Source: Natrinema hispanicum | Lineage (GTDB): Archaea > Halobacteriota > Halobacteria > Halobacteriales > Natrialbaceae | NCBI RefSeq assembly: GCF_900111485.1 | Contig: NZ_FOIC01000011.1 | Span: forward strand, 1-64,000 | Direction: 5' to 3' | DNA: 64,000 bases | The notes under the pieces: model-generated | What the model saw: only the letters and a program-made list of their open reading frames with translations | Database searches by the model: none | What the model was told of the DNA's origin: nothing | In this document: positions 1 to 64,000 of the stretch, piece after piece | Layout of the letters: every line of letters begins with the position of its first letter | Numbering within the stretch: position 1 is the first letter of the stretch | Translations under genes and position numbers: made by a program

Positions 1-3
1 GAA

Positions 4-58
4 TTTTGGTCCAGATTTTGCGAGTGAGGAACGGAGTGACGAGCGAGACAAAAGGTGG
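4..58 (+). repeat. Dispersed GGTCCAGA element, copy 1
   Basis: First of four copies of an intergenic element in this window. It opens with TTTTGGTCCAGATTTT and closes with AAAAGGTGG, with about 30 nt of GAGTGA-type sequence between. The other copies lie at 13990-14060, 34632-34717 and, on the minus strand, 55839-55898. The three other copies sit directly 3' of a gene; what lies to the left here is outside the window. I infer a repeat family from the shared ends; its function is unknown. Confidence 0.6.
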
Positions 59-151
59 TTGCGACAGGGTGCGGCGATCGAGTTCGAGGTCAACTGAGAT
101 GCGCGATCGGGCAACCGGCGATTTAGGTAGCTCGAGCGCATCAGCACGCGT

Positions 152-487
152 ATGCAACGGCTGTTGCTGGCGATACTCGTGGGGATCCCGCTCGTCTGGC
201 ATCTGGGCCTGACCGCCGTCGCCTACTACGACGCCGGGCGGGTTGGCCTCGAGCCACCGAAGAAGTGGGCGGCACTGACCTTTTTCATCCCGGTGATCGG
301 CTTTTTCATCTACATCTTCGAGCGCAGTGAGTTGTCCTACGATCCCGAGAGCGATCCCTACCGGGACAACAATTTCAACATCCACCCCTCGCGGGCCGAC
401 GACACCTCGCTGCCGTCTCGCGGTGACAACCGGCTCACGGCAGACGACCTCGAGGACGACAGCGACGACTCCCAAATCGACAGGTGA
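152..487 (+). CDS. Small membrane protein, PLDc_N-like
   Basis: A 111-residue protein with two hydrophobic segments (about residues 3-27 and 38-55) followed by an acidic hydrophilic tail of about 50 residues, so probably a two-helix membrane protein with a cytoplasmic tail. The stretch PVIGFFIYIFERSE after the second segment resembles short haloarchaeal proteins related to the phospholipase D N-terminal membrane domain; that is recognition by eye. The ATG at 152 is the first that precedes the hydrophobic segment. It runs toward the convergent oxidoreductase gene at 521. Function unknown. Confidence 0.7.
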   Translation: MQRLLLAILVGIPLVWHLGLTAVAYYDAGRVGLEPPKKWAALTFFIPVIGFFIYIFERSELSYDPESDPYRDNNFNIHPSRADDTSLPSRGDNRLTADDLEDDSDDSQIDR

Positions 488-520
488 ACCGGGTACCCCA
501 AACGCGCGAACGCGGCGGGA

Positions 521-2251
521 TCAGTCGTCGGCCACCACGCCGTGACTCCCCTCGAGTACCGCGTCGGGGACCGTCCCGTCGTCGTTCCAGCCGCGTTCGT
601 CGTAGTACTCCTCGAGGCCCTGCTCGAAGTCCGGAATCTCGTAAGGCACCGTGTCGTCCTCGCGGTCGAAGCCGCGCTGGTTGTTGAAGTGGCGCTCGAG
701 CGAGACGATCTCGCCGCCGATCGCGAGCAACTCGTCGTAGTCGACATCGAGTAACGTCTCGAGGCGGGCCTCGGTGATGAAATTCCGCGAGAACTTACAG
801 AGAACGGCGCTGTCTTTGATCACGTTCAGGTTCTCGAGTTCGACGATTTTCGGCGGTTTGCCCTCGAGTCCGGCTTTGTCGAAGGCGTCGTCGGCGTCGA
901 CCAGCGGGTACTCGTAGGGGTAGAACTCGGCGTACATGTGGTCAGCACCGCGATTCGAGGTCGCGAAGGCCAGCCCCTGCCCGTTCAGGGTGCGGCCGTC
1001 GTGGGCGGGGAACTCCATGCCCTTGGCGGTCCAGTTCTCGACGCCTAACTCGTCGTGAACCCGATCGATACCCTCCGCGAGCAGGTCGCCGACGCCCTCG
1101 CGGTAGGCGATTTTCTCGACGAGGTCGTGGATCAACGCGGCGTTGCCGAACTCGTCAACGCTGTCGAGGTAGGCTGCGACGGTGTCGCCCGCGGAAATCG
1201 TGTCGAGCCCGAGTTCGTCACACAGCTTGTTCGATTGCATCACGTCGACGATGTCGTCGACGCCCGAGTTCGGGCCGAAGGCCATCAGCGTCTCGTACTC
1301 GGGGCCCTCGGTCTCGAGACCCGACTCCTCGTCTCTGGTCGGCAGTTTGCAGGCAAAGGCACACGACGAGCAGGTGCCTTTCTTGTACTTTTTTTCCTCG
1401 ACGCGGTCGCCGCTGACGCCCTCGATTCCCTCGAAGGAACGCTCCGAAAAGTATCGGGTCGGCAGGGCTTCGACCATGTTCGCGTACTCCGTGACCGAGG
1501 TAGTTCCCTGGGCTTTCATCGGGTTCTCGGACTGGGCGGCCTCGCCGTGGATCTCCATCTGCAGCGGCGGAAGCTCGACCTCGCGGGTCGAGTCGCCGTC
1601 GAACGTGATCGCCTTGACGCCTTTCGCGCCCAGCACCGCGCCGAGCCCACCGCGCCCGAACGCGCGCTCTTCGGAGGTCATGATCGAGGCGAACCGCACC
1701 TTGTTCTCGCCGGCTGGCCCGATGACGACGGTGTGCTCCGAGCCGAGGCCGTGTTCGTCTTCGATGTACGCACAGGTTTCGGGGACGGTCGCCTCGGCGA
1801 GCTCGGGGACCGGTTCGAACTCGACACGCGGGCGAGACGCCGTCTCACTGCCCGACGAGTGTGACTCGTCGACCTCGTCTCTGACGTGGACGATCACGAG
1901 CTCATCGCTCGCGCCGGTAATCTCGACGGCGCTGTAGCCCGTCCCGGTGAAGTTCCGCGAGAGGAAGCCACCGGCGTTCGACGAGAGCAGCCCGTCGGTC
2001 AGCGGCGAGACGCCGGTCGCCGACATCCGGCCGGTAAAGCTCATCGTCGAGTGCTGGAGTGGCCCCGTTGCGAAGTAGAGCCGATTGTCCGGCCCCAGTG
2101 GATCGGCATCGAACGGGATCCGGTCGTGGGCGAGTCGCGTCCCGAGTGCCCGGCCGCCGATCGATGACTCGAGGATGTCGTCGATCGGGACGGACTCAGC
2201 CGTGCGTTCGCCCACGTCGATCGAACACAATGGGCCCCGTGAGTGGTTCAT
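521..2251 (-). CDS. Aldehyde:ferredoxin oxidoreductase family protein
   Basis: A 576-residue member of the tungstopterin AOR family, which oxidises aldehydes to acids with ferredoxin as acceptor in the cytoplasm. The N-terminal part carries the expected glycine-rich segment GRGGLGAVLGAKGVKAI near residue 200. The [4Fe-4S] cluster ligands are visible as CSSCAFAC near residue 295, with a fourth candidate Cys in SAVLCKFSRN near residue 485. Length is slightly shorter than the classic enzymes (about 605). Substrate cannot be told from sequence; haloarchaea carry several paralogues. The gene stands alone, with a weak repeat copy just upstream of its start. Confidence 0.93.
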   Translation of the reverse strand: MNHSRGPLCSIDVGERTAESVPIDDILESSIGGRALGTRLAHDRIPFDADPLGPDNRLYFATGPLQHSTMSFTGRMSATGVSPLTDGLLSSNAGGFLSRNFTGTGYSAVEITGASDELVIVHVRDEVDESHSSGSETASRPRVEFEPVPELAEATVPETCAYIEDEHGLGSEHTVVIGPAGENKVRFASIMTSEERAFGRGGLGAVLGAKGVKAITFDGDSTREVELPPLQMEIHGEAAQSENPMKAQGTTSVTEYANMVEALPTRYFSERSFEGIEGVSGDRVEEKKYKKGTCSSCAFACKLPTRDEESGLETEGPEYETLMAFGPNSGVDDIVDVMQSNKLCDELGLDTISAGDTVAAYLDSVDEFGNAALIHDLVEKIAYREGVGDLLAEGIDRVHDELGVENWTAKGMEFPAHDGRTLNGQGLAFATSNRGADHMYAEFYPYEYPLVDADDAFDKAGLEGKPPKIVELENLNVIKDSAVLCKFSRNFITEARLETLLDVDYDELLAIGGEIVSLERHFNNQRGFDREDDTVPYEIPDFEQGLEEYYDERGWNDDGTVPDAVLEGSHGVVADD

Positions 2252-2289
2252 ACTACCACACTGGTGGATACGGGTGCAAAACGGTGTCG

Positions 2290-2378
2290 GTTATGCAGGT
2301 CGTCAGACTGACTCCGTCGGTGAATACCGACACACCCCCCGTCTGCGAGTGCATCGGGGGCCAGTGACAGCAGCCTGA
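2290..2378 (+). repeat. TGAGACGG-family element, degenerate copy
   Basis: Weak member of the repeat family described at 30647. It keeps a GTCAGACTGACTCCGTCGGTG-like head in degraded form and a TGCATCGGGGGCCAGTGACA tail, matching the order of blocks in the better copies. The terminal CCGTCTCA is not preserved. It lies between the divergently read oxidoreductase start (2251) and the antiporter stop (2407). Confidence 0.4.
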
Positions 2379-2406
2379 TCACCCCTTCGTTCGCCCTCGA
2401 GTGCGA

Positions 2407-4290
2407 TTAGACGGGTTTGCCACACTGCTCGATGGCCTCACGGACCGCGTCGGTCCGGCCGATGAGCGTGATGTGATCGCCTTTCTGCAGTTCGACGTCG
2501 GCTGACGGAACCTCGTTGGTCCCGTTCCGGCTCACAAGTGCGATGAGGACGCCGCTGGGGAGTTGGTCCCCGACATCGACGACCCGTTTTCCGACGAGGT
2601 TCTCGTCGGTGACTTCGATCTCCTGAACGTCGCCCGACCGACCGAGTTCGGACATCCAGTTCGAGAGCGCGGGACGTTCGATCACGTTGTCGATCGCCCA
2701 CGCAGTCGACTCGGCAGCCGAGATCGTCTCGACGTCGAGTTCTTCGAAGGCGTCGACGTTCGAGGGGTTGTTCGCCCGGGCGATAACCGTCTCGACGTCG
2801 AATTTCGACCGGGCGAGCTGTGCCACGAGGAGGTTGACGTCGTCGTTGCCGGTCGCTGCAATGACGGTGCGTGCGTTCTCCGCACCTGCCCCCTGCAACA
2901 CGTCGATGTCGGTCCCGTCGCCCTCGCGAGCAGTAAAGCCGTCGTTGCGAAGTTCTTTGAGGGTCGACCGATCGTCTTCGATCAGGACCACGTTTTCACC
3001 GCGCGCTTCGAGTCGTTCTGCCAGCGAGCGACCGACACGGCCGCCGCCGATGATGAGTACACGCATTGGTATCACGTCGAGTTGTTCTGCGATCTGTCTG
3101 GCAAACCCACCCTCCAAGACGACCGTCACGAGGATGACAAGAAAGACCGTCCCGACGAGCAGATCCGCACCGGCCGGGTTCGTCGGGGCTTCGGGGGTCT
3201 GCAGTCGGATCGCAAACAGCGTCGCGACCGAGGCGGGAATGATCCCGCGTGGTCCGACGAAGCTCATAAAGAGCGTCTCACGGAACGTAAACCGATCTCC
3301 TCGAGTCGAGAGGAAAACCAGTAGCGGCCGCAGGACGAACATCACGGCGACGACGACAGCCACACCGCCGAGTCCGAGCGCGAACAGCTGCTCGAACTCG
3401 AGCAACGCAGCGAGCGTAATAAAGACGAACGAAAGGACGAGGAGGGTGATGTCGCCTTTGAACGCCTCGATGTCCTCCTCGTAGGGGAGGTTGGCGTTGC
3501 CGAGCATGAGCCCGGCCGTCGCCGCGGCCGCAACGCCCGCCTCGGAGAAGACGTAGTCAGCCGCACCGAAGGCGACGATCGCCCCCGCGAGCGTGAGCAA
3601 CCGCGCGTTCTGTGGCGCGTTATCGGGAGAGAGATCGACGTACTGCAGCAGTGCCCAGACGATCGTCGCGATCACGACGCCGACGAGCAGGCCCGTTCCC
3701 AATCGCTCGGCGAACAACTGGAGATAGATATCGGGAGTGAGCTCCCGGACGGTCATCGCCTTGAACAGCACAACCGCCAGGATCGCCGCCGTCACGTCGT
3801 TGACGATCCCCTCTGTCTCGAGGGTCGCTGCGACCCGATCGCGGACGGGAACGACTTTCAGGATCGGCGTGACGACCGTCGGCCCGGTCGCGACCAGCAG
3901 TGCGCCGATCAGCAGTGCGATATCCCACTGGGCCTCGAGGAAAAAGCGAACCGAGGCGGCGGTCCCCACAAGCGCGATCGCCGCGCCGATCGTCGTCAGT
4001 CGTAACACGGCTGCTGGTGCTTTCCTGATCTTGCTGATCTTGAGGTGGAACGCACCCTCGAAAACGATGATCGCGACGCTCAGTCCGACGATCGTCGAGA
4101 GCCCGCTGCCCCCGCCGAACGACTCGACCGACAGGACGCCGAGCCCCTCTGGACCGATGGCGACGCCAGCGACGATAAGAAAGAGGACACTCGGCACTCG
4201 AAACTTCGCTGAGAGGAGCTGTGAAACGACGCCGAGTCCGACGATAACGGCGACGAGAACGAGCAGGTTACCGCCACCAGCCGCACTCAT
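2407..4290 (-). CDS. NhaP-type Na+/H+ antiporter with C-terminal RCK domains
   Basis: A 627-residue protein. Residues 1-400 form about twelve hydrophobic helices typical of CPA1 cation:proton antiporters, including the FEGAFHLK and EGIVNDVTAAI segments (the latter carrying the conserved ND acidic site). After MRVLIIGGGRVGRSLAERL near residue 409 comes a Rossmann-fold TrkA-N (RCK-N) domain and, from about 540, a TrkA-C (RCK-C) domain ending in HITLIGRTDAVREA. The fusion suggests gating by a nucleotide or ligand. Expected in the plasma membrane for sodium extrusion or pH control in a halophile. The exact ion, Na+ or K+, is not decided by sequence. Confidence 0.93.
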   Translation of the reverse strand: MSAAGGGNLLVLVAVIVGLGVVSQLLSAKFRVPSVLFLIVAGVAIGPEGLGVLSVESFGGGSGLSTIVGLSVAIIVFEGAFHLKISKIRKAPAAVLRLTTIGAAIALVGTAASVRFFLEAQWDIALLIGALLVATGPTVVTPILKVVPVRDRVAATLETEGIVNDVTAAILAVVLFKAMTVRELTPDIYLQLFAERLGTGLLVGVVIATIVWALLQYVDLSPDNAPQNARLLTLAGAIVAFGAADYVFSEAGVAAAATAGLMLGNANLPYEEDIEAFKGDITLLVLSFVFITLAALLEFEQLFALGLGGVAVVVAVMFVLRPLLVFLSTRGDRFTFRETLFMSFVGPRGIIPASVATLFAIRLQTPEAPTNPAGADLLVGTVFLVILVTVVLEGGFARQIAEQLDVIPMRVLIIGGGRVGRSLAERLEARGENVVLIEDDRSTLKELRNDGFTAREGDGTDIDVLQGAGAENARTVIAATGNDDVNLLVAQLARSKFDVETVIARANNPSNVDAFEELDVETISAAESTAWAIDNVIERPALSNWMSELGRSGDVQEIEVTDENLVGKRVVDVGDQLPSGVLIALVSRNGTNEVPSADVELQKGDHITLIGRTDAVREAIEQCGKPV

Positions 4291-4460
4291 GGCTCTTGTT
4301 GCCGGGCCGCGGCCAGTCGGGAGACCGATACGTCAGCGCTATCCATTCGTTTCAACGAAGACACTCGAATAGGATAACTCCTGTGAGACACGGTGGAACA
4401 CAGATACGGCGAGCCAGTCGCCGAGTGCCGGACGGCAGCCGATCGCGCGACGGCAGCCGG

Positions 4461-6509
4461 TCACGCACTCGCGTACAGTCGGTCGATTCGGTCCTCGAAC
4501 CGGTCCATGATGACCCGGCGTTTCTTTTTCATCGTCGGCGTGAGCATATCGTTTTCCTCGGTGAACTCCCGGGGGACGAGTTCGAATTGCTTGATCGTCT
4601 CGTGTGCCTGAAAATCCTCGTTGATCCGATCGACCTCCCGTTGGACGTATGCGCGAACGCGCTCGTCGTCACACATCGCCTGAGAATCTGTCGGCAGTTC
4701 GATCCCCTCCCGCTCGGCCCACGACCGAATGTGTGCCTCGTTCGGCACCAGTAACGCCCCGACGAACTTCTCGCCGTCGCCGACGACCATCGCCTGGTCG
4801 ACGACCTCACTGGCGGCGAAGGCGTCCTCGAGCGGCCCAGGAGCGACGTTTTTCCCCGTCGAGAGGACGATGAGCTGTTTGAGTCGATCGCGAAACTCGA
4901 GGTAGCCGTCTGGGCGGATGTGGATTACGTCACCGGTTCGGAACCACCGACCGGTGGACGCGTCGGCTGGCTTTCCGGCAGCGTCGTCGTCCCGAGAGGG
5001 CTGTCCGCTCGAGCGGTTCGTTGACTCGAGTGCTGTGCCCCGCTCGGGAGCGTCATCGGTAAACGCACGCCGTGTCGCGGCAGGGTCGTTCCAGTAGCCC
5101 TGCGTGACGTTTGGCCCGCACACGAGGAGTTCGCCGACTGTGCCGGGATCGTCCGCAAACGCCGCCTGATCGACGACGGTCTCGTCGACGCGCACTTCGA
5201 CGTTCGACAGCGGCGATCCGATCGTCCCGATTTGTACGGCTTCCGGTGGGTTCGTCGAGACGACCGGCGCGGTCTCGGTCAATCCGTAGCCCTCGTAGAT
5301 GGGCAGTCCCATCGCGTGATAGAGCCGACAGAGCTCCGCCGAGAGGCTGCCGCCGCCGCTGATCAGCAACTCGAGGTTGCCACCGAGTGCGTCCCGAACC
5401 GACGAGAAGACCAGTTTGTCGGCGATCGTCTGTTTGGCACTCAGAAGCGGTCCCGGTGAGTCGGCCTGTTGGTGTGCAACGCCGATGTCGGTCGCCCACT
5501 CGAACAGGCGCGCTTTGGCGCTCGAGTCGCTCGCCTCATCGCGAATGGCGTCGTAGATCGTCTCGTAGACGCGGGGAACGCTCGTCGCCATCGACGGTTC
5601 GACGGCGCTGAAATCCTCCTGGAGCGTGTCCGGACGCTCCGCGTAGGCGACACAGGCACCGCTTGCAAACGGCACGAAGTGGCCGGCAGTTCGCTCGAAG
5701 ACGTGTGCCAGCGGGAGGTACGACACGGCTACCGACTCCTCGTCGAGCGTCGGCACGTCGTCGGCTTTGTCCGGTCGTGGCCCGAAGCGTTTCCGAACTC
5801 CGTTGACGTTCGCCCGGAAGTTCCCGTGGGTGAGCTGGACGCCTTTGGGCTGGCCCGTCGTCCCGCTGGTGTAGATCAGACTCGCCAGGTCATCGAGGCT
5901 TGTCTCCGCGAGCCGTGTCTCGTAGGCCTCGCGGTCGAAGGTCTCCTCGCCGCGGTCGTAGACCTCTCCGAGCGTCAGGATGTCGTCGCGGTCGTCGTAG
6001 CCCTCGAGGGCGTCGATCGAGACGAGAAACTCGAGGTCGAGATCGTCCTCGACGGCGAGAACTCGCTCGAGCAGAGTTTCGTTCTCGACGACGACGCCGT
6101 CGGCGTCGGGGTCATCGAGCAGGTAGCGAACCTGATCGGACGAGGACCCCGTGTAGACGGTCGTGACGACTGCGCCAGCCGACAGCAGGGCGAAATCCGA
6201 CTGTGCCCACTCCATGCGCGTTGCCGAGAAGATGGCGATCCGATCGTCGCGCTCGACGCCAAGCGTGCGAAAGCCGGCCGAGAGCCGGCGGACGATCGTA
6301 CGCATCTCGGCATACGAGATCGGGCGGAACTCGCCGGGTGTCGCAGCGGGCAATGCAGAGCCAGTCAGCGATCGTTCGTAGACACCGCCTTTGTACTGCT
6401 GTGCCGGCCGATTCGCGTTGCGCGCGGCGGCGTCTTCGAACAGCTGCCCGAGCGGGGTGTCTCCGATGACCGCGTCCACGTACTCTCGTTCGGCGTCCCG
6501 CCAGCCCAT
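4461..6509 (-). CDS. Long-chain fatty acid--CoA ligase (AMP-forming)
   Basis: A 682-residue acyl-CoA synthetase of the ANL superfamily, activating fatty acids with ATP and CoA. The AMP-binding motif YTSGTTGQPKGVQLTHGN lies near residue 220, GYGLTETAPV near 406 and the hinge WFRTGDVIHI near 523, followed by the C-terminal GKNVAPGPLEDA swivel domain. An in-frame start exists at 6581, but the stretch before 6509 contains the promoter-like palindrome at 6522-6538 and is poor in protein-like composition, so the ATG at 6509 (MGWRDAEREYVDAV) is chosen. It is a bubblegum/long-chain type by overall order; chain-length preference is unknown. Confidence 0.93.
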   Translation of the reverse strand: MGWRDAEREYVDAVIGDTPLGQLFEDAAARNANRPAQQYKGGVYERSLTGSALPAATPGEFRPISYAEMRTIVRRLSAGFRTLGVERDDRIAIFSATRMEWAQSDFALLSAGAVVTTVYTGSSSDQVRYLLDDPDADGVVVENETLLERVLAVEDDLDLEFLVSIDALEGYDDRDDILTLGEVYDRGEETFDREAYETRLAETSLDDLASLIYTSGTTGQPKGVQLTHGNFRANVNGVRKRFGPRPDKADDVPTLDEESVAVSYLPLAHVFERTAGHFVPFASGACVAYAERPDTLQEDFSAVEPSMATSVPRVYETIYDAIRDEASDSSAKARLFEWATDIGVAHQQADSPGPLLSAKQTIADKLVFSSVRDALGGNLELLISGGGSLSAELCRLYHAMGLPIYEGYGLTETAPVVSTNPPEAVQIGTIGSPLSNVEVRVDETVVDQAAFADDPGTVGELLVCGPNVTQGYWNDPAATRRAFTDDAPERGTALESTNRSSGQPSRDDDAAGKPADASTGRWFRTGDVIHIRPDGYLEFRDRLKQLIVLSTGKNVAPGPLEDAFAASEVVDQAMVVGDGEKFVGALLVPNEAHIRSWAEREGIELPTDSQAMCDDERVRAYVQREVDRINEDFQAHETIKQFELVPREFTEENDMLTPTMKKKRRVIMDRFEDRIDRLYASA

Positions 6510-6521
6510 ACCGCGTGGGAA

Positions 6522-6538
6522 TATCACCCATGGTGATA
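6522..6538 (-). promoter_or_regulatory. Palindromic operator-like site before acyl-CoA ligase
   Basis: Perfect inverted repeat TATCACC-3 nt-GGTGATA, 13 nt before the chosen start codon and overlapping the place where a haloarchaeal TATA box should lie (TTTTATCACC on the minus strand). A repressor bound here would block the promoter. The role is inferred from position and symmetry. Confidence 0.55.
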
Positions 6539-6651
6539 AAACGTGATGAAACTGGTGACAGGTGTTGACACGTTTATTCACTAACCGGCAGGAATCGATT
6601 CGACAGCGTCACTCGAGACGGTGCAACCCACCCCGCCCACTGCGGCGACGA

Positions 6652-7572
6652 TTACTCCCGGTGCTCGAGATAGCCCAGAACACCACGGGTGTTCAGTTTG
6701 GCCTCCTCGCTGGCTTTCTCTTCGCCCCAGACATCGGCCATGTCGGTCGTCGCGGCGAAATGCTCGATGACCGCCTCGTCGTCCGCGAGTTCGTCTCGTT
6801 TCTGTGCGACCGCGTCGACCCACTCCTCGAGGACGGTCGCGTACTCCTCGAGAGCCGCCTCGACGTCGTCGCCGACGAATCGGGGGCCAAAGTGGGGATA
6901 GCAGAGCACGTCGGGATCGAGCGCCTCGAGCGTCTCGAGGTCCGCGAGACACTGCTCGAAGTCGAAGTTCGAGGGTGGCGATGTCACCCGGATTTCCTCG
7001 AGTTCGGGCACCCAGATCCCGGCGGCGTCGGCGACGAAGACCGCGTCGTTGTCGGGGTCCTCGAAGACCACCTGATGTGGCGCGTGGCCCGGTGCCGCGT
7101 GAACGCGCAGTTCGTGGGTGCCGAGGTCGATGACGTCACCGTCTTCGATTTCGACGATCCGCTCGTCCGGAATGGGTTCTGGTTCGACGTAGTATTGCCA
7201 CTGCTCGCCGACGGCTGCTTTCGTCCCCGCGACCAGTCGCGAGGGGTCGGCCATATGATCGGTCCCGATGGGGTGGACGTAGACGTCGGCGTTCGGATAG
7301 TCGGCGGCGAGAAAGCCCGCGCCACCGGCATGGTCGAGGTGGATGTGGGTGAGTGCGATGACCTCGAGGTCGTCCTGACCGATGCCGACCTCGGCAAGTG
7401 CCTCACGGACCAGCTCGTAGTTGGTGCCGATGCCGGTGTCGACGACGGCGGGACGGTCGTCGTCGATGATGTAGACGGCACCGTACTCGTTCGTGTCGTA
7501 CATCCCCGTATCGAGATAGTAGAGCTCCGAACAGTCTCCAGTCGTGACCTCGCGGACGTCTCCGACTTCCAT
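6652..7572 (-). CDS. MBL-fold metallo-hydrolase
   Basis: A 306-residue metallo-beta-lactamase fold protein. The zinc-binding signature THIHLDHAG is near residue 79, VDTGIGTN precedes it, and further ligand candidates are GHAPHQVV (near 155) and CYPHFGPR (near 220). The closest named relatives by eye are glyoxalase II-like or quinoprotein-relay-type hydrolases, but no substrate can be given. The ATG at 7572 (MEVGDVREVTTGDC) is preferred over an upstream one at 7683, because the extra 37 residues are arginine-rich and unlike the family start. The gene follows the CDF exporter on the same strand with an 83-nt gap. Confidence 0.88.
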   Translation of the reverse strand: MEVGDVREVTTGDCSELYYLDTGMYDTNEYGAVYIIDDDRPAVVDTGIGTNYELVREALAEVGIGQDDLEVIALTHIHLDHAGGAGFLAADYPNADVYVHPIGTDHMADPSRLVAGTKAAVGEQWQYYVEPEPIPDERIVEIEDGDVIDLGTHELRVHAAPGHAPHQVVFEDPDNDAVFVADAAGIWVPELEEIRVTSPPSNFDFEQCLADLETLEALDPDVLCYPHFGPRFVGDDVEAALEEYATVLEEWVDAVAQKRDELADDEAVIEHFAATTDMADVWGEEKASEEAKLNTRGVLGYLEHRE

Positions 7573-7655
7573 ACCGGGTAGCCTGTCGTCACATAGTATA
7601 AAAGCTCGCGTCGCGGCCAATCGGCGATCGACGCGGGGCTCGAGCCAACCGTGTC

Positions 7656-8570
7656 TCAGTCGTCGTCGATCGACTCCTTCCACTCGCCGATCCCGGAGGG
7701 ATCGAGGTGAACGTGTGCATCACCGACATCGTCGATCCTGCGCAGCCGGGTGACAAGCTCCGATTCGACATCGTGAGCCTCCCGGAACGGTATGTCGCCG
7801 TCGACCTCGGCGTGGACTTCGACCTCGAGGACGGTCCCGTCGTAGAAGACGGTCAGGTCGTGGATGCCCTGGACGGCCGGGTGACACCGCAGCGCACGGG
7901 TGATCTCCGCGCGCTTTTCGGGACAGGGGGCAGCACCGATGAGGTACTCGACGTTTTCTTTGCCGATCTCGACGCCCTGATAGACAACCAGCAGACTGAC
8001 CAGCCCGCCGGCGAGAGGGTCGAGCAGCGGGACACCGACCAACACGCCCAGCACGCCGATGATCGCGGCGATCGACGTATAGATGTCGTTCAGACAGTCC
8101 ACCGCGAGCGCGGTGAGCGCGGTCGACTCAAGCCGCTCGTTGACCCGGACGGTGTAGCGGTAGACGAGATACATATCCACAATCGAGAGCACGAGCGCCG
8201 CGAGCAACAACGGACTGAACTCGACGCTGGTTCCGGAGATGATCCCCTCGAGCGATCGGTAGAGCAGGTTCAGCCCGAGCAGCGCGATGACGGCACCGAC
8301 GAACAGCGCGGTCAGCGGTTCGATTCGATCGTGACCGTGTGGATGCGTCTCGTCGGGTTCGTCGAACGCGCTTCGTCCCCAAACGAGCACGACGACGCTG
8401 GCGACGAGATCGGCCACCGAGTGAGCCGCGTCCGCCAGCAAGGCAACGCTGCCAAAGGCATAGCCCGCCGCCCCCTCGGCGACGATCTTGGCGACGTTCC
8501 CGAGGACGTTCACCCACGACGCTCGCGCGAACCCGTTTCGCCCGCCGTCGGTGGTACCGTCTTCGGCCAT
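7656..8570 (-). CDS. Cation diffusion facilitator (CDF) metal exporter
   Basis: A 304-residue CDF transporter for divalent metals, acting by proton antiport in the plasma membrane. Six hydrophobic helices cover residues 15-205. The two metal-site motifs HSVAD (helix 2, ALLADAAHSVADLVAS) and CLNDIYTS (helix 5, AVDCLNDIYTSIAA) are intact. A His-rich loop HPHGHDR lies between helices 2 and 3, and the C-terminal cytoplasmic ferredoxin-like domain (about 215-295) ends in GDAHVHLDPSG. Start at 8570 (MAEDGTTDGGRNG) is chosen: the longer frame up to 8996 adds a low-complexity stretch with no family match. Confidence 0.93.
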   Translation of the reverse strand: MAEDGTTDGGRNGFARASWVNVLGNVAKIVAEGAAGYAFGSVALLADAAHSVADLVASVVVLVWGRSAFDEPDETHPHGHDRIEPLTALFVGAVIALLGLNLLYRSLEGIISGTSVEFSPLLLAALVLSIVDMYLVYRYTVRVNERLESTALTALAVDCLNDIYTSIAAIIGVLGVLVGVPLLDPLAGGLVSLLVVYQGVEIGKENVEYLIGAAPCPEKRAEITRALRCHPAVQGIHDLTVFYDGTVLEVEVHAEVDGDIPFREAHDVESELVTRLRRIDDVGDAHVHLDPSGIGEWKESIDDD

Positions 8571-8807
8571 AGCTCGATTTAGAGGCAGTCTAACCTTGGC
8601 CTTTTTCGTTCCGGTTTTCGAACTGGTCGGGAGCCGCCGGCTGGCTTTCGGAATCCTCATTGAGGGGCAACAAAGAGAGACGAGACAACTGGGCGATGGG
8701 GCCCGCCTGATCCAACTGCCGGGCGATACGCGCCGGTTCGTGTCTGGCGTCGCTGCCAGCACGCGCCGAGCGGCGGTCGGCTGACGGTCCCTGCCACACA
8801 CCTCGCT

Positions 8808-9215
8808 ATGGCAGCCGATCATCCCCTCGTTCGACTCGAGACGCTCGCACTGATCGCCGTCGGCGGCTTCGCCGGCTCGAACCTCCGGCTGTTCGCGATG
8901 GATCTGTTCGCGGACGTGCCGTCGATCGTCCTCGTCAACGCCGTCGGAAGTGCGGTGCTTGGCTTTCTGGTCTACGAAGCCGAGTATACGGGTCACATCG
9001 GCTCGCGGACGCGGACCGTCTTCGCGACTGGCTTTCTTTCCTCACTGACGACCTACAGCACGTTCGCACTCCAGACCGCGTTCGCGGCGGGCCCGCTCGC
9101 GATCGGCGGAATCGTCACCGCCAACTACGGGCTCGGATTCGCCGGGGTCCTCGCGGGACGCGCGCTCGCCCGGCGACTCGACACGCCGCGACCGACCGGC
9201 GGTGAGACGCCGTGA
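8808..9215 (+). CDS. crcB: Fluoride exporter CrcB/Fluc, subunit 1
   Basis: A 135-residue four-helix membrane protein of the CrcB/Fluc family, which forms dual-topology dimers that let fluoride leave the cell. The family segments GGFAGSNLRLF, LVNAVGSAVLGF and TGFLSSLTTYSTFALQT are present in order. It is followed by a second crcB gene whose GTG start overlaps this stop codon (GTGA), so the two are translationally coupled and probably form a heterodimer. I saw no fluoride riboswitch upstream. Confidence 0.9.
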   Translation: MAADHPLVRLETLALIAVGGFAGSNLRLFAMDLFADVPSIVLVNAVGSAVLGFLVYEAEYTGHIGSRTRTVFATGFLSSLTTYSTFALQTAFAAGPLAIGGIVTANYGLGFAGVLAGRALARRLDTPRPTGGETP

Positions 9216-9634
9216 GCGGAAGTCCGACGATCGTTGCGGACGCACTCGCCGGCAGTCTCGTCACCGTCGATCTCGATCCGGCTCATATCGTCGGCACCGG
9301 TGGGGCGATCGGTGCGCTGCTTCGCTACTGGGTCGGCCAGCAGGTCTCGAGTCGCGTCCCGAGCAGCCAGTTCCCGCTGTCGACGTTCGCCGTCAACGTC
9401 ATCGGCAGTTTCGCCCTCGGACTCGTGGTGCTCGCGGGCGCAGGCGAGTCGACACTGCAACTGGTCGGCACCGGAATCTGTGGCTCGTTTACGACCTTTT
9501 CGTCGTTTTCGGTCGAAACCGTCCGACTGTACGAACGCGGTGACCGTGCCCGCGCGATCGCCAACGCCGTCGCCAATCTAGCGTGTTCGCTCGCGGCGAT
9601 CGGGCTTGCGTGGGCGTTCGTCGCTGTGATGTGA
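9212..9634 (+). CDS. crcB: Fluoride exporter CrcB/Fluc, subunit 2
   Basis: A 140-residue partner of the preceding gene. It keeps the family motifs GGAIGALLRYW (residues 29-39), the Asn-containing TFAVNVIGSFALG and the TGICGSFTTFSSFSVE stretch that lines the fluoride path. The start is GTG at 9212, overlapping the upstream stop by 4 nt. Paired crcB genes are known in many prokaryotes, where opposite insertion of the two subunits replaces dual topology; that arrangement is inferred here. Confidence 0.92.
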   Translation: MSGSPTIVADALAGSLVTVDLDPAHIVGTGGAIGALLRYWVGQQVSSRVPSSQFPLSTFAVNVIGSFALGLVVLAGAGESTLQLVGTGICGSFTTFSSFSVETVRLYERGDRARAIANAVANLACSLAAIGLAWAFVAVM

Positions 9635-9737
9635 GGACGCGTCGCCGCTCGCTCGCGTCAAAACACATTCGCGTTCGTTCAGGACTGCTAGCAATCCACA
9701 CGGACTCGAGCGGTTCGCTCACGTTCGACCCGCGGTA

Positions 9738-9744
9738 GGTTTAT
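9738..9744 (+). promoter_or_regulatory. TATA-like box of the mgtE pair
   Basis: GTTTATG lies 25-31 nt before the ATG at 9769, the spacing expected for a leaderless haloarchaeal transcript. Confidence 0.45.
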
Positions 9745-9768
9745 GTTCGGACTACGTCATTCGCCGCT

Positions 9769-10344
9769 ATGGAGGGTCGCCAATCCGCGTGGCGCATCTA
9801 CCGCGAGTCGCTGCCGATCCTCGTGGTCAGTCTTGCTGGCGGCATCTTCGCGGGATCGGTGCTCGGTTCCGAGGGGATGACGGAGGGGTTCGAGCGCTTT
9901 CCCGGCATGCTGTTGTTGCTACCCGCGTTCCTCGCGACCCGCGGGAACGTCTACGGCGCACTCGGTGCGCGGATTTCGAGTGGCCTCCATCAGGGGATGA
10001 TCGACCCCGAATTCTCGTGGGATCGACGGCTGGTCAACGCCGTCGCCGCCTCCTTTATTAACGGAATCGGCGTTTCGGTATTCATTGCCGTCCTTTCATG
10101 GGGGATCTTGCAAGTATTGGGGCGAGAATCGGCACGACTCATCGAACTCATTTCGATCATGGTCGTTTCGGGCGTGTTCACGTCGACAACACTGATTTTC
10201 GGCTTGCTGACGCTAGTGTTTGCAAGCTACGAGTACGGCCTCGATCCGGACAACCTGATCGGCCCGATCGTCACCACGCTCGGTGATTTCTTCGGCGTGG
10301 TCTTTCTCTTTATCGCACTCACGGTCGCCGAGGTGATCTTCTGA
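9769..10344 (+). CDS. MgtE integral membrane domain protein, first half
   Basis: A 191-residue membrane protein matching the transmembrane half of MgtE-type Mg2+ channels without the cytoplasmic N and CBS domains. Visible family features are PGMLLLLPAFLATRGNVYGALGAR (glycine-rich repeat start) and DPDNLIGPIVTTLGDFFGV at the C-terminus. The next gene encodes a homologous domain and starts within this stop codon (TGATG), so the two probably assemble as a heterodimer equivalent to a full MgtE membrane domain. Metal transport of Mg2+ or another divalent cation is inferred from the family. Confidence 0.87.
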   Translation: MEGRQSAWRIYRESLPILVVSLAGGIFAGSVLGSEGMTEGFERFPGMLLLLPAFLATRGNVYGALGARISSGLHQGMIDPEFSWDRRLVNAVAASFINGIGVSVFIAVLSWGILQVLGRESARLIELISIMVVSGVFTSTTLIFGLLTLVFASYEYGLDPDNLIGPIVTTLGDFFGVVFLFIALTVAEVIF

Positions 10345-10925
10345 TGGCGGCCGCCGACGCTGATGACGCGCTCGATACCTGGACGATCAGCCACATCGTC
10401 GGGACGATGTTTCCCATTCTGATCGGCCTCTCGATGCTCGAGATGGGATCGGGTTACGTCCTCGAAAAGCTGCAGGCGACCTACCTCGGGAACCCGACCC
10501 TGCTGGTGCTCGTCCCCGTGATGATCGGGATGGGCGGGAATCTCGGCGCGATCCTCTCCTCGCGGCTCTCGACGCGGCTTCACCTTGGCGTCCTCGAGTT
10601 CGACGTTCGCGACGAGGTGCTGTGGACGAACGTGCTGGCGATTCTGGGGCTGGCGGCGACTGTCTTTTCGGCACTTGGCGTCGCCGCCTGGGTAGTCGGC
10701 CAGCTCATCGCCGAGCCGATGGCGCTCAGCGAGTTGCTGCTCATCTCGATCAGCAGTGGCATGTCCCTGGCGGTGATCGCGATCGGGCTGAGCCTCGCTG
10801 CGACCTACGTCTCCTACACGCGGGGCCTCGATCCGGACGACACCACGATCCCAGTGGTTACGAACCTCTGTGACATCCTCGGCGTAGTCGTCCTCTCGGG
10901 GGTCGCGATCGTCGTCCTGAACTGA
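10344..10925 (+). CDS. MgtE integral membrane domain protein, second half
   Basis: A 193-residue homologue of the preceding protein with about five hydrophobic helices. It has the paired motifs LVPVMIGMGGNLGAILSSRL near residue 55 and DPDDTTIPVVTNLCDILGVV near residue 165, which line the ion path in MgtE. It overlaps the upstream gene by one base. A PhoU/TrkA-C protein follows convergently at 11089-12297 and may regulate the pair in place of the missing CBS domains; that is inference from position. Confidence 0.87.
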   Translation: MAAADADDALDTWTISHIVGTMFPILIGLSMLEMGSGYVLEKLQATYLGNPTLLVLVPVMIGMGGNLGAILSSRLSTRLHLGVLEFDVRDEVLWTNVLAILGLAATVFSALGVAAWVVGQLIAEPMALSELLLISISSGMSLAVIAIGLSLAATYVSYTRGLDPDDTTIPVVTNLCDILGVVVLSGVAIVVLN

Positions 10926-11088
10926 ATCGTAAATAGCCGAGCGATCACAGCCACGCTCGAGTGTCGAGACCGCAGCGAAGACGGCTGCTGTGCTAAGGAG
11001 TGAGAATACGCGAGAACGGACGACCTCCCGTCATAGCTCTACCTTGTGACCAGAGGCACTTAAATGACGAGCGGAACCCGAATCAACG

Positions 11089-12297
11089 TTACGCGGTCGC
11101 GAGTTCGCGGAAGTCGGCTGCGGCCGTTCGGGTCCCCTTCGAGATCAGCACGTCGCCGCCGCGTAACTCGGCGTCGGCGTCGGCGACCAGCAGCCACCCC
11201 TCGCCAGGTCGGCGGATGGCGATCACTGACATCATCGAGTCGGCATCGGGCACGCCGGCGGTTACTGCGGTGTCGTCGAGGTCGCTGTCCGGATCGACCA
11301 CAACGCGGGTGATGATCTCGTCGCTCTCCTGAACGGCCAACTGCACGACTGGGTGGACGTCGATATCGCGCAGGACGCCCTCGCTGATCTCGATCGCGCT
11401 ATCGCTGATCCGCTCCGTCGAGTTGCCAAGCTGAATCAGCCCCCGCAAGACGACCGGATCGCTCGCGTCGGCGGCCGCCCGAAGCGTCCAGGCCTCGAAC
11501 CGCGACTGCATCGCGTCGACCTCGACCTCGAGATTGCGGACCTCCTCGGCGAGTTCCTCGCTGTCGAACAGCACGCTGCTGTACGCCAGGTCGACTGCCA
11601 GCTCGGAGAAATCTTTCATGTGGATGATCGTATCGACGGCCCGCTCGAGATCGTCGATATCAGGTGCCTCGACGGTCGGTGCCTCGTAGCTCTCGCCGGT
11701 CAACGTCTCGTAAACGTCGCCGATCGACGAGTCAGGGCCGCGCAACAACGCCACGTCGTCGGCCTCGACGCGCGTGTTCGGCCCAGGATTGAGCAGCCAG
11801 TCCGTGCCACGCCGAAGCGCGATCGCGCGGACGCCCGTCTCGGACTCGAGGTCGATGTCCTTGAGCGTCCGGCCCGTATACGGCGAGTTCGGGTCAACGA
11901 CGCCCCGAACCAGCGTGCCCGCTGCCTCCGGCAGCGCCGCCCGCATCGCCTCGGGTAGTCCCATGTCCTCGAGGACGATTTTGGCAATATCGCCAGCAGC
12001 GTCGCTGATCCCATCGGCCGCGCCAACGATCCCCAACACGGGAGCGAGCTGTTCGGCATCGGCCGGCTTCCGTGCAGCCATCAGGAGACTCATCCGCGCG
12101 CGTAGCTCGAGGACGTCCATGCGCTCTTCGAGCCGGAGGACCTCGGTGGCGAGTTCCTCGCTCCGGTGGAGGACCGCCGAGTACGAGAGATCGATCAACA
12201 GCTCGGCAGTGTCTTTCATCTCCACGAGTACGTCTTTGACGCTGACGGGCTCGTACTCGACCGACGCTGACGTCGTCTCGCCCTCGAGCGGGTCCAT
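11089..12297 (-). CDS. Duplicated PhoU/TrkA-C domain protein
   Basis: A 402-residue soluble protein made of two similar halves. Each begins with a helical PhoU-like segment (VKDVLVEMKDTAELLIDLSY near residue 18 and DTIIHMKDFSELAVDLAYSS near 225) and ends in a TrkA-C type domain (RTLKDIDLESETGVRAIALR; MMSVIAIRRPGEGWLLV). TrkA-C domains bind ligands such as nucleotides that gate transporters. It faces the split MgtE genes tail to tail, suggesting control of cation uptake. The ATG at 12297 is chosen; the upstream extension runs into the divergent serS promoter. Confidence 0.85.
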   Translation of the reverse strand: MDPLEGETTSASVEYEPVSVKDVLVEMKDTAELLIDLSYSAVLHRSEELATEVLRLEERMDVLELRARMSLLMAARKPADAEQLAPVLGIVGAADGISDAAGDIAKIVLEDMGLPEAMRAALPEAAGTLVRGVVDPNSPYTGRTLKDIDLESETGVRAIALRRGTDWLLNPGPNTRVEADDVALLRGPDSSIGDVYETLTGESYEAPTVEAPDIDDLERAVDTIIHMKDFSELAVDLAYSSVLFDSEELAEEVRNLEVEVDAMQSRFEAWTLRAAADASDPVVLRGLIQLGNSTERISDSAIEISEGVLRDIDVHPVVQLAVQESDEIITRVVVDPDSDLDDTAVTAGVPDADSMMSVIAIRRPGEGWLLVADADAELRGGDVLISKGTRTAAADFRELATA

Positions 12298-12415
12298 GTC
12301 TCGAGAGTCGGCCCGCCGACGAAAAAAACGTTTCCCGCTCCCGTCGCAGGCGCTCGGAAGACGCAGCCTTCCGACACGGTTTTGCCCGGGCACAAAGAAC
12401 GCACTGGCAAGACCA

Positions 12416-13795
12416 ATGCTCGACCGGACCTATCTACGCGAGAACACGGACGAGGTGCGCGACGCCCTCGAGAACCGCGGGGCCGATGTCGATCTCGACG
12501 AGTTCCTCGAACTCGACGAACGCTGGCGCGAGCTGAAAGCACGCGGTGACGACCTGCGCCACGAGCGCAACCAGATCACCAAGAAAATCGGCAAGCTCGT
12601 CGCCGACGGCAAAGAGGAAGAGCGCGAGGAAGCCATCAAGCGCTCGCGGGAACTCAAAGCCGAGATCGAAGAGGTCGAGGAAGAAGGCGTCGAACTCGAG
12701 GACGAACTCCGAGAACGCATCCTCGAGATTCCACAGGTCCCCGACGAGAGCGTCCCGCTGGGACTTGACGAGCGCCACAACGTCGAGGACCGGCGCTGGG
12801 GCTTCGACGACCTGCGTGAGCTGCCCGACGAGATCACCCCCCACTACGACCTCGGCGAAGACCTGGACATCATCGACGAGGAACGCGCCGCCAAGACGAC
12901 CGGCTCGGGCTTTTATTTCCTCAAAGGCGAGGGCGCGCAACTGGAACACGCCCTGATCCAGTTTATGATGGACATCCACCGCGAGCAGGGCTACGTCGAC
13001 GTCTTCCCGCCAGTTCCGGTCAAGAGCACCTCGATGCGTGGCACCGGCCAACTGCCGAAGTTCGCCGACGACGCCTACCGACTGGGCGGCAGCAACGAGG
13101 AAGAATACGACGACGAGGATCTCTGGCTCTGTCCCACCGCGGAGGTGCCAGTCACCAACATGTACGCCAACGAGATCCTCCTGGACGACGATCTCCCGCT
13201 GAAACACCAGGCGTACACGCCCAACTTCCGGCGCGAAGCCGGCGAACACGGTACCGAAACCCGCGGCATCGTCCGCGTCCACCAGTTCAACAAGGTCGAA
13301 CTCGTCAACTTCGTCGAACCCGAGGACAGCTACGACCGCCTCGAGGAACTGCTCGGCGAGGCCGAAGAAGTCCTCAAGCGCCTCGGGCTTCCCTACCGCA
13401 TTCTCGAGCTCTGTACCGGCGACCTGACCTTTGCCTCCGCGAAAACCTACGACATCGAGGTCTGGGCCCCCGGCGACGACATGGACGACGGTCCCGAACA
13501 GGGCGGGCGCTGGCTCGAGGTCTCCTCGGCGTCGAACTTCGAGGACTTCCAGGCACGGCGCGCCGGCCTGCGCTACCGGCCCGAGCGCCACGAATCGGCC
13601 GACTACCTCCACACCCTGAACGCCTCCGGACTCGCGATCCCCCGAGTGATGGTCGCGATCCTCGAGTACTACCAGAACGAGGACGGCACGGTAACCATCC
13701 CCGAGCCCCTGCAGCCGTACATGGGCGGGAAGGAAGTCATTGAGGGCCACGAGAAGGTCGGCGAGTCGGCACTCGGTGCAGGCGAACGGGAGTAG
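12416..13795 (+). CDS. serS: Seryl-tRNA synthetase
   Basis: A 459-residue class II aminoacyl-tRNA synthetase that charges tRNA-Ser. Residues 28-110 form the charged N-terminal coiled coil that grips the long variable arm. The catalytic domain shows motif 2 (PNFRREAGEHGTETRGIVR, near 268) and motif 3 (LNASGLAIPRVMVAILE, near 403), with TAEVPVTN marking the serine/ATP pocket. It is the usual bacterial-type SerRS found in haloarchaea. The start at 12416 gives the canonical MLDRTYLRENTDEVRDAL; a much longer in-frame extension upstream overlaps the divergent gene and is rejected. Confidence 0.97.
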   Translation: MLDRTYLRENTDEVRDALENRGADVDLDEFLELDERWRELKARGDDLRHERNQITKKIGKLVADGKEEEREEAIKRSRELKAEIEEVEEEGVELEDELRERILEIPQVPDESVPLGLDERHNVEDRRWGFDDLRELPDEITPHYDLGEDLDIIDEERAAKTTGSGFYFLKGEGAQLEHALIQFMMDIHREQGYVDVFPPVPVKSTSMRGTGQLPKFADDAYRLGGSNEEEYDDEDLWLCPTAEVPVTNMYANEILLDDDLPLKHQAYTPNFRREAGEHGTETRGIVRVHQFNKVELVNFVEPEDSYDRLEELLGEAEEVLKRLGLPYRILELCTGDLTFASAKTYDIEVWAPGDDMDDGPEQGGRWLEVSSASNFEDFQARRAGLRYRPERHESADYLHTLNASGLAIPRVMVAILEYYQNEDGTVTIPEPLQPYMGGKEVIEGHEKVGESALGAGERE

Positions 13796-13966
13796 ACGGG
13801 GTTCAAAACCGTCGGTAACTCGTTTCCGAGCGCTTCTCGAGCGAGTTTCAATCATTCCGCTGCGCTTTACGCTTCTTCAGTTTCACCCGCGGCAGAATTG
13901 CCTCGAGTGTACCGCGAGCGTCGAAGACGCAAGTGGCTTCCTCGTGAACGCAGTGAACGAGGGCTT

Positions 13967-13995
13967 GGAAGAGCGTAGCTCTTCCAGTGTTTTTT
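13967..13995 (+). terminator. Hairpin plus T-run downstream of serS
   Basis: GGAAGAGC-GTA-GCTCTTCC is an 8-bp perfect stem with a 3-nt loop, followed after 4 nt by TTTTTT. On the plus strand this looks like a transcription terminator for serS, though it is 170 nt past the stop codon. Archaeal termination mainly needs the T-run, which here is also the first block of the dispersed element. Confidence 0.4.
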
Positions 13996-14060
13996 GGTCG
14001 AGATTTTTGGCCGGGTTCGAGCGCGGCCGCAGGCCGTTCGAGGACCCGGTTAAAAAAGGT
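13990..14060 (+). repeat. Dispersed GGTCCAGA element, copy 2
   Basis: Begins TTTTTTGGTCGAGATTTTT and ends AAAAAAGG. The interior folds into an imperfect hairpin: CCGGGT near 14010 pairs with ACCCGG near 14045, with GCGGCC and GGCCG arms inside. It lies 3 nt from the stop codon of the EF-2 gene. Confidence 0.6.
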
Positions 14061-14062
14061 CG

Positions 14063-16249
14063 TTAGATGTAGTCGATGCTTGGCGGCAGTTCGAGCTTCA
14101 TGCCCTTGCGCTCTCGGATCTCCATGATCTTCTCACGCTGGAGGGAGTCAGACATGAACTCGAAGCCGGCGTTTTCGGTGTTCCAGGAGGCACGACCCTC
14201 GGTCGCAGAGCGGATGTCGCTCGCGAAGCCGATCATCTCGTCGACAGGTGCGATACCCTCGACGACCATGAGGTCACCTTCCTGGTACATGTCGTCGACG
14301 CGGCCACGGCGACCCTGAATCTCGCCGGAGGCAGCGCCCATGTGGTCGTTTGGCACGTCGATACGAACGTCCTGCATCGGCTCCATCATCTTGATCTGGC
14401 CGTCGATCAGCGACTTGTGGACAGCCTCGCGGGTTGCGGGGATGACCTGTGCCGGGCCACGGTGGATGGTGTCCTCGTGGAGCTTGGCGTCGTGCAGACG
14501 GATGAGCGTCCCCTGGACCGGCTCGTTGGCGAGCGGACCGTTGTCGAGGGCTTCCTCGAGTCCCTCGATGAACAGCTCCATCGTCTCGTTCAGGTGCTGG
14601 ATACCTTTCGTCTGGTCGAGCAGGATGTTCGTGCCGTGGATGTGCTCGACGACTTGGGAGTCTTCTTTGTCCATGCCGGCTTCCTGAAGCGATTCACGGC
14701 GCTCGAGTTCGGGCATGTTCATCGACGCCTCTCCCATCCGGATCGTCTCGACGATCTCCTCGCTGAGCGGCTCGACGGAGATGTAGAAGCGGTTGTGACG
14801 GTTTGGCGAGATGCCTTCAACCTCGTCGCTTGCACGGTCGATGGCCTCGCGGTAGACGACGATTGGCTCACCGGTGTTGACCGGGATGCCCTGGTTCTTT
14901 TCGATACGCTGGGTGATGACCTCGAGGTGGAGTTCACCCTGTCCGGAGATCAGGTGCTCGCCAGTGTCCTCGTTGATCGTAATCTGGATCGTTGGGTCCT
15001 CTTTCGAGACCTGTCGGAGCGTCTCGATGAGTTTGGGGAGGTCGTCCATCGTCTGGGCCTCCACGCTCTTCGTAATGACCGGCTCCGAGATGTGTTCGAT
15101 CGACTCGAAGGGCGTCATCTCGACGCTCGAGACGGTCGAACCGGCGATCGCGTCACGCAGGCCGGTGACGGCCGCGATGTTCCCTGCAGGAACGTGATCG
15201 ACTTCCTCGCGTTCGCCACCCATGTAGATACCGACGCTCTGGACGCGGTTCTTGCCCGCGGTGCCCGAGACATACAACTCCTGGCCCTTCTCGAGGGAGC
15301 CCGAGAAGACACGACCGGAGGCGACTTCGCCGGCGTGTGGGTCCATCGCGATGTCGGTGACCATGAAGACGACGTCGCCGTTCTCGTCGACAAGGCGCAT
15401 CTCCTCGGCGAGGTCGGATTCGTCGTCACCACGCCAGATGCGTGGGATACGGCGGGGCTGAGCGTCGACAGGGTTCGGGAAGTGCTCACAGACCATGTCG
15501 AGGACGACGTCCGACAGGGGCGTGCGCTCGTGGAGTTCCTGGCGCTTGTCGTTGCGCTCGAGGTCCATGATGTCGCCGAAGTCCATGCCGGTGCGCTGCA
15601 TCGAGGGCATCGAGACACCCCACTTGTACAGTGCGGAGCCGAAGCCGACGGTGCCGTCTTCGACGGAGACAGTCCAGTCGTCGATGTCGTCCATGTCCTC
15701 GGTCATCCCACGGATGAGTTCGTTGACGTCCTGGATGACGGCGAGGAGTCGCTTCTGCATCTCTTCGGGACCTTCCTGCAGCTCGGAGATGAGGCGGTCG
15801 ACCTTGTTGATGAACAGGGTCGGCTTGACACCCTCACGAAGCGCCTGACGGAGCACCGTCTCGGTCTGGGGCATTGCCCCTTCGACGGCGTCAACAACGA
15901 CGAGCGCACCGTCGACGGCACGCATCGCACGCGTCACGTCGCCACCGAAGTCAACGTGGCCCGGCGTGTCGATGAGGTTGATGAGGTGGTTCGTGCCCTC
16001 ATACTCGTGGGTCATCGAAACGTTTGCTGCGTCGATGGTGATCCCACGTTCCTGTTCGTCTTCTTCCGTGTCCATCGCGAGCTGTTCGCCGGCAGTCTCG
16101 TCGGAGATCATACCGGCACCAGCGAGGAGGTTGTCAGAAAGGGTCGTTTTACCGTGGTCGACGTGAGCGGCGATGGCGATGTTCCGGATGTTCTCCGGTT
16201 CGTCCATCAGCCGTTCACACTCTTGGACGATCTTTTTGCGTCGGCCCAT
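14063..16249 (-). CDS. fusA: Elongation factor EF-2 (aEF-2)
   Basis: A 728-residue translocation GTPase, the archaeal counterpart of EF-G. G-domain motifs are AHVDHGKTT (near 27), DTPGHVDF (near 93) and NKVDRL (near 148). Near residue 595 the sequence [15 protein letters not shown] carries the histidine that archaea modify to diphthamide. The start at 16249 gives [19 protein letters not shown], the usual family N-terminus. It normally follows rpsL-rpsG; here a DUF5781 gene on the other strand separates them, so EF-2 must have its own promoter. Confidence 0.97.
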
Positions 16250-16514
16250 ATACACCCTGTTACCGCCAGCGGGGTCAAAAGGGTAGTGTTTCGTCGCCGC
16301 CGAAATCCGTCGTATTTCACGGTTCGAGCGCCGGAATGTCCAATTTGCGTGAGTGAATGCCACGCAGTTTGAGGATGAACGGCGGTCGGGCGTACTGGAG
16401 TGGACACCACACCCGTCGCGGTTGCTCGTTTATTTCGTGGCCCAAGTTACCCCCGTTCGAAACGTGACGGGAGCCGTCACTGTAATAGCGCTGGATCCCT
16501 TGGTACGTACAAGC

Positions 16515-17270
16515 ATGGATGTACGTGTCCAGGGGGCTGGTCCGACCGCGCCGTTTCTCAGTGCCCAAGACCTCTTCGAGACCGAACACGACCTCTCGCT
16601 GCCGGTCTACGTTCACCTCCGGGACGATCCCGACGAACGGACCTGGGCTGCCCACTACGACGACCGCCACGTGCTCAACATCTCACAACAGGCTGCCTCG
16701 TCGGCGATGGCCCGCGAACTCGCCCTCCACGAGTTCGCCCACATGGTCCGCCACGAACAGCAACATCCATCTCACACCCAGTCAACCGAAGAAGTCCTCT
16801 ATCTTGCACTGGCCGGCAAACGCGTCGAACGGCGCAAACTCTCTCACTGTTACCAGATCGCAAACCACATGAAAGACATCTACGCCGACGACATCACGCT
16901 CTCGGTCGGCCCCGGCGAAAAACTGCTTTCCTTTCTCGAGTCGAGTCTCGCCGCGGCGGTCATCGACCGACCCGAGACGCCACCACGGCCCGGTCTCGAG
17001 CGACTTTCACCGAGTGCCGATCCCGAGATTACAGCGGTCAACGCAGCCTTCGCACTCGCACTCGCGGAACGACACGACCTCGTCAACGGTGAACACCGAC
17101 TCTACGATCTCGCGCATGTGGCCGCGATGGACGCACCAGAAATCGATTTCCAGGAGTTCAAACGTCGCTTTCGGGAACTCGCGCGAGAGCCAGACACGAG
17201 TACCTACCGACAGGTGCTCGTCGACGCGACACGATCGTACACCAGCAGCGAGCGTCTCGCCGCGGACTGA
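16515..17270 (+). CDS. DUF5781-like protein with HEXXH motif
   Basis: A 251-residue soluble acidic protein that I recognise as the haloarchaeal DUF5781 type. It carries HEFAHMVRHE near residue 75, which fits a zinc-metallopeptidase HEXXH signature, but no protease activity is established to my knowledge. The ATG at 16515 (MDVRVQGAGPTAP) is preferred; an upstream in-frame ATG at 16353 overlaps the EF-2 promoter region. It lies between rpsG and EF-2 on the opposite strand. Its TGA stop codon is the first three bases of a TGAGACGG repeat element. Confidence 0.75.
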   Translation: MDVRVQGAGPTAPFLSAQDLFETEHDLSLPVYVHLRDDPDERTWAAHYDDRHVLNISQQAASSAMARELALHEFAHMVRHEQQHPSHTQSTEEVLYLALAGKRVERRKLSHCYQIANHMKDIYADDITLSVGPGEKLLSFLESSLAAAVIDRPETPPRPGLERLSPSADPEITAVNAAFALALAERHDLVNGEHRLYDLAHVAAMDAPEIDFQEFKRRFRELAREPDTSTYRQVLVDATRSYTSSERLAAD

Positions 17271-17362
17271 GACGGTCTACTGTCAGACGGACTCCTGTCA
17301 GTCAGCGCTGGTGGGACCGCAAGACGGTCACGTGTATACTGGCACCTAGTGACTGGAAACCG
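17268..17362 (+). repeat. TGAGACGG-family element
   Basis: Starts with TGAGACGG, of which TGA is the stop codon of the DUF5781 gene. A second head block (GACGGACTCCTGTCAGTCAG) follows, then CTGGTGGGACCGC. The right end is degenerate (ACTGGAAACCG). The best copy of the family is at 30647-30732. Confidence 0.55.
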
Positions 17363-17509
17363 ATGGGGCCGCGCATCGACCGGGTGGGGCAGCAACGATG
17401 GCGCTGATAGCTCGGGGTGGCGCTCGAAACCCCGGGAGTAACAGCGACAAGATCACGTCGAGAGACAGCAAAACGAGAACACCGTCGAAAACGGACTCGA
17501 CGGATCGCG

Positions 17510-18118
17510 TTAGCGTGCGGCTGCCGCGACGCGCTCTTTTTCTTCTTTCTGGCTAACCGCGTAGGTCTGGACGTCGTAGTTGGCCGCGCCGATAAGCTGG
17601 CTAGCGATGGCCTCTTCGACGGGCGTCGCCGTCTTGAACGAGTCGTTGTAGACTCCCTCGGAGAGGAACTTCAGGGCCTGGTCGACACGACGCTGGGGGG
17701 CGACGTCAACGGCCTTCGGGACCGAGATCCCACCGTATTTCAGGCGGACAGTCTCCTCTCGTGGGGCCGCATTCTCGACGGCCGTCACGAGCACCTGAAT
17801 CGGGTTGTCTTCGGTGCGCTCGTGAATGAGGTCGAACGCATCACGGACGTAGTTGAGCGTCTGCTGTTTCTTGCCCGTGTTCTCCTCGGTCTGCATCAAG
17901 CGGTTGATGAAGCGCTCGACGATCGAGATTTCGGACTTCTTGAACTGCTTGCTGGCGTGGCGACCCGCGGTGTGAGCGACGGGCGAAACCGTGATGTAGC
18001 GCTCTGTCGAGGGGTCGGCGTATTCGATTTCGCCGATTTCCCACTCACCGAAAAGCTGTGCCGAGACGTCTGCACCGCCTGCCGGCGCGTCCGGGTCCGG
18101 TTGATCTTCTGCAGCCAT
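17510..18118 (-). CDS. rps7: 30S ribosomal protein S7
   Basis: A 202-residue archaeal S7 (uS7), which nucleates assembly of the head of the small subunit on 16S rRNA. Characteristic segments are VERFINRLMQTEENTGKKQ and LKYGGISVPKAVDVAPQRR. The acidic N-terminal extension of about 25 residues is typical of haloarchaea. It lies 3 nt downstream of rpsL in the classic str-operon order. Confidence 0.97.
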   Translation of the reverse strand: MAAEDQPDPDAPAGGADVSAQLFGEWEIGEIEYADPSTERYITVSPVAHTAGRHASKQFKKSEISIVERFINRLMQTEENTGKKQQTLNYVRDAFDLIHERTEDNPIQVLVTAVENAAPREETVRLKYGGISVPKAVDVAPQRRVDQALKFLSEGVYNDSFKTATPVEEAIASQLIGAANYDVQTYAVSQKEEKERVAAAAR

Positions 18119-18121
18119 GGT

Positions 18122-18550
18122 TTATCGCACCGGTTTCTCCGCGTTCCCGCGAACGAGTTCCTTCAGCGCGACACCGTTGACCTTGTCAACTTTGTAGTTG
18201 ACACCCGAAAGGTCACCCATCGCACGACCCTTTGCCCCACCGATACCGGCGATGGTGACTTCGTCGTGTTCGTCGATGAAGCTGATTGCACCGTCACCGG
18301 GACAGAACGCGGTGACCTGCTTGCCGTTTTTGATTAGCTGGACTCGGACGCACTTTCGGATCGCCGAGTTAGGCTGCTTTGCCTCAATACCGACCTTTTC
18401 GAGTACGATACCGCGAGCCTGGGGCGCTCCCTCGAGGGGGTCGGACTTCTCGCGAAGTCCACGGGCGCGGCGCGCGTAGTCAGAGTCGGACCACCGCTGG
18501 TTCTGGCGGTCCTTCTTGAGCTTGCGCGCGGCATATTTGCCGTTTGCCAT
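18122..18550 (-). CDS. rps12: 30S ribosomal protein S12
   Basis: A 142-residue archaeal S12 (uS12), part of the decoding centre. The loop [20 protein letters not shown] and the [14 protein letters not shown] region are intact. The ATG at 18550 gives [17 protein letters not shown], the standard N-terminus; the longer frame upstream has no ribosomal character. A TATA-like CTTAAG lies 25-31 nt before this start, so rpsL-rpsG can be read independently of the rpo genes. Confidence 0.97.
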
Positions 18551-18574
18551 AGTACCCGTCGCTATCCGTTGAAG

Positions 18575-18581
18575 CCACTTA
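18575..18581 (-). promoter_or_regulatory. TATA-like box of rpsL-rpsG
   Basis: CTTAAGT on the minus strand, 25-31 nt before the rpsL ATG, fits a leaderless haloarchaeal promoter. Confidence 0.4.
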
Positions 18582-18926
18582 AGCGACCCGTTTCGAATCA
18601 GCGAGACGGCTCGAGATCGCTTTAGATACATCGCTCGCCGAATCTGCGGCCGTTTCGACGACTCGAGTTACGGACGGAGCACGGGTTAGCGACGCTCGGC
18701 AGGCGAGAGGTTTCCGAACGCCGAGTGCTCGATCGACGGTTCGATCCGTGTCATGAGCATCTGCGGGAGCCAACCGACCGAGAAGTGAAAGAGCGGCTCG
18801 ACCAGAAGCACCGCGCTGGATACGAACGGGAACGGCCGATCGCCGAGTTGCTTTGCTTTGCGTATCGACACAAAAATTAGGGTTGTGGTTAATAGATATA
18901 AGTGCTGACTCAATACCCATTATCTA
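18582..18926. other. Intergenic gap between rpsL and the orphan DUF4255 gene
   Basis: About 345 bases with no convincing gene. Short frames on the minus strand (for example around 18686-18913) lack family resemblance and acidic bias. The right half is AT-richer than the surroundings and holds a TATA-like AGATATAAG near 18892-18902, correctly placed for the plus-strand gene at 18927. Confidence 0.5.
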
Positions 18927-19547
18927 ATGACATATAGCGCCATTGCCGACGTCAGCAACGTGTTACTCGAGCTCCTGAAGGCAAACGCTGGCGAGCGGAG
19001 CCCCATCGATTCGAATCGGATCGAAGTGGCCTCCCCTGCCGATGTCGACTCCCTCTCGAGCGTCGATATCACGCTGTATCCGTATCAGATCGAAACGGAC
19101 ACGGCGATGGGATCGGGCAGCCGAACGATCTCCGGGACGGCGCGACAGGACCGGCCGCTGGCGCTTTCAGTACGCTATCTCGTGACCGCATACGCTGTCG
19201 GCGACGGGAGTGACGACGGCGAGAAGCAGACGAACCCCTTCAAACGCCAACAGCGTCTCGGCGCAGCCCTCCAGCTGTTTCACGACAATAGTCGGATCGA
19301 GCCGGCCGACGCTCCCGCCCCGCTCGGCCAGGAGCAACCGCTTTCGATTTCGATCGTCGACGAACCAGTCGAGGAGCTACTGTCACTGTGGTCACAGCTT
19401 TCCGACGTGAGCCACCAGCCGTCGGCGACGATCGAGGTGAGTCCAGTGGTGATCCAGTCGCTGAACGAATCGGAGTTTACCCGCGTTGAAGAACACGAGA
19501 CGACGGTTGGCCGGCGGTCGGAGACGTCCGATCAACACGCAAAATGA
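18927..19547 (+). CDS. Orphan DUF4255 / Pvc16-like protein
   Basis: A 206-residue protein whose first 130 residues match the pattern I know from DUF4255 (Pvc16 N-terminal) proteins of extracellular contractile injection systems: AIADVSNVLLELLKAN at the start, VDSLSSVDITLYPYQIE, RPLALSVRYLVTAYAVGD near residue 75 and LGAALQLFHDN near 110. In known systems this protein caps the contractile tail or sheath. No sheath, tube, spike, baseplate or AAA+ gene is present in this window. It sits reversed inside the rpo-rpsL cluster, in AT-richer flanks, so transfer is likely. Role without a tail unknown. Confidence 0.72.
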   Translation: MTYSAIADVSNVLLELLKANAGERSPIDSNRIEVASPADVDSLSSVDITLYPYQIETDTAMGSGSRTISGTARQDRPLALSVRYLVTAYAVGDGSDDGEKQTNPFKRQQRLGAALQLFHDNSRIEPADAPAPLGQEQPLSISIVDEPVEELLSLWSQLSDVSHQPSATIEVSPVVIQSLNESEFTRVEEHETTVGRRSETSDQHAK

Positions 19548-19582
19548 GTGGACTCTGTGGGCCGACGGACCCGGGCGCGTGC

Positions 19583-20008
19583 CTACAATAACTGCACGTC
19601 GTCGATGTCGAAGTGGCGCTTCGCGAGGGTGCGGGCGGCCTCGATCGTCCGCCCGTTGGTTCCGATCGCGACCCCGTGGTCGGCTTCGGCGACTTCAACG
19701 TAGGCGACGGTGTCGTTGTTCTCGCTGATCGTGACGTTGTAGACGGCTGCCGGCGCGAGCGCGTTCGCGACGAACGTCTCGGGATCGGCCGCGTCTTCGA
19801 CGAGGCGAACCTGCGCGTCGACCCGATCCTCGAACCGCTGGATCGTTCGGCCGTCAGGGCCGATCGCCTCGCCCATGCCACCGCGTTCGACGACGATCAG
19901 GAGACGGTCGCCGCCGTCAGTGACGAGACAGTCGCGGCCGGCGACACCGGTGACGTCCTCGAAGGCAGCGAGATACTGCCGGGCGTCGTCGGCGAGCGTA
20001 ACCCCCAT
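19583..20008 (-). CDS. nusA: NusA-like transcription termination factor
   Basis: A 141-residue archaeal NusA homologue consisting of two KH RNA-binding domains without the bacterial S1 or N-terminal domains. Each half has a KH loop: GEAIGPDGRTIQRFE near residue 46 and GVAIGTNGRTIEAARTL near 108. In archaea this gene is conserved directly after rpoA'', as here (3-nt gap), and is thought to bind RNA in the transcription complex. It is the last gene of the rpo transcript before the inserted DUF4255 gene. Confidence 0.94.
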   Translation of the reverse strand: MGVTLADDARQYLAAFEDVTGVAGRDCLVTDGGDRLLIVVERGGMGEAIGPDGRTIQRFEDRVDAQVRLVEDAADPETFVANALAPAAVYNVTISENNDTVAYVEVAEADHGVAIGTNGRTIEAARTLAKRHFDIDDVQLL

Positions 20009-20011
20009 CGA

Positions 20012-21208
20012 TCAGTCGGCCTGACTGCTCCCGGAGGTAGTCGACCCCATCCGGAGGTCGACGTCGCCGGTTCCGAGTTTGATCGGCTTCCCAACGATGA
20101 CGTTCTCCGTCACGCCGTCTAACTCGTCGATCTCGCCGTGGATCGCAGCGTTGAGCAGGTGGTTGACCGTCACCTCGAACGCCGCACGAGCGAGCACCGA
20201 ATCCTTCGATCCCGAGATGCCGTGGCGACCGATCGACTCGATCTCACCGCGGTTGGTCATCATGTCCGCGACGAGCATCAGGTGGCGGACGTTGACGTCG
20301 TCAAGCCCCTGCTCTGCCAGCGTGTTGTTCGTCTCCTCGATGATCGCTTCGCGGGCCGCCTCGATACCGAGGTTGCGCCGGATCTCGTGGATGTTGTTAC
20401 ACGTCGTCCGCGAGGCGTCGACGCCTTCGATCTCCAAGACGTCGCCGAAGGCCGACCCCTCGGTGTAGAGGACGAATTCTTCGCTGCCGTCGTCCATCTC
20501 CTCACGTCGGATGACGACCCGGGAGATGTCCTCGATGCCCTTAAACGTGATATCGCGCAGCTCCTCGACGAGCTGGAGGAGATCCCGATACGAGGGTTCT
20601 TCCGGCCCGAACTCGATCTGGGTTCCTTGCTGGATCGTCTTGACACCCAGCGAATCCTCGATGATCTCCGCGACTTCCTCGGGCGTAATCAGCCGCTCTT
20701 TCAAGGTGTCTTCGTTGAGCGAGATCTGGACGCGCATGTCCGCGACGTTCGTCGAGACGTCACCCAGCGCGAGGATCTTGGTGGCTTCGATCTTCCAGAC
20801 GACCTCGTGGGCGCGTTCGCGCTCGGTAGCGTAGTCGCCCTCGAGGTAGGCGGTCATCATCGGCGTGTCCGGCGTCTTCCGGGCGTCGACGAGCTCGATG
20901 AGGCGGGGTAGCCCCTGGGTCACGTCGATCTCTGCAACCCCCGCGTAGTGGAACGTGTTCATCGTCAGCTGAGTCCCGGGTTCGCCGATCGACTGGGCGC
21001 TCACAGTACCGACGGGGTCGAGCGGATCGACGCGGGTGTCGAGATAGCGGGTCTCGACGGCCTTCGCGAGTTCGTCGGCGTCTTCGACCGTCGCGTCCTC
21101 GCGGGCCTCGAGCGTCTCGTAGACCTCGTCTTTGAGTCGCCGTGGCAGATCGGTGTCCTCGACGACCGCGATAGTGTCGTCGTCAACGTCGTAGTCGACT
21201 TCAGTCAT
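20012..21208 (-). CDS. rpoA2: DNA-directed RNA polymerase subunit A''
   Basis: A 398-residue C-terminal fragment of the largest RNA polymerase subunit (clamp/jaw and trigger-loop part), encoded separately in archaea. The trigger-helix region [20 protein letters not shown] near residue 70 is intact. The start overlaps the rpoA' stop by 8 nt. A Shine-Dalgarno-like GGAGGTGA sits 7 nt before the ATG inside a short palindrome. Confidence 0.97.
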
Positions 21209-24128
21209 CGGAGGTCACCTCCGTGCCCTCGGCAAGGCGATCGTCTGCGTGTTCCGAGAGGTTGGTCGGCCGCGGCCGCGAGCCGAGGAATTCCTGTTTT
21301 TCGGCTTCGGACTCGAACTCGGAGTCGAGCACGCGGCTGGCGATCTGGTCGACGTCGATGTTGTTCTCCTCGCCAGAGGAGACCTTGACGGGCGAGGTGC
21401 CGTCCTCACCGAACTCGAACTGGACGATCGTGTCCGAGGTGTCCCGGACGGTGCCGTCGTATTGGGTCTCGAGCTCGGAGAGGGCGTTGATCAGCCGCCG
21501 CTGCAGGTACCCGGACTTGGAGGTTCGGACTGCAGTGTCGACCAGCCCCTCGCGGCCACCCATCGCGTGGAAGAAGAACTCCCGTGGGGTCAGGCCGCTG
21601 GTGTAGGAGTTCTCGACGAAGCCGTGAGCCTCCGCCGAGAGGTCGTTGGGTTCGTAGTGGCTGAGGGTTCGGTCCTCGTAGCCACGGTTGATCCGCTCGC
21701 CGCGAACTGCCTGCTGGCCGACCGCACCGGCCATCTGGGTCAGGTTGAGCATCGACCCACGTGCACCGGAATTGGCCATGACAACCGCCGGGTTGTCGTC
21801 TTCGAAGTGGTCGTCGGCGATGTTCCCGGCGTTGTCACGCGCACGGGAGAGCGTCTGCATGATCTTCATCTCGAGGGTCTCGTCGATCGTCCGACCGGGG
21901 AGGCTCTCGAGTTCGTTGCGCTCGTAGGCCTCGATCAGTTCTTCGACGCGGTCGTTGGCGTCCTCGAGGGTCTCGTCGATGCGTTCCTGGGCTTCCCCGG
22001 GGATGGTCTCGTCGTCGATCCCGATCGAGAACCCGAAGTGCATGATCGCCCGCATCGCCAGCGTCGAGACCTCGTTGACGAAGATGCGGGCACGCGTGTT
22101 GCCGTAGACCTTCGTAATCGTGTCGACGATCTCGCCGCCGAACTCGCCGACCTCGTCCTCGGCGATGGTTCCCTGGAGCAACTGGCCGTCCTCGATGACG
22201 ACCTCGTCGCCGACGGTGCCGGTGAACTCGAGGTTCAGGTCGTCGGGCAGGAGTTCGGAGAAGACGTCGTAGCCAGTCCAGAACGGTTTGCCTTCGTCGT
22301 CGACGCCGCTGGGGTCGGGCAGTTCGTCGATCCGAGTGGCACGCAGCAAGTCGAGTGCCTGCGTCTCGTTGAACCGCGGGTTGTCGTGGGTCAGCAGGTA
22401 CATCCCGCTGATGTGGTCCTGGATGGCTCCGATGATGTTCTCACCGAATCGCGGCGAGAGCATCTGTTCCTGCACTCGCATGAGCACGCGTGCCTCGGCG
22501 CGGGCCTCCTCGTTTTGGAGCGCGTGCATGTTCATCTCGTCGCCGTCGAAGTCGGCGTTGTACGGCGGACAGACAACGGTGTTCAGCCGGAACGTCTTGT
22601 ACGGCATGACCACGACCTCGTGGGCCATGATCGACATCCGGTGGAGCGACGGCTGGCGGTTGAAGATGACGATGTCGCCGTCGATCATGTGTCGGTTGAC
22701 TTCCCACCCAGCCTCGACCTTCTCGGCGAGTTGCTCGCAGTTCTTCTCGGTCACCTTCAGCCGGCGGCCGTCCGGTCGGCGAACGTAGTTCGCGCCGGGG
22801 TGGGCCTCGGGACCGTTCGAGACGAACCGACGGGCATCCTCGAGATTTCGCTCGGTGACGTTCATCGTCTGGGTCATCTCCTTGGCCACACGGTCGGGGA
22901 CACCGACCTCGTTGAGCGAGAGGGTCGGGTCCGGCGAGATCACAGTACGTGCAGAGAAGTTCACACGCTTGCCGGACAGCGAGCCACGGAAGCGTCCCTC
23001 TTTCCCCTTCAGACGCTGGGAGAGGGTCTTGAGCGGCCGGCCGGAGCGGTGTCGTGCCGGCGGCGTGCCCGAGATTTCGTTGTCCATGAACGTCGTGACG
23101 TGGTACTGCAGGAGTTCCCAGAGGTCCTCGATGATCAGCTGTGGCGCACCGGCCTCACGGTTCTCCATGAACCGCTGGTTGATGCGAATGATGTCGACCA
23201 GCTTGTGGGTCAGGTCGTCCTCGGAGCGCTGGCCGTTGTCGAGCGTGATCGACGGCCGTGCAGTGACCGGCGGGACAGGGAGAACGGTGAGGATCATCCA
23301 CTCTGGGCGGGAGCGCTCGGGGTTGATGCCGAGTACTTCGATGTCCTCGTCCGGAATGTTCTCGAACCAGTCCCGGATGTCGCTGGGCATCAGCTTGTTC
23401 GTGTCCTCCTCGGTGAGGTCGATGTCGAGAGCCTTCTCGATGGCCTTGCGCTGACTCTCACGTGGGCGGAACGAACCCGAGAGGATCTCGTTGACCCGGG
23501 TGAGTTCGATCTCGGTCTTTTCGGCGAGTTCGTCCGGCGTCGTTCGCTCGACGCCAGCTTCCTCGTCGCCCTGCATCGCGCCAGCGATGCGCTGGGAGTA
23601 CTCGCTTGTAAGAACCTGCTGGACCTCATAGTAGGTGGTCGGCTTCTCGTGGTCGATATCGTACTGGATCTCGCCACAGAACGGACAGCGATCCTTCTTG
23701 CGTGCCTGCCGGATCGCGGCCTTGGTCACGTCGTTTAAGTCGCGACTCAGCTTTCGGGATTCATCGAGCTGGTCGCGGAACTCGTCGCGCTCGTCTTCGG
23801 TCAACAGCAGCCGGGAACACTCCCGACAGGTTCCCCGCAGCAGTCGCCGAATGAGCTTCGTGAAGCCGACGTGGATGACCGGCGCGGCCAGTTCGATGTG
23901 GCCGAAGTGGCCGTTACACGAACCCGAGTGTTTGCCGCAGGTCTTACACTCGAGGCCGGGGTCGATGACGCCCAGCCGCGGGTCCATCAGCCCCATGTCG
24001 ATGGGGAACCCGTCGTCGTCGTAGGTGTCGGCCGTGATGATCTTCGTCGCGCTCATCTCCCGATACTCCTCGGGCTCCATGAGCCCGAAGGAGAGTTGCC
24101 CGATGTCTTTGGGTGTCGTATCTTGCAT
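21201..24128 (-). CDS. rpoA1: DNA-directed RNA polymerase subunit A'
   Basis: A 975-residue N-terminal part of the largest subunit. The catalytic [12 protein letters not shown] motif, whose three aspartates hold the active-site Mg2+, lies near residue 527. N-terminal zinc ligands are [17 protein letters not shown] (about 59-75) and CRECSRLL with CPFCGE (about 99-155). The [24 protein letters not shown] segment is the conserved lid/rudder approach. No intein interrupts the gene, unlike some haloarchaeal homologues. It lies 3 nt after rpoB' in the conserved operon order. Confidence 0.98.
21209..21222 (-). promoter_or_regulatory. Strong ribosome binding site in a palindrome before rpoA''
   Basis: GGAGGTGA, a full match to an anti-Shine-Dalgarno sequence, forms half of GGAGGT-G-ACCTCC just before the rpoA'' ATG and inside the end of rpoA'. 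Most genes here lack such a site, so it probably ensures internal initiation; folding of the palindrome could mask it. Confidence 0.5.
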
Positions 24129-24131
24129 GGT

Positions 24132-25961
24132 TTAGACGGCGTCCTCCAGTTCGAGTCGCGGTGCGATACCCAGCGCTTTCATCTCGTCTAAGAGGAGCTT
24201 GAACGCGTAGCTCATCTCGATCTCGTGGATATCGGTCTCCTCGTCGCAGTTCGGACAGTAGACACGCCGTTGTTCGACGTTTTCGACCGCGCTCATGCCA
24301 CAGTTTGCACAGATGTGGATGAACTCGCGGTCGGACTCGTCTAAGAGTCGTTCCTTCAGCGTCATGGCCGCCCCGTGGCCGATGAACACGTCGCGTTCCA
24401 TCTCCCCGATTCGGAGGCCACCCTCGCGGGCACGACCCTCCGTCGGCTGGCGAGTCAGCACCTGCACCGGCCCGCGAGAGCGGGCGTGCAGTTTGTTCGA
24501 GACCATGTGGTAGAGCTTCTGGTAGAAAATGACGCCGACGAAGATCTCGGCCTCGATCTTCTCGCCAGTGACGCCGGAGTACATGGTCTCCTTGCCGGCC
24601 GAATCGAAGCCGGCATCCTCGAGTCCCTCACGAAGCTCGTCTTTGTCCTCGCCGAGGAACGGCGTCCCGTCGACGCGACGGCCCTCCATCGCGCCGAGTT
24701 TGCCGCCGATCATCTCGAGAATGTGACCGACGGTCATCCGCGATGGCAGCGCGTGGGGGTTGACGACGAGGTCCGGCACCACGCCTTCCTCGGTAAAGGG
24801 CATGTCCTCCTGGGGTGCGAGGTGGCCGACGACCCCCTTCTGGCCGTGTCGTGACGCGAACTTGTCCCCGAGTTCGGGGATCCGCTCGTCGCGGACAGAG
24901 ACCTTCGAGAGCTTCGAGCCGTCCTCGCCCTCCATGAGCGTGACGGTGTCGACGATTCCCGATTCACCGGAGCGCATGGTGACGGAGGTCTCACGCCGTT
25001 TCTGGGGTGAGAGACCGCCCATGTCGTCGGGCTCCTCGAGGAATCGCGGCGGCGAGGTCTTCCCGAGCAGCACGGAGTTCTCGTCGACTTTCGTCTCGGG
25101 GTTGACGAGGCCGTCCTCGTCGAGATGGGCGTAGGCTTCCTCGCCACGGGCACCGCGGACGTCCTGGCTCGGAATTTCGAAGCGGTCTTCCTGGCCGCCA
25201 GGGTAGCGGCGTTCCTCGCCCTCATACGTGCGGAAGAAGTGTGAGCGTGCGAGCGCACGCTCGACGCTGGCTTTGTTCATGACCAGCGCGTCCTCGATGT
25301 TGAACCCTTCATAGCTCATCACGGCGACGACGAAGTTCTGTGCGGCCGGCCGCTCGTCGTAGCCGATCTGCTCGGTCGTCTGGGTCTTGACCATCGAGAG
25401 CTGCGGGTAGTGCAGCAGGTGCTGGCGCGTGTCCGGCCGGATCCGGTAGTTCGCGCTGGGCAGACCGAGCGACTGCTTGATCATCCCTGCCCCCATCGTA
25501 ATACGCGGCGAGGCGTTATGTTCGGGATAGGGGATCATCCCGGCACCGATCGAGAAGATCAGCGACGGGTCGATCTCGAGGTGGGTGTGTTTCTCGGTGA
25601 GATCGTCCTCGTCGACGGCAACGAGGATGTCCTCTTCTTCCTCGGCGTCGATGAACTCGATGTAGCCGTGATCGACGAGGTCCTCGAACTCGAGGTCGCC
25701 GTCTTTGAGCGCCTCGATCTCCTGTTCGGAGATGCGGGGTTCGCCGTCCTCAACGACCAGCAGCGGCCGGCGTGCGCGGCCGGCGTCGGCGTTGACGATC
25801 ACTTCGCGAGTGCGCTCTTTGACCGAGACGTTGACCATCTCGGAGACGTCGCCGATGCGTCGCGCTTCGCGGATCTGTTCTGCGAGTTCGTGTGGATCTG
25901 GGTGGGTCCCCACCAGCGACCCGTTGACGTAGACTTTCGCCTCTCGTTGTTGGCTGCTCAT
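24132..25961 (-). CDS. rpoB1: DNA-directed RNA polymerase subunit B'
   Basis: A 609-residue C-terminal part of the second-largest subunit. Conserved parts include [31 protein letters not shown] (near 215), [14 protein letters not shown] (near 365) and the C-terminal zinc site CANCGMSA...CPNCDE (near 555-575). Together with B'' it makes up the wall, hybrid-binding and anchor regions. It follows rpoB'' by 3 nt. Confidence 0.98.
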
Positions 25962-25964
25962 GAT

Positions 25965-27545
25965 TTAATCGTCCCCTGCTGCAGTCGTCCGTTCGATACC
26001 CTCGAGGCCGGGAATACCCTCGACCCCCATCGATGCTAGTTCGCGTTTGAGCTCCTGTTCGTCCTCGACGTTCTGGGAGAGCTCCATCGACTGTGCGAAG
26101 TTCTTTACTAGCCCACAGTTCGGTCCCTCCGGCGTCTCGGAGGGGCCAATGCGACCCCACTGGGTCGCGTGCAGGTCCCGCGCTTCGAAGTGTGGCTGCG
26201 AGCGCGACAGCGGGCTGCGAAGTCGGCGCAGGTGCGAAAGCACACCCATGAAGTCGGTTCGGTCGACCAGCTGAGAGACGCCGGAGCGGCCGCCGACCCA
26301 GTTGCCCGTCGCGATCGGGTGCTCGAGTCGCTCGGTCAGCACGTCCGATCGGACGACCGTGTTCACCGAGAGTTGGCGGTTGCGCATGTTGGCGCGCTCG
26401 AGCTGGTACTTGACGTCCCGGGCCAGCTTGTTCAGCGCGGTCCGGAACAGGTCTTTCATCAGGTCGCCGGAGACCTTCAGACGCTTGTTCGCGTAGTGGT
26501 CCTTGTCGTCGGATTCGCGGCGACCGAGTGCGAGTTCGAAACAGGCCTCGGCCATCCTACAGAGGTAGTGAGCCTTGTTGATGCGGACGTCTTCTTCCTC
26601 GACGCCATCCTCGTGAAGATGGGGGAGGAGATACCGGTCGATGACGTAGTTCGCGCGCTTGAGCTGGTAGTTTTTGCCCTGCCCGGAGGCAACGCGTTTG
26701 CCCAGTGCCTCGATGGCTTCTTCCTCGGTCTGGACCTCCGCTTCCTCCAGATTCTCGAGCATGTACTTGACGACCTCGGGGTCGTTCGAGACCTTGTGGA
26801 CGATCTCCTCGTCCGACTCGAGACCAAGTGCACGCACGAGCGTCACGAAGTTGATCGAGCCCGACACCGAGGGGAACGAGACCTCGAGCAGGCCGTCACG
26901 CGTCCGCTCACACAGGACCAGCGCGCGGTAGCCACGGCGCTGTGAGAACGTTTTCGCGACCTGGATCTCGTCGCCGTACTTCGTGTCGTACTCGGCGAGG
27001 ATCTTGTTCGGGGCGAGGTCCTCGCTGGTCATCAGCACCCGCTCGGAGCCGTTGACGATGAAGTAGCCACCGGGGTCGGCGGGGTCCTCGCCGATCTCGA
27101 TGAGTTCCTCGTCGGAGAAGCCGGCGATGTTACACTTCTCGGAGCCGACCATGATCGGCATCCGACCGATCTTCGTCTCCGTCGAGTCGACGACCCGCTG
27201 GTCGCCCTCCTCGCCTTTGACGATGGACATCTCCATGAACACCGGCGCGGAGTAGGTGATGTTGCGAAGGCGGGCCTCCTGTGGGTAGAGCAGTTCTTCG
27301 GACCCGTCGGCCTCGCGAACTCGTGGCGTGACGACGCGGACGTCGCCCAGTTCGACGTGGACCGGCTCCTCGCCTTCCTTGTCGCCGATGTCCGTGTCGA
27401 TCGTTGCCTTCTCGTCGACGACCTCCTGCATGCCCCGGTTGAGGAAGGCGTTAAACGAGCGGTAGTGGTGTTCGGCGATCCGTTCCTTCGAGAAGTATTC
27501 GCGCGAGATCTCTCGACGTTCGTCGCGATCTAGTTCCATTGCCAT
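25965..27545 (-). CDS. rpoB2: DNA-directed RNA polymerase subunit B''
   Basis: A 526-residue N-terminal part of the second-largest subunit (protrusion, lobe and fork). The C-terminal stretch RNRQLSVNTVVRSDVL, then HATQWGRIGPSETPEGPNCG, is the fork-loop region that ends the B'' fragment. Two in-frame ATGs at 27545 and 27539 are possible; the first abuts the rpoH stop codon directly and is kept. Confidence 0.97.
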   Translation of the reverse strand: MAMELDRDERREISREYFSKERIAEHHYRSFNAFLNRGMQEVVDEKATIDTDIGDKEGEEPVHVELGDVRVVTPRVREADGSEELLYPQEARLRNITYSAPVFMEMSIVKGEEGDQRVVDSTETKIGRMPIMVGSEKCNIAGFSDEELIEIGEDPADPGGYFIVNGSERVLMTSEDLAPNKILAEYDTKYGDEIQVAKTFSQRRGYRALVLCERTRDGLLEVSFPSVSGSINFVTLVRALGLESDEEIVHKVSNDPEVVKYMLENLEEAEVQTEEEAIEALGKRVASGQGKNYQLKRANYVIDRYLLPHLHEDGVEEEDVRINKAHYLCRMAEACFELALGRRESDDKDHYANKRLKVSGDLMKDLFRTALNKLARDVKYQLERANMRNRQLSVNTVVRSDVLTERLEHPIATGNWVGGRSGVSQLVDRTDFMGVLSHLRRLRSPLSRSQPHFEARDLHATQWGRIGPSETPEGPNCGLVKNFAQSMELSQNVEDEQELKRELASMGVEGIPGLEGIERTTAAGDD

Positions 27546-27773
27546 TTATTCTACCACAAGTCGGTATACCACTGCCTGATCGGTTGTTCGTGAGTCTCGG
27601 ACGATTTTGATCACGTCGCCGACCTCGGCCTCGTCCGGAAGGGCAGGGTCGTTGCGCTTGATCTTCGGTAAGTCTGTACGATCGATGTTGTATTCGGAGA
27701 GCACCTCCTCGAGCGTGTCCTCCTCGAGGACGGTGTGCTCCGGAACCAGTTCGTGTTGGCTTACGTCTACCAT
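27546..27773 (-). CDS. rpoH: DNA-directed RNA polymerase subunit H
   Basis: A 75-residue Rpb5-type subunit. It contains only the C-terminal domain of eukaryotic Rpb5, as in all archaea: [29 protein letters not shown] and [13 protein letters not shown]. It is the first gene of the rpo operon. The ATG at 27773 gives the family start [13 protein letters not shown]; a longer frame to 27839 is not supported. Confidence 0.96.
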
Positions 27774-28087
27774 GTGTGGGTGTGCGTGTGCGTGTCGGCT
27801 ATCTGGAGAGAAGCGGCTGTCACGAGATACTACAGGCAAGTAGCGGCGGGAGGCATTTAACCGTTACTAACTCGGGGCACAAGCAGGGCTACCCGGCCAG
27901 ACGAACCAGACCGGAATCGTCGATCACACTCGAATGTATCCGGTTCTCAGTTATATTCCTTATGGGTCGTGTGAGTTCATGACATGACTGTGTGTCGGAG
28001 TGGCCGATATCATGGCTCGGCGGGACGTACCATACGGCATTCGATTGAAAAGCCTTAATACTATCACCGGGAAAGAAAGCATTGCAA
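27774..28087 (-). promoter_or_regulatory. Leader and promoter region of the rpo operon
   Basis: Gene-free stretch between rpoH and tRNA-Asp. On the minus strand a TATA-like TTAAATG lies near 27855-27862, about 85 nt before the rpoH start, which would leave a leader of roughly 55-60 nt rich in GTGTGC repeats (27774-27795). The right part carries the tRNA-Asp promoter. I see no further gene here. Confidence 0.4.
28054..28060 (+). promoter_or_regulatory. TATA-like box of tRNA-Asp copy 1
   Basis: CTTAATA, 28-34 nt before the tRNA. From here to the tRNA start the sequence is identical to that before copy 2, so the promoter core was duplicated with the gene. Confidence 0.5.
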
Positions 28088-28160
28088 GCCCGGGTGGTGT
28101 AGTGGCCTATCATACGACCCTGTCACGGTCGTGACGCGGGTTCAAATCCCGCCTCGGGCG
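28088..28160 (+). tRNA. tRNA-Asp (GTC), copy 1
   Basis: A 73-nt cloverleaf: acceptor GCCCGGG pairs with CTCGGGC (one G-T pair), anticodon stem CGACC/GGTCG with loop CTGTCAC giving anticodon GTC, T-arm GCGGG-TTCAAAT-CCCGC, discriminator G. It differs from copy 2 at one D-loop base (CCTATC versus CCCATC). CCA is not encoded. Confidence 0.97.
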
Positions 28161-28529
28161 CTTTCTCGAAATTCAACGTCACGAGCAGTTGGCTTGCTAC
28201 GTTGCGAGTATTCGGCTTCGAGAAATCCAGACCCTTGAGCAACTGGGTTTGTTGTCTTCCAACCAGTCGTACTCGAGCAGTATCCGGAGTGGCAATCGTT
28301 CGAGAGAAGCATGACGCGAGCTCGTTTGTGATCAGAATGTATTGCCCATCGCAGTTATGTTCAGTCACCAATAATTGCTGGGAGACATTGTGGCGTGTAT
28401 ACTCTCAGCATAGTTGAACAATGGTCAGTGGTCGAACTCGAGGCGGGGCATGAATTTATGTTAATAGAATAGAAAAACGAGTCGAGAACACAACTCTTAA
28501 TACTATCACCGGGAAAGAAAGCATTGCAA
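28161..28529. other. Spacer between the two tRNA-Asp genes
   Basis: AT-richer spacer with no supported gene. Its first 73 bases (CTTTCTCGAAATTC onward) recur in diverged form at 28758-28830, downstream of a tRNA-Asp 3' fragment. Its last 34 bases repeat the promoter and leader of copy 1. Confidence 0.5.
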
Positions 28530-28602
28530 GCCCGGGTGGTGTAGTGGCCCATCATACGACCCTGTCACGGTCGTGACGCGGGTTCAAATCCCGCCTCGGG
28601 CG
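28530..28602 (+). tRNA. tRNA-Asp (GTC), copy 2
   Basis: Same cloverleaf as copy 1 with a single D-loop change. Preceded from 28496 by the same CTTAATACTATCACCGGGA stretch as copy 1, so promoter, leader and gene were duplicated as a unit. Downstream sequence (CTTCTTCGATTTC ... CGAAATCGAAG) can form a hairpin. Confidence 0.97.
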
Positions 28603-28735
28603 CTTCTTCGATTTCTATTCCGTGAGCGACCAGCTTTGCTGTGTCGTAAACATCCGAAATCGAAGAGCGGCGAATCTGGATTCGAATCCTGCCAGTCGCG
28701 CACAGCGAACAGAGTGAGCGAGCACGTCTGGCTCT

Positions 28736-28830
28736 GGTTCAAATCCCGCCTCGGGCGCTTTCTCAAAATTCAACGTCGCGAGCGATAAGCTTGCTGCGTT
28801 GTGAGCATTCTGGTGTCGAAAAATCCGGCT
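28736..28830 (+). repeat. tRNA-Asp 3' fragment with duplicated flank
   Basis: GGTTCAAATCCCGCCTCGGG and two following bases match the T-arm and acceptor end of tRNA-Asp exactly. About 70 nt of flank follow that match, with substitutions, the flank of copy 1 (28161-28233). The 5' two thirds of the tRNA are missing. This is either a decayed third copy or an att-like remnant of an integration event. Confidence 0.7.
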
Positions 28831-28880
28831 ACCACCGCTAATTAGGAAGTCGTCTTACTCACGACTGGTCTTTAGCCATG

Positions 28881-29651
28881 CTATCGAGTTCGAGGTTGCC
28901 GTGACTGCGTCCCGAGCGTCTCGTCCCACTCGATCCAGTCTTGTTCCCAGCCGCGACGTGATTCGGCGCGTCGCTGCGCTCGTTCGCGGTCCTCGCGGGT
29001 CATCCGGTTTCGTTCGACTGCCCCCGACTGCTCACCCTCGACGAGCAGCGGCTCGAGAGTGATGGGATCGAGTTGCTCGAGCTCACCAGCGGCCGAGATG
29101 ACTGCAAGTCGCTGTCGCTGCGTGCCACGCGGGAAGACCAGCCGTCCGCCCTCGGCGAGTTGCTCGCGGAGCGCACGTGGTGGGTCGACGACGGCCGCCT
29201 CGAGGAGAATTCGGTCGAACGGCGCATACTCGGGGAGACCGTTCGCGCCGTCGCGGCAGTCGACGAGAACGCCATCGTAGCCGGCCGCCGCAAGGTTTCG
29301 GCGCGCTTCGGCAACCAGCGGGCGGGAGATGTCGACGGCGTGGACGTTGGTCTCGCCGACGATTTCGGCTGCGACGGCGGCCGTGTAGCCGACGCCGACG
29401 CCGACGATCAGCACCGTCTCGTCGCCCTCGAGTGCCAGTGCTTGCAGCAAGCGAGCGGCCGTGCTGGGCGCGAGAACACGGGTCCCAAGCGCTTCGTGCT
29501 CGCGGTCCGCGTAGGCCGTCCGTTCATCGTCGAGAAACGCGTGGCGAGAAACGTCACGCATCGCGACAGAGACGGTTTCATCCGTGAGAACGTTCTTTGG
29601 CGCGGCCTCGAGGCCGTCGACCATGTCCTCTCGCAGTACCGCGAGCTCCAT
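28881..29651 (-). CDS. pcm: Protein-L-isoaspartate O-methyltransferase family
   Basis: A 256-residue SAM-dependent methyltransferase of the PCMT repair family, which methylates isoaspartyl residues in damaged proteins. The N-terminal MRDVSRHAFLDDERTAYAD is typical; the SAM-binding loop is VLIVGVGVGYTAAVAAEI near residue 80, followed by VHAVDISRPLVAEARRN. The Arg-rich tail of about 40 residues is unusual. Haloarchaea usually carry two such genes and this looks like one of that pair; the number of copies elsewhere is not visible. Confidence 0.88.
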   Translation of the reverse strand: MELAVLREDMVDGLEAAPKNVLTDETVSVAMRDVSRHAFLDDERTAYADREHEALGTRVLAPSTAARLLQALALEGDETVLIVGVGVGYTAAVAAEIVGETNVHAVDISRPLVAEARRNLAAAGYDGVLVDCRDGANGLPEYAPFDRILLEAAVVDPPRALREQLAEGGRLVFPRGTQRQRLAVISAAGELEQLDPITLEPLLVEGEQSGAVERNRMTREDRERAQRRAESRRGWEQDWIEWDETLGTQSRQPRTR

Positions 29652-29922
29652 ACACTAGCTATCGGATCGGCGGTAATCAATGGCGCGCTTGTGCAGTCTC
29701 GGGGATCGCTTACAGTTCAACGAACCGAACATACTGTGATCGATTCGCTCACATGAGCCACCCACTCATCGCATCGACGGGCGGGATAACGGGCTTGGTA
29801 CCCCGCTCGTGGCGGCTCTCGTCACTGTCGAAGACGAAACGGGATCAAAAAGCTGCTCGAGAACCGTCTTGTACCAACGGTAAATATCGCGTTCAGGGGC
29901 TCGTGGGCCCGTCGATCTGTTC

Positions 29923-30576
29923 TTACCAGGCCGACCAGGCGCTGCTCTGCTCGTCGTAGGCGTAGACGCGCTTGATGTCCTTCGCGAAGGCGGTATCGCC
30001 CGACTCCTCGAAGCGGTCCCGTCGGTAGCCCGACGCGTCGTCGCGGACGACGAAAGCGTCGATCTCGAACTCGTCGTCGCCGAAGCTCTCGACGTCGCCG
30101 ACCTCGAACGCGTAGTCGCCGGGGACGTGGACCGTGATACTGCGACTGTCGTCTCGCGAGCCGTCCTGTGGGTGGACGGTGACGTTGACCGCCACGTTGT
30201 CGACCTCGCGGGTCCAGACGGTCTCGATCTCGTCGACGGGTGCCTCCTCGACACGTTTCTGGCCGTCGAGTTCGACGCTCGTCACGCGAACCGTCGAGAG
30301 CACTTCCTCGGTCTCGAGAATGAACTCGTCGCCGACTTCGACGGTCTCGTCTTCGGGGGCGGTGACGTTCGCGGTGAACGACTCGCCGCCCTGAGAGACG
30401 ACCACGTCGAGGGTGACCTCGCGTTCGGTGTCGGGTTGGATCTTGTGGACGTGACCACACTCGCTGCAACGAACGGTCAAGGTGCCGCCGCCCGTCGTAA
30501 GTACCTCGTGGACCGTCTCGAGGTCCGGCGAGCAGGAAGGACAGGGGGTCGGAACCCGATCCGGTGTATCGCTCAT
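29923..30576 (-). CDS. HVO_0476-type zinc finger protein
   Basis: A 217-residue acidic protein with an N-terminal zinc ribbon, CPSC near residue 12 and CSECGH near residue 37, then a beta-rich body with two similar lobes and a C-terminal DAFVVRDDASGYRRD. I recognise it as a conserved haloarchaeal family named after HVO_0476; its biochemical role is unknown. It stands alone, with the 271-nt gap to pcm holding only that gene's promoter region. Confidence 0.8.
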   Translation of the reverse strand: MSDTPDRVPTPCPSCSPDLETVHEVLTTGGGTLTVRCSECGHVHKIQPDTEREVTLDVVVSQGGESFTANVTAPEDETVEVGDEFILETEEVLSTVRVTSVELDGQKRVEEAPVDEIETVWTREVDNVAVNVTVHPQDGSRDDSRSITVHVPGDYAFEVGDVESFGDDEFEIDAFVVRDDASGYRRDRFEESGDTAFAKDIKRVYAYDEQSSAWSAW

Positions 30577-30646
30577 AACCCAGTCTAGATGCTACGCACT
30601 GAAAAGGCGATTGAACCCGTCGTCGCCGCTGTGTCACTAGTTGTCC

Positions 30647-30732
30647 TGAGACGGACTCCTGTCAGTCAGTGTCGGTGGGACCGCGATCCACACTGCGGTT
30701 GCATCGGGAACTCGGTACAGCAAACCGTCTCA
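30647..30732 (+). repeat. TGAGACGG-family element, best copy
   Basis: An 86-bp element with perfect 8-bp terminal inverted repeats TGAGACGG and CCGTCTCA. Inside are CTCCTGTCAGTCAGTGTCGG, the core GGTGGGACCGCGA and a tail GCATCGGGAACTCGGTACAG. The last three bases are the stop codon (read on the minus strand) of the peptidase gene ending at 30730. Related copies: 17268, 46854, 47280 and, on the minus strand, 31729; weaker at 2290 and 40731. Confidence 0.75.
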
Positions 30733-31686
30733 GGCGTCGTCCGCAACCGGCAGATCGACAGGCTCGCCGTCGACGAGGACCGTCGGCTCGCGGATGATGC
30801 CGTCGAGGTGGATCGGCGCGTCCGTCTCACCGCCGATGCCCGCATCGTCGCCAATCGCGATATGAACCGTACCGCCAGCTTTCTCGTCTAGCAGGACCGA
30901 GCCGACGAGTTCTGTGACAGCGACGTTAGTTCCGATACCCAGTTCCGCGAGGTTGTAGGCGGCGTCGCCGACCTCGTCTGCCGCGTTCGCGACCGTCTCG
31001 CGGATCTCGTCGTCCGAGATGTGGGTGACGAGGCCGTCCTCGACCTCGAAGGTGAGCCGGTTGCCCTCCTCGAGCAACCCGTGGGGACGCATCGTCCCGT
31101 CGACGACGAACGTGCCATCCGCGGTCGTGGGACTGATGAACACCTCGCCGGCCGGCAGGTTCGACATCTCACCGGGCTCGTGGACGATTCCGGTGTCGGC
31201 CAGCCATTCGCGGTCACCGACGCCGAAGGTGATGTCAGTGCCGGCGTCGGTCGTAACACGGATCTCGTCGGCCCCGGCGACTTGCTTGCGGACCGCCTCG
31301 CAGTGAGCGGCGATCGAATCGTAATCGGCGTCGAGCCCGGTCGTGAAAACGTCCTCGGTGATGCCGGGCAGCGTCGCGACCCGCGCCCCGGCCTCGTTGG
31401 CGTCCGTTCGAGCGCGGGTGTGGCTCAGGCTCTTGGTCGTCGGCGCGAGCACGACGTCGGCACCGGCCATCGCTTCCGCCACCGGTTTGGGGGGCTCACT
31501 GCCGTGTGTTTCACCGGGCGGATACCGGACGATCACGGTGTCGTCGGTGATCTCACTCGCGACCTCGTAGAGCGCTTCCCCGATCGGAACCCGTTCGTCG
31601 TCAGTGATGATCGCACACGACTCTCCCGCTTCGAGTCCCAGACACTGGCGGACGGCCGTCTCCGCCGCGGCGCGAAGTGCTGTCAT
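30730..31686 (-). CDS. M29-like aminopeptidase
   Basis: A 318-residue protein resembling the AmpS/PepS (M29) aminopeptidases and related leucyl aminopeptidase-like proteins. Visible segments: EAGESCAIITDDE near residue 20, TTDAGTDITFGVGDREW near 155, LPAGEVFISPTTADGTFVVDG near 185 and GTVHIAIGDDAGIGGETDAPIH near 275, which supplies the conserved C-terminal His/Asp. The classic family is about 400 residues, so this is a shorter variant. Its stop codon is formed by the end of one repeat element, and an inverted copy lies 43 nt upstream of its start. Confidence 0.8.
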   Translation of the reverse strand: MTALRAAAETAVRQCLGLEAGESCAIITDDERVPIGEALYEVASEITDDTVIVRYPPGETHGSEPPKPVAEAMAGADVVLAPTTKSLSHTRARTDANEAGARVATLPGITEDVFTTGLDADYDSIAAHCEAVRKQVAGADEIRVTTDAGTDITFGVGDREWLADTGIVHEPGEMSNLPAGEVFISPTTADGTFVVDGTMRPHGLLEEGNRLTFEVEDGLVTHISDDEIRETVANAADEVGDAAYNLAELGIGTNVAVTELVGSVLLDEKAGGTVHIAIGDDAGIGGETDAPIHLDGIIREPTVLVDGEPVDLPVADDA

Positions 31687-31728
31687 AGAGGAGTGTGTGG
31701 CGAGCGGGCCGATATGTCTTGTCCTCAT

Positions 31729-31808
31729 ACGGGCTGCTGTCCCGCTGTCTTGGAGGGACGGCAGCGCGGTCGTGGCCAGCCGGTACTGACTGACGATCGC
31801 CCGTCTCA
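31729..31808 (-). repeat. TGAGACGG-family element, inverted copy
   Basis: Read on the minus strand it begins TGAGACGG, continues with GTCAGTCAGTACCGGC and ends with GGGACAGCAG, the same block order as the copies at 46854 and 30647. Together with 30647-30732 it flanks the M29-like gene in inverted orientation. Confidence 0.6.
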
Positions 31809-31911
31809 ATCGCGCTCGCGGCGTCTCGAGCAGTGTGAACGGCTCCCGAGATCGGCCTCGAGAGGGATTGAGAACTTCGATTCGAGTAAGAATCGACCGC
31901 GAGTCCTCGAA

Positions 31912-31919
31912 ACGATTAT
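31912..31919 (+). promoter_or_regulatory. TATA-like box of gap
   Basis: CGATTATC lies 28-35 nt before the gap ATG, consistent with a leaderless transcript. Confidence 0.4.
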
Positions 31920-31946
31920 CCCGCTCGGTGGTCCACTCCCGGATAC

Positions 31947-32960
31947 ATGCTACAGGTCGCCATCAACGGCTACGGTACGATCGGCAAACGCGTCGCGGAC
32001 GCCGTCCGCCAGCAACCCGACATGGAGGTACTCGGCGTCGCGAAGACGCGTCCGAACTTCGAGGCCGAAACAGCGATCGACAAGGGATTCTCGCTCTATG
32101 CAGCCGTCGAGGAGCGCGAACACCTGTTTGACGAGGCTGGCCTCGAGATCGCAGGGCCAGTCGAGGACCTCGTCGACGAGGCCGACGTCGTCGTCGACGC
32201 GACGCCGTCGGGAATCGGGGCCCAGAACAAGGAACTGTACGAAGAATACGACACCCCAGCACTCTATCAGGGTGGCGAGGACGCTGACCTCGTCGACGTG
32301 AGTTTCAACGCACGCTCGAACTTCGCCGAGGCCGCCGACGCCGATCACGTCCGCGTCGTCTCCTGTAACACGACCGGGCTCTCGCGGGTCATCGCGCCGC
32401 TGCGGGAGGCCTACGGCGTCGAGAAGGTCCGCGCAACGCTGGTCCGGCGTGGCGGCGACCCCGGCCAGACCGACCGCGGCCCGATCAACGACATCCTGCC
32501 GAACCCGGTCACGATCCCCTCCCACCACGGCCCCGACGTCGAGACCATCTTCGACGACCTCGATATCGACACGCTCGGGATGAAGGTACCCGCGACGCAG
32601 ATGCACATGCACAGCTTAAACATCTCGCTCGAGGAGGAGGTCGACGCCGACGACGTCCGCGAGCTGTTCGCCGACGAATCGCGGCTGTTCCTGATCCCCG
32701 AACGGATGAACATCGACGGCAGCGGCAAACTCAAGGAATACGCACTCGACGCCGGTCGGCCCCGCGGCGACCTCTGGGAGAACTGCATCTGGGAAGAGTC
32801 GATCTCGACCGTCGGGAACGACCTGTATCTCTTCCAGGGCATCCACCAGGAAAGCGACGTCGTCCCCGAGAACGTCGACGCGATCCGTGCCGTTACCGGC
32901 AGCGCCGACGCCGAAGAGAGCATCGAGAAGACCAACGAGACGCTCGGCGTCGGACTATAG
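31947..32960 (+). CDS. gap: Type II glyceraldehyde-3-phosphate dehydrogenase
   Basis: A 337-residue archaeal (type II) phosphorylating GAPDH acting in glycolysis or gluconeogenesis. The N-terminal Rossmann motif [15 protein letters not shown], the catalytic cysteine in [11 protein letters not shown] near residue 140 and the family-typical [12 protein letters not shown] near residue 217 are intact. In haloarchaea the type II enzyme is associated with gluconeogenesis while a bacterial-type paralogue works in glycolysis; whether that paralogue exists here is not visible. Confidence 0.96.
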
Positions 32961-33040
32961 ACGCCGTTTGCTCTCGAATCAACGGACAGAGTTATAGTAA
33001 CGACAGAAAGTTTTTGCCATCCGATACCCTAGGCAACCCC

Positions 33041-33442
33041 ATGCGCCGAGACGACCGCGACGAACCCTTCGACGACCTGTTTCGCGAGATCGAACGAATG
33101 ATGAACGAAATGATGAACAGCACGAACGCCAACATGGATTTCGACTCCACGCGAGACCCTGACAGCGGCTTCGGCATGGACACCCACGTCGACATCCACG
33201 AGACCGACGAAGAAATCCGCGTCGTCGCCGACCTGCCAGGCGTCGAAAAAGACAACATCGACCTCGAGTGTGACGGCAAGACCCTGACCATCTCCGCCGA
33301 AAGCGAACACCGCCAGTACGACGAACGCGTCTCCCTGCCGACCCGCGTCAACGAACACACCGCTGCCGCGACCTACAACAACGGCGTCCTCGAGGTCGTC
33401 TTCGATCGCGCGGAGAGCTCCTCGGATATCAGCCTCGAGTAA
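33041..33442 (+). CDS. Hsp20/alpha-crystallin small heat shock protein
   Basis: A 133-residue small chaperone that holds unfolding proteins. The N-terminal arm (FDDLFREIERMMNEMMN) is followed by the alpha-crystallin domain: HVDIHETDEEIRVVADLPGV, IDLECDGKTLTISAES and a C-terminal ATYNNGVLEVVFDR beta strand, matching the conserved A-x-x-x-NGVL signature. The start at 33041 (MRRDDRDEPFDD) is chosen over 33014. A TATA-like GTTATAGT lies at about 32990-32997. The IXI tail motif is not obvious. Confidence 0.94.
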   Translation: MRRDDRDEPFDDLFREIERMMNEMMNSTNANMDFDSTRDPDSGFGMDTHVDIHETDEEIRVVADLPGVEKDNIDLECDGKTLTISAESEHRQYDERVSLPTRVNEHTAAATYNNGVLEVVFDRAESSSDISLE

Positions 33443-33483
33443 CCGGGCCGTCGCGGTCGCCACCTTCGATTTGAGTTTCGGTT

Positions 33484-34356
33484 TCAGTCGCGAGCAGTGG
33501 CGTTGCGAATCGCGGCCGCGAGCCGGTCGTAAAACCCCGCGCCGTACTTCGTTTCCTCGTCGATCGTCGGCCGGGCGTTCGTCTCGTTGACAACCAGCCG
33601 ATCGTCCGTCTCGAGCAGATCGACGCCCAGAAACGGAATCTCGAGTTCGGCAGCAACTGATTCGGCGAGCTCGCGCCAGGACTCGGGGAGCTCGACACCG
33701 GTCGCGGTCGCCCCGCGGTGAACGTTGTGTTTCCACTGCCCCTCACTTACTGCCTCGTCGGGCAGCCGGCGCTCGACTGCGCCGACGTACTCACCCTCGA
33801 GGACCATCACGCGATAGTCAGTCGCGTCGGGCAGATATTCCTGAACCAGAAACGACCGATCGCCGGTCGCCCGATAATCGTGGACCAGCGAGAGGTAATC
33901 ACAGATCCCCAGAAAGGAATCGAGGTCGTGGGCCTTCGCGACGCCGACACCTCGCGTCGTCGAGTTCGGCTTGACCACGACCGGTGGCTCGAAGCGCTCG
34001 AAGACCTCGATCAGTTCGGTCTCCGGGACGTCGTTCGAGACGTAAACGGAGTCAGGAACGGGGAGACCGACTCGCTCGAGTCGGGCCAGCACCTCGGCTT
34101 TGTTCCGCGAGGTCATCACCGTCTCGTGATCGTTGAGCCACGGGATCTCGAGCAACGCGTCGGCGACCCCGCCTTCCATGAGGCGACCGGGATAGACGAA
34201 GCCGACGTCGTAGTCGTCGGGGTCCCACGGCGGGTCGCCGATCGCAACCGTACGCTCGCGCACGGGCACGTGGTGAACATGTATCCCCCGGTCGGCCAGC
34301 GGCTCACGCATCCGCCCGAACGTCTCCTGGTCGTTGGCGACCGCGAGATCGATCAT
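33484..34356 (-). CDS. RimK-like ATP-grasp ligase
   Basis: A 290-residue ATP-grasp protein in the RimK/LysX group, which joins an amino acid to a carboxyl group using ATP. Features are a pre-grasp N-terminal domain, TSRNKAEVLARLERVGLPVPDS near residue 85, FEPPVVVKPNSTTRGVGVAKA near 125 for ATP binding, and metal-binding FLGVDLLETDDRLVVNETNARP near 240. The substrate is unknown; haloarchaeal RimK-like proteins have been linked to poly-glutamylation or cofactor tailing only by family. Confidence 0.87.
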   Translation of the reverse strand: MIDLAVANDQETFGRMREPLADRGIHVHHVPVRERTVAIGDPPWDPDDYDVGFVYPGRLMEGGVADALLEIPWLNDHETVMTSRNKAEVLARLERVGLPVPDSVYVSNDVPETELIEVFERFEPPVVVKPNSTTRGVGVAKAHDLDSFLGICDYLSLVHDYRATGDRSFLVQEYLPDATDYRVMVLEGEYVGAVERRLPDEAVSEGQWKHNVHRGATATGVELPESWRELAESVAAELEIPFLGVDLLETDDRLVVNETNARPTIDEETKYGAGFYDRLAAAIRNATARD

Positions 34357-34631
34357 AGACAGTAGTCAGGAACAAACGGGTAAAAAGGTGCCCGAGACCG
34401 GGATTCCGAACATGAGATGCGGTGGCCGGGAGTGCGGCTCGAGCACCGCGAGAGACGCACGACGCGGGGGAGGGCAGGCGGTTCACCGATACTGACCGCG
34501 AGCGAACGAAAGCGCGGCGCTACGCGCCGCGGAAAGACGAACGGCCGACGGCCGTGAGTCAGTGAGCGAGCGGGCCGACGACTGATGTGACCGAGTGACC
34601 ATCGGGAGCGAGGGAACGGAAGGAGGAGTGC
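34357..34631. other. Intergenic region before the L10e-side repeat
   Basis: No gene seen. The left part holds the RimK-like gene's promoter region. The middle (34485-34630) is rich in short GAGCGAACGAA and GTGAGCGAGCG-type words that commonly precede the GGTCCAGA element, and includes small hairpins such as GGCGC-TAC-GCGCC near 34512 and CGGCC-GA-CGGCCG near 34542. Confidence 0.45.
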
Positions 34632-34717
34632 TTTTGGTCCAGCTTTTACCGAGTGACAGCGCGTCGTGCAGCAGCAACGCTGCTGTCGACGCGAAACGAA
34701 CGCAGTGTAAAAGGTGG
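34632..34717 (+). repeat. Dispersed GGTCCAGA element, copy 3
   Basis: TTTTGGTCCAGCTTTT at the left and AAAAGGTGG at the right. Between them a hairpin forms from GCGTCG, CAGCAG and their complements CTGCTG and CGACGC (34661-34692). The right end is 2 nt from the L10e stop codon. Confidence 0.6.
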
Positions 34718-34719
34718 TT

Positions 34720-35250
34720 TTACGCGATCAGCTTCTCTTCGCCCTTCTCGACGACGACACGGCACGGCGGCGAGATCTTGTTGTAGGCACGCCGGAGCGC
34801 GTCCTTGGCGAAGTCGGCGTCGTCGACGTCACACCAGATCGTGAAGATGCGCTCGCCAGCGTCGATGCGGGCTGCGGTGCCGACGATCTTCCCGAATGCC
34901 TGGCGCATCCCGTCGGAAACACGGTCTGCACCCGCACCCGTCGCCTGCTTGTTCTCCCGGATGACGTGGTGGGGGAACTTGCGAAGGATCATCGTGTAGT
35001 TGCCCTCGCCGGCGTTTTTGAGCATATGACGGTTCGCGGAGAGGCGCGACGCCTCGAGGCTCCCGTGGCGGAGCTGGACCTCTTCTTCGGTGACGAGGCT
35101 GATCTGGACAGGGTAGTCGTCGGCGTCCGCCGAGGTGTCGCCCATCTTGTGCTGTGCGATCTTCGAGCCCGGGATGCCAGTGATGTATTCGCGGCGCGTA
35201 TAGGCCGGCTTACTGATCTCCCGGTACATGGAGGCAGGCTTGTCTGACAT
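34720..35250 (-). CDS. rpl10e: 50S ribosomal protein L10e (uL16 family)
   Basis: A 176-residue archaeal/eukaryotic-type L10e, equivalent to bacterial L16, near the peptidyl transferase centre and tRNA elbow. Hallmarks are [39 protein letters not shown] and [20 protein letters not shown]. The start at 35250 ([20 protein letters not shown]) matches the family. A TATA-like TTTATC lies about 40 nt upstream (35289-35294). Confidence 0.97.
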
Positions 35251-35592
35251 GGTTGTGGTTACTTGTGAAAACGGACGCCCACCGCGCGGATAAAGGCTTC
35301 GAAGCGCCGCGTCGGCCGTTCCGGGAGACTGTCCGCGCGTCATACGCCCGGACAGAACGATGTGAAGATCGGTCGCTCTACCGTGGCCGTCACCGGTGGA
35401 GCCGGCCGCGAATTCACGACCGGCTTCGTCTTGACTGTTGTCCGGCAGTATCAGGCCCTACTCCCTGCTGACTGCCGGCGATCCCCCAAACCATGTCGCT
35501 GGGGAGGTCAGCAGCCAGCGGAAGAACGAGGCGATGGAGTCGCGGCCACCGGGCGCATGCCAGCCCTGCGATCGGTGTAAACCGGTTCCGGC
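35251..35592. other. Intergenic region between L10e and a winged-helix gene
   Basis: About 340 bases without a convincing gene; a 72-codon plus-strand frame at 35362 has no family resemblance. It holds the L10e promoter at the left end. An inverted repeat GTCCG-GCGTATGACGC-like pair around 35331-35352 (GACTGTCCG and CGGACAG) may fold, but I assign no function. Confidence 0.4.
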
Positions 35593-35841
35593 TCAGTTGT
35601 TCCGGCGAGCCAAGTCGGTCGCGACGTAGGTGGCGTCGGTCTGTTCGACGAGTCCCTGACTCGCAAGCGACTTGAGGACGCTCAGAATCGCCAGTTTCGG
35701 CAGCCCCAGCGACTGGTGGAGATCGGCCGCGGTCGCACCGTCGGTCGTCTCGAGATAGAAGTAGACGAGTTTCGCCTGCGCGGAGTCGAGTTCGGACGGG
35801 AGGCCAGCCGGGTGAGCGGTGTCGTGGGTCAGTTCCATCAT
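35593..35841 (-). CDS. Small winged-helix (TrmB-like) DNA-binding protein
   Basis: An 82-residue single-domain winged helix: LDSAQAKLVYFYLETTDGATAADLHQSLGLPKLAILSVLKSLASQGLVE with the recognition helix near residues 43-58. Such short TrmB/MarR-like proteins are common haloarchaeal regulators; the target is unknown. A GTG at 35859 opens the frame, but a TATA-like TATAAGTC near 35868 places the transcription start close to 35843, so the ATG at 35841 of a leaderless message is preferred. Confidence 0.8.
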   Translation of the reverse strand: MMELTHDTAHPAGLPSELDSAQAKLVYFYLETTDGATAADLHQSLGLPKLAILSVLKSLASQGLVEQTDATYVATDLARRNN

Positions 35842-36088
35842 CGTACCAACATAATCCACGAACTCCTGTATAAGTCTATGGGGCAGAGAGTATATAGTGG
35901 TTAGTAGATACTAGGAGGATTATATCTATCAAAGGTTCGTGGTCACTAGTGTCGTGGGTTGTTGTGTCACAGTAGGTGATTCAATTCGACTCGAGTGAAT
36001 CCTGATCGTGCGAGCACCGCGCTGCAGACAGCGGCTGTGTTGTCGGTTCGACGGCGTGTTTAAGGGTTCGCCGCCGCAAGGGGACTGT

Positions 36089-37264
36089 ATGAGAAGCTTC
36101 CGGATCGGGTCCTTATTCGGCATTCCGATCAAGCTAGATCTGACGTTCCTGCTGGTGCTCCCGCTGTTTGCGTACCTCATCGGGTCACAGATCGAGGAGG
36201 TTGCGGGATTGCTCAACGACGGGCTCACCGCAGGAATCAATATCGGAGCGATTAGCGCCGGTTTGATGCCATGGGTCCTCGGGCTGACTGCGGCGGTCGG
36301 CCTATTCATCGGCGTCATCCTCCACGAGCTCGGACACTCGTTGACCGCCAAGCGGTTCGGCTTTCCGATCGACTCGATCACGCTCTGGTTATTCGGCGGC
36401 ATCGCCGCCTTCTCGGAGATGCCCGAGAACTGGCGTCAGGAACTGACAATCGCCATCGCTGGCCCGATCGTCAGCGTCCTGCTCGGCGTCGGCTCCTATG
36501 CACTCTTCTCCGTGATCCCTGCAAGTCTCAGCGGTGCACGATTCGTCTTCGGGTATCTGGCTATCCTCAACATCGCACTCGCGATCTTCAACATGTTGCC
36601 CGCGTTCCCGATGGATGGCGGCCGAGTGCTGCGAGCACTGCTTGCCCGTAACCAACCATACGCACGGGCAACCCAGCAAGCCGCCAGCGTCGGCAAACTG
36701 TTTGCCATCGTGATGGGTCTGTTCGGCCTCTTCTCGCTCAACATCATCCTCATCGGCGTCGCCTTCTTCGTGTTCATCGCCGCCTCGAGTGAGGCCCAAC
36801 AGGTGACGATGAAAGCCGCCTTTCAGGATATTACCGTCAGCGACATCATGACACCGGTGAGTGACCTCCACACAGTCGATCCCGAGACGACTGTCGCGGA
36901 GTTACTCCAGCGGATGTTCACCGAGCGCCATACGGGGTACCCGGTCGTCGAGAACGAAGCGCTCGAGGGCGAACGGCTCGTCGGCCTCGTGACGCTGGGT
37001 GACGCCCGCGAGGTTGTGCCAGTCGAGCGCGATGCATACACTGTCAAGGACGTGATGACGACGGATTTAGAGACGATCACGCCCGATTCGGACGCGATGA
37101 CGGCCATCGAGCGGATGCAAAAACACGATATCGGCCGCCTGCTCGTCGTCGAAGACGACGATCTCGTTGGACTGATCTCGCGAACCGACGTGATGACCGC
37201 GCTCGATATTGCCCAGCAAAGCGGTGCGTCCGCCCTCTCTGGTCGGCCGCGAACGGCGAACTGA
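36089..37264 (+). CDS. M50 site-2 protease with CBS domain pair
   Basis: A 391-residue intramembrane metalloprotease. Six or so membrane helices fill residues 10-235, with the zinc motif HELGHSLTAKRFG near residue 81 and the third ligand in NMLPAFPMDGGRVLRALLA near residue 175. Two CBS domains follow (VSDIMTPVSDLHTVDPETT near 252 and VKDVMTTDLETITPDSD near 322), which sense adenine nucleotides. This layout is widespread in archaea; the substrate is unknown. The start at 36089 (MRSFRIGSLFGIPIKLD) is canonical. Confidence 0.94.
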   Translation: MRSFRIGSLFGIPIKLDLTFLLVLPLFAYLIGSQIEEVAGLLNDGLTAGINIGAISAGLMPWVLGLTAAVGLFIGVILHELGHSLTAKRFGFPIDSITLWLFGGIAAFSEMPENWRQELTIAIAGPIVSVLLGVGSYALFSVIPASLSGARFVFGYLAILNIALAIFNMLPAFPMDGGRVLRALLARNQPYARATQQAASVGKLFAIVMGLFGLFSLNIILIGVAFFVFIAASSEAQQVTMKAAFQDITVSDIMTPVSDLHTVDPETTVAELLQRMFTERHTGYPVVENEALEGERLVGLVTLGDAREVVPVERDAYTVKDVMTTDLETITPDSDAMTAIERMQKHDIGRLLVVEDDDLVGLISRTDVMTALDIAQQSGASALSGRPRTAN

Positions 37265-37377
37265 GACCGTCGGGCGAACCGATTCGCCACCGATCGTGAG
37301 AGGCGGGAACACACCTGTTGCAGTGGGGAACGCTGCGAACAAACGGTTTAACCGTAACCGGGGCTGACCCTGTATCG

Positions 37378-38397
37378 ATGCCACCGGCCATCGAGACTGT
37401 CGATCTCGTTAAAGAGTACGGAGAGCTACGCGCCCTCCAGGAACTGTCGCTGACCGTCGAGGAAGGCGAGTTCTTCGGCCTGCTCGGTCCGAACGGTGCA
37501 GGGAAAACGACGTTTATCAACACGCTGGTCGGACTGGTTCGCAAGACCGGCGGCGAGGCACGCGTTTTCGGCTACGACGTCGAAGACGACTACCAGCAAG
37601 CCCGCGACGCGATCGGGGTTGCCCCACAGGAGTTCAACGTCGACCGGTTTTTTCCGATCCGCGAAGTCTTAGAGCACAAAGCCGGCTATCACGGCGTTCC
37701 CGCAGACGAGGCCGCCGAACGGGCCGACGAAGTGCTCAAACGCGTCGGGATCTACGACAAGCGAAACGAGCGCTTCGACTGGCTCTCTGGCGGGATGAAA
37801 CGACGCCTGTTGCTCGCTCGAGCCCTCGTTACCGACCCCGATCTGCTGATTCTCGACGAGCCGACTGCTGGCGTCGACGTCCAGCTTCGCCACGACCTCT
37901 GGGAGCTCGTGACCGAACTCAACGAGGAGGGGACGACGATTCTCCTGACCACCCACTACATCGAGGAGGCTGAACGCCTCTGCGATCGCGTCGCGATCAT
38001 GAACGAGGGGCGGAAAGTGACCGTCGCGACCCCGGACGAACTGAAAGGACGCGGAACCGACACGATCGCCGTCGGCCTCGAGTCCACGCCAGCCAGTGCA
38101 CCCGAACTCGGCCCCTACGCACACGAGACGACGCTTTCCGGGGACCGACTCGAGGTCCGTGTCGACGACGGCGGCTCGATCGCCCCGCGCTTGCTCAACG
38201 ACCTCGAAGCACGAGGCTACGAGATCGCCGACCTCGAGATCAGCCGGACCTCGCTCGAGGAGATCTTCGTCGACCTGACCGAGCGCGAGGACCGCTCTGT
38301 GACCCGCTCGACGGCCGAGAGTGCGAGCGACGGTGACGAGTCCGAAACGAGCGAGACGGATACCCCGCCGAAGCGAGAACAGGAGGGAGTCGCCTGA
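37378..38397 (+). CDS. ABC transporter ATP-binding protein (ABC-2 type)
   Basis: A 339-residue ATPase of the drug/antibiotic (DrrA-like) exporter class. Walker A GPNGAGKTT (residues 36-44), signature LSGGMKRRLLLARAL (near 138), Walker B LLILDEPTAGVD (near 160) and the switch His in TTHYIEE are present, with a C-terminal EEIFVDLTERED extension. Codon use is the normal GC-rich type. The stop overlaps the ATG of a decayed permease remnant (TGATG); an intact but compositionally different permease follows 142 nt later. Confidence 0.94.
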   Translation: MPPAIETVDLVKEYGELRALQELSLTVEEGEFFGLLGPNGAGKTTFINTLVGLVRKTGGEARVFGYDVEDDYQQARDAIGVAPQEFNVDRFFPIREVLEHKAGYHGVPADEAAERADEVLKRVGIYDKRNERFDWLSGGMKRRLLLARALVTDPDLLILDEPTAGVDVQLRHDLWELVTELNEEGTTILLTTHYIEEAERLCDRVAIMNEGRKVTVATPDELKGRGTDTIAVGLESTPASAPELGPYAHETTLSGDRLEVRVDDGGSIAPRLLNDLEARGYEIADLEISRTSLEEIFVDLTEREDRSVTRSTAESASDGDESETSETDTPPKREQEGVA

Positions 38398-38513
38398 TGT
38401 CCGCGATCGGCTTCCGCGTGCCCTTCCGACGCGAGGTGTTCGAACGACCTCGAGAACGCTGTGTTCTCGATCTGCCACGGTCGCTGGAACAGTGTGTTAG
38501 AAAACAAAACAGT
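38397..38513 (+). pseudogene. 5' and internal remnant of the original ABC-2 permease
   Basis: Starts with an ATG overlapping the ATPase stop and reads MSAIGFRVPFRREV, the usual permease start (compare IRREVLRFVRR in the intact gene). It then jumps, with a frame change, to NDLENAVFSICHGRWNS, matching SNAFENASFSIFHGRWNE of the intact permease. About 75 codons between the two segments are missing. The base composition is GC-rich like the host genes, so this is the native permease in decay. Confidence 0.75.
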
Positions 38514-38539
38514 CAAGGTTTCTTCAACGGTGAGCAAGC

Positions 38540-39307
38540 ATGAGCGTTGCCAGTAGACAGCTACAGTCGTTAATCAGACGCGAAGTACTCCGATTCGTTA
38601 GACGTCCGTACAACACGTTCCTCCCCCCATTGATAACAAACGTGCTCTACTTCTCCGTCTTTGGGGTGATCCTCGGAAGTAGAATCGGGACGATCAGTGA
38701 TGTGACCTATATCCAGTTCGTTTTGCCCGGTCTGGTCGTACTGGGTGCTATATCGAATGCCTTCGAGAACGCGTCGTTCAGCATTTTCCACGGGCGGTGG
38801 AACGAGTACATCCACGAAGTCATAACATCACCCCTGTCACACAGCTATACCGTTGCCGGATACGTGCTAGCGAGCGCACTTCGCGGCTTCATCATTGGTG
38901 GTCTGATAATCGGTGTTGGCTTCCTCTTTACGTCAATTCCGTTCGCTCACCCGCTCTACCTGGTTAGTTTCGGTGTCATAACGACGACCCTCTTTGCCGG
39001 GCTTGGCGTTATCGGTGGGCTGATCGCAGAAGACTTTGACCATCTGACGGTCATGAACCAATTCCTGCTCCGGCCGCTGGTGTTCTTTGGAGGAGTGTTC
39101 TATTCATTAGACCAGCTCGACGGGCTGGCCTACACCGCCTCACTGCTCAACCCAATGGTCTACATGGTCAACGGAGTCCGATACGGAATGCTGGGAATGA
39201 GTGAGATAAACCCGAATACGTCTCTCGTCGTGCTTACAGCTGCGACTATCGTCGTCCTTTTTGTCAATCTAGTACTATTCAAGCGAGGGTTTGGAATTAC
39301 TGATTAG
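38540..39307 (+). CDS. ABC-2 type transporter permease
   Basis: A 255-residue membrane protein with six hydrophobic helices: LITNVLYFSVFGVILGS, FVLPGLVVLGAISNA, AGYVLASALRGFIIGG, LVSFGVITTTLFAGLG, LRPLVFFGGVFYSL and a final VVLTAATIVVLFVNLVLFK. It pairs with the upstream ATPase as an exporter. It uses AT-rich codons (ATA, ACA, TTA) far more than its neighbours and is bracketed by fragments of an older permease, so it was probably acquired by recombination and replaced the native gene. The substrate is unknown. Confidence 0.9.
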   Translation: MSVASRQLQSLIRREVLRFVRRPYNTFLPPLITNVLYFSVFGVILGSRIGTISDVTYIQFVLPGLVVLGAISNAFENASFSIFHGRWNEYIHEVITSPLSHSYTVAGYVLASALRGFIIGGLIIGVGFLFTSIPFAHPLYLVSFGVITTTLFAGLGVIGGLIAEDFDHLTVMNQFLLRPLVFFGGVFYSLDQLDGLAYTASLLNPMVYMVNGVRYGMLGMSEINPNTSLVVLTAATIVVLFVNLVLFKRGFGITD

Positions 39308-39358
39308 CAAAATCGTCTCCGCTGCGGCCGTGATACGTAGACAACACCCGCTTTGAAT

Positions 39359-39656
39359 GTCCACACAGTCACGGCGATCTCCGTCGAGCAGCCACGGTCT
39401 CTACTCGTCACGCTGGTCTTCTTCGGCGCGGTGTTTTACTGCCTCGAGACGCTGCTAGGGAACTGATAGCAGAGTTTACTGTTGAACCCCCTGGTGTTGA
39501 TCGTCGCAGCGTCCGAGATGGCTTCCTCGACGACTCGGATCTAGTTCGGGTCCTGCCGGCGAGCGATGAGAGGGTCGTCCCGTTGTTGTCGCTCGCCGCG
39601 CTCACCGTCGTCGTGGGAATCGACATCTAGCTGTTCAGGACCGACCACAGATTGAA
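39359..39656 (+). pseudogene. 3' remnant of the original ABC-2 permease
   Basis: Reads LVTLVFFGAVFYCLETL then a stop, matching LRPLVFFGGVFYSLDQL of the intact permease; then LLNPLVLIV, matching SLLNPMVYMV; then, in another frame, VRDGFLDDSDL and LLSLAALTVVVGIDI ending LFRTDHRLKS, matching VRYGMLGMSEI and the last helix. At least two frame breaks and two stops show decay. It is GC-rich like host genes and lies 50-350 bp after the intact permease. Confidence 0.75.
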
Positions 39657-39719
39657 AAGTTGACAGCTGGTGCGGAATGGAACGTAACCATTTTGACTGC
39701 CATTGCGCCTGTGTCTCAT

Positions 39720-40421
39720 ATGGGCACGGATCAAGACGTCCTCGAAGACTTGCTCGCCGGCAACCAGCGCCACGTCGCCGGCCTCGCCGACGACCACTTC
39801 GCCGACGTACAGGACGGGCAACAGCCTGCCGTCGTCTCGATTTGCTGTTCGGACTCACGTGTCCCACAGGTCGATATGTGGGACGCTGACGAGCCCGGGA
39901 CAGTCTTTACACCCAGCAACATCGGCAATCAGGTCTGGGACGAGGTCGACGGCGACCAGATCGTCAACGGCGGGCTGCTGTACCCGATCGCACACGCCGG
40001 CACCGAGGTCGCAGCCGTCGTCGGCCACACCGGCTGTGGGGCCGTCACCGCCGCCTACAACGTTGCGACCGGTGGCGACATGCCCGGCCCGCAGGGGGTC
40101 GACAAATGGGTCGACCTGCTCGTGCCGGTCGTCGAGGAGGCCATCGAGAGCGGGCAGGTCGACACCGATGCGGACGACGAGACGGTCATCAACCAACTCG
40201 TCGAGTACAACGTCGACACACAGGTCCAGTTCCTGCGCGAGGCCGCGGACGTCCCCGACGACGTCGCCGTCTACGGCTTCGTCTACGACTTCCAGGGAAT
40301 CTACGGCGACGAAGGCGGCCGCACGTATCTCGTCAACTACGACGGCGAGACCGAGACGGACGCGATCGCCGAGCAGATCCCCGACGAGTACGCCGACGCG
40401 GTTCGTCGGCTGCTCGCGTAA
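39720..40421 (+). CDS. Beta-class carbonic anhydrase
   Basis: A 233-residue zinc enzyme that interconverts CO2 and bicarbonate. Zinc ligands and the catalytic dyad are seen in ICCSDSRVPQ (Cys, Asp, Arg near residues 42-46) and VVGHTGCGAVTAAY (His and Cys near 101-104). The LVEYNVDTQVQFLRE and GFVYDFQGIYGDEG segments are typical of the family C-terminus. The start at 39720 follows directly on the permease remnant. Confidence 0.94.
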   Translation: MGTDQDVLEDLLAGNQRHVAGLADDHFADVQDGQQPAVVSICCSDSRVPQVDMWDADEPGTVFTPSNIGNQVWDEVDGDQIVNGGLLYPIAHAGTEVAAVVGHTGCGAVTAAYNVATGGDMPGPQGVDKWVDLLVPVVEEAIESGQVDTDADDETVINQLVEYNVDTQVQFLREAADVPDDVAVYGFVYDFQGIYGDEGGRTYLVNYDGETETDAIAEQIPDEYADAVRRLLA

Positions 40422-40514
40422 GCAGGCATCACAGCGGGCGACGACACCACACTTCGGCGTCCTCCTGAACCGAGCGTCGGTACCGTTTTGCTGATCGCGT
40501 CGAAATGACACCAC

Positions 40515-40733
40515 ATGCGACAGTATCTCGAGTCCGATCTCGGCTTCTACTACGCCGTTGGTATCTTCGTCATCGCAGTATTCGTCTTAGGAATGGCGGC
40601 GGTTGCCATTATCGACCCCGACGGCGTGGGTACTGTCGAACTCATTGGGCTCGCGGGCGGGTTTTTCGTGTTTATGCTGGTGTATTTCATCTCAGTCTCA
40701 GTACAGCGACTCGAGGACGGCGAGAACGTCTGA
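40515..40733 (+). CDS. Small two-helix membrane protein
   Basis: A 72-residue protein with helices at about residues 11-35 and 42-63 separated by a short acidic loop (DPDGVGTVE) and ending in a hydrophilic VQRLEDGENV tail. I do not recognise a family with a known role. The TGA stop codon is the start of a TGAGACAG block that resembles the repeat end seen elsewhere. Confidence 0.75.
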   Translation: MRQYLESDLGFYYAVGIFVIAVFVLGMAAVAIIDPDGVGTVELIGLAGGFFVFMLVYFISVSVQRLEDGENV

Positions 40734-40830
40734 GACAGCCTCCTGTCACAGGGTCCCTGACACACCAGAACGGTAAATCGCAGGCCCATCAGCACTGACC
40801 GACAGCAGTCGGTATCAACGGTTGAAAATC
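40731..40830 (+). repeat. TGAGACGG-family element, degenerate copy
   Basis: TGAGACAGCCTCCTGTCAC resembles the family head TGAGACGGACTCCTGTCAG, and its TGA is the stop codon of the preceding gene. The core GGTGGGACC is not recognisable; a GACCGACAGCAGTCGGTA block near the end recalls the family tail. Weak but consistent in position. Confidence 0.35.
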
Positions 40831-40891
40831 GGCGAAACTCGACCAAGTGGCCCTGCAACAACCAATTTCGAGAAGTGATCCGATTCGGTGG

Positions 40892-40898
40892 GTTTATC
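40892..40898 (+). promoter_or_regulatory. TATA-like box of the cold shock gene
   Basis: GTTTATC, 28-34 nt before the ATG at 40926, fits a leaderless promoter. Confidence 0.4.
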
Positions 40899-40925
40899 AG
40901 TCCCCGGGCGTTCTCTTTAGAAGCA

Positions 40926-41120
40926 ATGGCGAAAGGAACCGTTGATTTCTTCAACGACACTGGCGGCTACGGATTCATCGAGACTGAGGACGCGGACGAC
41001 GACGTTTTCTTCCACATGGAAGACATCGGCGGCCCGGACCTGGAAGAAGGTCAGGAACTCGAGTTCGACATCGAGCAGGCCCCTAAGGGCCCGCGCGCGA
41101 CGAACGTCGAGCGCCTGTAA
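40926..41120 (+). CDS. cspA: Cold shock domain protein
   Basis: A 64-residue single cold-shock domain that binds single-stranded nucleic acid. RNP1-like GGYGFIETED and RNP2-like DDVFFHMED motifs are intact, and the C-terminal GPRATNVERL is standard. The ATG at 40926 gives MAKGTVDFFNDTGGYGF. Haloarchaeal versions are acidic, as here; they act as RNA chaperones. Confidence 0.96.
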   Translation: MAKGTVDFFNDTGGYGFIETEDADDDVFFHMEDIGGPDLEEGQELEFDIEQAPKGPRATNVERL

Positions 41121-41266
41121 GGCGGAATTCGTACGGTATCGACTCTTGACTGCAGTATTTTACACCGCTGAGCGACAGCGCCGTCGTCGGTGACGACATA
41201 CCACGAATGACCCATAGCAGTTAGTGTATCGACATGATAATGTGAGAGACCAACAAACAGTCGTCT

Positions 41267-41392
41267 ATGACGATCCTGACGACGATGGGTCCCACCGAGT
41301 ACGCCATCCTGCTGTTCAACCTCGTCTTCCTGTGTGGAATCATCGGGGGCCTGTGGTATCTCCTCTCGCGGCTTCGACAGCTGGTGTCGTAA
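41267..41392 (+). CDS. Very small single-helix membrane protein
   Basis: A 41-codon frame from ATG to TAA. After MTILTTMGPTEY comes one strong hydrophobic helix (AILLFNLVFLCGIIGGLWYL) and a basic tail SRLRQLVS, which fits a type of small membrane protein with the positive-inside rule. It fills an otherwise empty gap between cspA and the cupin gene. No family recognised; short length makes it uncertain. Confidence 0.45.
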   Translation: MTILTTMGPTEYAILLFNLVFLCGIIGGLWYLLSRLRQLVS

Positions 41393-41443
41393 AACGCGGC
41401 CAGCGACCCGGACGATTTTGTGGCTCCGGCACCGACTCGCAGT

Positions 41444-41809
41444 ATGACCGAGCCAGTCCTGCGACGGAGCGACGAGATTGAGTACGACCCGGTCGATGCC
41501 GCCGACGGCCTCGAGAAAGGCGTCCTGATCAACGATGACCACGGCGCGCCTCACTTCGCGATCCGGCGGTTCGTCCTCGAGGCTGGCGGGGAGGTCCCAA
41601 AGCACACCAACGAGGTCGAACACGAACAGTACGTTCTCGCGGGCGCGTACACGGTGGGTATCGGCGACGAAACCTACGAGGTCGAAGCCGGCGACTCGTT
41701 GCTCATCCCCGCTGGGACGGTCCACTGGTACCGCAACGACGGCGACGAGCCGGGCGCGTTCATCTGTGCAGTTCCGCACGGCGACGACGAGATCGAGTTG
41801 CTCGAGTAA
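41444..41809 (+). CDS. Cupin domain protein
   Basis: A 121-residue single-domain cupin. Metal-binding positions are visible in the first motif (GGEVPKHTNEVEHEQYVLAG near residues 48-67) and the second (AGDSLLIPAGTVHWYRNDG near 82-100, with the final His). Such proteins may be dioxygenases, isomerases or storage-type sugar-binding proteins; no reaction can be assigned. The start at 41444 (MTEPVLRRSDEIEYDPVD) is preferred to 41420. Confidence 0.88.
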   Translation: MTEPVLRRSDEIEYDPVDAADGLEKGVLINDDHGAPHFAIRRFVLEAGGEVPKHTNEVEHEQYVLAGAYTVGIGDETYEVEAGDSLLIPAGTVHWYRNDGDEPGAFICAVPHGDDEIELLE

Positions 41810-42003
41810 CGCTGATCGTCCGCAGTCGCCAGTTCTGCTGCCGACGACGGGAATCACTGTCGCTGCCGGGTTCATGCAGGCACATTCCGGACGTATCCCA
41901 CCAGCCGGAAATCAGTAAGACGGTAGTCGAGAAGGCACGCAATCTCCGCAGCCGATGGCTGCGCTCGAAATCGGAGTCGAGAGATAACGACGCTTCGACG
42001 CGG

Positions 42004-44412
42004 CTATTGTGGGCTGGTCCAGTCGAATTCTCGAGACGGAGACGCCGGTTCATCCTCGTCGGCAGCGGTTGTGTCTCCATAGTCGTCGGTCGACGCGTCG
42101 TCCGGGACGGTCGAGTCGACCACGTAGTCGTCAGCAGCCGGGAGTTCGGCGTTTGGAGCCAGCGTTTCTGACTCGATCGCTTCGGGACCGGCCAGTTCGG
42201 CGTTTACCTCGAACGCCGACAGCGCGTCGGACAGTTCCCGTGCCTGCTCGGACAGCGACGTGGCGGTGTGTGAGACCGCGACGAGCGACGAGGTCTGTTC
42301 TTCGGCAGCCGCGGCGACCGTCTCCGCTTCGGCGCTGGTTTCCTCGCTGATCGCCGTGACGTCATCGGTCATCGTCACGATCCCCTGGGTCGCGCCGGCC
42401 TGCTGTTGGGTCGCCGCCGAAATCTCCTGAACCCCCTCGTTGGTCTCCTCGGCGAACGTCGAAATCTCCTCGAGCGAGGCGACCGTGGTTTCGACTGCGC
42501 TGCGGTGGTCGGCGATCCGCTCGTCGGTCTGTCGGACGACGGCTGCGACCTGGGCGGTCTGCTCGCTGACCTGCTCGAGGCGCGCTTCGATGTCGGTTGC
42601 GGCCTCCTGGGTGTCCGCGGCGAGGGACTTGACCTGTTCGGCGACCGCGGTAAACTGGGCGTCGTCCGAACTCGAGCGGGCGGCCTCGATGCTGGCGTTG
42701 AGCGCGAGCATGTTCGTCTCCCGGGTAACGTCGGCGATGAACTCGAGGAGGTCGTCGATCGCCGCGATCTCCTCTTCGAGGCGGGCGACTTCCGCGACGG
42801 CGTCGCTGGCCTCCTCCTCGATGGCGTTCATACCGGCGATCGCCCGCCGGGCCGACTCGCGAGCGTCGGCACTCGTCGTCGCGGTCTGCTCGGCCAGCGT
42901 CGCAACCTGCGAGGAGGTCGCCGCGATCTGCTGGGTGGTCGTCGAGAGTTCGTCGACTTCGTCGCTGATCGTCTCGAGGTGGTCGCTCTGGCGTTCGGCA
43001 CCGTCGGCGATCTGCTGGACCGAGGTCGTCACCTGTTCGGAGGCCGACCGGACCTCCACGACGCCGTCGGCCGTCGAGTCGGCGGCCTCGTCGACCGCGT
43101 CGGCGAATGCCCGCGTCGCAGCCACCGTTGCCTCGAGATCGTCCATCATGTCGTTGAACGCCGCCGCGACCGTCGCCATCGCCTCGCTGTCGGCGTCGAG
43201 ATCGAGACGTCGCGTCAGGTCGCCGTCGGCACAGGCACGCATCGTCGTCCCGTACTCGTCGGCCGTTTGCTCGAGTTGCCGGGAGAAGCGCTCGGATTCC
43301 GAGCGTTCCCGTTCGGCCTCTGCTCGGGCGGCTTCGGCCTCCTCGAGCCGGTCGCGCAGCGACTGGCGCATCTGATCGATCGATCGATGCAACTCGCCGA
43401 GTTCGTCCGAGCGGGGTGACTCGAGCGGGTCGTCGAGGTTCCCGTCCTCGATGGCCGCGGCCCGTTCTGAGAGGTCGCGCAGCGAGCGAGCCGTGTTCCG
43501 GCCGACCGTCGCACCGAGTACGAGCATGCCTCCGAAGGTAACCGCGAGCATCGCAAGGAGCCAGTTGGAGATCGTCGACTGGAGCGCGTAGGCATCGGCC
43601 GCTGGGACGCGGGTCGTCAGCGTCCACCCGTCGTGCTCGAGCGGGGCGTAGCCGACGACGGTCTCGCTGTCTGCTGATCCGGCATCGATCGACGTCGTCC
43701 CCGTGCCGTTCGCGACGGTTTCGGGCTCGAGTGCGTCGTCTTGCAACAGCAGCGATCGTTCCTCGGCGAGGACGATCGTCCCCGAGCGGTCGACGACGAC
43801 CACGTCGTCGTGGTCGTCGGCCCCGATCATATACCGGGACAGCGACTCGAGGTCGACGACCCCGACGACGACGTGGTCGGACTCGCCGGGGACGTCGCTG
43901 ACGGCGAGCATCGCCGGCCGGCCAGCCTCGGTTTCGAACGCCTCGGAGAAGACGACCTGGGAGTCGTCTTTCAGCACGGTCGAAAGCTGGGCGTCGACCG
44001 CTTCGGTGACGCGGCCGTCGTCGGTGATGACCGCGTTCGTGCCTGCGTTCGCGTGGATGGCACCCGTCTCGGCATCGACGTAGTACGCGCCTTCGAACGC
44101 GGTGCGATCGTTCATCCGGTGTAACGAGTCGCTGATCGCCACCCGGTCATCGCTGCGAAACGCCGACGAGCGGGGCAGCGAACTCAGATAGCGCTCGGTC
44201 GATCGAAACCAGATGTCGATTCGGTCGGCATCCGTTTCGGCGCTGGTGACGAGTTGTGACTCGACGTCCGACTCGAGTTCGTCACCAGTCTGTGCATATA
44301 TAGTGCCGCCGAACGCACCCACGATGAGGAGGATAACTGCGAGGGCAGCGAGAAAACGAAGCGCATAGCGGCGGCGAACAACCGGGATGTGCTCCCACGG
44401 ATTCAAACCCAT
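42004..44412 (-). CDS. Methyl-accepting chemotaxis transducer
   Basis: An 802-residue haloarchaeal transducer (Htr type). TM1 spans about residues 19-40, an extracellular sensory region of the dCache kind follows (about 41-280, with AYYVDAETGAIHANAGT and VVGVVDLESLSRYMIG), TM2 lies near 283-305, and then come HAMP segments and a long coiled coil. The signalling tip (FIADVTRETNMLALNASIEA) is near residue 560. An acidic tail follows. It signals to CheA/CheW; the ligand is unknown. It is divergent from the helicase gene, sharing a 106-bp promoter region. Confidence 0.94.
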   Translation of the reverse strand: MGLNPWEHIPVVRRRYALRFLAALAVILLIVGAFGGTIYAQTGDELESDVESQLVTSAETDADRIDIWFRSTERYLSSLPRSSAFRSDDRVAISDSLHRMNDRTAFEGAYYVDAETGAIHANAGTNAVITDDGRVTEAVDAQLSTVLKDDSQVVFSEAFETEAGRPAMLAVSDVPGESDHVVVGVVDLESLSRYMIGADDHDDVVVVDRSGTIVLAEERSLLLQDDALEPETVANGTGTTSIDAGSADSETVVGYAPLEHDGWTLTTRVPAADAYALQSTISNWLLAMLAVTFGGMLVLGATVGRNTARSLRDLSERAAAIEDGNLDDPLESPRSDELGELHRSIDQMRQSLRDRLEEAEAARAEAERERSESERFSRQLEQTADEYGTTMRACADGDLTRRLDLDADSEAMATVAAAFNDMMDDLEATVAATRAFADAVDEAADSTADGVVEVRSASEQVTTSVQQIADGAERQSDHLETISDEVDELSTTTQQIAATSSQVATLAEQTATTSADARESARRAIAGMNAIEEEASDAVAEVARLEEEIAAIDDLLEFIADVTRETNMLALNASIEAARSSSDDAQFTAVAEQVKSLAADTQEAATDIEARLEQVSEQTAQVAAVVRQTDERIADHRSAVETTVASLEEISTFAEETNEGVQEISAATQQQAGATQGIVTMTDDVTAISEETSAEAETVAAAAEEQTSSLVAVSHTATSLSEQARELSDALSAFEVNAELAGPEAIESETLAPNAELPAADDYVVDSTVPDDASTDDYGDTTAADEDEPASPSREFDWTSPQ

Positions 44413-44518
44413 ATGATGATGGGACTCGACGCACCCGGTATGTAACTCGCTAAGAGTTATATGTAGTGCTATAGATCACTCGTGGGTCATATACAGTAGC
44501 CGTCGTCGGAGTTCGAGA
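44413..44518. promoter_or_regulatory. Divergent promoter region, transducer and helicase
   Basis: Short AT-rich spacer. On the plus strand CATATAC (44489-44495) lies 24-30 nt before the helicase TTG start. On the minus strand TTACATACC (44438-44446) lies 26-34 nt before the transducer ATG. Both fit leaderless messages, so the two promoters are back to back. Confidence 0.5.
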
Positions 44519-46717
44519 TTGGAAAGCGATTTCCGCCGGCCGACAACCGAGACGGACCCGGGCTCGCCACTCGGCGAGGCCGACAGTATCGCACCGGCCC
44601 GCTCGAGTCAGTCCGAACCGCTGAAATACCGCCACGCCCTACTCGTGGCCGTGTCGAAGCAGGTCCAGCAGGTCGATACGATCTTCTGTCACGAAACCGG
44701 CGACGACTACCTGATCGTCGTCGAACGTGACGGCAAACGGCTGTTCAGAGCGAAACTCGGACTCTCGGAAACCTCAGCCGGTCCCCGCCCCGCGAAGTTC
44801 CGGCTCAAAGACGGCTCGAGCGAAGAGCCCCGCCAGCCCGACGAGTTCGTCGAACTCGCTCGTCGAGCGACGCGTATCCGCATCTCCGAGCAAACGTCAC
44901 CCGAGGGACGGCGTGAACTCACCGAGATGCTCGCGGGCTACCAGCTCGAAGACAAAGCCAAGACCGTCCGGACCTGCCGCTACTGTGCCTCGGCTGGCCG
45001 GTATTCGCCGATCACGACCGAGACGGCCATCAAAGACGACAACGACTGGATCTGTCGGGACTGTGCCCGCCAGGAACTCGAGCGCCAGCTCTCCTTTTCG
45101 GGCAGCGGCGCGGTCACCGGCGCGGCAAAAGAGCGTCTCGAGGAACTCATGCTCGAGGTGCAGGACTTAGAGCGGATCGTCAACCTGCTCAAGGGACGGC
45201 TCGATCCCGATCTGACGAAGTTCGATACCATCTCGGCGACGACCGACGAGGTCGACCCTGTCCGAGTCGATTCGCTGAACCTGCATCCCGGCTTGCAGGG
45301 CTTGCTCGAGGACCGGTTCGAGACCCTGCTGCCGGTCCAGAGCCTCGCGGTCGAAAACGGCCTCTTCGACGGCGACGACCAGATGGTCGTCTCGGCGACG
45401 GCGACCGGGAAAACGCTGGTCGGAGAGATGGCCGGCATCAACCGCGTCCTCAATGGGAAGGGAACGATGCTCTTTCTCGTGCCGCTGGTGGCGCTGGCCA
45501 ATCAGAAGTACGAGGACTTTCAGGACGAATACGGCCACCTGGTCGATGTCTCCATTCGCGTGGGCGCGAGCCGAATCGCCGACAACGGCAACCAGTTCGA
45601 TCCCAACGCCGACGTCATCGTCGGCACCTACGAGGGGATCGACCACGCCCTACGAACAGGCAAGGACATGGGCGACATCGGGACCGTCGTCATCGACGAG
45701 GTCCACACCCTCAAAGAAGAGGAGCGAGGCCACCGGCTGGACGGCCTCATCTCGCGACTCAAGTATACTTGTGAGCAGCGAGCCGAGCGCCGCGACGAGT
45801 ATCAGGGTGCACAGTGGATCTACCTCTCGGCGACCGTCGGCAACCCAGAACAGCTCGCGGGCGCGCTCGAGTCGACACTCATCGAGTTCGAGGAGCGACC
45901 GGTGCCGATCGAACGCCACGTCACCTTCGCGGACGGCCAAGAGAAAGTCCGGGTCGAGAACAAACTCGTCAAACGCGCGTTCGACACCGAATCCTCGAAG
46001 GGGTATCGCGGGCAGACGATCATCTTTACCAACTCGAGGCGACGCTGTCACGAAATTTCGCGCAAGCTCGAGTACTCAGCCGCGCCCTATCACGCCGGCT
46101 TAGATTACAAGCGCCGCAAGGAGGTCGAACGCAAGTTCGGCGAGCAAGAACTCGCCGCGGTCGTGACGACTGCCGCACTCGCTGCAGGTGTCGACTTCCC
46201 GGCCTCGCAGGTGATCTTCGATTCGCTGGCGATGGGTATCGAGTGGCTCTCGGTACAAGAATTCCACCAGATGCTCGGCCGCGCAGGTCGACCTGACTAT
46301 CACGATGAAGGGACCGTGTACGTCCTCGTCGAACCCGACTGTGCATACCACAACTCGATGGAGATGTCCGAGGACGAAGTCGCCTTCAAACTCCTCAAAG
46401 GCGAGATGGAATCGGTGATGACCCACTACGACGAGGCCGCCGCGGTCGAGGAGACGCTGGCGAACGTCACCGTCGGCGGCAAGGCCGCGAAGGCGCTCAA
46501 CGACCGCATGCTCGGCGACGTGCCGACGAAACACGCTATCGGCAAACTCTTAGAATACGAGTTCATCGACGGCTTCGAACCCACGCCACTCGGGCGCGTC
46601 GTCACGGAACACTTCTTAGAGCCCGGCGAGGCGTTCACGCTCATCGATGGCATTCGGAAGGACGCCCACCCCTACGAACTCGTCGCGGACATCGAACTGC
46701 GCGACGAGGATCGCTGA
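44519..46717 (+). CDS. DEAD/DEAH-box (Ski2-like) helicase
   Basis: A 732-residue superfamily 2 helicase. The N-terminal third is an archaeal-specific region (about 35-250, DUF5814-like in my reading) with a zinc-finger pair CRYCASAGRY and CRDCARQE. Motor motifs are SATATGKTLVGE (I, near 297), DEVH (II, near 393), YLSATVG (III) and FHQMLGRAGRPD (VI, near 583). The start appears to be TTG at 44519, since no in-frame ATG or GTG lies between the TATA-like box and the conserved region. A role in DNA repair or RNA metabolism is possible; the family is not characterised in detail. Confidence 0.9.
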   Translation: MESDFRRPTTETDPGSPLGEADSIAPARSSQSEPLKYRHALLVAVSKQVQQVDTIFCHETGDDYLIVVERDGKRLFRAKLGLSETSAGPRPAKFRLKDGSSEEPRQPDEFVELARRATRIRISEQTSPEGRRELTEMLAGYQLEDKAKTVRTCRYCASAGRYSPITTETAIKDDNDWICRDCARQELERQLSFSGSGAVTGAAKERLEELMLEVQDLERIVNLLKGRLDPDLTKFDTISATTDEVDPVRVDSLNLHPGLQGLLEDRFETLLPVQSLAVENGLFDGDDQMVVSATATGKTLVGEMAGINRVLNGKGTMLFLVPLVALANQKYEDFQDEYGHLVDVSIRVGASRIADNGNQFDPNADVIVGTYEGIDHALRTGKDMGDIGTVVIDEVHTLKEEERGHRLDGLISRLKYTCEQRAERRDEYQGAQWIYLSATVGNPEQLAGALESTLIEFEERPVPIERHVTFADGQEKVRVENKLVKRAFDTESSKGYRGQTIIFTNSRRRCHEISRKLEYSAAPYHAGLDYKRRKEVERKFGEQELAAVVTTAALAAGVDFPASQVIFDSLAMGIEWLSVQEFHQMLGRAGRPDYHDEGTVYVLVEPDCAYHNSMEMSEDEVAFKLLKGEMESVMTHYDEAAAVEETLANVTVGGKAAKALNDRMLGDVPTKHAIGKLLEYEFIDGFEPTPLGRVVTEHFLEPGEAFTLIDGIRKDAHPYELVADIELRDEDR

Positions 46718-46853
46718 TCGCGCCAGTCGCGGTCGGTACGCACCAGGCCCGGCCACGATCGTTTCTACGCCCCTTTGGCGGCCACAACGATAAGCGAGAC
46801 GAGCGCACGATCGACAGCCAGCACGGGGCTACCCCGACGCTGTCACCATGGAC

Positions 46854-46928
46854 CCGACGGATTACTGTCAGTCAGTACCGGCCGCGACCCGTCTGCGGGG
46901 ACACCGGTCACTCGGGACAGCAGACCGG
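46854..46928 (+). repeat. TGAGACGG-family element
   Basis: Head GACGGATTACTGTCAGTCAG, GTACCGGCC, then a right end CGGGACAGCAGACCGG. It lies between the convergent helicase and BofA-like genes. A second copy in the same orientation flanks the other side of the BofA-like gene at 47280. Confidence 0.6.
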
Positions 46929-46940
46929 ATGACTCGTCGG

Positions 46941-47195
46941 TCACGGAACGAACGCGATTCCGAACAGCGACAGCGCAAGCACGAGCACCGAGCCCGGCAC
47001 ACCACCGACTGCGACGATCACAACCGTCAGCGGCGACACCGCCACTGTGACGCCGAAGCCGACCTGGGCGAGGTACAACACGACGAGCCCACCCACCGCG
47101 TTGATAATGAAGGGCCTGGCAACCGCAACGAGCTGTCCCGCCCCGAGAACGAGCACCAGGACGAGAATCAAAAGCAGCAACTCGAGTCCGGTCAT
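46941..47195 (-). CDS. BofA-like small membrane protein
   Basis: An 84-residue protein, almost wholly hydrophobic, with two or three helices, including LVAVARPFIINAVGGLVVLYLAQ and a C-terminal VIVAVGGVPGSVLVLALSLFG. The GxPG motif near residue 68 and the order of segments match the pro-sigma-K processing inhibitor BofA family, which in Bacillus restrains an M50 protease. Archaea have no sigma-K, so the role here is open; an M50 protease gene does exist at 36089. Direct copies of a repeat lie on both sides. Confidence 0.78.
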   Translation of the reverse strand: MTGLELLLLILVLVLVLGAGQLVAVARPFIINAVGGLVVLYLAQVGFGVTVAVSPLTVVIVAVGGVPGSVLVLALSLFGIAFVP

Positions 47196-47279
47196 AGGAG
47201 CAGTATCACGGCATCGGGCAAAACCGTTCGTTCAGTCGTCGATGACTGTCCGTCAGGGATCGAGACATCGTCTCGAGTG

Positions 47280-47380
47280 CGCTGGGTCATACTGTCTATG
47301 AGTTTCCGGTGGGACCGCGACCGTCCGTCAGGTGCACTGGTAACTGGTGACAGTAAACCGCCTGCCGGGAGTCCGTCTCA
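47280..47380 (+). repeat. TGAGACGG-family element
   Basis: Contains the core CGGTGGGACCGCGACC, identical over 14 nt to the copy at 30647, then GGTGCACTGG, GGTGACAGTAAACCG and the terminal CCGTCTCA (47373-47380). The left end is degenerate. It lies upstream of tRNA-Pro. Confidence 0.65.
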
Positions 47381-47409
47381 CACGGCGGCGGCCACGGAAG
47401 AACGAAACG

Positions 47410-47417
47410 CTTTATGC
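47410..47417 (+). promoter_or_regulatory. TATA-like box of tRNA-Pro
   Basis: CTTTATGC, 25-32 nt before the tRNA start. Confidence 0.45.
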
Positions 47418-47441
47418 AATGGGGGCGATATCGATATGTAC

Positions 47442-47514
47442 GGGATCGTGGGTTAGCTTGGTATACTTCGGGCCTTGGGTGCCCGTGACCCCGGTTCAAA
47501 TCCGGGCGATCCCA
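47442..47514 (+). tRNA. tRNA-Pro (TGG)
   Basis: A 73-nt cloverleaf: acceptor GGGATCG/CGATCCC, anticodon stem CGGGC/GCCCG with loop CTTGGGT giving anticodon TGG, T-arm CCCGG-TTCAAAT-CCGGG, discriminator A. CCA is not encoded. Confidence 0.97.
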
Positions 47515-48036
47515 TCTTTCTGCTGTGAGCAATACCGCCAGCGGTTACTCTGGGATATTCAGACAGCGTTTTCACAGCACAACGCCGTGAGTGTCGGCTA
47601 CTGCGACCGGTGTGATGAGCAGTAGTACTGACCAACGAGCGGTATCGAAACTGAAGGCAGAGAACGAAACTATGAGTTCGGGGGGTGAGGTGTTCTGTGG
47701 AAACAGTCAACAGGATCCACACGGAGTACGATTAGACTGACCACAGTGAGGATCGAGTTGTGTACGGATCATCTCGCTATTCGTTGGGATCACCTCGATT
47801 CTATGTAGTGGGGAACAACCAATGAAGCCTTCCGTGGGAGCAATAGTACAGTCCTGTCGGACAACGACGGCCAATGACGGCAATAAACTCGTTTTATCAG
47901 CAGTGCTTCAGTCGCGGGTGCCAAGCGCCGAACGCATCGTCGTGTGCTCTCTTGAGCCCGTCTGCGTGCGATAGTGGCTCGCTGACCGCTCACAGCGGTC
48001 GACGCCTCGAGCCGTTCAGTTTCGGCCCGGTTTACA
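47515..48036. other. Long gap between tRNA-Pro and mcm
   Basis: Over 500 bases without a supportable gene; frames here are short and not acidic. Just after the tRNA an inverted repeat TGCTGTGA (47521-47528) and TCACAGCA (47572-47579) may form a stem. GC content is lower than average between 47600 and 47850. No Cdc6/Orc1 gene or clear origin repeat is visible near mcm. Confidence 0.5.
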
Positions 48037-48046
48037 ACCATTTATA
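48037..48046 (+). promoter_or_regulatory. TATA-like box of mcm
   Basis: ATTTATACCC lies 27-36 nt before the ATG at 48073, a classic haloarchaeal TATA position for a leaderless message. Confidence 0.55.
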
Positions 48047-48072
48047 CCCGATGGCAGCCCTAGAACGGTGCA

Positions 48073-51000
48073 ATGGCGCAAGCGGGCAACTCAGAACTCG
48101 TCGACTCCTTCGAGCAGTTCTTCCGCAACTACTACGACAACGAGATCAAACAGCTTGCGCAGCGCTATCCCAACGAGCAGCGGTCGCTGCACGTCGACTG
48201 GCAGGATCTCTACCGGTTCGATCCCGACCTCGCGGACGACTTCATCGCCCAACCCGAACAGCTCCAGCGCTACGCCGAGGAAGCGCTGCGACTGTACGAC
48301 CTCCCGATCGACGTCAGCCTCGGGCAGGCCCATGTCCGGATCCGCAACCTCCCCGAGACGGAGTCGCCCGAGATCAGAGAGATCCGCGCGCCGGATATGA
48401 ACTCCCTCGTGCAGGTCCACGGAATCGTCCGCAAAGCCACCGATGTTCGCCCCAAAATCGAGGAAGCCGCCTTCGAGTGCCAGCTCTGTGGCACCCTCAC
48501 ACGCGTCCCGCAATCCAGCGGCGACTTCCAGGAACCCCACGAATGTCAGGGCTGTGAACGACAGGGCCCCTTCCGCATCAACTTCGACCAGTCCGAGTTC
48601 GTCGACTCCCAAAAACTGCGCATCCAAGAAAGTCCCGAGGGCCTGCGCGGCGGCGAAACCCCACAGGCGCTCGACGTCCACATCGAAGACGACATCACCG
48701 GCGAGGTTACCCCCGGCGACCACGTCTCCGCGACCGGCGTCCTCCGCCTCGAGCAACAGGGCGACAACCAGGACAAATCGCCCGTCTTCGACTTCTACAT
48801 GGAGGGCATGTCCGTCGATATCGATGAAGAGCAGTTCGAGGACATGGACATCACCGACGAGGACAAAGCCGAGATCGTCCGGCTCTCCTCGAGCGAGGAC
48901 ATCTACGACAAGATGATCGCCTCCATCGCGCCCTCGATCTACGGCTACAATCAGGAGAAACTCGCGATGATCCTCCAGCTGTTTTCGGGCGTGACCAAGC
49001 AGTTGCCCGAGGGCTCGCGGATTCGAGGCGACCTGCACATGCTGCTGATCGGTGATCCGGGGACTGGGAAGTGTGTCCGCGGGGATACGAAAGTTACACT
49101 CGCAGATGGCCGTGACATCCCGATTCGTGAACTCGTCGAGTCAAATCTGGAAGATCCGAAGCCGATCGACGACGGCTGGTACGACGAGATCGATCTCGAG
49201 GTGCCGTCACTCCAGAACGACGGCTCGATCGCCCCACAGCGAGCGACAAAAGTCTGGAAGCGAGAAGCCCCCGATCGAATGTACCGGATCCGGACCTCGA
49301 GTGGACAGGAACTCGAGGTGACGCCGTCGCATCCGCTGTTCGTACAGAATAACGGTCAGTTCAAACCAGTAGTTGCAGATGAGCTTACTGAAGGACAATT
49401 CATCGCTGCACCCAAAACGCTGGCAGTAGATGGTGACGACAAACTCGACGTTGATTTTCGAGAGTCACAATCACGAAATGCAGTTCAACTCGACTTGCCA
49501 AGTGAGTGGACACCGTCATTAGCCCGATTGATCGGTTACATCATCGCAGAAGGATACGTTGAACAACGAGACAACAATACGGGATTCATTTCGATTACGA
49601 ACAACGATCGGGAAGTCTTGGATGATGCAGCGAAAGCACTCGGGGAATTAGGCCTCAATACGACGGAACGAGAGCCGCATGAATCAAAGGATGCGTATGA
49701 ATTGCTCTGTTCGGCAAGCGAGTTCGTAAGCTTCCTCAAAACGCTCGAGCCATGCATTCTTCAGCCGTCCGAAAACCAGCGTGTTCCCGATCCAATTTTC
49801 ACGGCTTCGGCAGAAACTAGAGCAGAATTCCTCAAAGCGTTCATTGAAGGAGAGGGACACGTTTCGAAGTCTCAAAGAGAGATAGCAGTCGCGTCGATGA
49901 GCCGTCGTCTGCTCGAAAACGTGCGAACGTTACTGCTCTCAGTTGGGATCCGGTCACAACTTCACGAGCGACGTAACGGCAGTTTCCGACTTAGAATCAG
50001 CGGAGCCGGAGTTGAGAAATACGTCTCCAAAGTAGGATTCATAACTCGACGAAAGCAGCAAGCGGCGGAACAATACGCCGATACAGAGGGGAACACCAAT
50101 CGCGATATCATTCCCGATATCGGTTCAGAACTGCGGCAAATTCGAGAATCGTTATCGCTTACACAGGCCGATTGCGGCCTCCCACGATCCACATATCAGC
50201 ATTATGAACGCGGATCGAGAAACCCAAGCCGAGAAAGTCTTCAGAAGGTCGTTGCAGCATTCGACGACGCGCTACCAGCAGAAACTAGGCAATATGAAGG
50301 AGGTGTCGTAGCTGATGGGGGTTGTATAAAGACGAGCATCGCTGCTCTCGAACAGTTTGTCCAAGGGGATGTCTGCTGGGAGCGCATCGAGTCGATCGAC
50401 AATGTCGAACCCGACTACGACTGGGTGTATGACCTCGAGGTTGAGGGAACCCACAACTACGTTTCAAACGGCGTGATCTCGCACAATTCCCAGATGCTGG
50501 GCTATATCCAGAACATCGCACCACGCTCGGTCTACACCTCGGGCAAGGGGTCGTCCTCGGCAGGTCTCACAGCCGCCGCCGTCCGCGACGACTTCGGCGA
50601 CGGCCAGCAGTGGACCCTCGAGGCCGGCGCGCTCGTCCTCGCCGATCAGGGAATCGCAGCGGTCGACGAGCTCGATAAAATGCGGTCGGAAGATCGGAGT
50701 GCCATGCACGAGGCATTAGAGCAGCAGAAAATCTCGGTCTCGAAAGCCGGCATCAACGCAACGCTCAAATCTCGCTGTTCGCTGCTCGGTGCGGCAAACC
50801 CCAAGTACGGTCGTTTCGACCAGTACGAACCCATCGGCGAGCAGATCGACCTCGAGCCGGCGCTCATCTCGCGGTTCGATCTGATTTTTACGGTCACCGA
50901 CCAACCCGACGAGGAGAAAGACCGGAATCTCGCGGAACACATCTTGACGACCAATTATGCAGGGGAGTTGACCACACAACAAGAAGAGATGACTTCCCTC

Positions 51001-51591
51001 GAGGTCAGCGACGACGAGATTGATGAAGTGACCGAACAGGTCGATCCCGAGATCGACGCCGAACTCCTGCGCAAATACATCGCCTACGCAAAGCAGAACT
51101 GTCATCCGCGGATGACCGACGAGGCTCAGGAAACGATTCGAGACTTCTACGTCGACCTGCGGTCGAAGGGGACCGACGAGGACGCTGCCGTCCCCGTCAC
51201 GGCGCGGAAACTCGAGGCACTGGTTCGACTTGCGGAGGCAAGCGCCCGTGTTCGCCTCTCGGACACGGTCGAGCAGCGCGATGCCGAACAGTCCGTCGAA
51301 ATCGTTCGCTCCTGTCTCCAGGACATCGGTGTCGATCCCGAAACTGGCGAGTTCGACGCGGACATCGTCGAGGCCGGCACCTCGAAGTCCCAACGCGACC
51401 GGATCAAGAACCTCAAAGGACTCATCAGCGACATCGAAGAGGAGTACGACGACGGCGCGCCGGTCGATATCGTCCTCGAACGCGCCGAAGAGGTCGGCAT
51501 GGACCAGTCGAAAGCCGAACACGAGATCGACAAGCTCAAACAGAAAGGCGAGGTCTACGAGCCGAGTACGGATACGCTTCGGACGACGTAA
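48073..51591 (+). CDS. mcm: MCM replicative helicase with intein
   Basis: A 1172-codon precursor; removal of the intein (residues 334-805) leaves a 700-residue MCM, the normal archaeal length. The N-terminal domain has the zinc site CQLCGT...CQGCERQGP (about 137-163) and an OB fold. The AAA+ Walker A GDPGTGK-SQML is split exactly before Ser by the intein. After it come Walker B VLADQGIAAVDELDKM, the arginine finger ISRFDLIF and a C-terminal winged helix. MCM hexamers unwind DNA at replication forks. The next gene, tfb, is convergent. Confidence 0.97.
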   Translation: MAQAGNSELVDSFEQFFRNYYDNEIKQLAQRYPNEQRSLHVDWQDLYRFDPDLADDFIAQPEQLQRYAEEALRLYDLPIDVSLGQAHVRIRNLPETESPEIREIRAPDMNSLVQVHGIVRKATDVRPKIEEAAFECQLCGTLTRVPQSSGDFQEPHECQGCERQGPFRINFDQSEFVDSQKLRIQESPEGLRGGETPQALDVHIEDDITGEVTPGDHVSATGVLRLEQQGDNQDKSPVFDFYMEGMSVDIDEEQFEDMDITDEDKAEIVRLSSSEDIYDKMIASIAPSIYGYNQEKLAMILQLFSGVTKQLPEGSRIRGDLHMLLIGDPGTGKCVRGDTKVTLADGRDIPIRELVESNLEDPKPIDDGWYDEIDLEVPSLQNDGSIAPQRATKVWKREAPDRMYRIRTSSGQELEVTPSHPLFVQNNGQFKPVVADELTEGQFIAAPKTLAVDGDDKLDVDFRESQSRNAVQLDLPSEWTPSLARLIGYIIAEGYVEQRDNNTGFISITNNDREVLDDAAKALGELGLNTTEREPHESKDAYELLCSASEFVSFLKTLEPCILQPSENQRVPDPIFTASAETRAEFLKAFIEGEGHVSKSQREIAVASMSRRLLENVRTLLLSVGIRSQLHERRNGSFRLRISGAGVEKYVSKVGFITRRKQQAAEQYADTEGNTNRDIIPDIGSELRQIRESLSLTQADCGLPRSTYQHYERGSRNPSRESLQKVVAAFDDALPAETRQYEGGVVADGGCIKTSIAALEQFVQGDVCWERIESIDNVEPDYDWVYDLEVEGTHNYVSNGVISHNSQMLGYIQNIAPRSVYTSGKGSSSAGLTAAAVRDDFGDGQQWTLEAGALVLADQGIAAVDELDKMRSEDRSAMHEALEQQKISVSKAGINATLKSRCSLLGAANPKYGRFDQYEPIGEQIDLEPALISRFDLIFTVTDQPDEEKDRNLAEHILTTNYAGELTTQQEEMTSLEVSDDEIDEVTEQVDPEIDAELLRKYIAYAKQNCHPRMTDEAQETIRDFYVDLRSKGTDEDAAVPVTARKLEALVRLAEASARVRLSDTVEQRDAEQSVEIVRSCLQDIGVDPETGEFDADIVEAGTSKSQRDRIKNLKGLISDIEEEYDDGAPVDIVLERAEEVGMDQSKAEHEIDKLKQKGEVYEPSTDTLRTT
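49072..50487 (+). mobile_element. Intein in mcm with homing endonuclease and HTH
   Basis: A 472-residue in-frame intervening protein in the Walker A loop. It starts with Cys (CVRGDTKVTLADG, splicing block A), has the block B stretch VTPSHPLF and ends with VEGTHNYVSNGVISHN before extein Ser. The middle holds two LAGLIDADG-type motifs, LARLIGYIIAEGY and EFLKAFIEGEGH, so the endonuclease looks intact. A helix-turn-helix of XRE type (LRQIRESLSLTQADCGLP ... YERGSRNPS) follows near intein residue 345. Base composition is lower in GC than the exteins. Confidence 0.93.
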
Positions 51592-51627
51592 CCGGCGTCG
51601 TCCCGCGACGTTTTGAGCGAACCGCCG

Positions 51628-52521
51628 TCAGAGCTCGTCGATATTTGTAACGGTCGCCCGAATCGTCACTGCTGCGACGTCGGCGACCTCGGCAGCGGCC
51701 GCCTGTGTGATCGACGGCCATGCCTCGCGTTCTCCGGCCGCCTTGTAGAGACAGGCCGCAGCGACGCCGCCGGGATTGCGACCGCCGATCAGGCCCGCCT
51801 CGAGTAGGGCTTCGACGTGTTCTCGCGCGCGACGCTCGACGGCGGTTCCAAGCTCGAGTTCAGAAGCGAAGCGCGGCAGATACTGTGCGGGGTCGATCGG
51901 CCCCGTCCGTAGCCCCAGCTCGCGGTTCATCGCATCGTAGGCAGCCGAGAGTTCGGCATCGTCGGCGCGTGCGACAGCAGTGATTTCGTCGGTCGTGCGG
52001 GCGATCGAACGCGTCCGACAGGTGGCGTAGATCGCAGCGGCGGCAAATCCTTCGAGTGAACGCCCCTGAAAGAGCCCCTCGGACTGGGCGGATTCGAACA
52101 GCGCACAAGATTGCTCTCTGACGGACTCCGGCAGCGAGAGCAAGGCAGTGAGCCGTCTGATTTCCGCAAAGCCGTACACCTGATTTCGCTCGGCTTTCGA
52201 CGAGATCCGTGCGCGGTTGTGTTCGCGGCGAAGACGAGCGATCTGTCGCCGTTTCCGGCCGGTCAGACGAGAACTGGTGCCTGCGTGCGAGCCGTATCCG
52301 ATCTCCGTCGAAAGCCCACGGTCGTGGCGCGACCGCGTGAGTGGCGCCCCGGTTCGTCTCGGATCGGAGTCGTCGTCCTCGAACGACCGCCACTCCGGGC
52401 CGCGATCGATCTCGTCTTCCGCTGAGACGAGTCCACACTCCTCACAGACGATTTCCGTGCCCTGCTTCCGTAATCTGCCGTCACATTCGGGGCAGTCCGG
52501 TGCTGTATCGGCATCTGCCAT
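51628..52521 (-). CDS. tfb: Transcription initiation factor TFB
   Basis: A 297-residue TFIIB homologue that bridges TBP-promoter complexes and RNA polymerase. The N-terminal zinc ribbon is CPECDGR...CEECGLV (about 10-33), followed by the B-reader DRGPEWRSF and two cyclin folds (about 105-195 and 200-290). The second fold keeps the helix-turn-helix VADVAAVTIRATVTNIDEL that reads the BRE. Haloarchaea encode many TFB paralogues; this one is rather divergent and short at both linkers. Confidence 0.93.
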   Translation of the reverse strand: MADADTAPDCPECDGRLRKQGTEIVCEECGLVSAEDEIDRGPEWRSFEDDDSDPRRTGAPLTRSRHDRGLSTEIGYGSHAGTSSRLTGRKRRQIARLRREHNRARISSKAERNQVYGFAEIRRLTALLSLPESVREQSCALFESAQSEGLFQGRSLEGFAAAAIYATCRTRSIARTTDEITAVARADDAELSAAYDAMNRELGLRTGPIDPAQYLPRFASELELGTAVERRAREHVEALLEAGLIGGRNPGGVAAACLYKAAGEREAWPSITQAAAAEVADVAAVTIRATVTNIDEL

Positions 52522-52553
52522 TGGTTATTTCCCCTTTTATTAGGTTGATACTT

Positions 52554-52571
52554 AATAGTATTTAAACTATT
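52554..52571 (-). promoter_or_regulatory. Inverted repeat over the tfb promoter
   Basis: AATAGT-6 nt-ACTATT surrounds a TATA-like TTTAAATA, 33-50 nt before the tfb ATG. The arrangement could be an operator for a regulator, or part of an extended promoter. Based on symmetry and position only. Confidence 0.4.
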
Positions 52572-52617
52572 GGAGATGGGAACGAACGAGGGAAGTGAAA
52601 CGACAGTCGGCGGAGAG

Positions 52618-52953
52618 CTACCGATCGAAGAGCCACGTCAGTACGGACTGTGACTGCGATGGAGAGTCGCAGGGAGAGGAGTCCGTCGTATCCATCTGCT
52701 CGGCCAACAGTCGTTCGTACTGGTCGACGATCGCCTGTCGGCGTCGCTCGCTCGCCTCGAGTGCCCGCTCGAGTGCGGCGATGCGAGCGGAGAGCCGTAT
52801 CCGCTCGATCCGAGCGGAACGCAACGCCGGGTGGTATGTCGAATCGGTGATCGACCGGTCACATTGGGAAGTCGATTCGATCGCGTCGTCGACGATGAGC
52901 GGTTGGTATCGGTCGTCAGCGGGGGAGACGGAGTTGTCCTGCTCGGCAGACAT
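52618..52953 (-). CDS. Hypothetical coiled-coil protein
   Basis: A 111-residue protein. The middle (IERIRLSARIAALERALEASERRRQAIVDQYERLLAEQ, residues about 50-87) is a long amphipathic helix with heptad spacing, so a coiled coil is likely. The ends are polar and low in complexity. The segment RYQPLIVDDAIES before it looks conserved in style but I cannot name a family. It lies between tfb and thrC, on the same strand as both. Confidence 0.6.
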   Translation of the reverse strand: MSAEQDNSVSPADDRYQPLIVDDAIESTSQCDRSITDSTYHPALRSARIERIRLSARIAALERALEASERRRQAIVDQYERLLAEQMDTTDSSPCDSPSQSQSVLTWLFDR

Positions 52954-53079
52954 GGCTCGATCGTACGTCCACAGGGAGCGAGAAAAAGATCAGTCAGTCG
53001 GGTGTCAGACACGTCCGACACGGGTCATGCGCCCGACGGACGGTACTCCGAGAGGTGCTCGAGCACGCCGTCGGATCGA

Positions 53080-54354
53080 CTACTCCGACGAACTCTCGCT
53101 CGCGATGCTCGCGAGAACACCTGCAGTATCGGCCGGCACGGGCTCAGGCTCGCTGCCGGCGGCAGCCGCGGCGTCGGGGTCTTTGAGCAGGTGGCCCGTC
53201 GTCAGGCAGGCGACGCGCTCGTCATCGTCGACAACGCCCTCGGCGCGGAGCTTGCGCAGGCCGGCGATCGATGCGGCAGAGGCGGGTTCGACGCCGATCC
53301 CCTCGCTTGCGATGTCGCGCTGGGCCTCGGTGATCTCCTCGTCGGAGACCGCCACGGCGGTGCCACCGGTTTCGCGGATACCGGGGAGGGCCTTGGGTGC
53401 GTTAACTGGGTTGCCGATCCGGATCGCGGTTGCGCGCGTCTCGACATCGTCCCAGCGTCGGACCTCGTCGGCATCGTTTTCGATCGCTTCGACCATTGGC
53501 GCGGCTCCCTCGGCCTGCACGCCGGTCAGCTTGGGCACGTCGTCCTCGTCGAGTTCGCCGGCCTGGACGAGTTCGCGGAAGGCCTTGTACAGTGCTGAGG
53601 TGTTGCCCGCGTTACCGACTGGAAGCACGATCCGGTCTGGAACGGCGTCGTAATCGGCGAGGAAGGCCTCGAGAATCTCGAGGCCGATCGTCTTCTGGCC
53701 CTCGAGCCGGAAGGGGTTCAGCGAATTCAGCAGGTAGGCCTCGCCCTGTGCTGCGAGTTCCTGGACGATGTCGAGACAGGCGTCGAAGTTGCCGTCGACC
53801 TCGAGAATGCGTGCGCCGTGGAGACTCGCCTGGGCGATCTTGCCGGCGGCGACCTTGCCGGCGGGCAGGAGGACGAGCGTCTCCATGCCGCCGCGGGAGC
53901 CGTAGGCGGCCAGCGCAGCGCTGGTGTTTCCGGTCGAGGCACAGGCCAGCCGACCGACGCCGAGTTCCTTCGCGACGCGGACGCCGACAGTCATCCCGCG
54001 GTCTTTGAACGAGCCCGTCGGGTTCATGCCTTCGTGTTTGATCCGCAGCGCCTCGACACCGATCGATTCCTCGAGTCGCGGAACCTCATACAGCGGCGTC
54101 GCACCCTCCTGAATCGAGACGCCTTCTGCGAACGGCAGCGCGTCGGCATACCGCCAGACGCCGTGGCCCTCGAAATCGTCGAGCGTCGGCAGCTCGGCGT
54201 AGCGAACCTCGAGCAGTCCGTCACACTCATCACAGGTGTAGCGAACGTCGTCGAAGGGAGCGAACGTCTCGCCACACTCGATGCACTCGAGCCAGACACC
54301 ATTGTCGGCGTCGGCGGGTTCGTCAGGCTGCTCGGCCGAGAGACTGAGACTCAT
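53080..54354 (-). CDS. thrC: Threonine synthase
   Basis: A 424-residue PLP enzyme converting O-phosphohomoserine to threonine. The archaeal-type N-terminal zinc ribbon CIECGE...CDECDG (about 24-47) is followed by the PLP lysine in NPTGSFKDRGMTVG near residue 113, and the phosphate-binding LPVGNAGNTSALYKAF near 245. GVEPASAASIAGLRKL near 375 is the conserved end of the fold. The start at 54354 (MSLSLSAEQPDEP) is chosen over 54375. Confidence 0.95.
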   Translation of the reverse strand: MSLSLSAEQPDEPADADNGVWLECIECGETFAPFDDVRYTCDECDGLLEVRYAELPTLDDFEGHGVWRYADALPFAEGVSIQEGATPLYEVPRLEESIGVEALRIKHEGMNPTGSFKDRGMTVGVRVAKELGVGRLACASTGNTSAALAAYGSRGGMETLVLLPAGKVAAGKIAQASLHGARILEVDGNFDACLDIVQELAAQGEAYLLNSLNPFRLEGQKTIGLEILEAFLADYDAVPDRIVLPVGNAGNTSALYKAFRELVQAGELDEDDVPKLTGVQAEGAAPMVEAIENDADEVRRWDDVETRATAIRIGNPVNAPKALPGIRETGGTAVAVSDEEITEAQRDIASEGIGVEPASAASIAGLRKLRAEGVVDDDERVACLTTGHLLKDPDAAAAAGSEPEPVPADTAGVLASIASESSSE

Positions 54355-54411
54355 TATCGGGTGTGAGGGATGCAACAGGGAAAAAGTGAGTGGATTCGGC
54401 GATGACGTGGG

Positions 54412-54795
54412 TTACTCGATCGTCTCGTCGAACTCGTCGATCACGTCATGGACCGTCGCCGTCCAGACATCCAGCGCTTCGTGAAGCATCTCTTTGACTT
54501 CCGGCAGCGCGGTCGCCGTGTACTGATAGATGTAGCCGCCGCCGTCCAGCAACCGTCGATCCCGGCGAACGAGATCGCGCTCGTGCAGCGTCGACAGCGA
54601 GCGGTTGACCGTGCTTCGGTCGCGCTCGAGTGTTGCGGCCAGCTCCTCGATCGTACTGCCGGGCTGGGAACACAGTGTCAGGTAGGTCCGAGTCTCGTGA
54701 TCCTCGATTCCAAACACGCAGCTCATGACGGTTTCGAAGGCGGGGTTCGATTCTTCCATCAGTTCCCCGAGGCGGTGCTGGGGGGTGTCGGACAT
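54412..54795 (-). CDS. TrmB-like winged-helix regulator
   Basis: A 127-residue DNA-binding protein. The winged helix is at about residues 30-90: EDHETRTYLTLCSQPGSTIEELAATLERDRSTVNRSLSTLHERDLV, then a wing with LLDGGGYIYQY. The C-terminal helix VKEMLHEALDVWTATVHDVIDEF probably dimerises. This shape is common among haloarchaeal TrmB/MarR-like regulators. Its target is unknown; thrC and the hypothetical gene at 54865 are neighbours on the same strand. Confidence 0.85.
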   Translation of the reverse strand: MSDTPQHRLGELMEESNPAFETVMSCVFGIEDHETRTYLTLCSQPGSTIEELAATLERDRSTVNRSLSTLHERDLVRRDRRLLDGGGYIYQYTATALPEVKEMLHEALDVWTATVHDVIDEFDETIE

Positions 54796-54864
54796 ACGGG
54801 CCCGTACGGCCGCGAGCGTCAAAATACTCGTCACAGCCGGCCGGAGCGCGCAGACGCGCCGTCG

Positions 54865-55113
54865 TCACGCGTCCTCGGCTGTTGCCCCATAGCCCATGTT
54901 CCGGATACAGGTCCGCATTTCGCGTTCGGTCTCGTGGCGGTGGAGCCGCGTCGGTGTATCACAGTAGTACACCGAGCCGTCGTATCGCAGCGTCACCTCG
55001 TACTCTCCCTGCGCCGCTGTCGTCGTAATCACGACCCGTCGTCCGTCCTCGATCGCGTCCATGATAGCATCCGCCTCGAGGTCGCCAGCCGAGATCCGGA
55101 GCGGGTTCGACAT
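54865..55113 (-). CDS. Small conserved-type haloarchaeal protein
   Basis: An 82-residue protein beginning MSNPLRISAGDLEADAIMDA. It is predicted to be a small alpha/beta domain: strand RRVVITTTA, strand EYEVTLRYDGSVYYCDTPT and a helix HETEREMRTCIRNMGYG. No family recognised with certainty. The frame opens earlier at 55140, but the ATG at 55113 starts the structured part. Confidence 0.65.
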   Translation of the reverse strand: MSNPLRISAGDLEADAIMDAIEDGRRVVITTTAAQGEYEVTLRYDGSVYYCDTPTRLHRHETEREMRTCIRNMGYGATAEDA

Positions 55114-55297
55114 CGCGTGAGAGTGGGTGCGCTGGTCCAAAGAAACTTCGTGTCATCGTGCCGACTGCTGGCCCCTCCGGTCGCTGCGGGAAATTCGAGA
55201 GCCACCCGACAGGCCAAATCGAACGCCGGGAACCGGCTGTGCACGACCAGTCCCGAACCGGGATACTGCTACACTGACTCAGGGTGTGTGATGTCTT

Positions 55298-55765
55298 ATG
55301 GCATCAGAAACAGTAACTAAACGACCCGAACGAACTCAAACAGCACTCGAGCCCTGGCAGGCAGGGACCGTCGGCGGTATCATCGGCGCGATCGTGTTCG
55401 GCGCGATGATGGTGGTCCAGACGCCTGGTGTCCTCGAGATGGCGATCCCAGCGATGTACGGGCTCGAAGGTGGGCTCGCGGGGACGGTCGTCCACCTCTC
55501 CCACGGCGCGGTCATCGGCGTCGTCTTCGCGGCGCTGCTAGTCGCAACTGGACGTGCCGACGCGAGTCCGACGACGGCCGGACTCCTTGGACTCGGCTAC
55601 GGCGTCGGAGTCTGGCTGGTCCTCGCCGTCTTCGTGATGCCGATCTGGCTCTCGGCAGTCGGGTTCGAACTGGCACCTGCCGTCCCGAACATCGCCGTCG
55701 AGAGTCTCGTCGGCCACGCCGCGTACGGACTCGTCCTCGGCGTCGTGTACGCAGTCCTCGAGTGA
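55298..55765 (+). CDS. Four-helix membrane protein
   Basis: A 155-residue integral membrane protein with four helices: GTVGGIIGAIVFGAMMVV, LAGTVVHLSHGAVIGVVFAALLV, TAGLLGLGYGVGVWLVLAVFVM and VGHAAYGLVLGVVYAVL. Small Gly/Ala-rich helices with two His residues in membrane segments (VVHLSH and VGHAAYG) recall the DUF6789-type haloarchaeal proteins, uncertainly. It is convergent with the argF-side repeat and remnant. Confidence 0.75.
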   Translation: MASETVTKRPERTQTALEPWQAGTVGGIIGAIVFGAMMVVQTPGVLEMAIPAMYGLEGGLAGTVVHLSHGAVIGVVFAALLVATGRADASPTTAGLLGLGYGVGVWLVLAVFVMPIWLSAVGFELAPAVPNIAVESLVGHAAYGLVLGVVYAVLE

Positions 55766-55783
55766 CGAACCGAAAAAGAACAG

Positions 55784-55833
55784 CTACTCGAGCAGCCAGC
55801 TCAATAACGCTTTCTGGGCGTGGAGCCGATTCT
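55784..55833 (-). pseudogene. Fossil 3' end of a second argF allele
   Basis: Read on the minus strand it encodes NRLHAQKALLSWLLE and a stop, the same 15 residues as the end of the intact argF, but differing at about ten bases, nearly all synonymous. It lies 97 bp beyond the real argF stop, with a GGTCCAGA element between. This pattern fits recombination that brought in a diverged argF together with the element and left the end of the resident gene. Confidence 0.75.
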
Positions 55834-55838
55834 ACAGC

Positions 55839-55898
55839 CCACCTTTTTTCGCTCGGGTTCGTTCCACTCACCACTCACGAAAAAATCTGGACCAAAAA
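55839..55898 (-). repeat. Dispersed GGTCCAGA element, copy 4
   Basis: On the minus strand TTTTTGGTCCAGATTTTTT, then GTGAGTGGTGAGTGG and GAACGAACCCGAGCG, then AAAAAAGGTGG. It lies 32 nt beyond the argF stop and before the argF fossil end. Confidence 0.6.
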
Positions 55899-55930
55899 CC
55901 CGATCACTCACTCCGTTCGTGATCGACTGT

Positions 55931-56860
55931 CTACTCGAGCAGCCAGCTCAACAGTGCCTTCTGGGCGTGAAGTCTGTTTTCAGCCTGATCGAAGACGATC
56001 GATTGGTCACCCTCGACGACGTCGTCGGTAATCTCCTCGCCGCGGTGAGCCGGCAAGCAGTGCATCACCGATGCGTCGGGGGCATGCTCGAGTAAGTCCG
56101 CAGAGACCTGGAAGCCCTCGAAGTCGTTCATGCGAACGTCGCGTTCGTCTTCCTGGCCCATCGAGATCCAGACGTCCGTGTAGATGACGTCGGCGTCGGT
56201 GGCCGCCTCGATGGGGTCGGTCGTGGTCGTCGGATCGCCGCCGAGGTCGCGAGCGCGCTCGAGCACGGCATCATCGACTTCGTATCCCTCGGGCGTTGCG
56301 ATCGTCAGATCGACGCCGGTCAGCGCACAGCCGAGCGCGAACGACTGGGCGACGTTGTTCCCGTCGCCGATCCAGGCCGCCGAGACGTCCTCAAGGTCGC
56401 CCTCGTGTTCGCGGATCGTCTGGAGATCCGCGAGTGTCTGGCAGGGGTGGGCATCGTCGGTGAGGCCGTTGACGATCGGCACCGACGAGTATTCGGCGAG
56501 CACCTCGACGTTCTCGTGTTTGAAGACGCGGGCCATCACCGCGTCGACGTACCGCGAGAGCGCACGCGAGGTGTCTTTCAACGGCTCGCCCCGCCCGAGC
56601 TGGATGTCGTCTTCCCCGAGGAAGATCGCGTGTCCCCCAAGCTGGGTCATCCCCGTCTCGAAGGAGACGCGGGTTCGGGTACTCGCCTTCTGGAAGAGCA
56701 TTCCCAATGTCTGTCCAGACAGGTCGGCGTGGTCCTCGCCGTTCTCGACGGCGCGTTTGTATTCATCGGCTCTGTCGAGAACTGCGAACAGTTCCGCCTC
56801 GGAGAGGTCATCAACGTCGAGGAAATGTCTCGGCTGTGTATCGTCCGTATTTGTCGTCAT
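55931..56860 (-). CDS. argF: Ornithine carbamoyltransferase
   Basis: A 309-residue enzyme forming citrulline from ornithine and carbamoyl phosphate. The carbamoyl-phosphate site STRTRVSFETG is near residue 60, the HPCQTLADL motif near 140, and the ornithine site VMHCLPAHRGEEI near 265. It is the last gene of the arg cluster, 32 nt after argE. Its 3' end is duplicated as a diverged fossil downstream. Confidence 0.97.
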   Translation of the reverse strand: MTTNTDDTQPRHFLDVDDLSEAELFAVLDRADEYKRAVENGEDHADLSGQTLGMLFQKASTRTRVSFETGMTQLGGHAIFLGEDDIQLGRGEPLKDTSRALSRYVDAVMARVFKHENVEVLAEYSSVPIVNGLTDDAHPCQTLADLQTIREHEGDLEDVSAAWIGDGNNVAQSFALGCALTGVDLTIATPEGYEVDDAVLERARDLGGDPTTTTDPIEAATDADVIYTDVWISMGQEDERDVRMNDFEGFQVSADLLEHAPDASVMHCLPAHRGEEITDDVVEGDQSIVFDQAENRLHAQKALLSWLLE

Positions 56861-56892
56861 GATATGATAGCTCGTCTGCGAATACTTATTGG

Positions 56893-57963
56893 TCAGTCTT
56901 CACTGAGCGTCCGCGCGACGCGCTCTAAGATCGCGACCGACTGATCGAACTCCGACAGCGGGAGCCGTTCGTCGGGTGCGTGATCGAGATCGGAGTTGCC
57001 GGGACCGTAGGTGACCATCGGACAGTCCCAGGCTCCAGCGTAGATGTTCATGTCGCTGGTGCCGGTCTTTCGCACCAGACGCGGATCAGCGCCTTCCTTG
57101 CGGATAGCGACGCGGAACGCCCGAGCGACCTCCGTTCGCGGGCTCATCATCACCGGCGGCACCTTGTCCTTCCAGGTGACGGTCCCGACCTCGAGTTCGG
57201 CTTCCGCTGCTTCGCGGACGGTCTCGACGTCGAGTGCCGGCGGCACGCGCAACTGGACGTCCATCGTCGCCTCGACGGAGAGGCCGTCCTCGCTGACGCC
57301 GCCTTCGATGTCGACCGGCTTGGTCGTTACCTGCTCGAAGATCGGTTCGTACTCGTCGCCCTCGAAGCGCTCCTCGACGGCCGACCACCAGCGAACGGCG
57401 TGTTGGATCGCGTTCGGGTCCGGCCGTGAGGTATGGCCGGACTCGCTTGTCGCGACGTACGTGCCGGCGATCAGGCCGCGATAGCCGAGCGTGATCCCGT
57501 CGGCCCCGGAGGGCTCGCCGTTGACGACGGCGTCCGGAGACTCGTCTCGGTCGTCGACCAGATAGCGCGACCCCTTCGAGTCGACTTCTTCGCCGACGAC
57601 ACCAACGAAGGAAACGCCGGTGCGGACGGCCGCAGCCGCCATCGCGGCGAGCGGGCCGGTCGCGTCAACGCTGCCACGACCCCAGAGGATCTCGTCGTCG
57701 CCAGTATCTTCGACCTCGACGGGGATGTCTCCCGGTACGGTGTCGATGTGTGAGGTCAACAACACGGCGTCGTCCGCTGGCGCGCGAACGTTCCCGACCG
57801 CGTCGATCCAGACCTCGCGATCGTGGGCCTCGAAGAAGTCCACGAGGCGTTTGGCCGCCTCGCGTTCCTCGCGGGTCGGGGAAGGGATCGAGACGAGATC
57901 GACCAGCAGGTCTCGAGCCTCCTCGAGCGAGACGTCCGTCGGGTCGCCCGTGCTCGCGTTCAT
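56893..57963 (-). CDS. argE: LysW-gamma-ornithine/lysine carboxypeptidase
   Basis: A 356-residue M20-family zinc hydrolase (LysK/ArgE type) that frees ornithine, or lysine, from the carrier protein LysW. Metal-site motifs are TSHIDTVPG near residue 70, WGRGSVDATGPLAAM near 93 and GVVGEEVDSKG near 123; TGTSDMNIYAG near 305 is the late ligand region. The start overlaps the argD stop (ATGA). In haloarchaea this cluster is taken to serve arginine synthesis. Confidence 0.94.
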   Translation of the reverse strand: MNASTGDPTDVSLEEARDLLVDLVSIPSPTREEREAAKRLVDFFEAHDREVWIDAVGNVRAPADDAVLLTSHIDTVPGDIPVEVEDTGDDEILWGRGSVDATGPLAAMAAAAVRTGVSFVGVVGEEVDSKGSRYLVDDRDESPDAVVNGEPSGADGITLGYRGLIAGTYVATSESGHTSRPDPNAIQHAVRWWSAVEERFEGDEYEPIFEQVTTKPVDIEGGVSEDGLSVEATMDVQLRVPPALDVETVREAAEAELEVGTVTWKDKVPPVMMSPRTEVARAFRVAIRKEGADPRLVRKTGTSDMNIYAGAWDCPMVTYGPGNSDLDHAPDERLPLSEFDQSVAILERVARTLSED

Positions 57964-59108
57964 GATTCGGAGTCGGGTGCAATGACCGCGCCCAGCGCGT
58001 CCACGAGTTGGTCCGCCCCGTCTTTGTCGATCACCAGCGGCGGCAGCAGACGCAGGACGGTTCGACCCGCCGGCAGCGCCAGCACCTGGTGGTTCATCGC
58101 GAGGTCACGGGCGACGCGGTTCGCCCCCCGCTTCAACTCGATGCCGACGAGCAGTCCCTCACCGCGGACCTCACGCACCTCGTCACCGAGCGTTGCCTCG
58201 AGTTCCGTTGTGAGATAGTCGCCCATCGCAGCGGCGTGGGCAGGCCACTCCTCTTCGACCAGCGTCGAGATCGTCGCGTGGACCGCTGCGGTGACGACGG
58301 GGCCACCGCTGAAGGTCGAATTGTGCGAGGCCGCGCCGTCGGCGATCCAGTCCCGAACCGCGACGCCGCCGATCGGGAGGCCGTTGCCGAGGCCTTTTGC
58401 GGTCGTGAGGATATCGGGGGTGACGCCCGCGTTCTGGCAGGCCCACATCGACCCCGTCCGTCCCATTCCGGTCTGGACCTCGTCGAAGACGAGCGCCGCG
58501 CCGGCCTCGTCGGTACATTCGCGGGCGGTCTCGAGGTAGCCCGCAGGCGGAACGTTGATTCCACCTTCGCCCTGGATCGGTTCCAAGATGACGGCCGCGG
58601 TCTCGTCGTCGACAGCGGCCGCGAGCTCCTCGCCGTCACCGTAGGGGACGAACTCCACGTCGCCGGCAAGGGGCTCGAACGGCTTCTTATACTTGTCCTT
58701 CCAGGTCGCCGCGAGCGACCCCATCGTCCGGCCGTGGAACGAGCGGGTCGCAGCGACGATCTTCGATTCGCCGGTTGCCGACCGGGCAAACTTCAGTGCG
58801 GCCTCGTTGGCCTCAGTGCCGGAGTTACAGAACCAGGCTTGATCGAGGCCGTCCGGTGTCGACGCGACGAGGGCCGCGTAGGCGTCCTCGCGCGACTGGA
58901 CGGGATAGGACGAGTCGACGAACGTCAGGTCGGCGACCTGTTCGGTGACCGCGTCGACGACTGCGGGGTGAGAGTGGCCGAGCGGCGTACAGGCGTAGCT
59001 CGCGCCGGCGTCGATGTACTCCGTCCCGTCGGAGGTGTAGAGGTATGGCCCCTCACCGCGCTCGATGCCGATCGGCTTACTGCCGGAGACGAAATCGAGG
59101 TCGCTCAT
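57960..59108 (-). CDS. argD: LysW-linked semialdehyde aminotransferase
   Basis: A 382-residue class III PLP aminotransferase (ArgD/LysJ). It converts the carrier-bound semialdehyde to the amino form. Features are CNSGTEANEAALKFAR near residue 93, LVFDEVQTGMGRTG near 203 with the PLP aspartate, and the PLP lysine in TTAKGLGNGLPIGG near 233. Its ATG overlaps the argB stop by 4 nt. Confidence 0.95.
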   Translation of the reverse strand: MSDLDFVSGSKPIGIERGEGPYLYTSDGTEYIDAGASYACTPLGHSHPAVVDAVTEQVADLTFVDSSYPVQSREDAYAALVASTPDGLDQAWFCNSGTEANEAALKFARSATGESKIVAATRSFHGRTMGSLAATWKDKYKKPFEPLAGDVEFVPYGDGEELAAAVDDETAAVILEPIQGEGGINVPPAGYLETARECTDEAGAALVFDEVQTGMGRTGSMWACQNAGVTPDILTTAKGLGNGLPIGGVAVRDWIADGAASHNSTFSGGPVVTAAVHATISTLVEEEWPAHAAAMGDYLTTELEATLGDEVREVRGEGLLVGIELKRGANRVARDLAMNHQVLALPAGRTVLRLLPPLVIDKDGADQLVDALGAVIAPDSES

Positions 59109-59971
59109 TCTGCGGCCTCCGTTTCAGCGTCGTCTTCGTCCGCGAGCACGCCGGGCTCGAGCGTTGTCCCCTCGCCCGCGAGCGCGCTCGAGATTGGTTC
59201 GTCCGCGTTCGCGTCCGCAACGACGACCGAGGACGCGCCGCCTGCGAGTGCCTCCTCGGCGGCCATGACCTTCTTCGTCATGAAGCCCTCGGCAGCGTCT
59301 TTGACACCCTCGAATTCTGCGGGTGTGGTGGCCGACTCGATCTTGGTCGCCTCGTCGTCGGGGTCCTCGTAGACGCCCGAGACGTCGGTGAGCAAGACGA
59401 GATCGGCCTCGAGTGCGCCGGCGATCGCCGCTGCAGCGCGGTCGGCATCGGCGTTGACCGCGGTGTAGCCGCCCGACTTCTCCTTGCCCAGGATCGGGAC
59501 CGAGACGACGGGCGTGTAGCCACCCGCAAGAGTCGTCTCGAGCAAGTCGGCGTTGACCGACTCGATTTTCCCCGAGTGGTCGCCGCGTTTGATCTTCTTT
59601 TTGCCGTCTTCTTTGACGCGGACGGCTGACTTGCGTTTGCCAGAAAGCAGTTTGCCGTCGGTACCCGAGAGACCGACTGCGTCGACGCCCTCGTTGTGCA
59701 GGCTCTCGACCAGATCGGTGTTGAGCTTGCCGGGCATCACCATCTTGAAGACGTCCATGGTGCGCTCGTCGGTAAAGCGCCCAACCACTCCGCCTGGCGT
59801 CTCGACGTAGGTGGGCTCCTCGCCGAGTTCTTCTAAGGTCTCGTCGACGGCGGTCGAGCCGCCGTGTGTGAGGACGACGTCTTCGCCGTCCTCGACGAGA
59901 CTCGCAACGTCGGCGAGTGCGCCTTCGGGATCGACAGCACGTGCGCCGCCGATCTTGACAACAGTTGTCAT
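59105..59971 (-). CDS. argB: LysW-linked glutamate/aminoadipate kinase
   Basis: A 288-residue amino acid kinase (ArgB/LysZ). It phosphorylates the carrier-linked glutamate or aminoadipate. Typical segments are VVKIGGARAVDPEG at the N-terminus, VLTHGGSTAVDETL near residue 34, PVVSVPILGKEKSGGYTAVNADADRAAAAIAGALEADLV as the substrate and ATP region near 155, and DVSGVYEDPDD near 197. Part of the tightly packed arg operon. Confidence 0.95.
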   Translation of the reverse strand: MTTVVKIGGARAVDPEGALADVASLVEDGEDVVLTHGGSTAVDETLEELGEEPTYVETPGGVVGRFTDERTMDVFKMVMPGKLNTDLVESLHNEGVDAVGLSGTDGKLLSGKRKSAVRVKEDGKKKIKRGDHSGKIESVNADLLETTLAGGYTPVVSVPILGKEKSGGYTAVNADADRAAAAIAGALEADLVLLTDVSGVYEDPDDEATKIESATTPAEFEGVKDAAEGFMTKKVMAAEEALAGGASSVVVADANADEPISSALAGEGTTLEPGVLADEDDAETEAAE

Positions 59972-61018
59972 CTACGGTGCCCCCACGGGGTGGAGTCCCG
60001 TAAACTCGAGTCCAGCCGTCTCCTCGAAGCCCAGCGCGATGTTGGCGGCATGAACCGCCTGGCCCGCGGAGCCTTTCATCATGTTGTCGATGGCAGAGAA
60101 GACGACGATGCGTTTGTTCGACGGGTCGAGTTCGAAGCCGACCTCGGCGACGTTGGTCCCCGCAACCGACTTCGGTTCGGGGTAGCGGTAGACGCCGGAG
60201 CCGCCGGCGGCCATGCGGACGAACGGCTCGTCCTCGTAGCAGCCGCGATACGCTTGCCAGAGGTCGCCCTTCGAGACGGGGCCCGACGGGAAGACGTGAC
60301 TCGTCGCACTCGCACCGCGGATCATGTCCACGGCGTGGCAGGTAAAGGACACCGAGGTGCCGAGGAACTGCTCGATCTCGGCCTCGTGGCGGTGGCCCGT
60401 CGGCGCGTACGGGCGAACGACGCCCGAGCGCTCGGGGTGGCTCGAGGCCTCGCCGCCGCCGGCTCCCCCTTCCGAGGAACCGACTTTCACGTCGACGACG
60501 ACCTGTTCGCCGCCCTCTAAGATGCCGTGTTCGAACAGCGGATAGAGCCCGAGGATCGTCGCGGTGGCGTTACAGCCGCCACCCGCGATGAGGTCTGCAC
60601 CCGCGAGGTTGTCGCGGTTGATCTCGGGAAGCGCGTACTCGGCCTTTTCCAAGTACTCGGGGGCTTCGTGGCCATCGTACCACTCGTCGTACTGATCCTC
60701 GGTCTCGAGGCGGAAGTCAGCCGAGAGGTCGACGACCGTATCCGCGATCTCGAAGAACTCGTCGATCTGGCCCATGGAGACGCCGTGTGGCGTCGCCGCA
60801 AAGAGCACGTCGACGGACTCGAGATCGTCGGGTTCGGTAAAGCGCAGGTCCGTGCTGCGAAGCGGTGGGTGGACGGAGCCGACGCTCTTGCCGGCTTTCG
60901 ACCGGCTCGTGACCTCCGCGAGTTCGACGTTCGGGTGGCCCTCGAGCAGGCGTAGGAGTTCGCCGCCGGTAAAGCCGGAGCCACCGATGACGGTCGCGGT
61001 GACGGTATCGGCTGCCAT
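59972..61018 (-). CDS. argC: LysW-linked gamma-phosphate reductase
   Basis: A 348-residue NADPH-dependent reductase (ArgC/LysY). N-terminal GGSGFTGGELLRLLEGHPN binds NADPH, and the catalytic Cys is in IAGGGCNATATILGLYPL near residue 155. The SSEGGAGGGEASSHPERSG region near 195 is characteristic of the carrier-dependent subfamily. Its ATG overlaps the argX stop (TGATG), with a GAGGTGAG ribosome-binding-like site (61025-61032) inside the end of argX. Confidence 0.96.
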   Translation of the reverse strand: MAADTVTATVIGGSGFTGGELLRLLEGHPNVELAEVTSRSKAGKSVGSVHPPLRSTDLRFTEPDDLESVDVLFAATPHGVSMGQIDEFFEIADTVVDLSADFRLETEDQYDEWYDGHEAPEYLEKAEYALPEINRDNLAGADLIAGGGCNATATILGLYPLFEHGILEGGEQVVVDVKVGSSEGGAGGGEASSHPERSGVVRPYAPTGHRHEAEIEQFLGTSVSFTCHAVDMIRGASATSHVFPSGPVSKGDLWQAYRGCYEDEPFVRMAAGGSGVYRYPEPKSVAGTNVAEVGFELDPSNKRIVVFSAIDNMMKGSAGQAVHAANIALGFEETAGLEFTGLHPVGAP

Positions 61019-61902
61019 CAGGCGCTCACCTCGAGTTCCGGATCGGCCGCTTTGGCCTTTTCCTCGAGCCAGTCGACGACGGTGCCGGCGACGTCGGTCT
61101 CGACGGCCTCGTCGAGCGCTTTGAACTCGACGGTGTGGTTGACCTCGTGGACGGTGTAGGAATTACCGGTCTCCATGAGGTCGACGCCGAGTAAGCCGCC
61201 GCCGACGGCGTCGCTGGCCTTCTGGACGAGGTCCAGCGCTTCGTCGTCGAGGTCGAAGACGTCCGTCTCCGCACCCTTGGCGGCGTTGGTAATCCAGTGG
61301 TCCGACGAGCGAACCATCGCGGCGATCGGCTCGCCGTCGACCGCGAGCACGCGAATGTCGCGACCCGGTTTCTCGACGAACTCCTGGACGTAGAACACCT
61401 TATGCTCGTAGTGGCCCAGCGTCGCCTTGTGCTCCAAGATGGCTTCGGCGGCCGACTTGGAGTCGATCTTGGCCATTAGACGGCCCCACGAACCCACGAC
61501 GGGTTTGAGGACGCATGGATAGCCAAAGTCTTCGATGGCCTCCATCGCGGTCTCTTTCGTGAATGCGACTTTCGTCGCTGGCGTGGGCACGCCCGCTTGC
61601 TCGAGCGCGAGGCTGTTTTTCACCTTATCGGCGCAGATATCCGCCGTCTCGTGGCTGTTGACCACGGGAATCCCGTACGCCTCGAAGAACTGCGTGGCGT
61701 ACAGGCTGCGACTCGTGGCGAGACAGCGGTCGACGACGATATCGAGGTCGGCGAACGCCTCGGGAGCCTCCGAAATGTCGAAGGTCTGCTTGCGAACGTC
61801 GATCTTCGTGACCTCGTGGTCACGCTCGCGAAGCTCGTTCAGCAGGAGCTTCTCGTCTTTTCGAATCCGTGAATAGAGTATGCCTACGTTCACGCGAGCC
61901 AC
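61018..61902 (-). CDS. argX: Glutamate/aminoadipate--LysW ligase
   Basis: A 294-residue ATP-grasp ligase (ArgX/LysX) that attaches glutamate or aminoadipate to the C-terminal Glu of the carrier LysW. Segments: NVGILYSRIRKDEKLLLNEL, PCVLKPVVGSWGRLMAKI near residue 135 for ATP, VQEFVEKPGRDIRVLAVDGE near 175, and NSYTVHEVNHTVEFKALDE near 260. The start is GTG at 61902; a second GTG three codons later is also possible. It follows argW by 82 nt. Confidence 0.95.
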   Translation of the reverse strand: MARVNVGILYSRIRKDEKLLLNELRERDHEVTKIDVRKQTFDISEAPEAFADLDIVVDRCLATSRSLYATQFFEAYGIPVVNSHETADICADKVKNSLALEQAGVPTPATKVAFTKETAMEAIEDFGYPCVLKPVVGSWGRLMAKIDSKSAAEAILEHKATLGHYEHKVFYVQEFVEKPGRDIRVLAVDGEPIAAMVRSSDHWITNAAKGAETDVFDLDDEALDLVQKASDAVGGGLLGVDLMETGNSYTVHEVNHTVEFKALDEAVETDVAGTVVDWLEEKAKAADPELEVSA

Positions 61903-61984
61903 CTCTGAATGGCTGTGAGGAACTCGCTACGAGCCCCTCGAGTCGTGTGCGCAGCGCGGGCCGGTATCGCGCCCGTCTGCAAGG

Positions 61985-62149
61985 TCACTCACCCCAGTCC
62001 TCTTCGAGCTCGGGGGCTCGCTCGAGGACTGGCGGCTCGGTGTCGACGACTTCCAGCTCGGCACCACAGGTCGTACAGTCAACGATCTCTCCGACTTCCA
62101 GATCGTCGTGCAGGGACAGTTCAGCCCCACACTCGACGCATTCGGTCAT
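61985..62149 (-). CDS. lysW: Amino-group carrier protein LysW/ArgW
   Basis: A 54-residue carrier too short for usual ORF cut-offs. It begins MTECVECGAELSLHDDLEVG, has a zinc ribbon with two CxxC pairs (CVEC and CTTC) and ends in EDWGE, the invariant C-terminus whose last Glu carries the growing amino acid. The intermediates stay bound through argX, argC, argB and argD and are freed by argE. It is the first gene of the argW-X-C-B-D-E-F run. Confidence 0.96.
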   Translation of the reverse strand: MTECVECGAELSLHDDLEVGEIVDCTTCGAELEVVDTEPPVLERAPELEEDWGE

Positions 62150-62202
62150 TGTACTCGCACGTGGGGGCCGCGATCCCTTAAAGCCTTCGAACCTAACAGC
62201 AA

Positions 62203-62212
62203 AATTATACTA
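62203..62212 (-). promoter_or_regulatory. TATA-like box of the argW operon
   Basis: GTATAATTTT on the minus strand, 54-63 nt before the argW ATG, which would leave a leader of about 25-30 nt. Confidence 0.5.
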
Positions 62213-62289
62213 ACTGCACCCGTCTCTAACGGACCGTAGACGCCATCACACCGCAAGTTTACTTTGACATATCATGAAGCGAGTAATTC

Positions 62290-62334
62290 ATCCCCGGACG
62301 GGGATCGTCGTCGGAGTGGTCGGTCACCACTCCG
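62290..62334 (-). terminator. Twin hairpins after argH
   Basis: Two inverted repeats lie between argH and the argW promoter: CGGAGTGGT-5 nt-ACCACTCCG (62312-62334, 9-bp perfect stem) and ATCCCC-4 nt-GGGGAT (62290-62305). Read from argH they come 26 nt after its stop codon, so they may mark the 3' end of the argGH message. No long T-run follows directly, so protein binding is an alternative. Confidence 0.4.
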
Positions 62335-62359
62335 AGTCCTCGGCTGTCGACCCCTGCCC

Positions 62360-63910
62360 TCAGACATAGCCGTTCACCTCCGACCGGAGCGTCTCGTGGG
62401 CCGTCTCGAGGGCTGCAGTCAACTCGGCATGTGCGTCGTCGTCAGTTGCAAGCGCCTCGCGAGCCGTCTCGAGCTGGGCGTCGACCGCCTCGGGAGCGGG
62501 GCCGCCCTGTGAGTCGCGGCTTGCGACGCTTTCGGCCGGGTCGAGTGCATCCTCGACGGCATCGGGATCGACGTGGGCCTCGAGCGACTCGCCGAGAACC
62601 TCTTGGGATGCAGCCTCGAGTGCGTCGTAGTCCGCACCGGTTTCCGCGGCGATCGCGACCAGTTCGTGTGCCGTCCGGAACGGCAACCCGTTCGCAGCCA
62701 GCAGGTCTGCGACGCCGGTCGCCGTCGAGAAGCCCTCGCCGGCTTCCGCGGCGAGCGTCTCCTCGTTCCAGTCGGCCGTTGCGACCGCACCTGCAGCGAC
62801 TTCGCTTGCCTCCGTTACGGCGTCGACGGTCTCCCAGGCGTGGGTTGTCGCCCGCTGGAGGTCGCGGTTGTACGCACGTGGCAGGCCCTTGAGCGTCGTC
62901 GTCAGCCCCTGGACGCTGCCGGCCGCATCGCCTGCAACCGCGCGGACGAGTTCCAGCGTGTCCGGGTTCTTCTTCTGGGGCATGATCGACGACGTCGAGG
63001 AGTAGTCGTCCGACAACTCGACGAAGCCGCGGTTCGCGAAGATGATCACGTCCTCTGCGAGTCCCGACAGCGTCGTCGCGTGCGTCGACAGCGCCTGAAC
63101 CGTCTCGAGCAGGAAATCCCGGCTCGAGGAGGCGTCCATCGAATTTTCGACGACGCCGTCGAAGCCAAGCAGATCGGCAGTACGCTCGCGGTCGATGTCG
63201 AACGTCGTGCCCGCGAATGCCGCGCCACCCAGTGGCGACTCGTTGATCCGTTCGTAGGCAGCACACAGGCGTTCGGTGTCGCGGCGAACGGCCCCCTCGT
63301 AGGCCAGCGCCCAGTGAGCCACCGTGGTGGGTTGGGCAGGCTGGAGATGCGTGTAGCCGGGCATGATCGTCTCCCGGTGTTCGTCGGCCACGTCGACGAG
63401 CGACTCGCGCAGCGCGAGCGTCGTCTCGATCGCCTCGAGAACGTCCTCGCGTAAGCGATAGCGGATGCAGGCCGCGACCTCGTCGTTGCGCGAGCGTGCG
63501 GTGTGCATCTTCCCGCCGTCCGCGCCGATGCGTTCGATGACGGCCGTCTCGATGGCTTCGTGGACGTCCTCGCCGTCGGGCAGCGAGTCGTGGCCGTCGA
63601 CTTCGATCGCGTCGAGGGCGGTCAGAATCTCGCCGGCGACGTCGTCGGCAATGATCCCTTGCTCGGCGAGCATGACCGTGTGCGCGCGGTCGACCGCGAG
63701 ATCAGCCTCGAAAATGCGTTCGTCTGCTGCGAGCGAGGAGAGGAAGCTCCGGGCGGGGCCGCCACTGAAGCGGTCCCGACGGACGACCCCCTCGTCGTCG
63801 GTGCCCCCATCAGTGATGACGGGACAGGACTCGCCACCAGCGGCTCGGCGATCCGACGAGGACTGCGGTCCAGTGAACCACTCGTCGCCGTGAGCGCTCT
63901 CCTCGGTCAT
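62360..63910 (-). CDS. argH: Argininosuccinate lyase
   Basis: A 516-residue fumarase-superfamily enzyme that splits argininosuccinate to arginine and fumarate. The signature SSIMPQKKNPDTLELVR lies near residue 305, HTARSRNDEVAACIR near 135 and TVAHWALAYEG near 195. The first 40 residues (rich in S, D, G) are an extension relative to bacterial forms but usual for haloarchaea. It follows argG by 2 nt. Confidence 0.96.
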   Translation of the reverse strand: MTEESAHGDEWFTGPQSSSDRRAAGGESCPVITDGGTDDEGVVRRDRFSGGPARSFLSSLAADERIFEADLAVDRAHTVMLAEQGIIADDVAGEILTALDAIEVDGHDSLPDGEDVHEAIETAVIERIGADGGKMHTARSRNDEVAACIRYRLREDVLEAIETTLALRESLVDVADEHRETIMPGYTHLQPAQPTTVAHWALAYEGAVRRDTERLCAAYERINESPLGGAAFAGTTFDIDRERTADLLGFDGVVENSMDASSSRDFLLETVQALSTHATTLSGLAEDVIIFANRGFVELSDDYSSTSSIMPQKKNPDTLELVRAVAGDAAGSVQGLTTTLKGLPRAYNRDLQRATTHAWETVDAVTEASEVAAGAVATADWNEETLAAEAGEGFSTATGVADLLAANGLPFRTAHELVAIAAETGADYDALEAASQEVLGESLEAHVDPDAVEDALDPAESVASRDSQGGPAPEAVDAQLETAREALATDDDAHAELTAALETAHETLRSEVNGYV

Positions 63911-63912
63911 GG

Positions 63913-64000
63913 TTACTCGTCGTCCTCGTCGTCGGCGTTCGCAGCGATCGCCTCGTTTGCGAGACGACGCTGGAAGCCGTGATACTTCGCGACGCCGGTG
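63913..64000 (-). CDS. argG: Argininosuccinate synthase, C-terminal end (partial)
   Basis: Only the last 29 codons are in the window, reading TGVAKYHGFQRRLANEAIAA and then an acidic tail to TAA. The KYHGFQRRLAN stretch is the typical argininosuccinate synthase C-terminus, and the position directly upstream of argH supports it. The remainder lies beyond the window edge. Confidence 0.9.
   Translation of the reverse strand, partial: TGVAKYHGFQRRLANEAIAANADDEDDE

What the first reader, a model, noticed from the sequence alone, without database searches (positions are those of the whole stretch)
18551..19580. Orphan contractile-tail type (DUF4255/Pvc16-like) gene inside the rpo-rpsL cluster
The rpo-nusA-rpsL-rpsG order is among the most conserved in archaea. 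Here it is split by one gene on the opposite strand whose product resembles the Pvc16 N-terminal domain (AIADVSNVLLELLK, RPLALSVRYLVTAYAV, LGAALQLFHDN). Such genes normally lie in 10-20 gene clusters for contractile injection systems. No sheath, tube, baseplate or AAA+ gene is here. The flank is AT-rich, with its own TATA-like box. It may be a stray from a transferred cluster, a distant piece of a system encoded elsewhere, or a protein with a new role.
Basis: partly seen in the sequence, partly recalled or inferred. Interest (0 to 1): 0.68.

Follow-up and report, generated by a model that had tools for sequence, protein, structure and literature searches.

The report
Stranded cap gene of dismantled injection machine
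The odd gene among the ribosomal genes of this salt-loving archaeon encodes the end cap of a phage-tail-like injection machine; the machine's other genes lie at three other places in the same genome and are partly deleted, so the gene is a leftover of a machine that was scattered and then broken, while close relatives keep the missing parts.

Summary
Window 18927-19547(+) is an intact 206-aa Pvc16_N/DUF4255 protein (Pfam E 9e-29) whose predicted fold matches caps of AlgoCIS, Anabaena tCIS, PVC, S. coelicolor CIS and AFP. It is not unconnected: of 391 class genomes sampled, 47 carry this family and all 47 carry a contractile sheath. The window genome has a sheath, two tubes, an anchor-like gene, an AAA+ and DUF4157 effectors at three other loci. 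This is the haloarchaeal contractile injection system (T6SS-like; Zachs 2024), pulled apart. The cap module sits at nusA-rpsL in seven genomes of the genus; an inversion of about 60 kb then split sheath/tube from baseplate in five. Relatives such as Natrinema hispanicum keep the baseplate. Here the AAA+ beside the cap is a ~200-bp stump (18680-18876), a 1.35-kb deletion removed the 5' parts of the sheath and fib genes, and a 12.8-kb deletion removed the baseplate. Trees place the cap in another lineage than the sheath. Best reading: a still intact leftover of a dispersed, mosaic machine, probably non-functional here. What deserves notice is the recurrent dispersal and module exchange, not the gene itself.

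The parts
18927..19547 (+). cap / sheath-tube terminator protein (Pvc16_N, DUF4255), 206 aa, intact
   Evidence: Pfam PF14065 9e-29; AlphaFold model pLDDT 78, best PDB hits are CIS caps 7adz, 7b5i, 9qgn, 6j0f, 9gts, 6rap; dN/dS 0.16-0.22
18680..18876 (+). relic of the 3' end (and following spacer) of an AAA+ ATPase gene that stands directly upstream of the cap gene in Natrinema limicola and Haloterrigena sp. H1
   Evidence: local alignment score 57 against the N. limicola sequence; mean 11, maximum 17 in 500 shuffles; also seen in the alignment
18889..18902 (+). TATA-like box upstream of the cap gene (possible leaderless promoter)
   Evidence: TTAATAGATATAAG conserved in N. hispanicum and nearly so in G074, absent in N. 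limicola where the AAA+ gene is present; by sequence only
18122..18550 (-). rpsL (ribosomal protein S12), flank of the insertion site
   Evidence: sequence reading and conservation across the genus
19583..20008 (-). nusA, flank of the insertion site
   Evidence: KH domains PF13184; found in 29 of 29 genus genomes

Best explanation
The gene encodes the cap that ends the tube and sheath of the haloarchaeal contractile injection system. In this Natrinema-type lineage the machine's genes were scattered in steps, and in this genome it was then broken. Shown: (1) The ordinary arrangement is one cluster between the pyruvate dehydrogenase E2 gene and lpd. (2) In seven genomes the cap, in four of them still with its AAA+ ATPase and DUF4157 effectors, sits at nusA-rpsL. 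(3) In five of these an inversion with one breakpoint inside the cluster separated fib-sheath-tube genes from anchor-baseplate genes. (4) In three of these the AAA+ at nusA-rpsL is gone, in the window genome leaving a 3' stump, while another AAA+ with DUF4157 effectors stands at a fourth place. (5) In the window genome a 1.35-kb deletion removed the first 165 codons of the sheath, the 5' part of the divergent fib gene and the sequence between them, and a 12.8-kb deletion removed the baseplate. Inferred: the cap protein still folds and could cap a tube, but no contractile particle can be assembled here, so the gene is a leftover that has not yet decayed. In relatives that keep the parts (N. hispanicum, N. 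limicola) a four-locus machine probably still works like the archaeal T6SS: cap proteins close the distal end, AAA+ helps load DUF4157 effectors, sheath contraction injects them.
For: Family and fold. One sheath in the genome next to two tube genes, and DUF4157 genes next to an AAA+. Co-occurrence with a sheath 32 of 32 in the family sample and 47 of 47 in the class sample. Cap at nusA-rpsL in G000, G057, G058, G059, G060, G071, G074. AAA+ stump. Inversion: derived marker order in five genomes, ancestral order in three. Sheath/fib deletion: flanks 95-97% identical to N. hispanicum, the missing 1351 bp found nowhere in the genome. Baseplate deletion: flanks 92-94% identical, 12,846 bp missing inside one contig; no hub protein and no Baseplate_J. 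Canonical DUF4157-AAA-DUF4255-tube-sheath order in an annotated Haloferax larsenii plasmid. Haloarchaeal CIS and its T6SS mode: Zachs et al. 2024, PMC11566945; a short single-domain cap like this one is Alg16A, 197 aa (PMC8894135).
Against: The cap ORF is intact and its pairwise dN/dS is low, as expected of a used gene, though a recent break would look the same. Both deletions rest on an unverified 92-contig draft assembly; no reads were available. N. limicola, close to the window genome in cap, sheath and NusA, still has AAA+ at nusA-rpsL while the more distant G074 shares the AAA+ loss with the window genome, so allele exchange at this site (or repeated loss) must be assumed.
Confidence: 0.87

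Rival explanations
1. The dispersed machine is still functional in the window strain, and the two deletions are assembly errors.
For: Cap, both tube genes, the gene between them, the anchor-like gene, AAA+ and effectors are all open; relatives keep intact versions of the missing parts.
Against: Both junctions lie inside contigs with 92-97% identical flanks; the missing DNA is nowhere in a genome scored 100% complete. A related genome (G071) also lacks the baseplate, so such losses do occur.
Confidence: 0.07
2. The cap protein has been given a new job, for example binding another ring or tube, which is why it survives alone at nusA-rpsL under its own promoter.
For: Intact, low dN/dS, a TATA-like box conserved in the three genomes in which AAA+ is gone from this site.
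Against: The family is never found without a sheath in 391 class genomes; in G057 and G074, where the cap also stands alone, sheath, tubes and baseplate genes are present elsewhere, so its old job explains its survival there.
Confidence: 0.04
3. A recent stray arrival by transfer of the cap gene alone, unconnected to this genome's own machine.
For: Cap and sheath trees disagree: the cap groups with G034/G046/G118, the sheath with G051/G052/G054/G072.
Against: It sits at the same site in seven genomes, with AAA+ and effectors in four of them, and an AAA+ stump here; so a module moved before these species parted, not the gene alone and not recently.
Confidence: 0.02

Closest known systems
Haloarchaeal CIS / archaeal T6SS (Halogeometricum borinquense, Haloferax elongans; Zachs et al. 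2024, PMC11566945)
   Same: Same component set in relatives: sheath, two gp19-type tubes, LysM/CIS_tube protein, GPD hub, base V, gp25-like and J-like proteins, AAA+, cap, DUF4157 effectors, and a six-helix membrane protein with a soluble C-terminal region.
   Different: The paper reports gene clusters of conserved synteny; here the genes lie at four loci, the cap module has another ancestry than the sheath, and in the window genome sheath and baseplate are damaged or lost.
Alg16A cap of AlgoCIS (PDB 7adz) and the Anabaena tCIS cap (7b5i)
   Same: Single-domain cap of about 190-200 aa; best two fold matches, E 1.8e-9 and 2.4e-8.
   Different: Only 11-16% identity; a separate cap-adaptor gene (Alg16B type) was not looked for here.
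Pvc16 / Afp16 terminators of PVC and AFP (6j0f, 6rap)
   Same: Same N-terminal domain.
   Different: PVC/AFP proteins have an additional C-terminal domain (293 and 295 aa; PMC8894135); the present protein ends after the N-terminal domain.

Membership tests
Pvc16_N / DUF4255 cap proteins (PF14065) | profile match above the curated cut-off over most of the model | tested here: met
   100.9 bits against 27, positions 1-176 of 180
Pvc16_N / DUF4255 cap proteins (PF14065) | fold of CIS caps | tested here: met
   six best PDB matches are all CIS caps, E 1.8e-9 to 1.3e-5, query TM 0.55-0.62
Pvc16_N / DUF4255 cap proteins (PF14065) | forms a hexamer that closes the tube end | not testable with these tools
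   needs biochemistry or cryo-EM
Haloarchaeal CIS (T6SS mode) | sheath, tube and baseplate genes in the same genome, intact | tested here: not met
   sheath lacks its first 165 residues and the baseplate genes are missing in the window genome; hub gene and baseplate cluster are present in N. hispanicum, N. limicola and G074
Haloarchaeal CIS (T6SS mode) | genes in one cluster | tested here: not met
   four loci in the window genome
Haloarchaeal CIS (T6SS mode) | six-helix putative membrane anchor (Hbor_38620 type) | tested here: inconclusive
   six hydrophobic segments and a soluble C-terminal region in the 372-376 aa protein; homology to Hbor_38620 itself not tested
Haloarchaeal CIS (T6SS mode) | DUF4157 effectors and AAA+ together with the cap | tested here: met
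   met in relatives and in the annotated Haloferax larsenii plasmid; in the window genome AAA+ and effectors are at another locus, with an AAA+ stump beside the cap

The most novel reading that the evidence does not exclude
In this family of haloarchaea contractile injection systems are repeatedly taken apart into modules (sheath/tube, baseplate/anchor, cap/AAA+/effectors) at separate chromosomal sites, stay functional in that state, and exchange the cap/AAA+/effector module between lineages independently of the sheath.
Probability: 0.5. Interest if true: 0.58.

Novelty: new variant of a known kind. Interest (0 to 1): 0.45.

Why it matters
Surveys look for these machines as gene clusters, so scattered ones are missed or dismissed as orphan genes. 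The set of related genomes here shows the steps from one cluster, to scattered but apparently complete, to broken, and gives a natural test of whether an injection machine needs its genes together and which parts can be exchanged. It also suggests that the cap, the AAA+ and the effectors form one exchangeable unit.

Tried and rejected
PHROGs, NCBIfam and phmmer against PDB sequences gave no match for the protein, nor did tblastn against phages, so a provirus origin has no support. A transfer of the cap alone was rejected because of the AAA+ stump and the shared site. A contig-end explanation for the missing baseplate was considered, since the place lies near the end of contig C68, and rejected: both flanks of the deletion are present inside the contig. 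The sigma-70 scan found nothing and does not cover archaeal promoters. dN/dS of the sheath was not obtained (frame error in my script). Literature searches found no report of split haloarchaeal CIS, but supplements could not be read. A DNA search for the anchor-like gene on plasmids gave nothing.

Full report
What is there. Window 18927-19547(+) is an open reading frame of 206 aa between rpsL and nusA, on the opposite strand. It matches Pfam Pvc16_N/DUF4255 with E 9.2e-29 over nearly the whole profile. An AlphaFold model built on 29 sequences has mean pLDDT 78. The six best PDB matches of the model are all caps of contractile injection systems: AlgoCIS, Anabaena tCIS, PVC (two entries), Streptomyces coelicolor CIS and AFP. 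At 206 aa it corresponds to the short, single-domain cap type (Alg16A has 197 aa, PMC8894135).

It is not unconnected. The window lies in a 3.96-Mb, 92-contig genome (G000, contig C50) with exactly one Pvc16_N gene and one sheath gene. The sheath is on contig C68, followed by a tube gene, a 186-aa gene and a second tube gene. In 125 genomes of the family, 32 have Pvc16_N and the same 32 have a sheath; one further genome has a weak sheath-like match. In 391 genomes of the class, 47 have Pvc16_N and all 47 have a sheath. DUF4157 (eCIS_core) effectors with an AAA+ gene lie on contig C58. Pfam on one relative's cluster (G072) confirms sheath, two gp19 tubes, AAA+, eCIS_core, CIS_tube/LysM, GPD hub and base V.

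The normal arrangement. In G072, G054 and G034 cap and AAA+ sit inside one cluster with sheath, tubes, effectors and baseplate. The same DUF4157-AAA-DUF4255-tube-sheath order is annotated on a Haloferax larsenii plasmid. This is the haloarchaeal CIS shown to act as a contact-dependent T6SS-like weapon in Halogeometricum borinquense (Zachs et al. 2024, PMC11566945), where gene clusters with conserved synteny were described.

Taken apart in steps. (a) In seven genomes of this genus the cap stands at nusA-rpsL: G000, G057, G058, G059, G060, G071, G074. In G058, G059, G060 and G071 it is there with AAA+ and DUF4157 effectors. Contig lengths identify G057 as Natrinema hispanicum DSM 18328, G058 as N. 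limicola JCM 13563, G059 as N. ejinorense JCM 13890 and G071 as Haloterrigena sp. H1. (b) In G000, G057, G058, G071 and G074 the order of flanking markers shows one inversion of about 60 kb with a breakpoint between tube2 and the anchor-like gene; G059, G060 and G072 keep the unbroken order from the E2 gene to lpd (G058 is read from separate contigs; E2 and lpd were recognised by eye). (c) In G000, G057 and G074 AAA+ and effectors are gone from nusA-rpsL. In the window a stump of the AAA+ 3' end remains at 18680-18876: score 57 against mean 11 and maximum 17 in 500 shuffles. Another AAA+ with effectors stands at a fourth locus, between genes that by eye are pdxT and hisE. (d) N. hispanicum, N. 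limicola and G074 keep the hub gene and baseplate cluster at the third locus; the sheath is full-length in N. hispanicum and G074, and cut by the contig end in N. limicola.

Broken here. Compared with N. hispanicum, the window genome lacks 1.35 kb that held the 5' parts of the sheath and of the divergent fib gene, and this DNA is nowhere in the genome. It also lacks 12,846 bp with the baseplate genes between the anchor-like gene and lpd, with both flanks in one contig; hub protein and Baseplate_J are absent from the genome. A sheath without its first 165 residues and a machine without a baseplate should not work; this is inference. Pairwise dN/dS of the cap is 0.16-0.22 against relatives, so the gene was under selection for most of its history; a recent break would not yet show.

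Mosaic origin. In the cap tree the nusA-rpsL caps group with G034, G046 and G118; in the sheath tree the same genomes group with G051, G052, G054 and G072. Holding the nusA-rpsL caps together with those of G051/52/54/72 is rejected weakly (AU p 0.018); holding the sheaths together with those of G034/46/118 is rejected strongly (p 0.0006). The groups were named after the first trees were seen. The AAA+ tree is compatible with the cap tree but less certain. So the cap, probably with its AAA+, was exchanged as a module.

Not only here. In G030 and G033, genomes of another genus with all three genes on one contig, cap, sheath and hub lie at three distant places; in G248, of another family, cap and sheath are 0.75 Mb apart. 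Dispersal therefore probably arose more than once.

The site. The nusA-rpsL gap is short in several genus members, and holds an aldehyde-dehydrogenase-like gene or a dehydrogenase-type operon in others (named by eye). It is an insertion site, so a foreign gene there is not by itself remarkable.

Open points. N. limicola is close to the window genome yet keeps AAA+ at nusA-rpsL, while G074, more distant, shares its loss; allele exchange at the site is the likely cause but was not tested. The deletions were not checked with reads.

Noticed in passing
window 18551-19582 and the nusA-rpsL gap in loci L143-L180: The nusA-rpsL gap is a variable insertion site in this genus: nearly empty, aldehyde-dehydrogenase-like gene plus a 217-aa gene, a dehydrogenase-type operon, or the CIS cap module.
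   Followed up: partly
window 16353-17270 (+): DUF5781 gene (PF19093, E 5e-132) with a weak IrrE-like peptidase match, between rpsG and EF-2, also opposite to its neighbours.
   Followed up: no
L117/L118, contig C58:244051-251339 of the window genome: AAA+ gene with two DUF4157 effectors and their partner genes at a separate locus, by eye between pdxT and hisE; an AAA+ of the same clade with DUF4157 effectors also in N. hispanicum, N. limicola and N. ejinorense.
   Followed up: partly
G030:C1 and G033:C1 (coordinates): Independent-looking three-way dispersal of cap, sheath and hub genes in a second genus.
   Followed up: partly
L086/L087, L136 and L264 (G071, Haloterrigena sp. H1): Full-length sheath but no hub protein anywhere, and lpd close to the m408 marker: a separate loss of the baseplate, larger than in the window genome.
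   Followed up: partly
L163/L166 (G066:C3:579506-581657): A second, diverged nusA-like copy with an internal TAG close to the first.
   Followed up: no
G096: Two Pvc16_N genes on different contigs but a single sheath.
   Followed up: no
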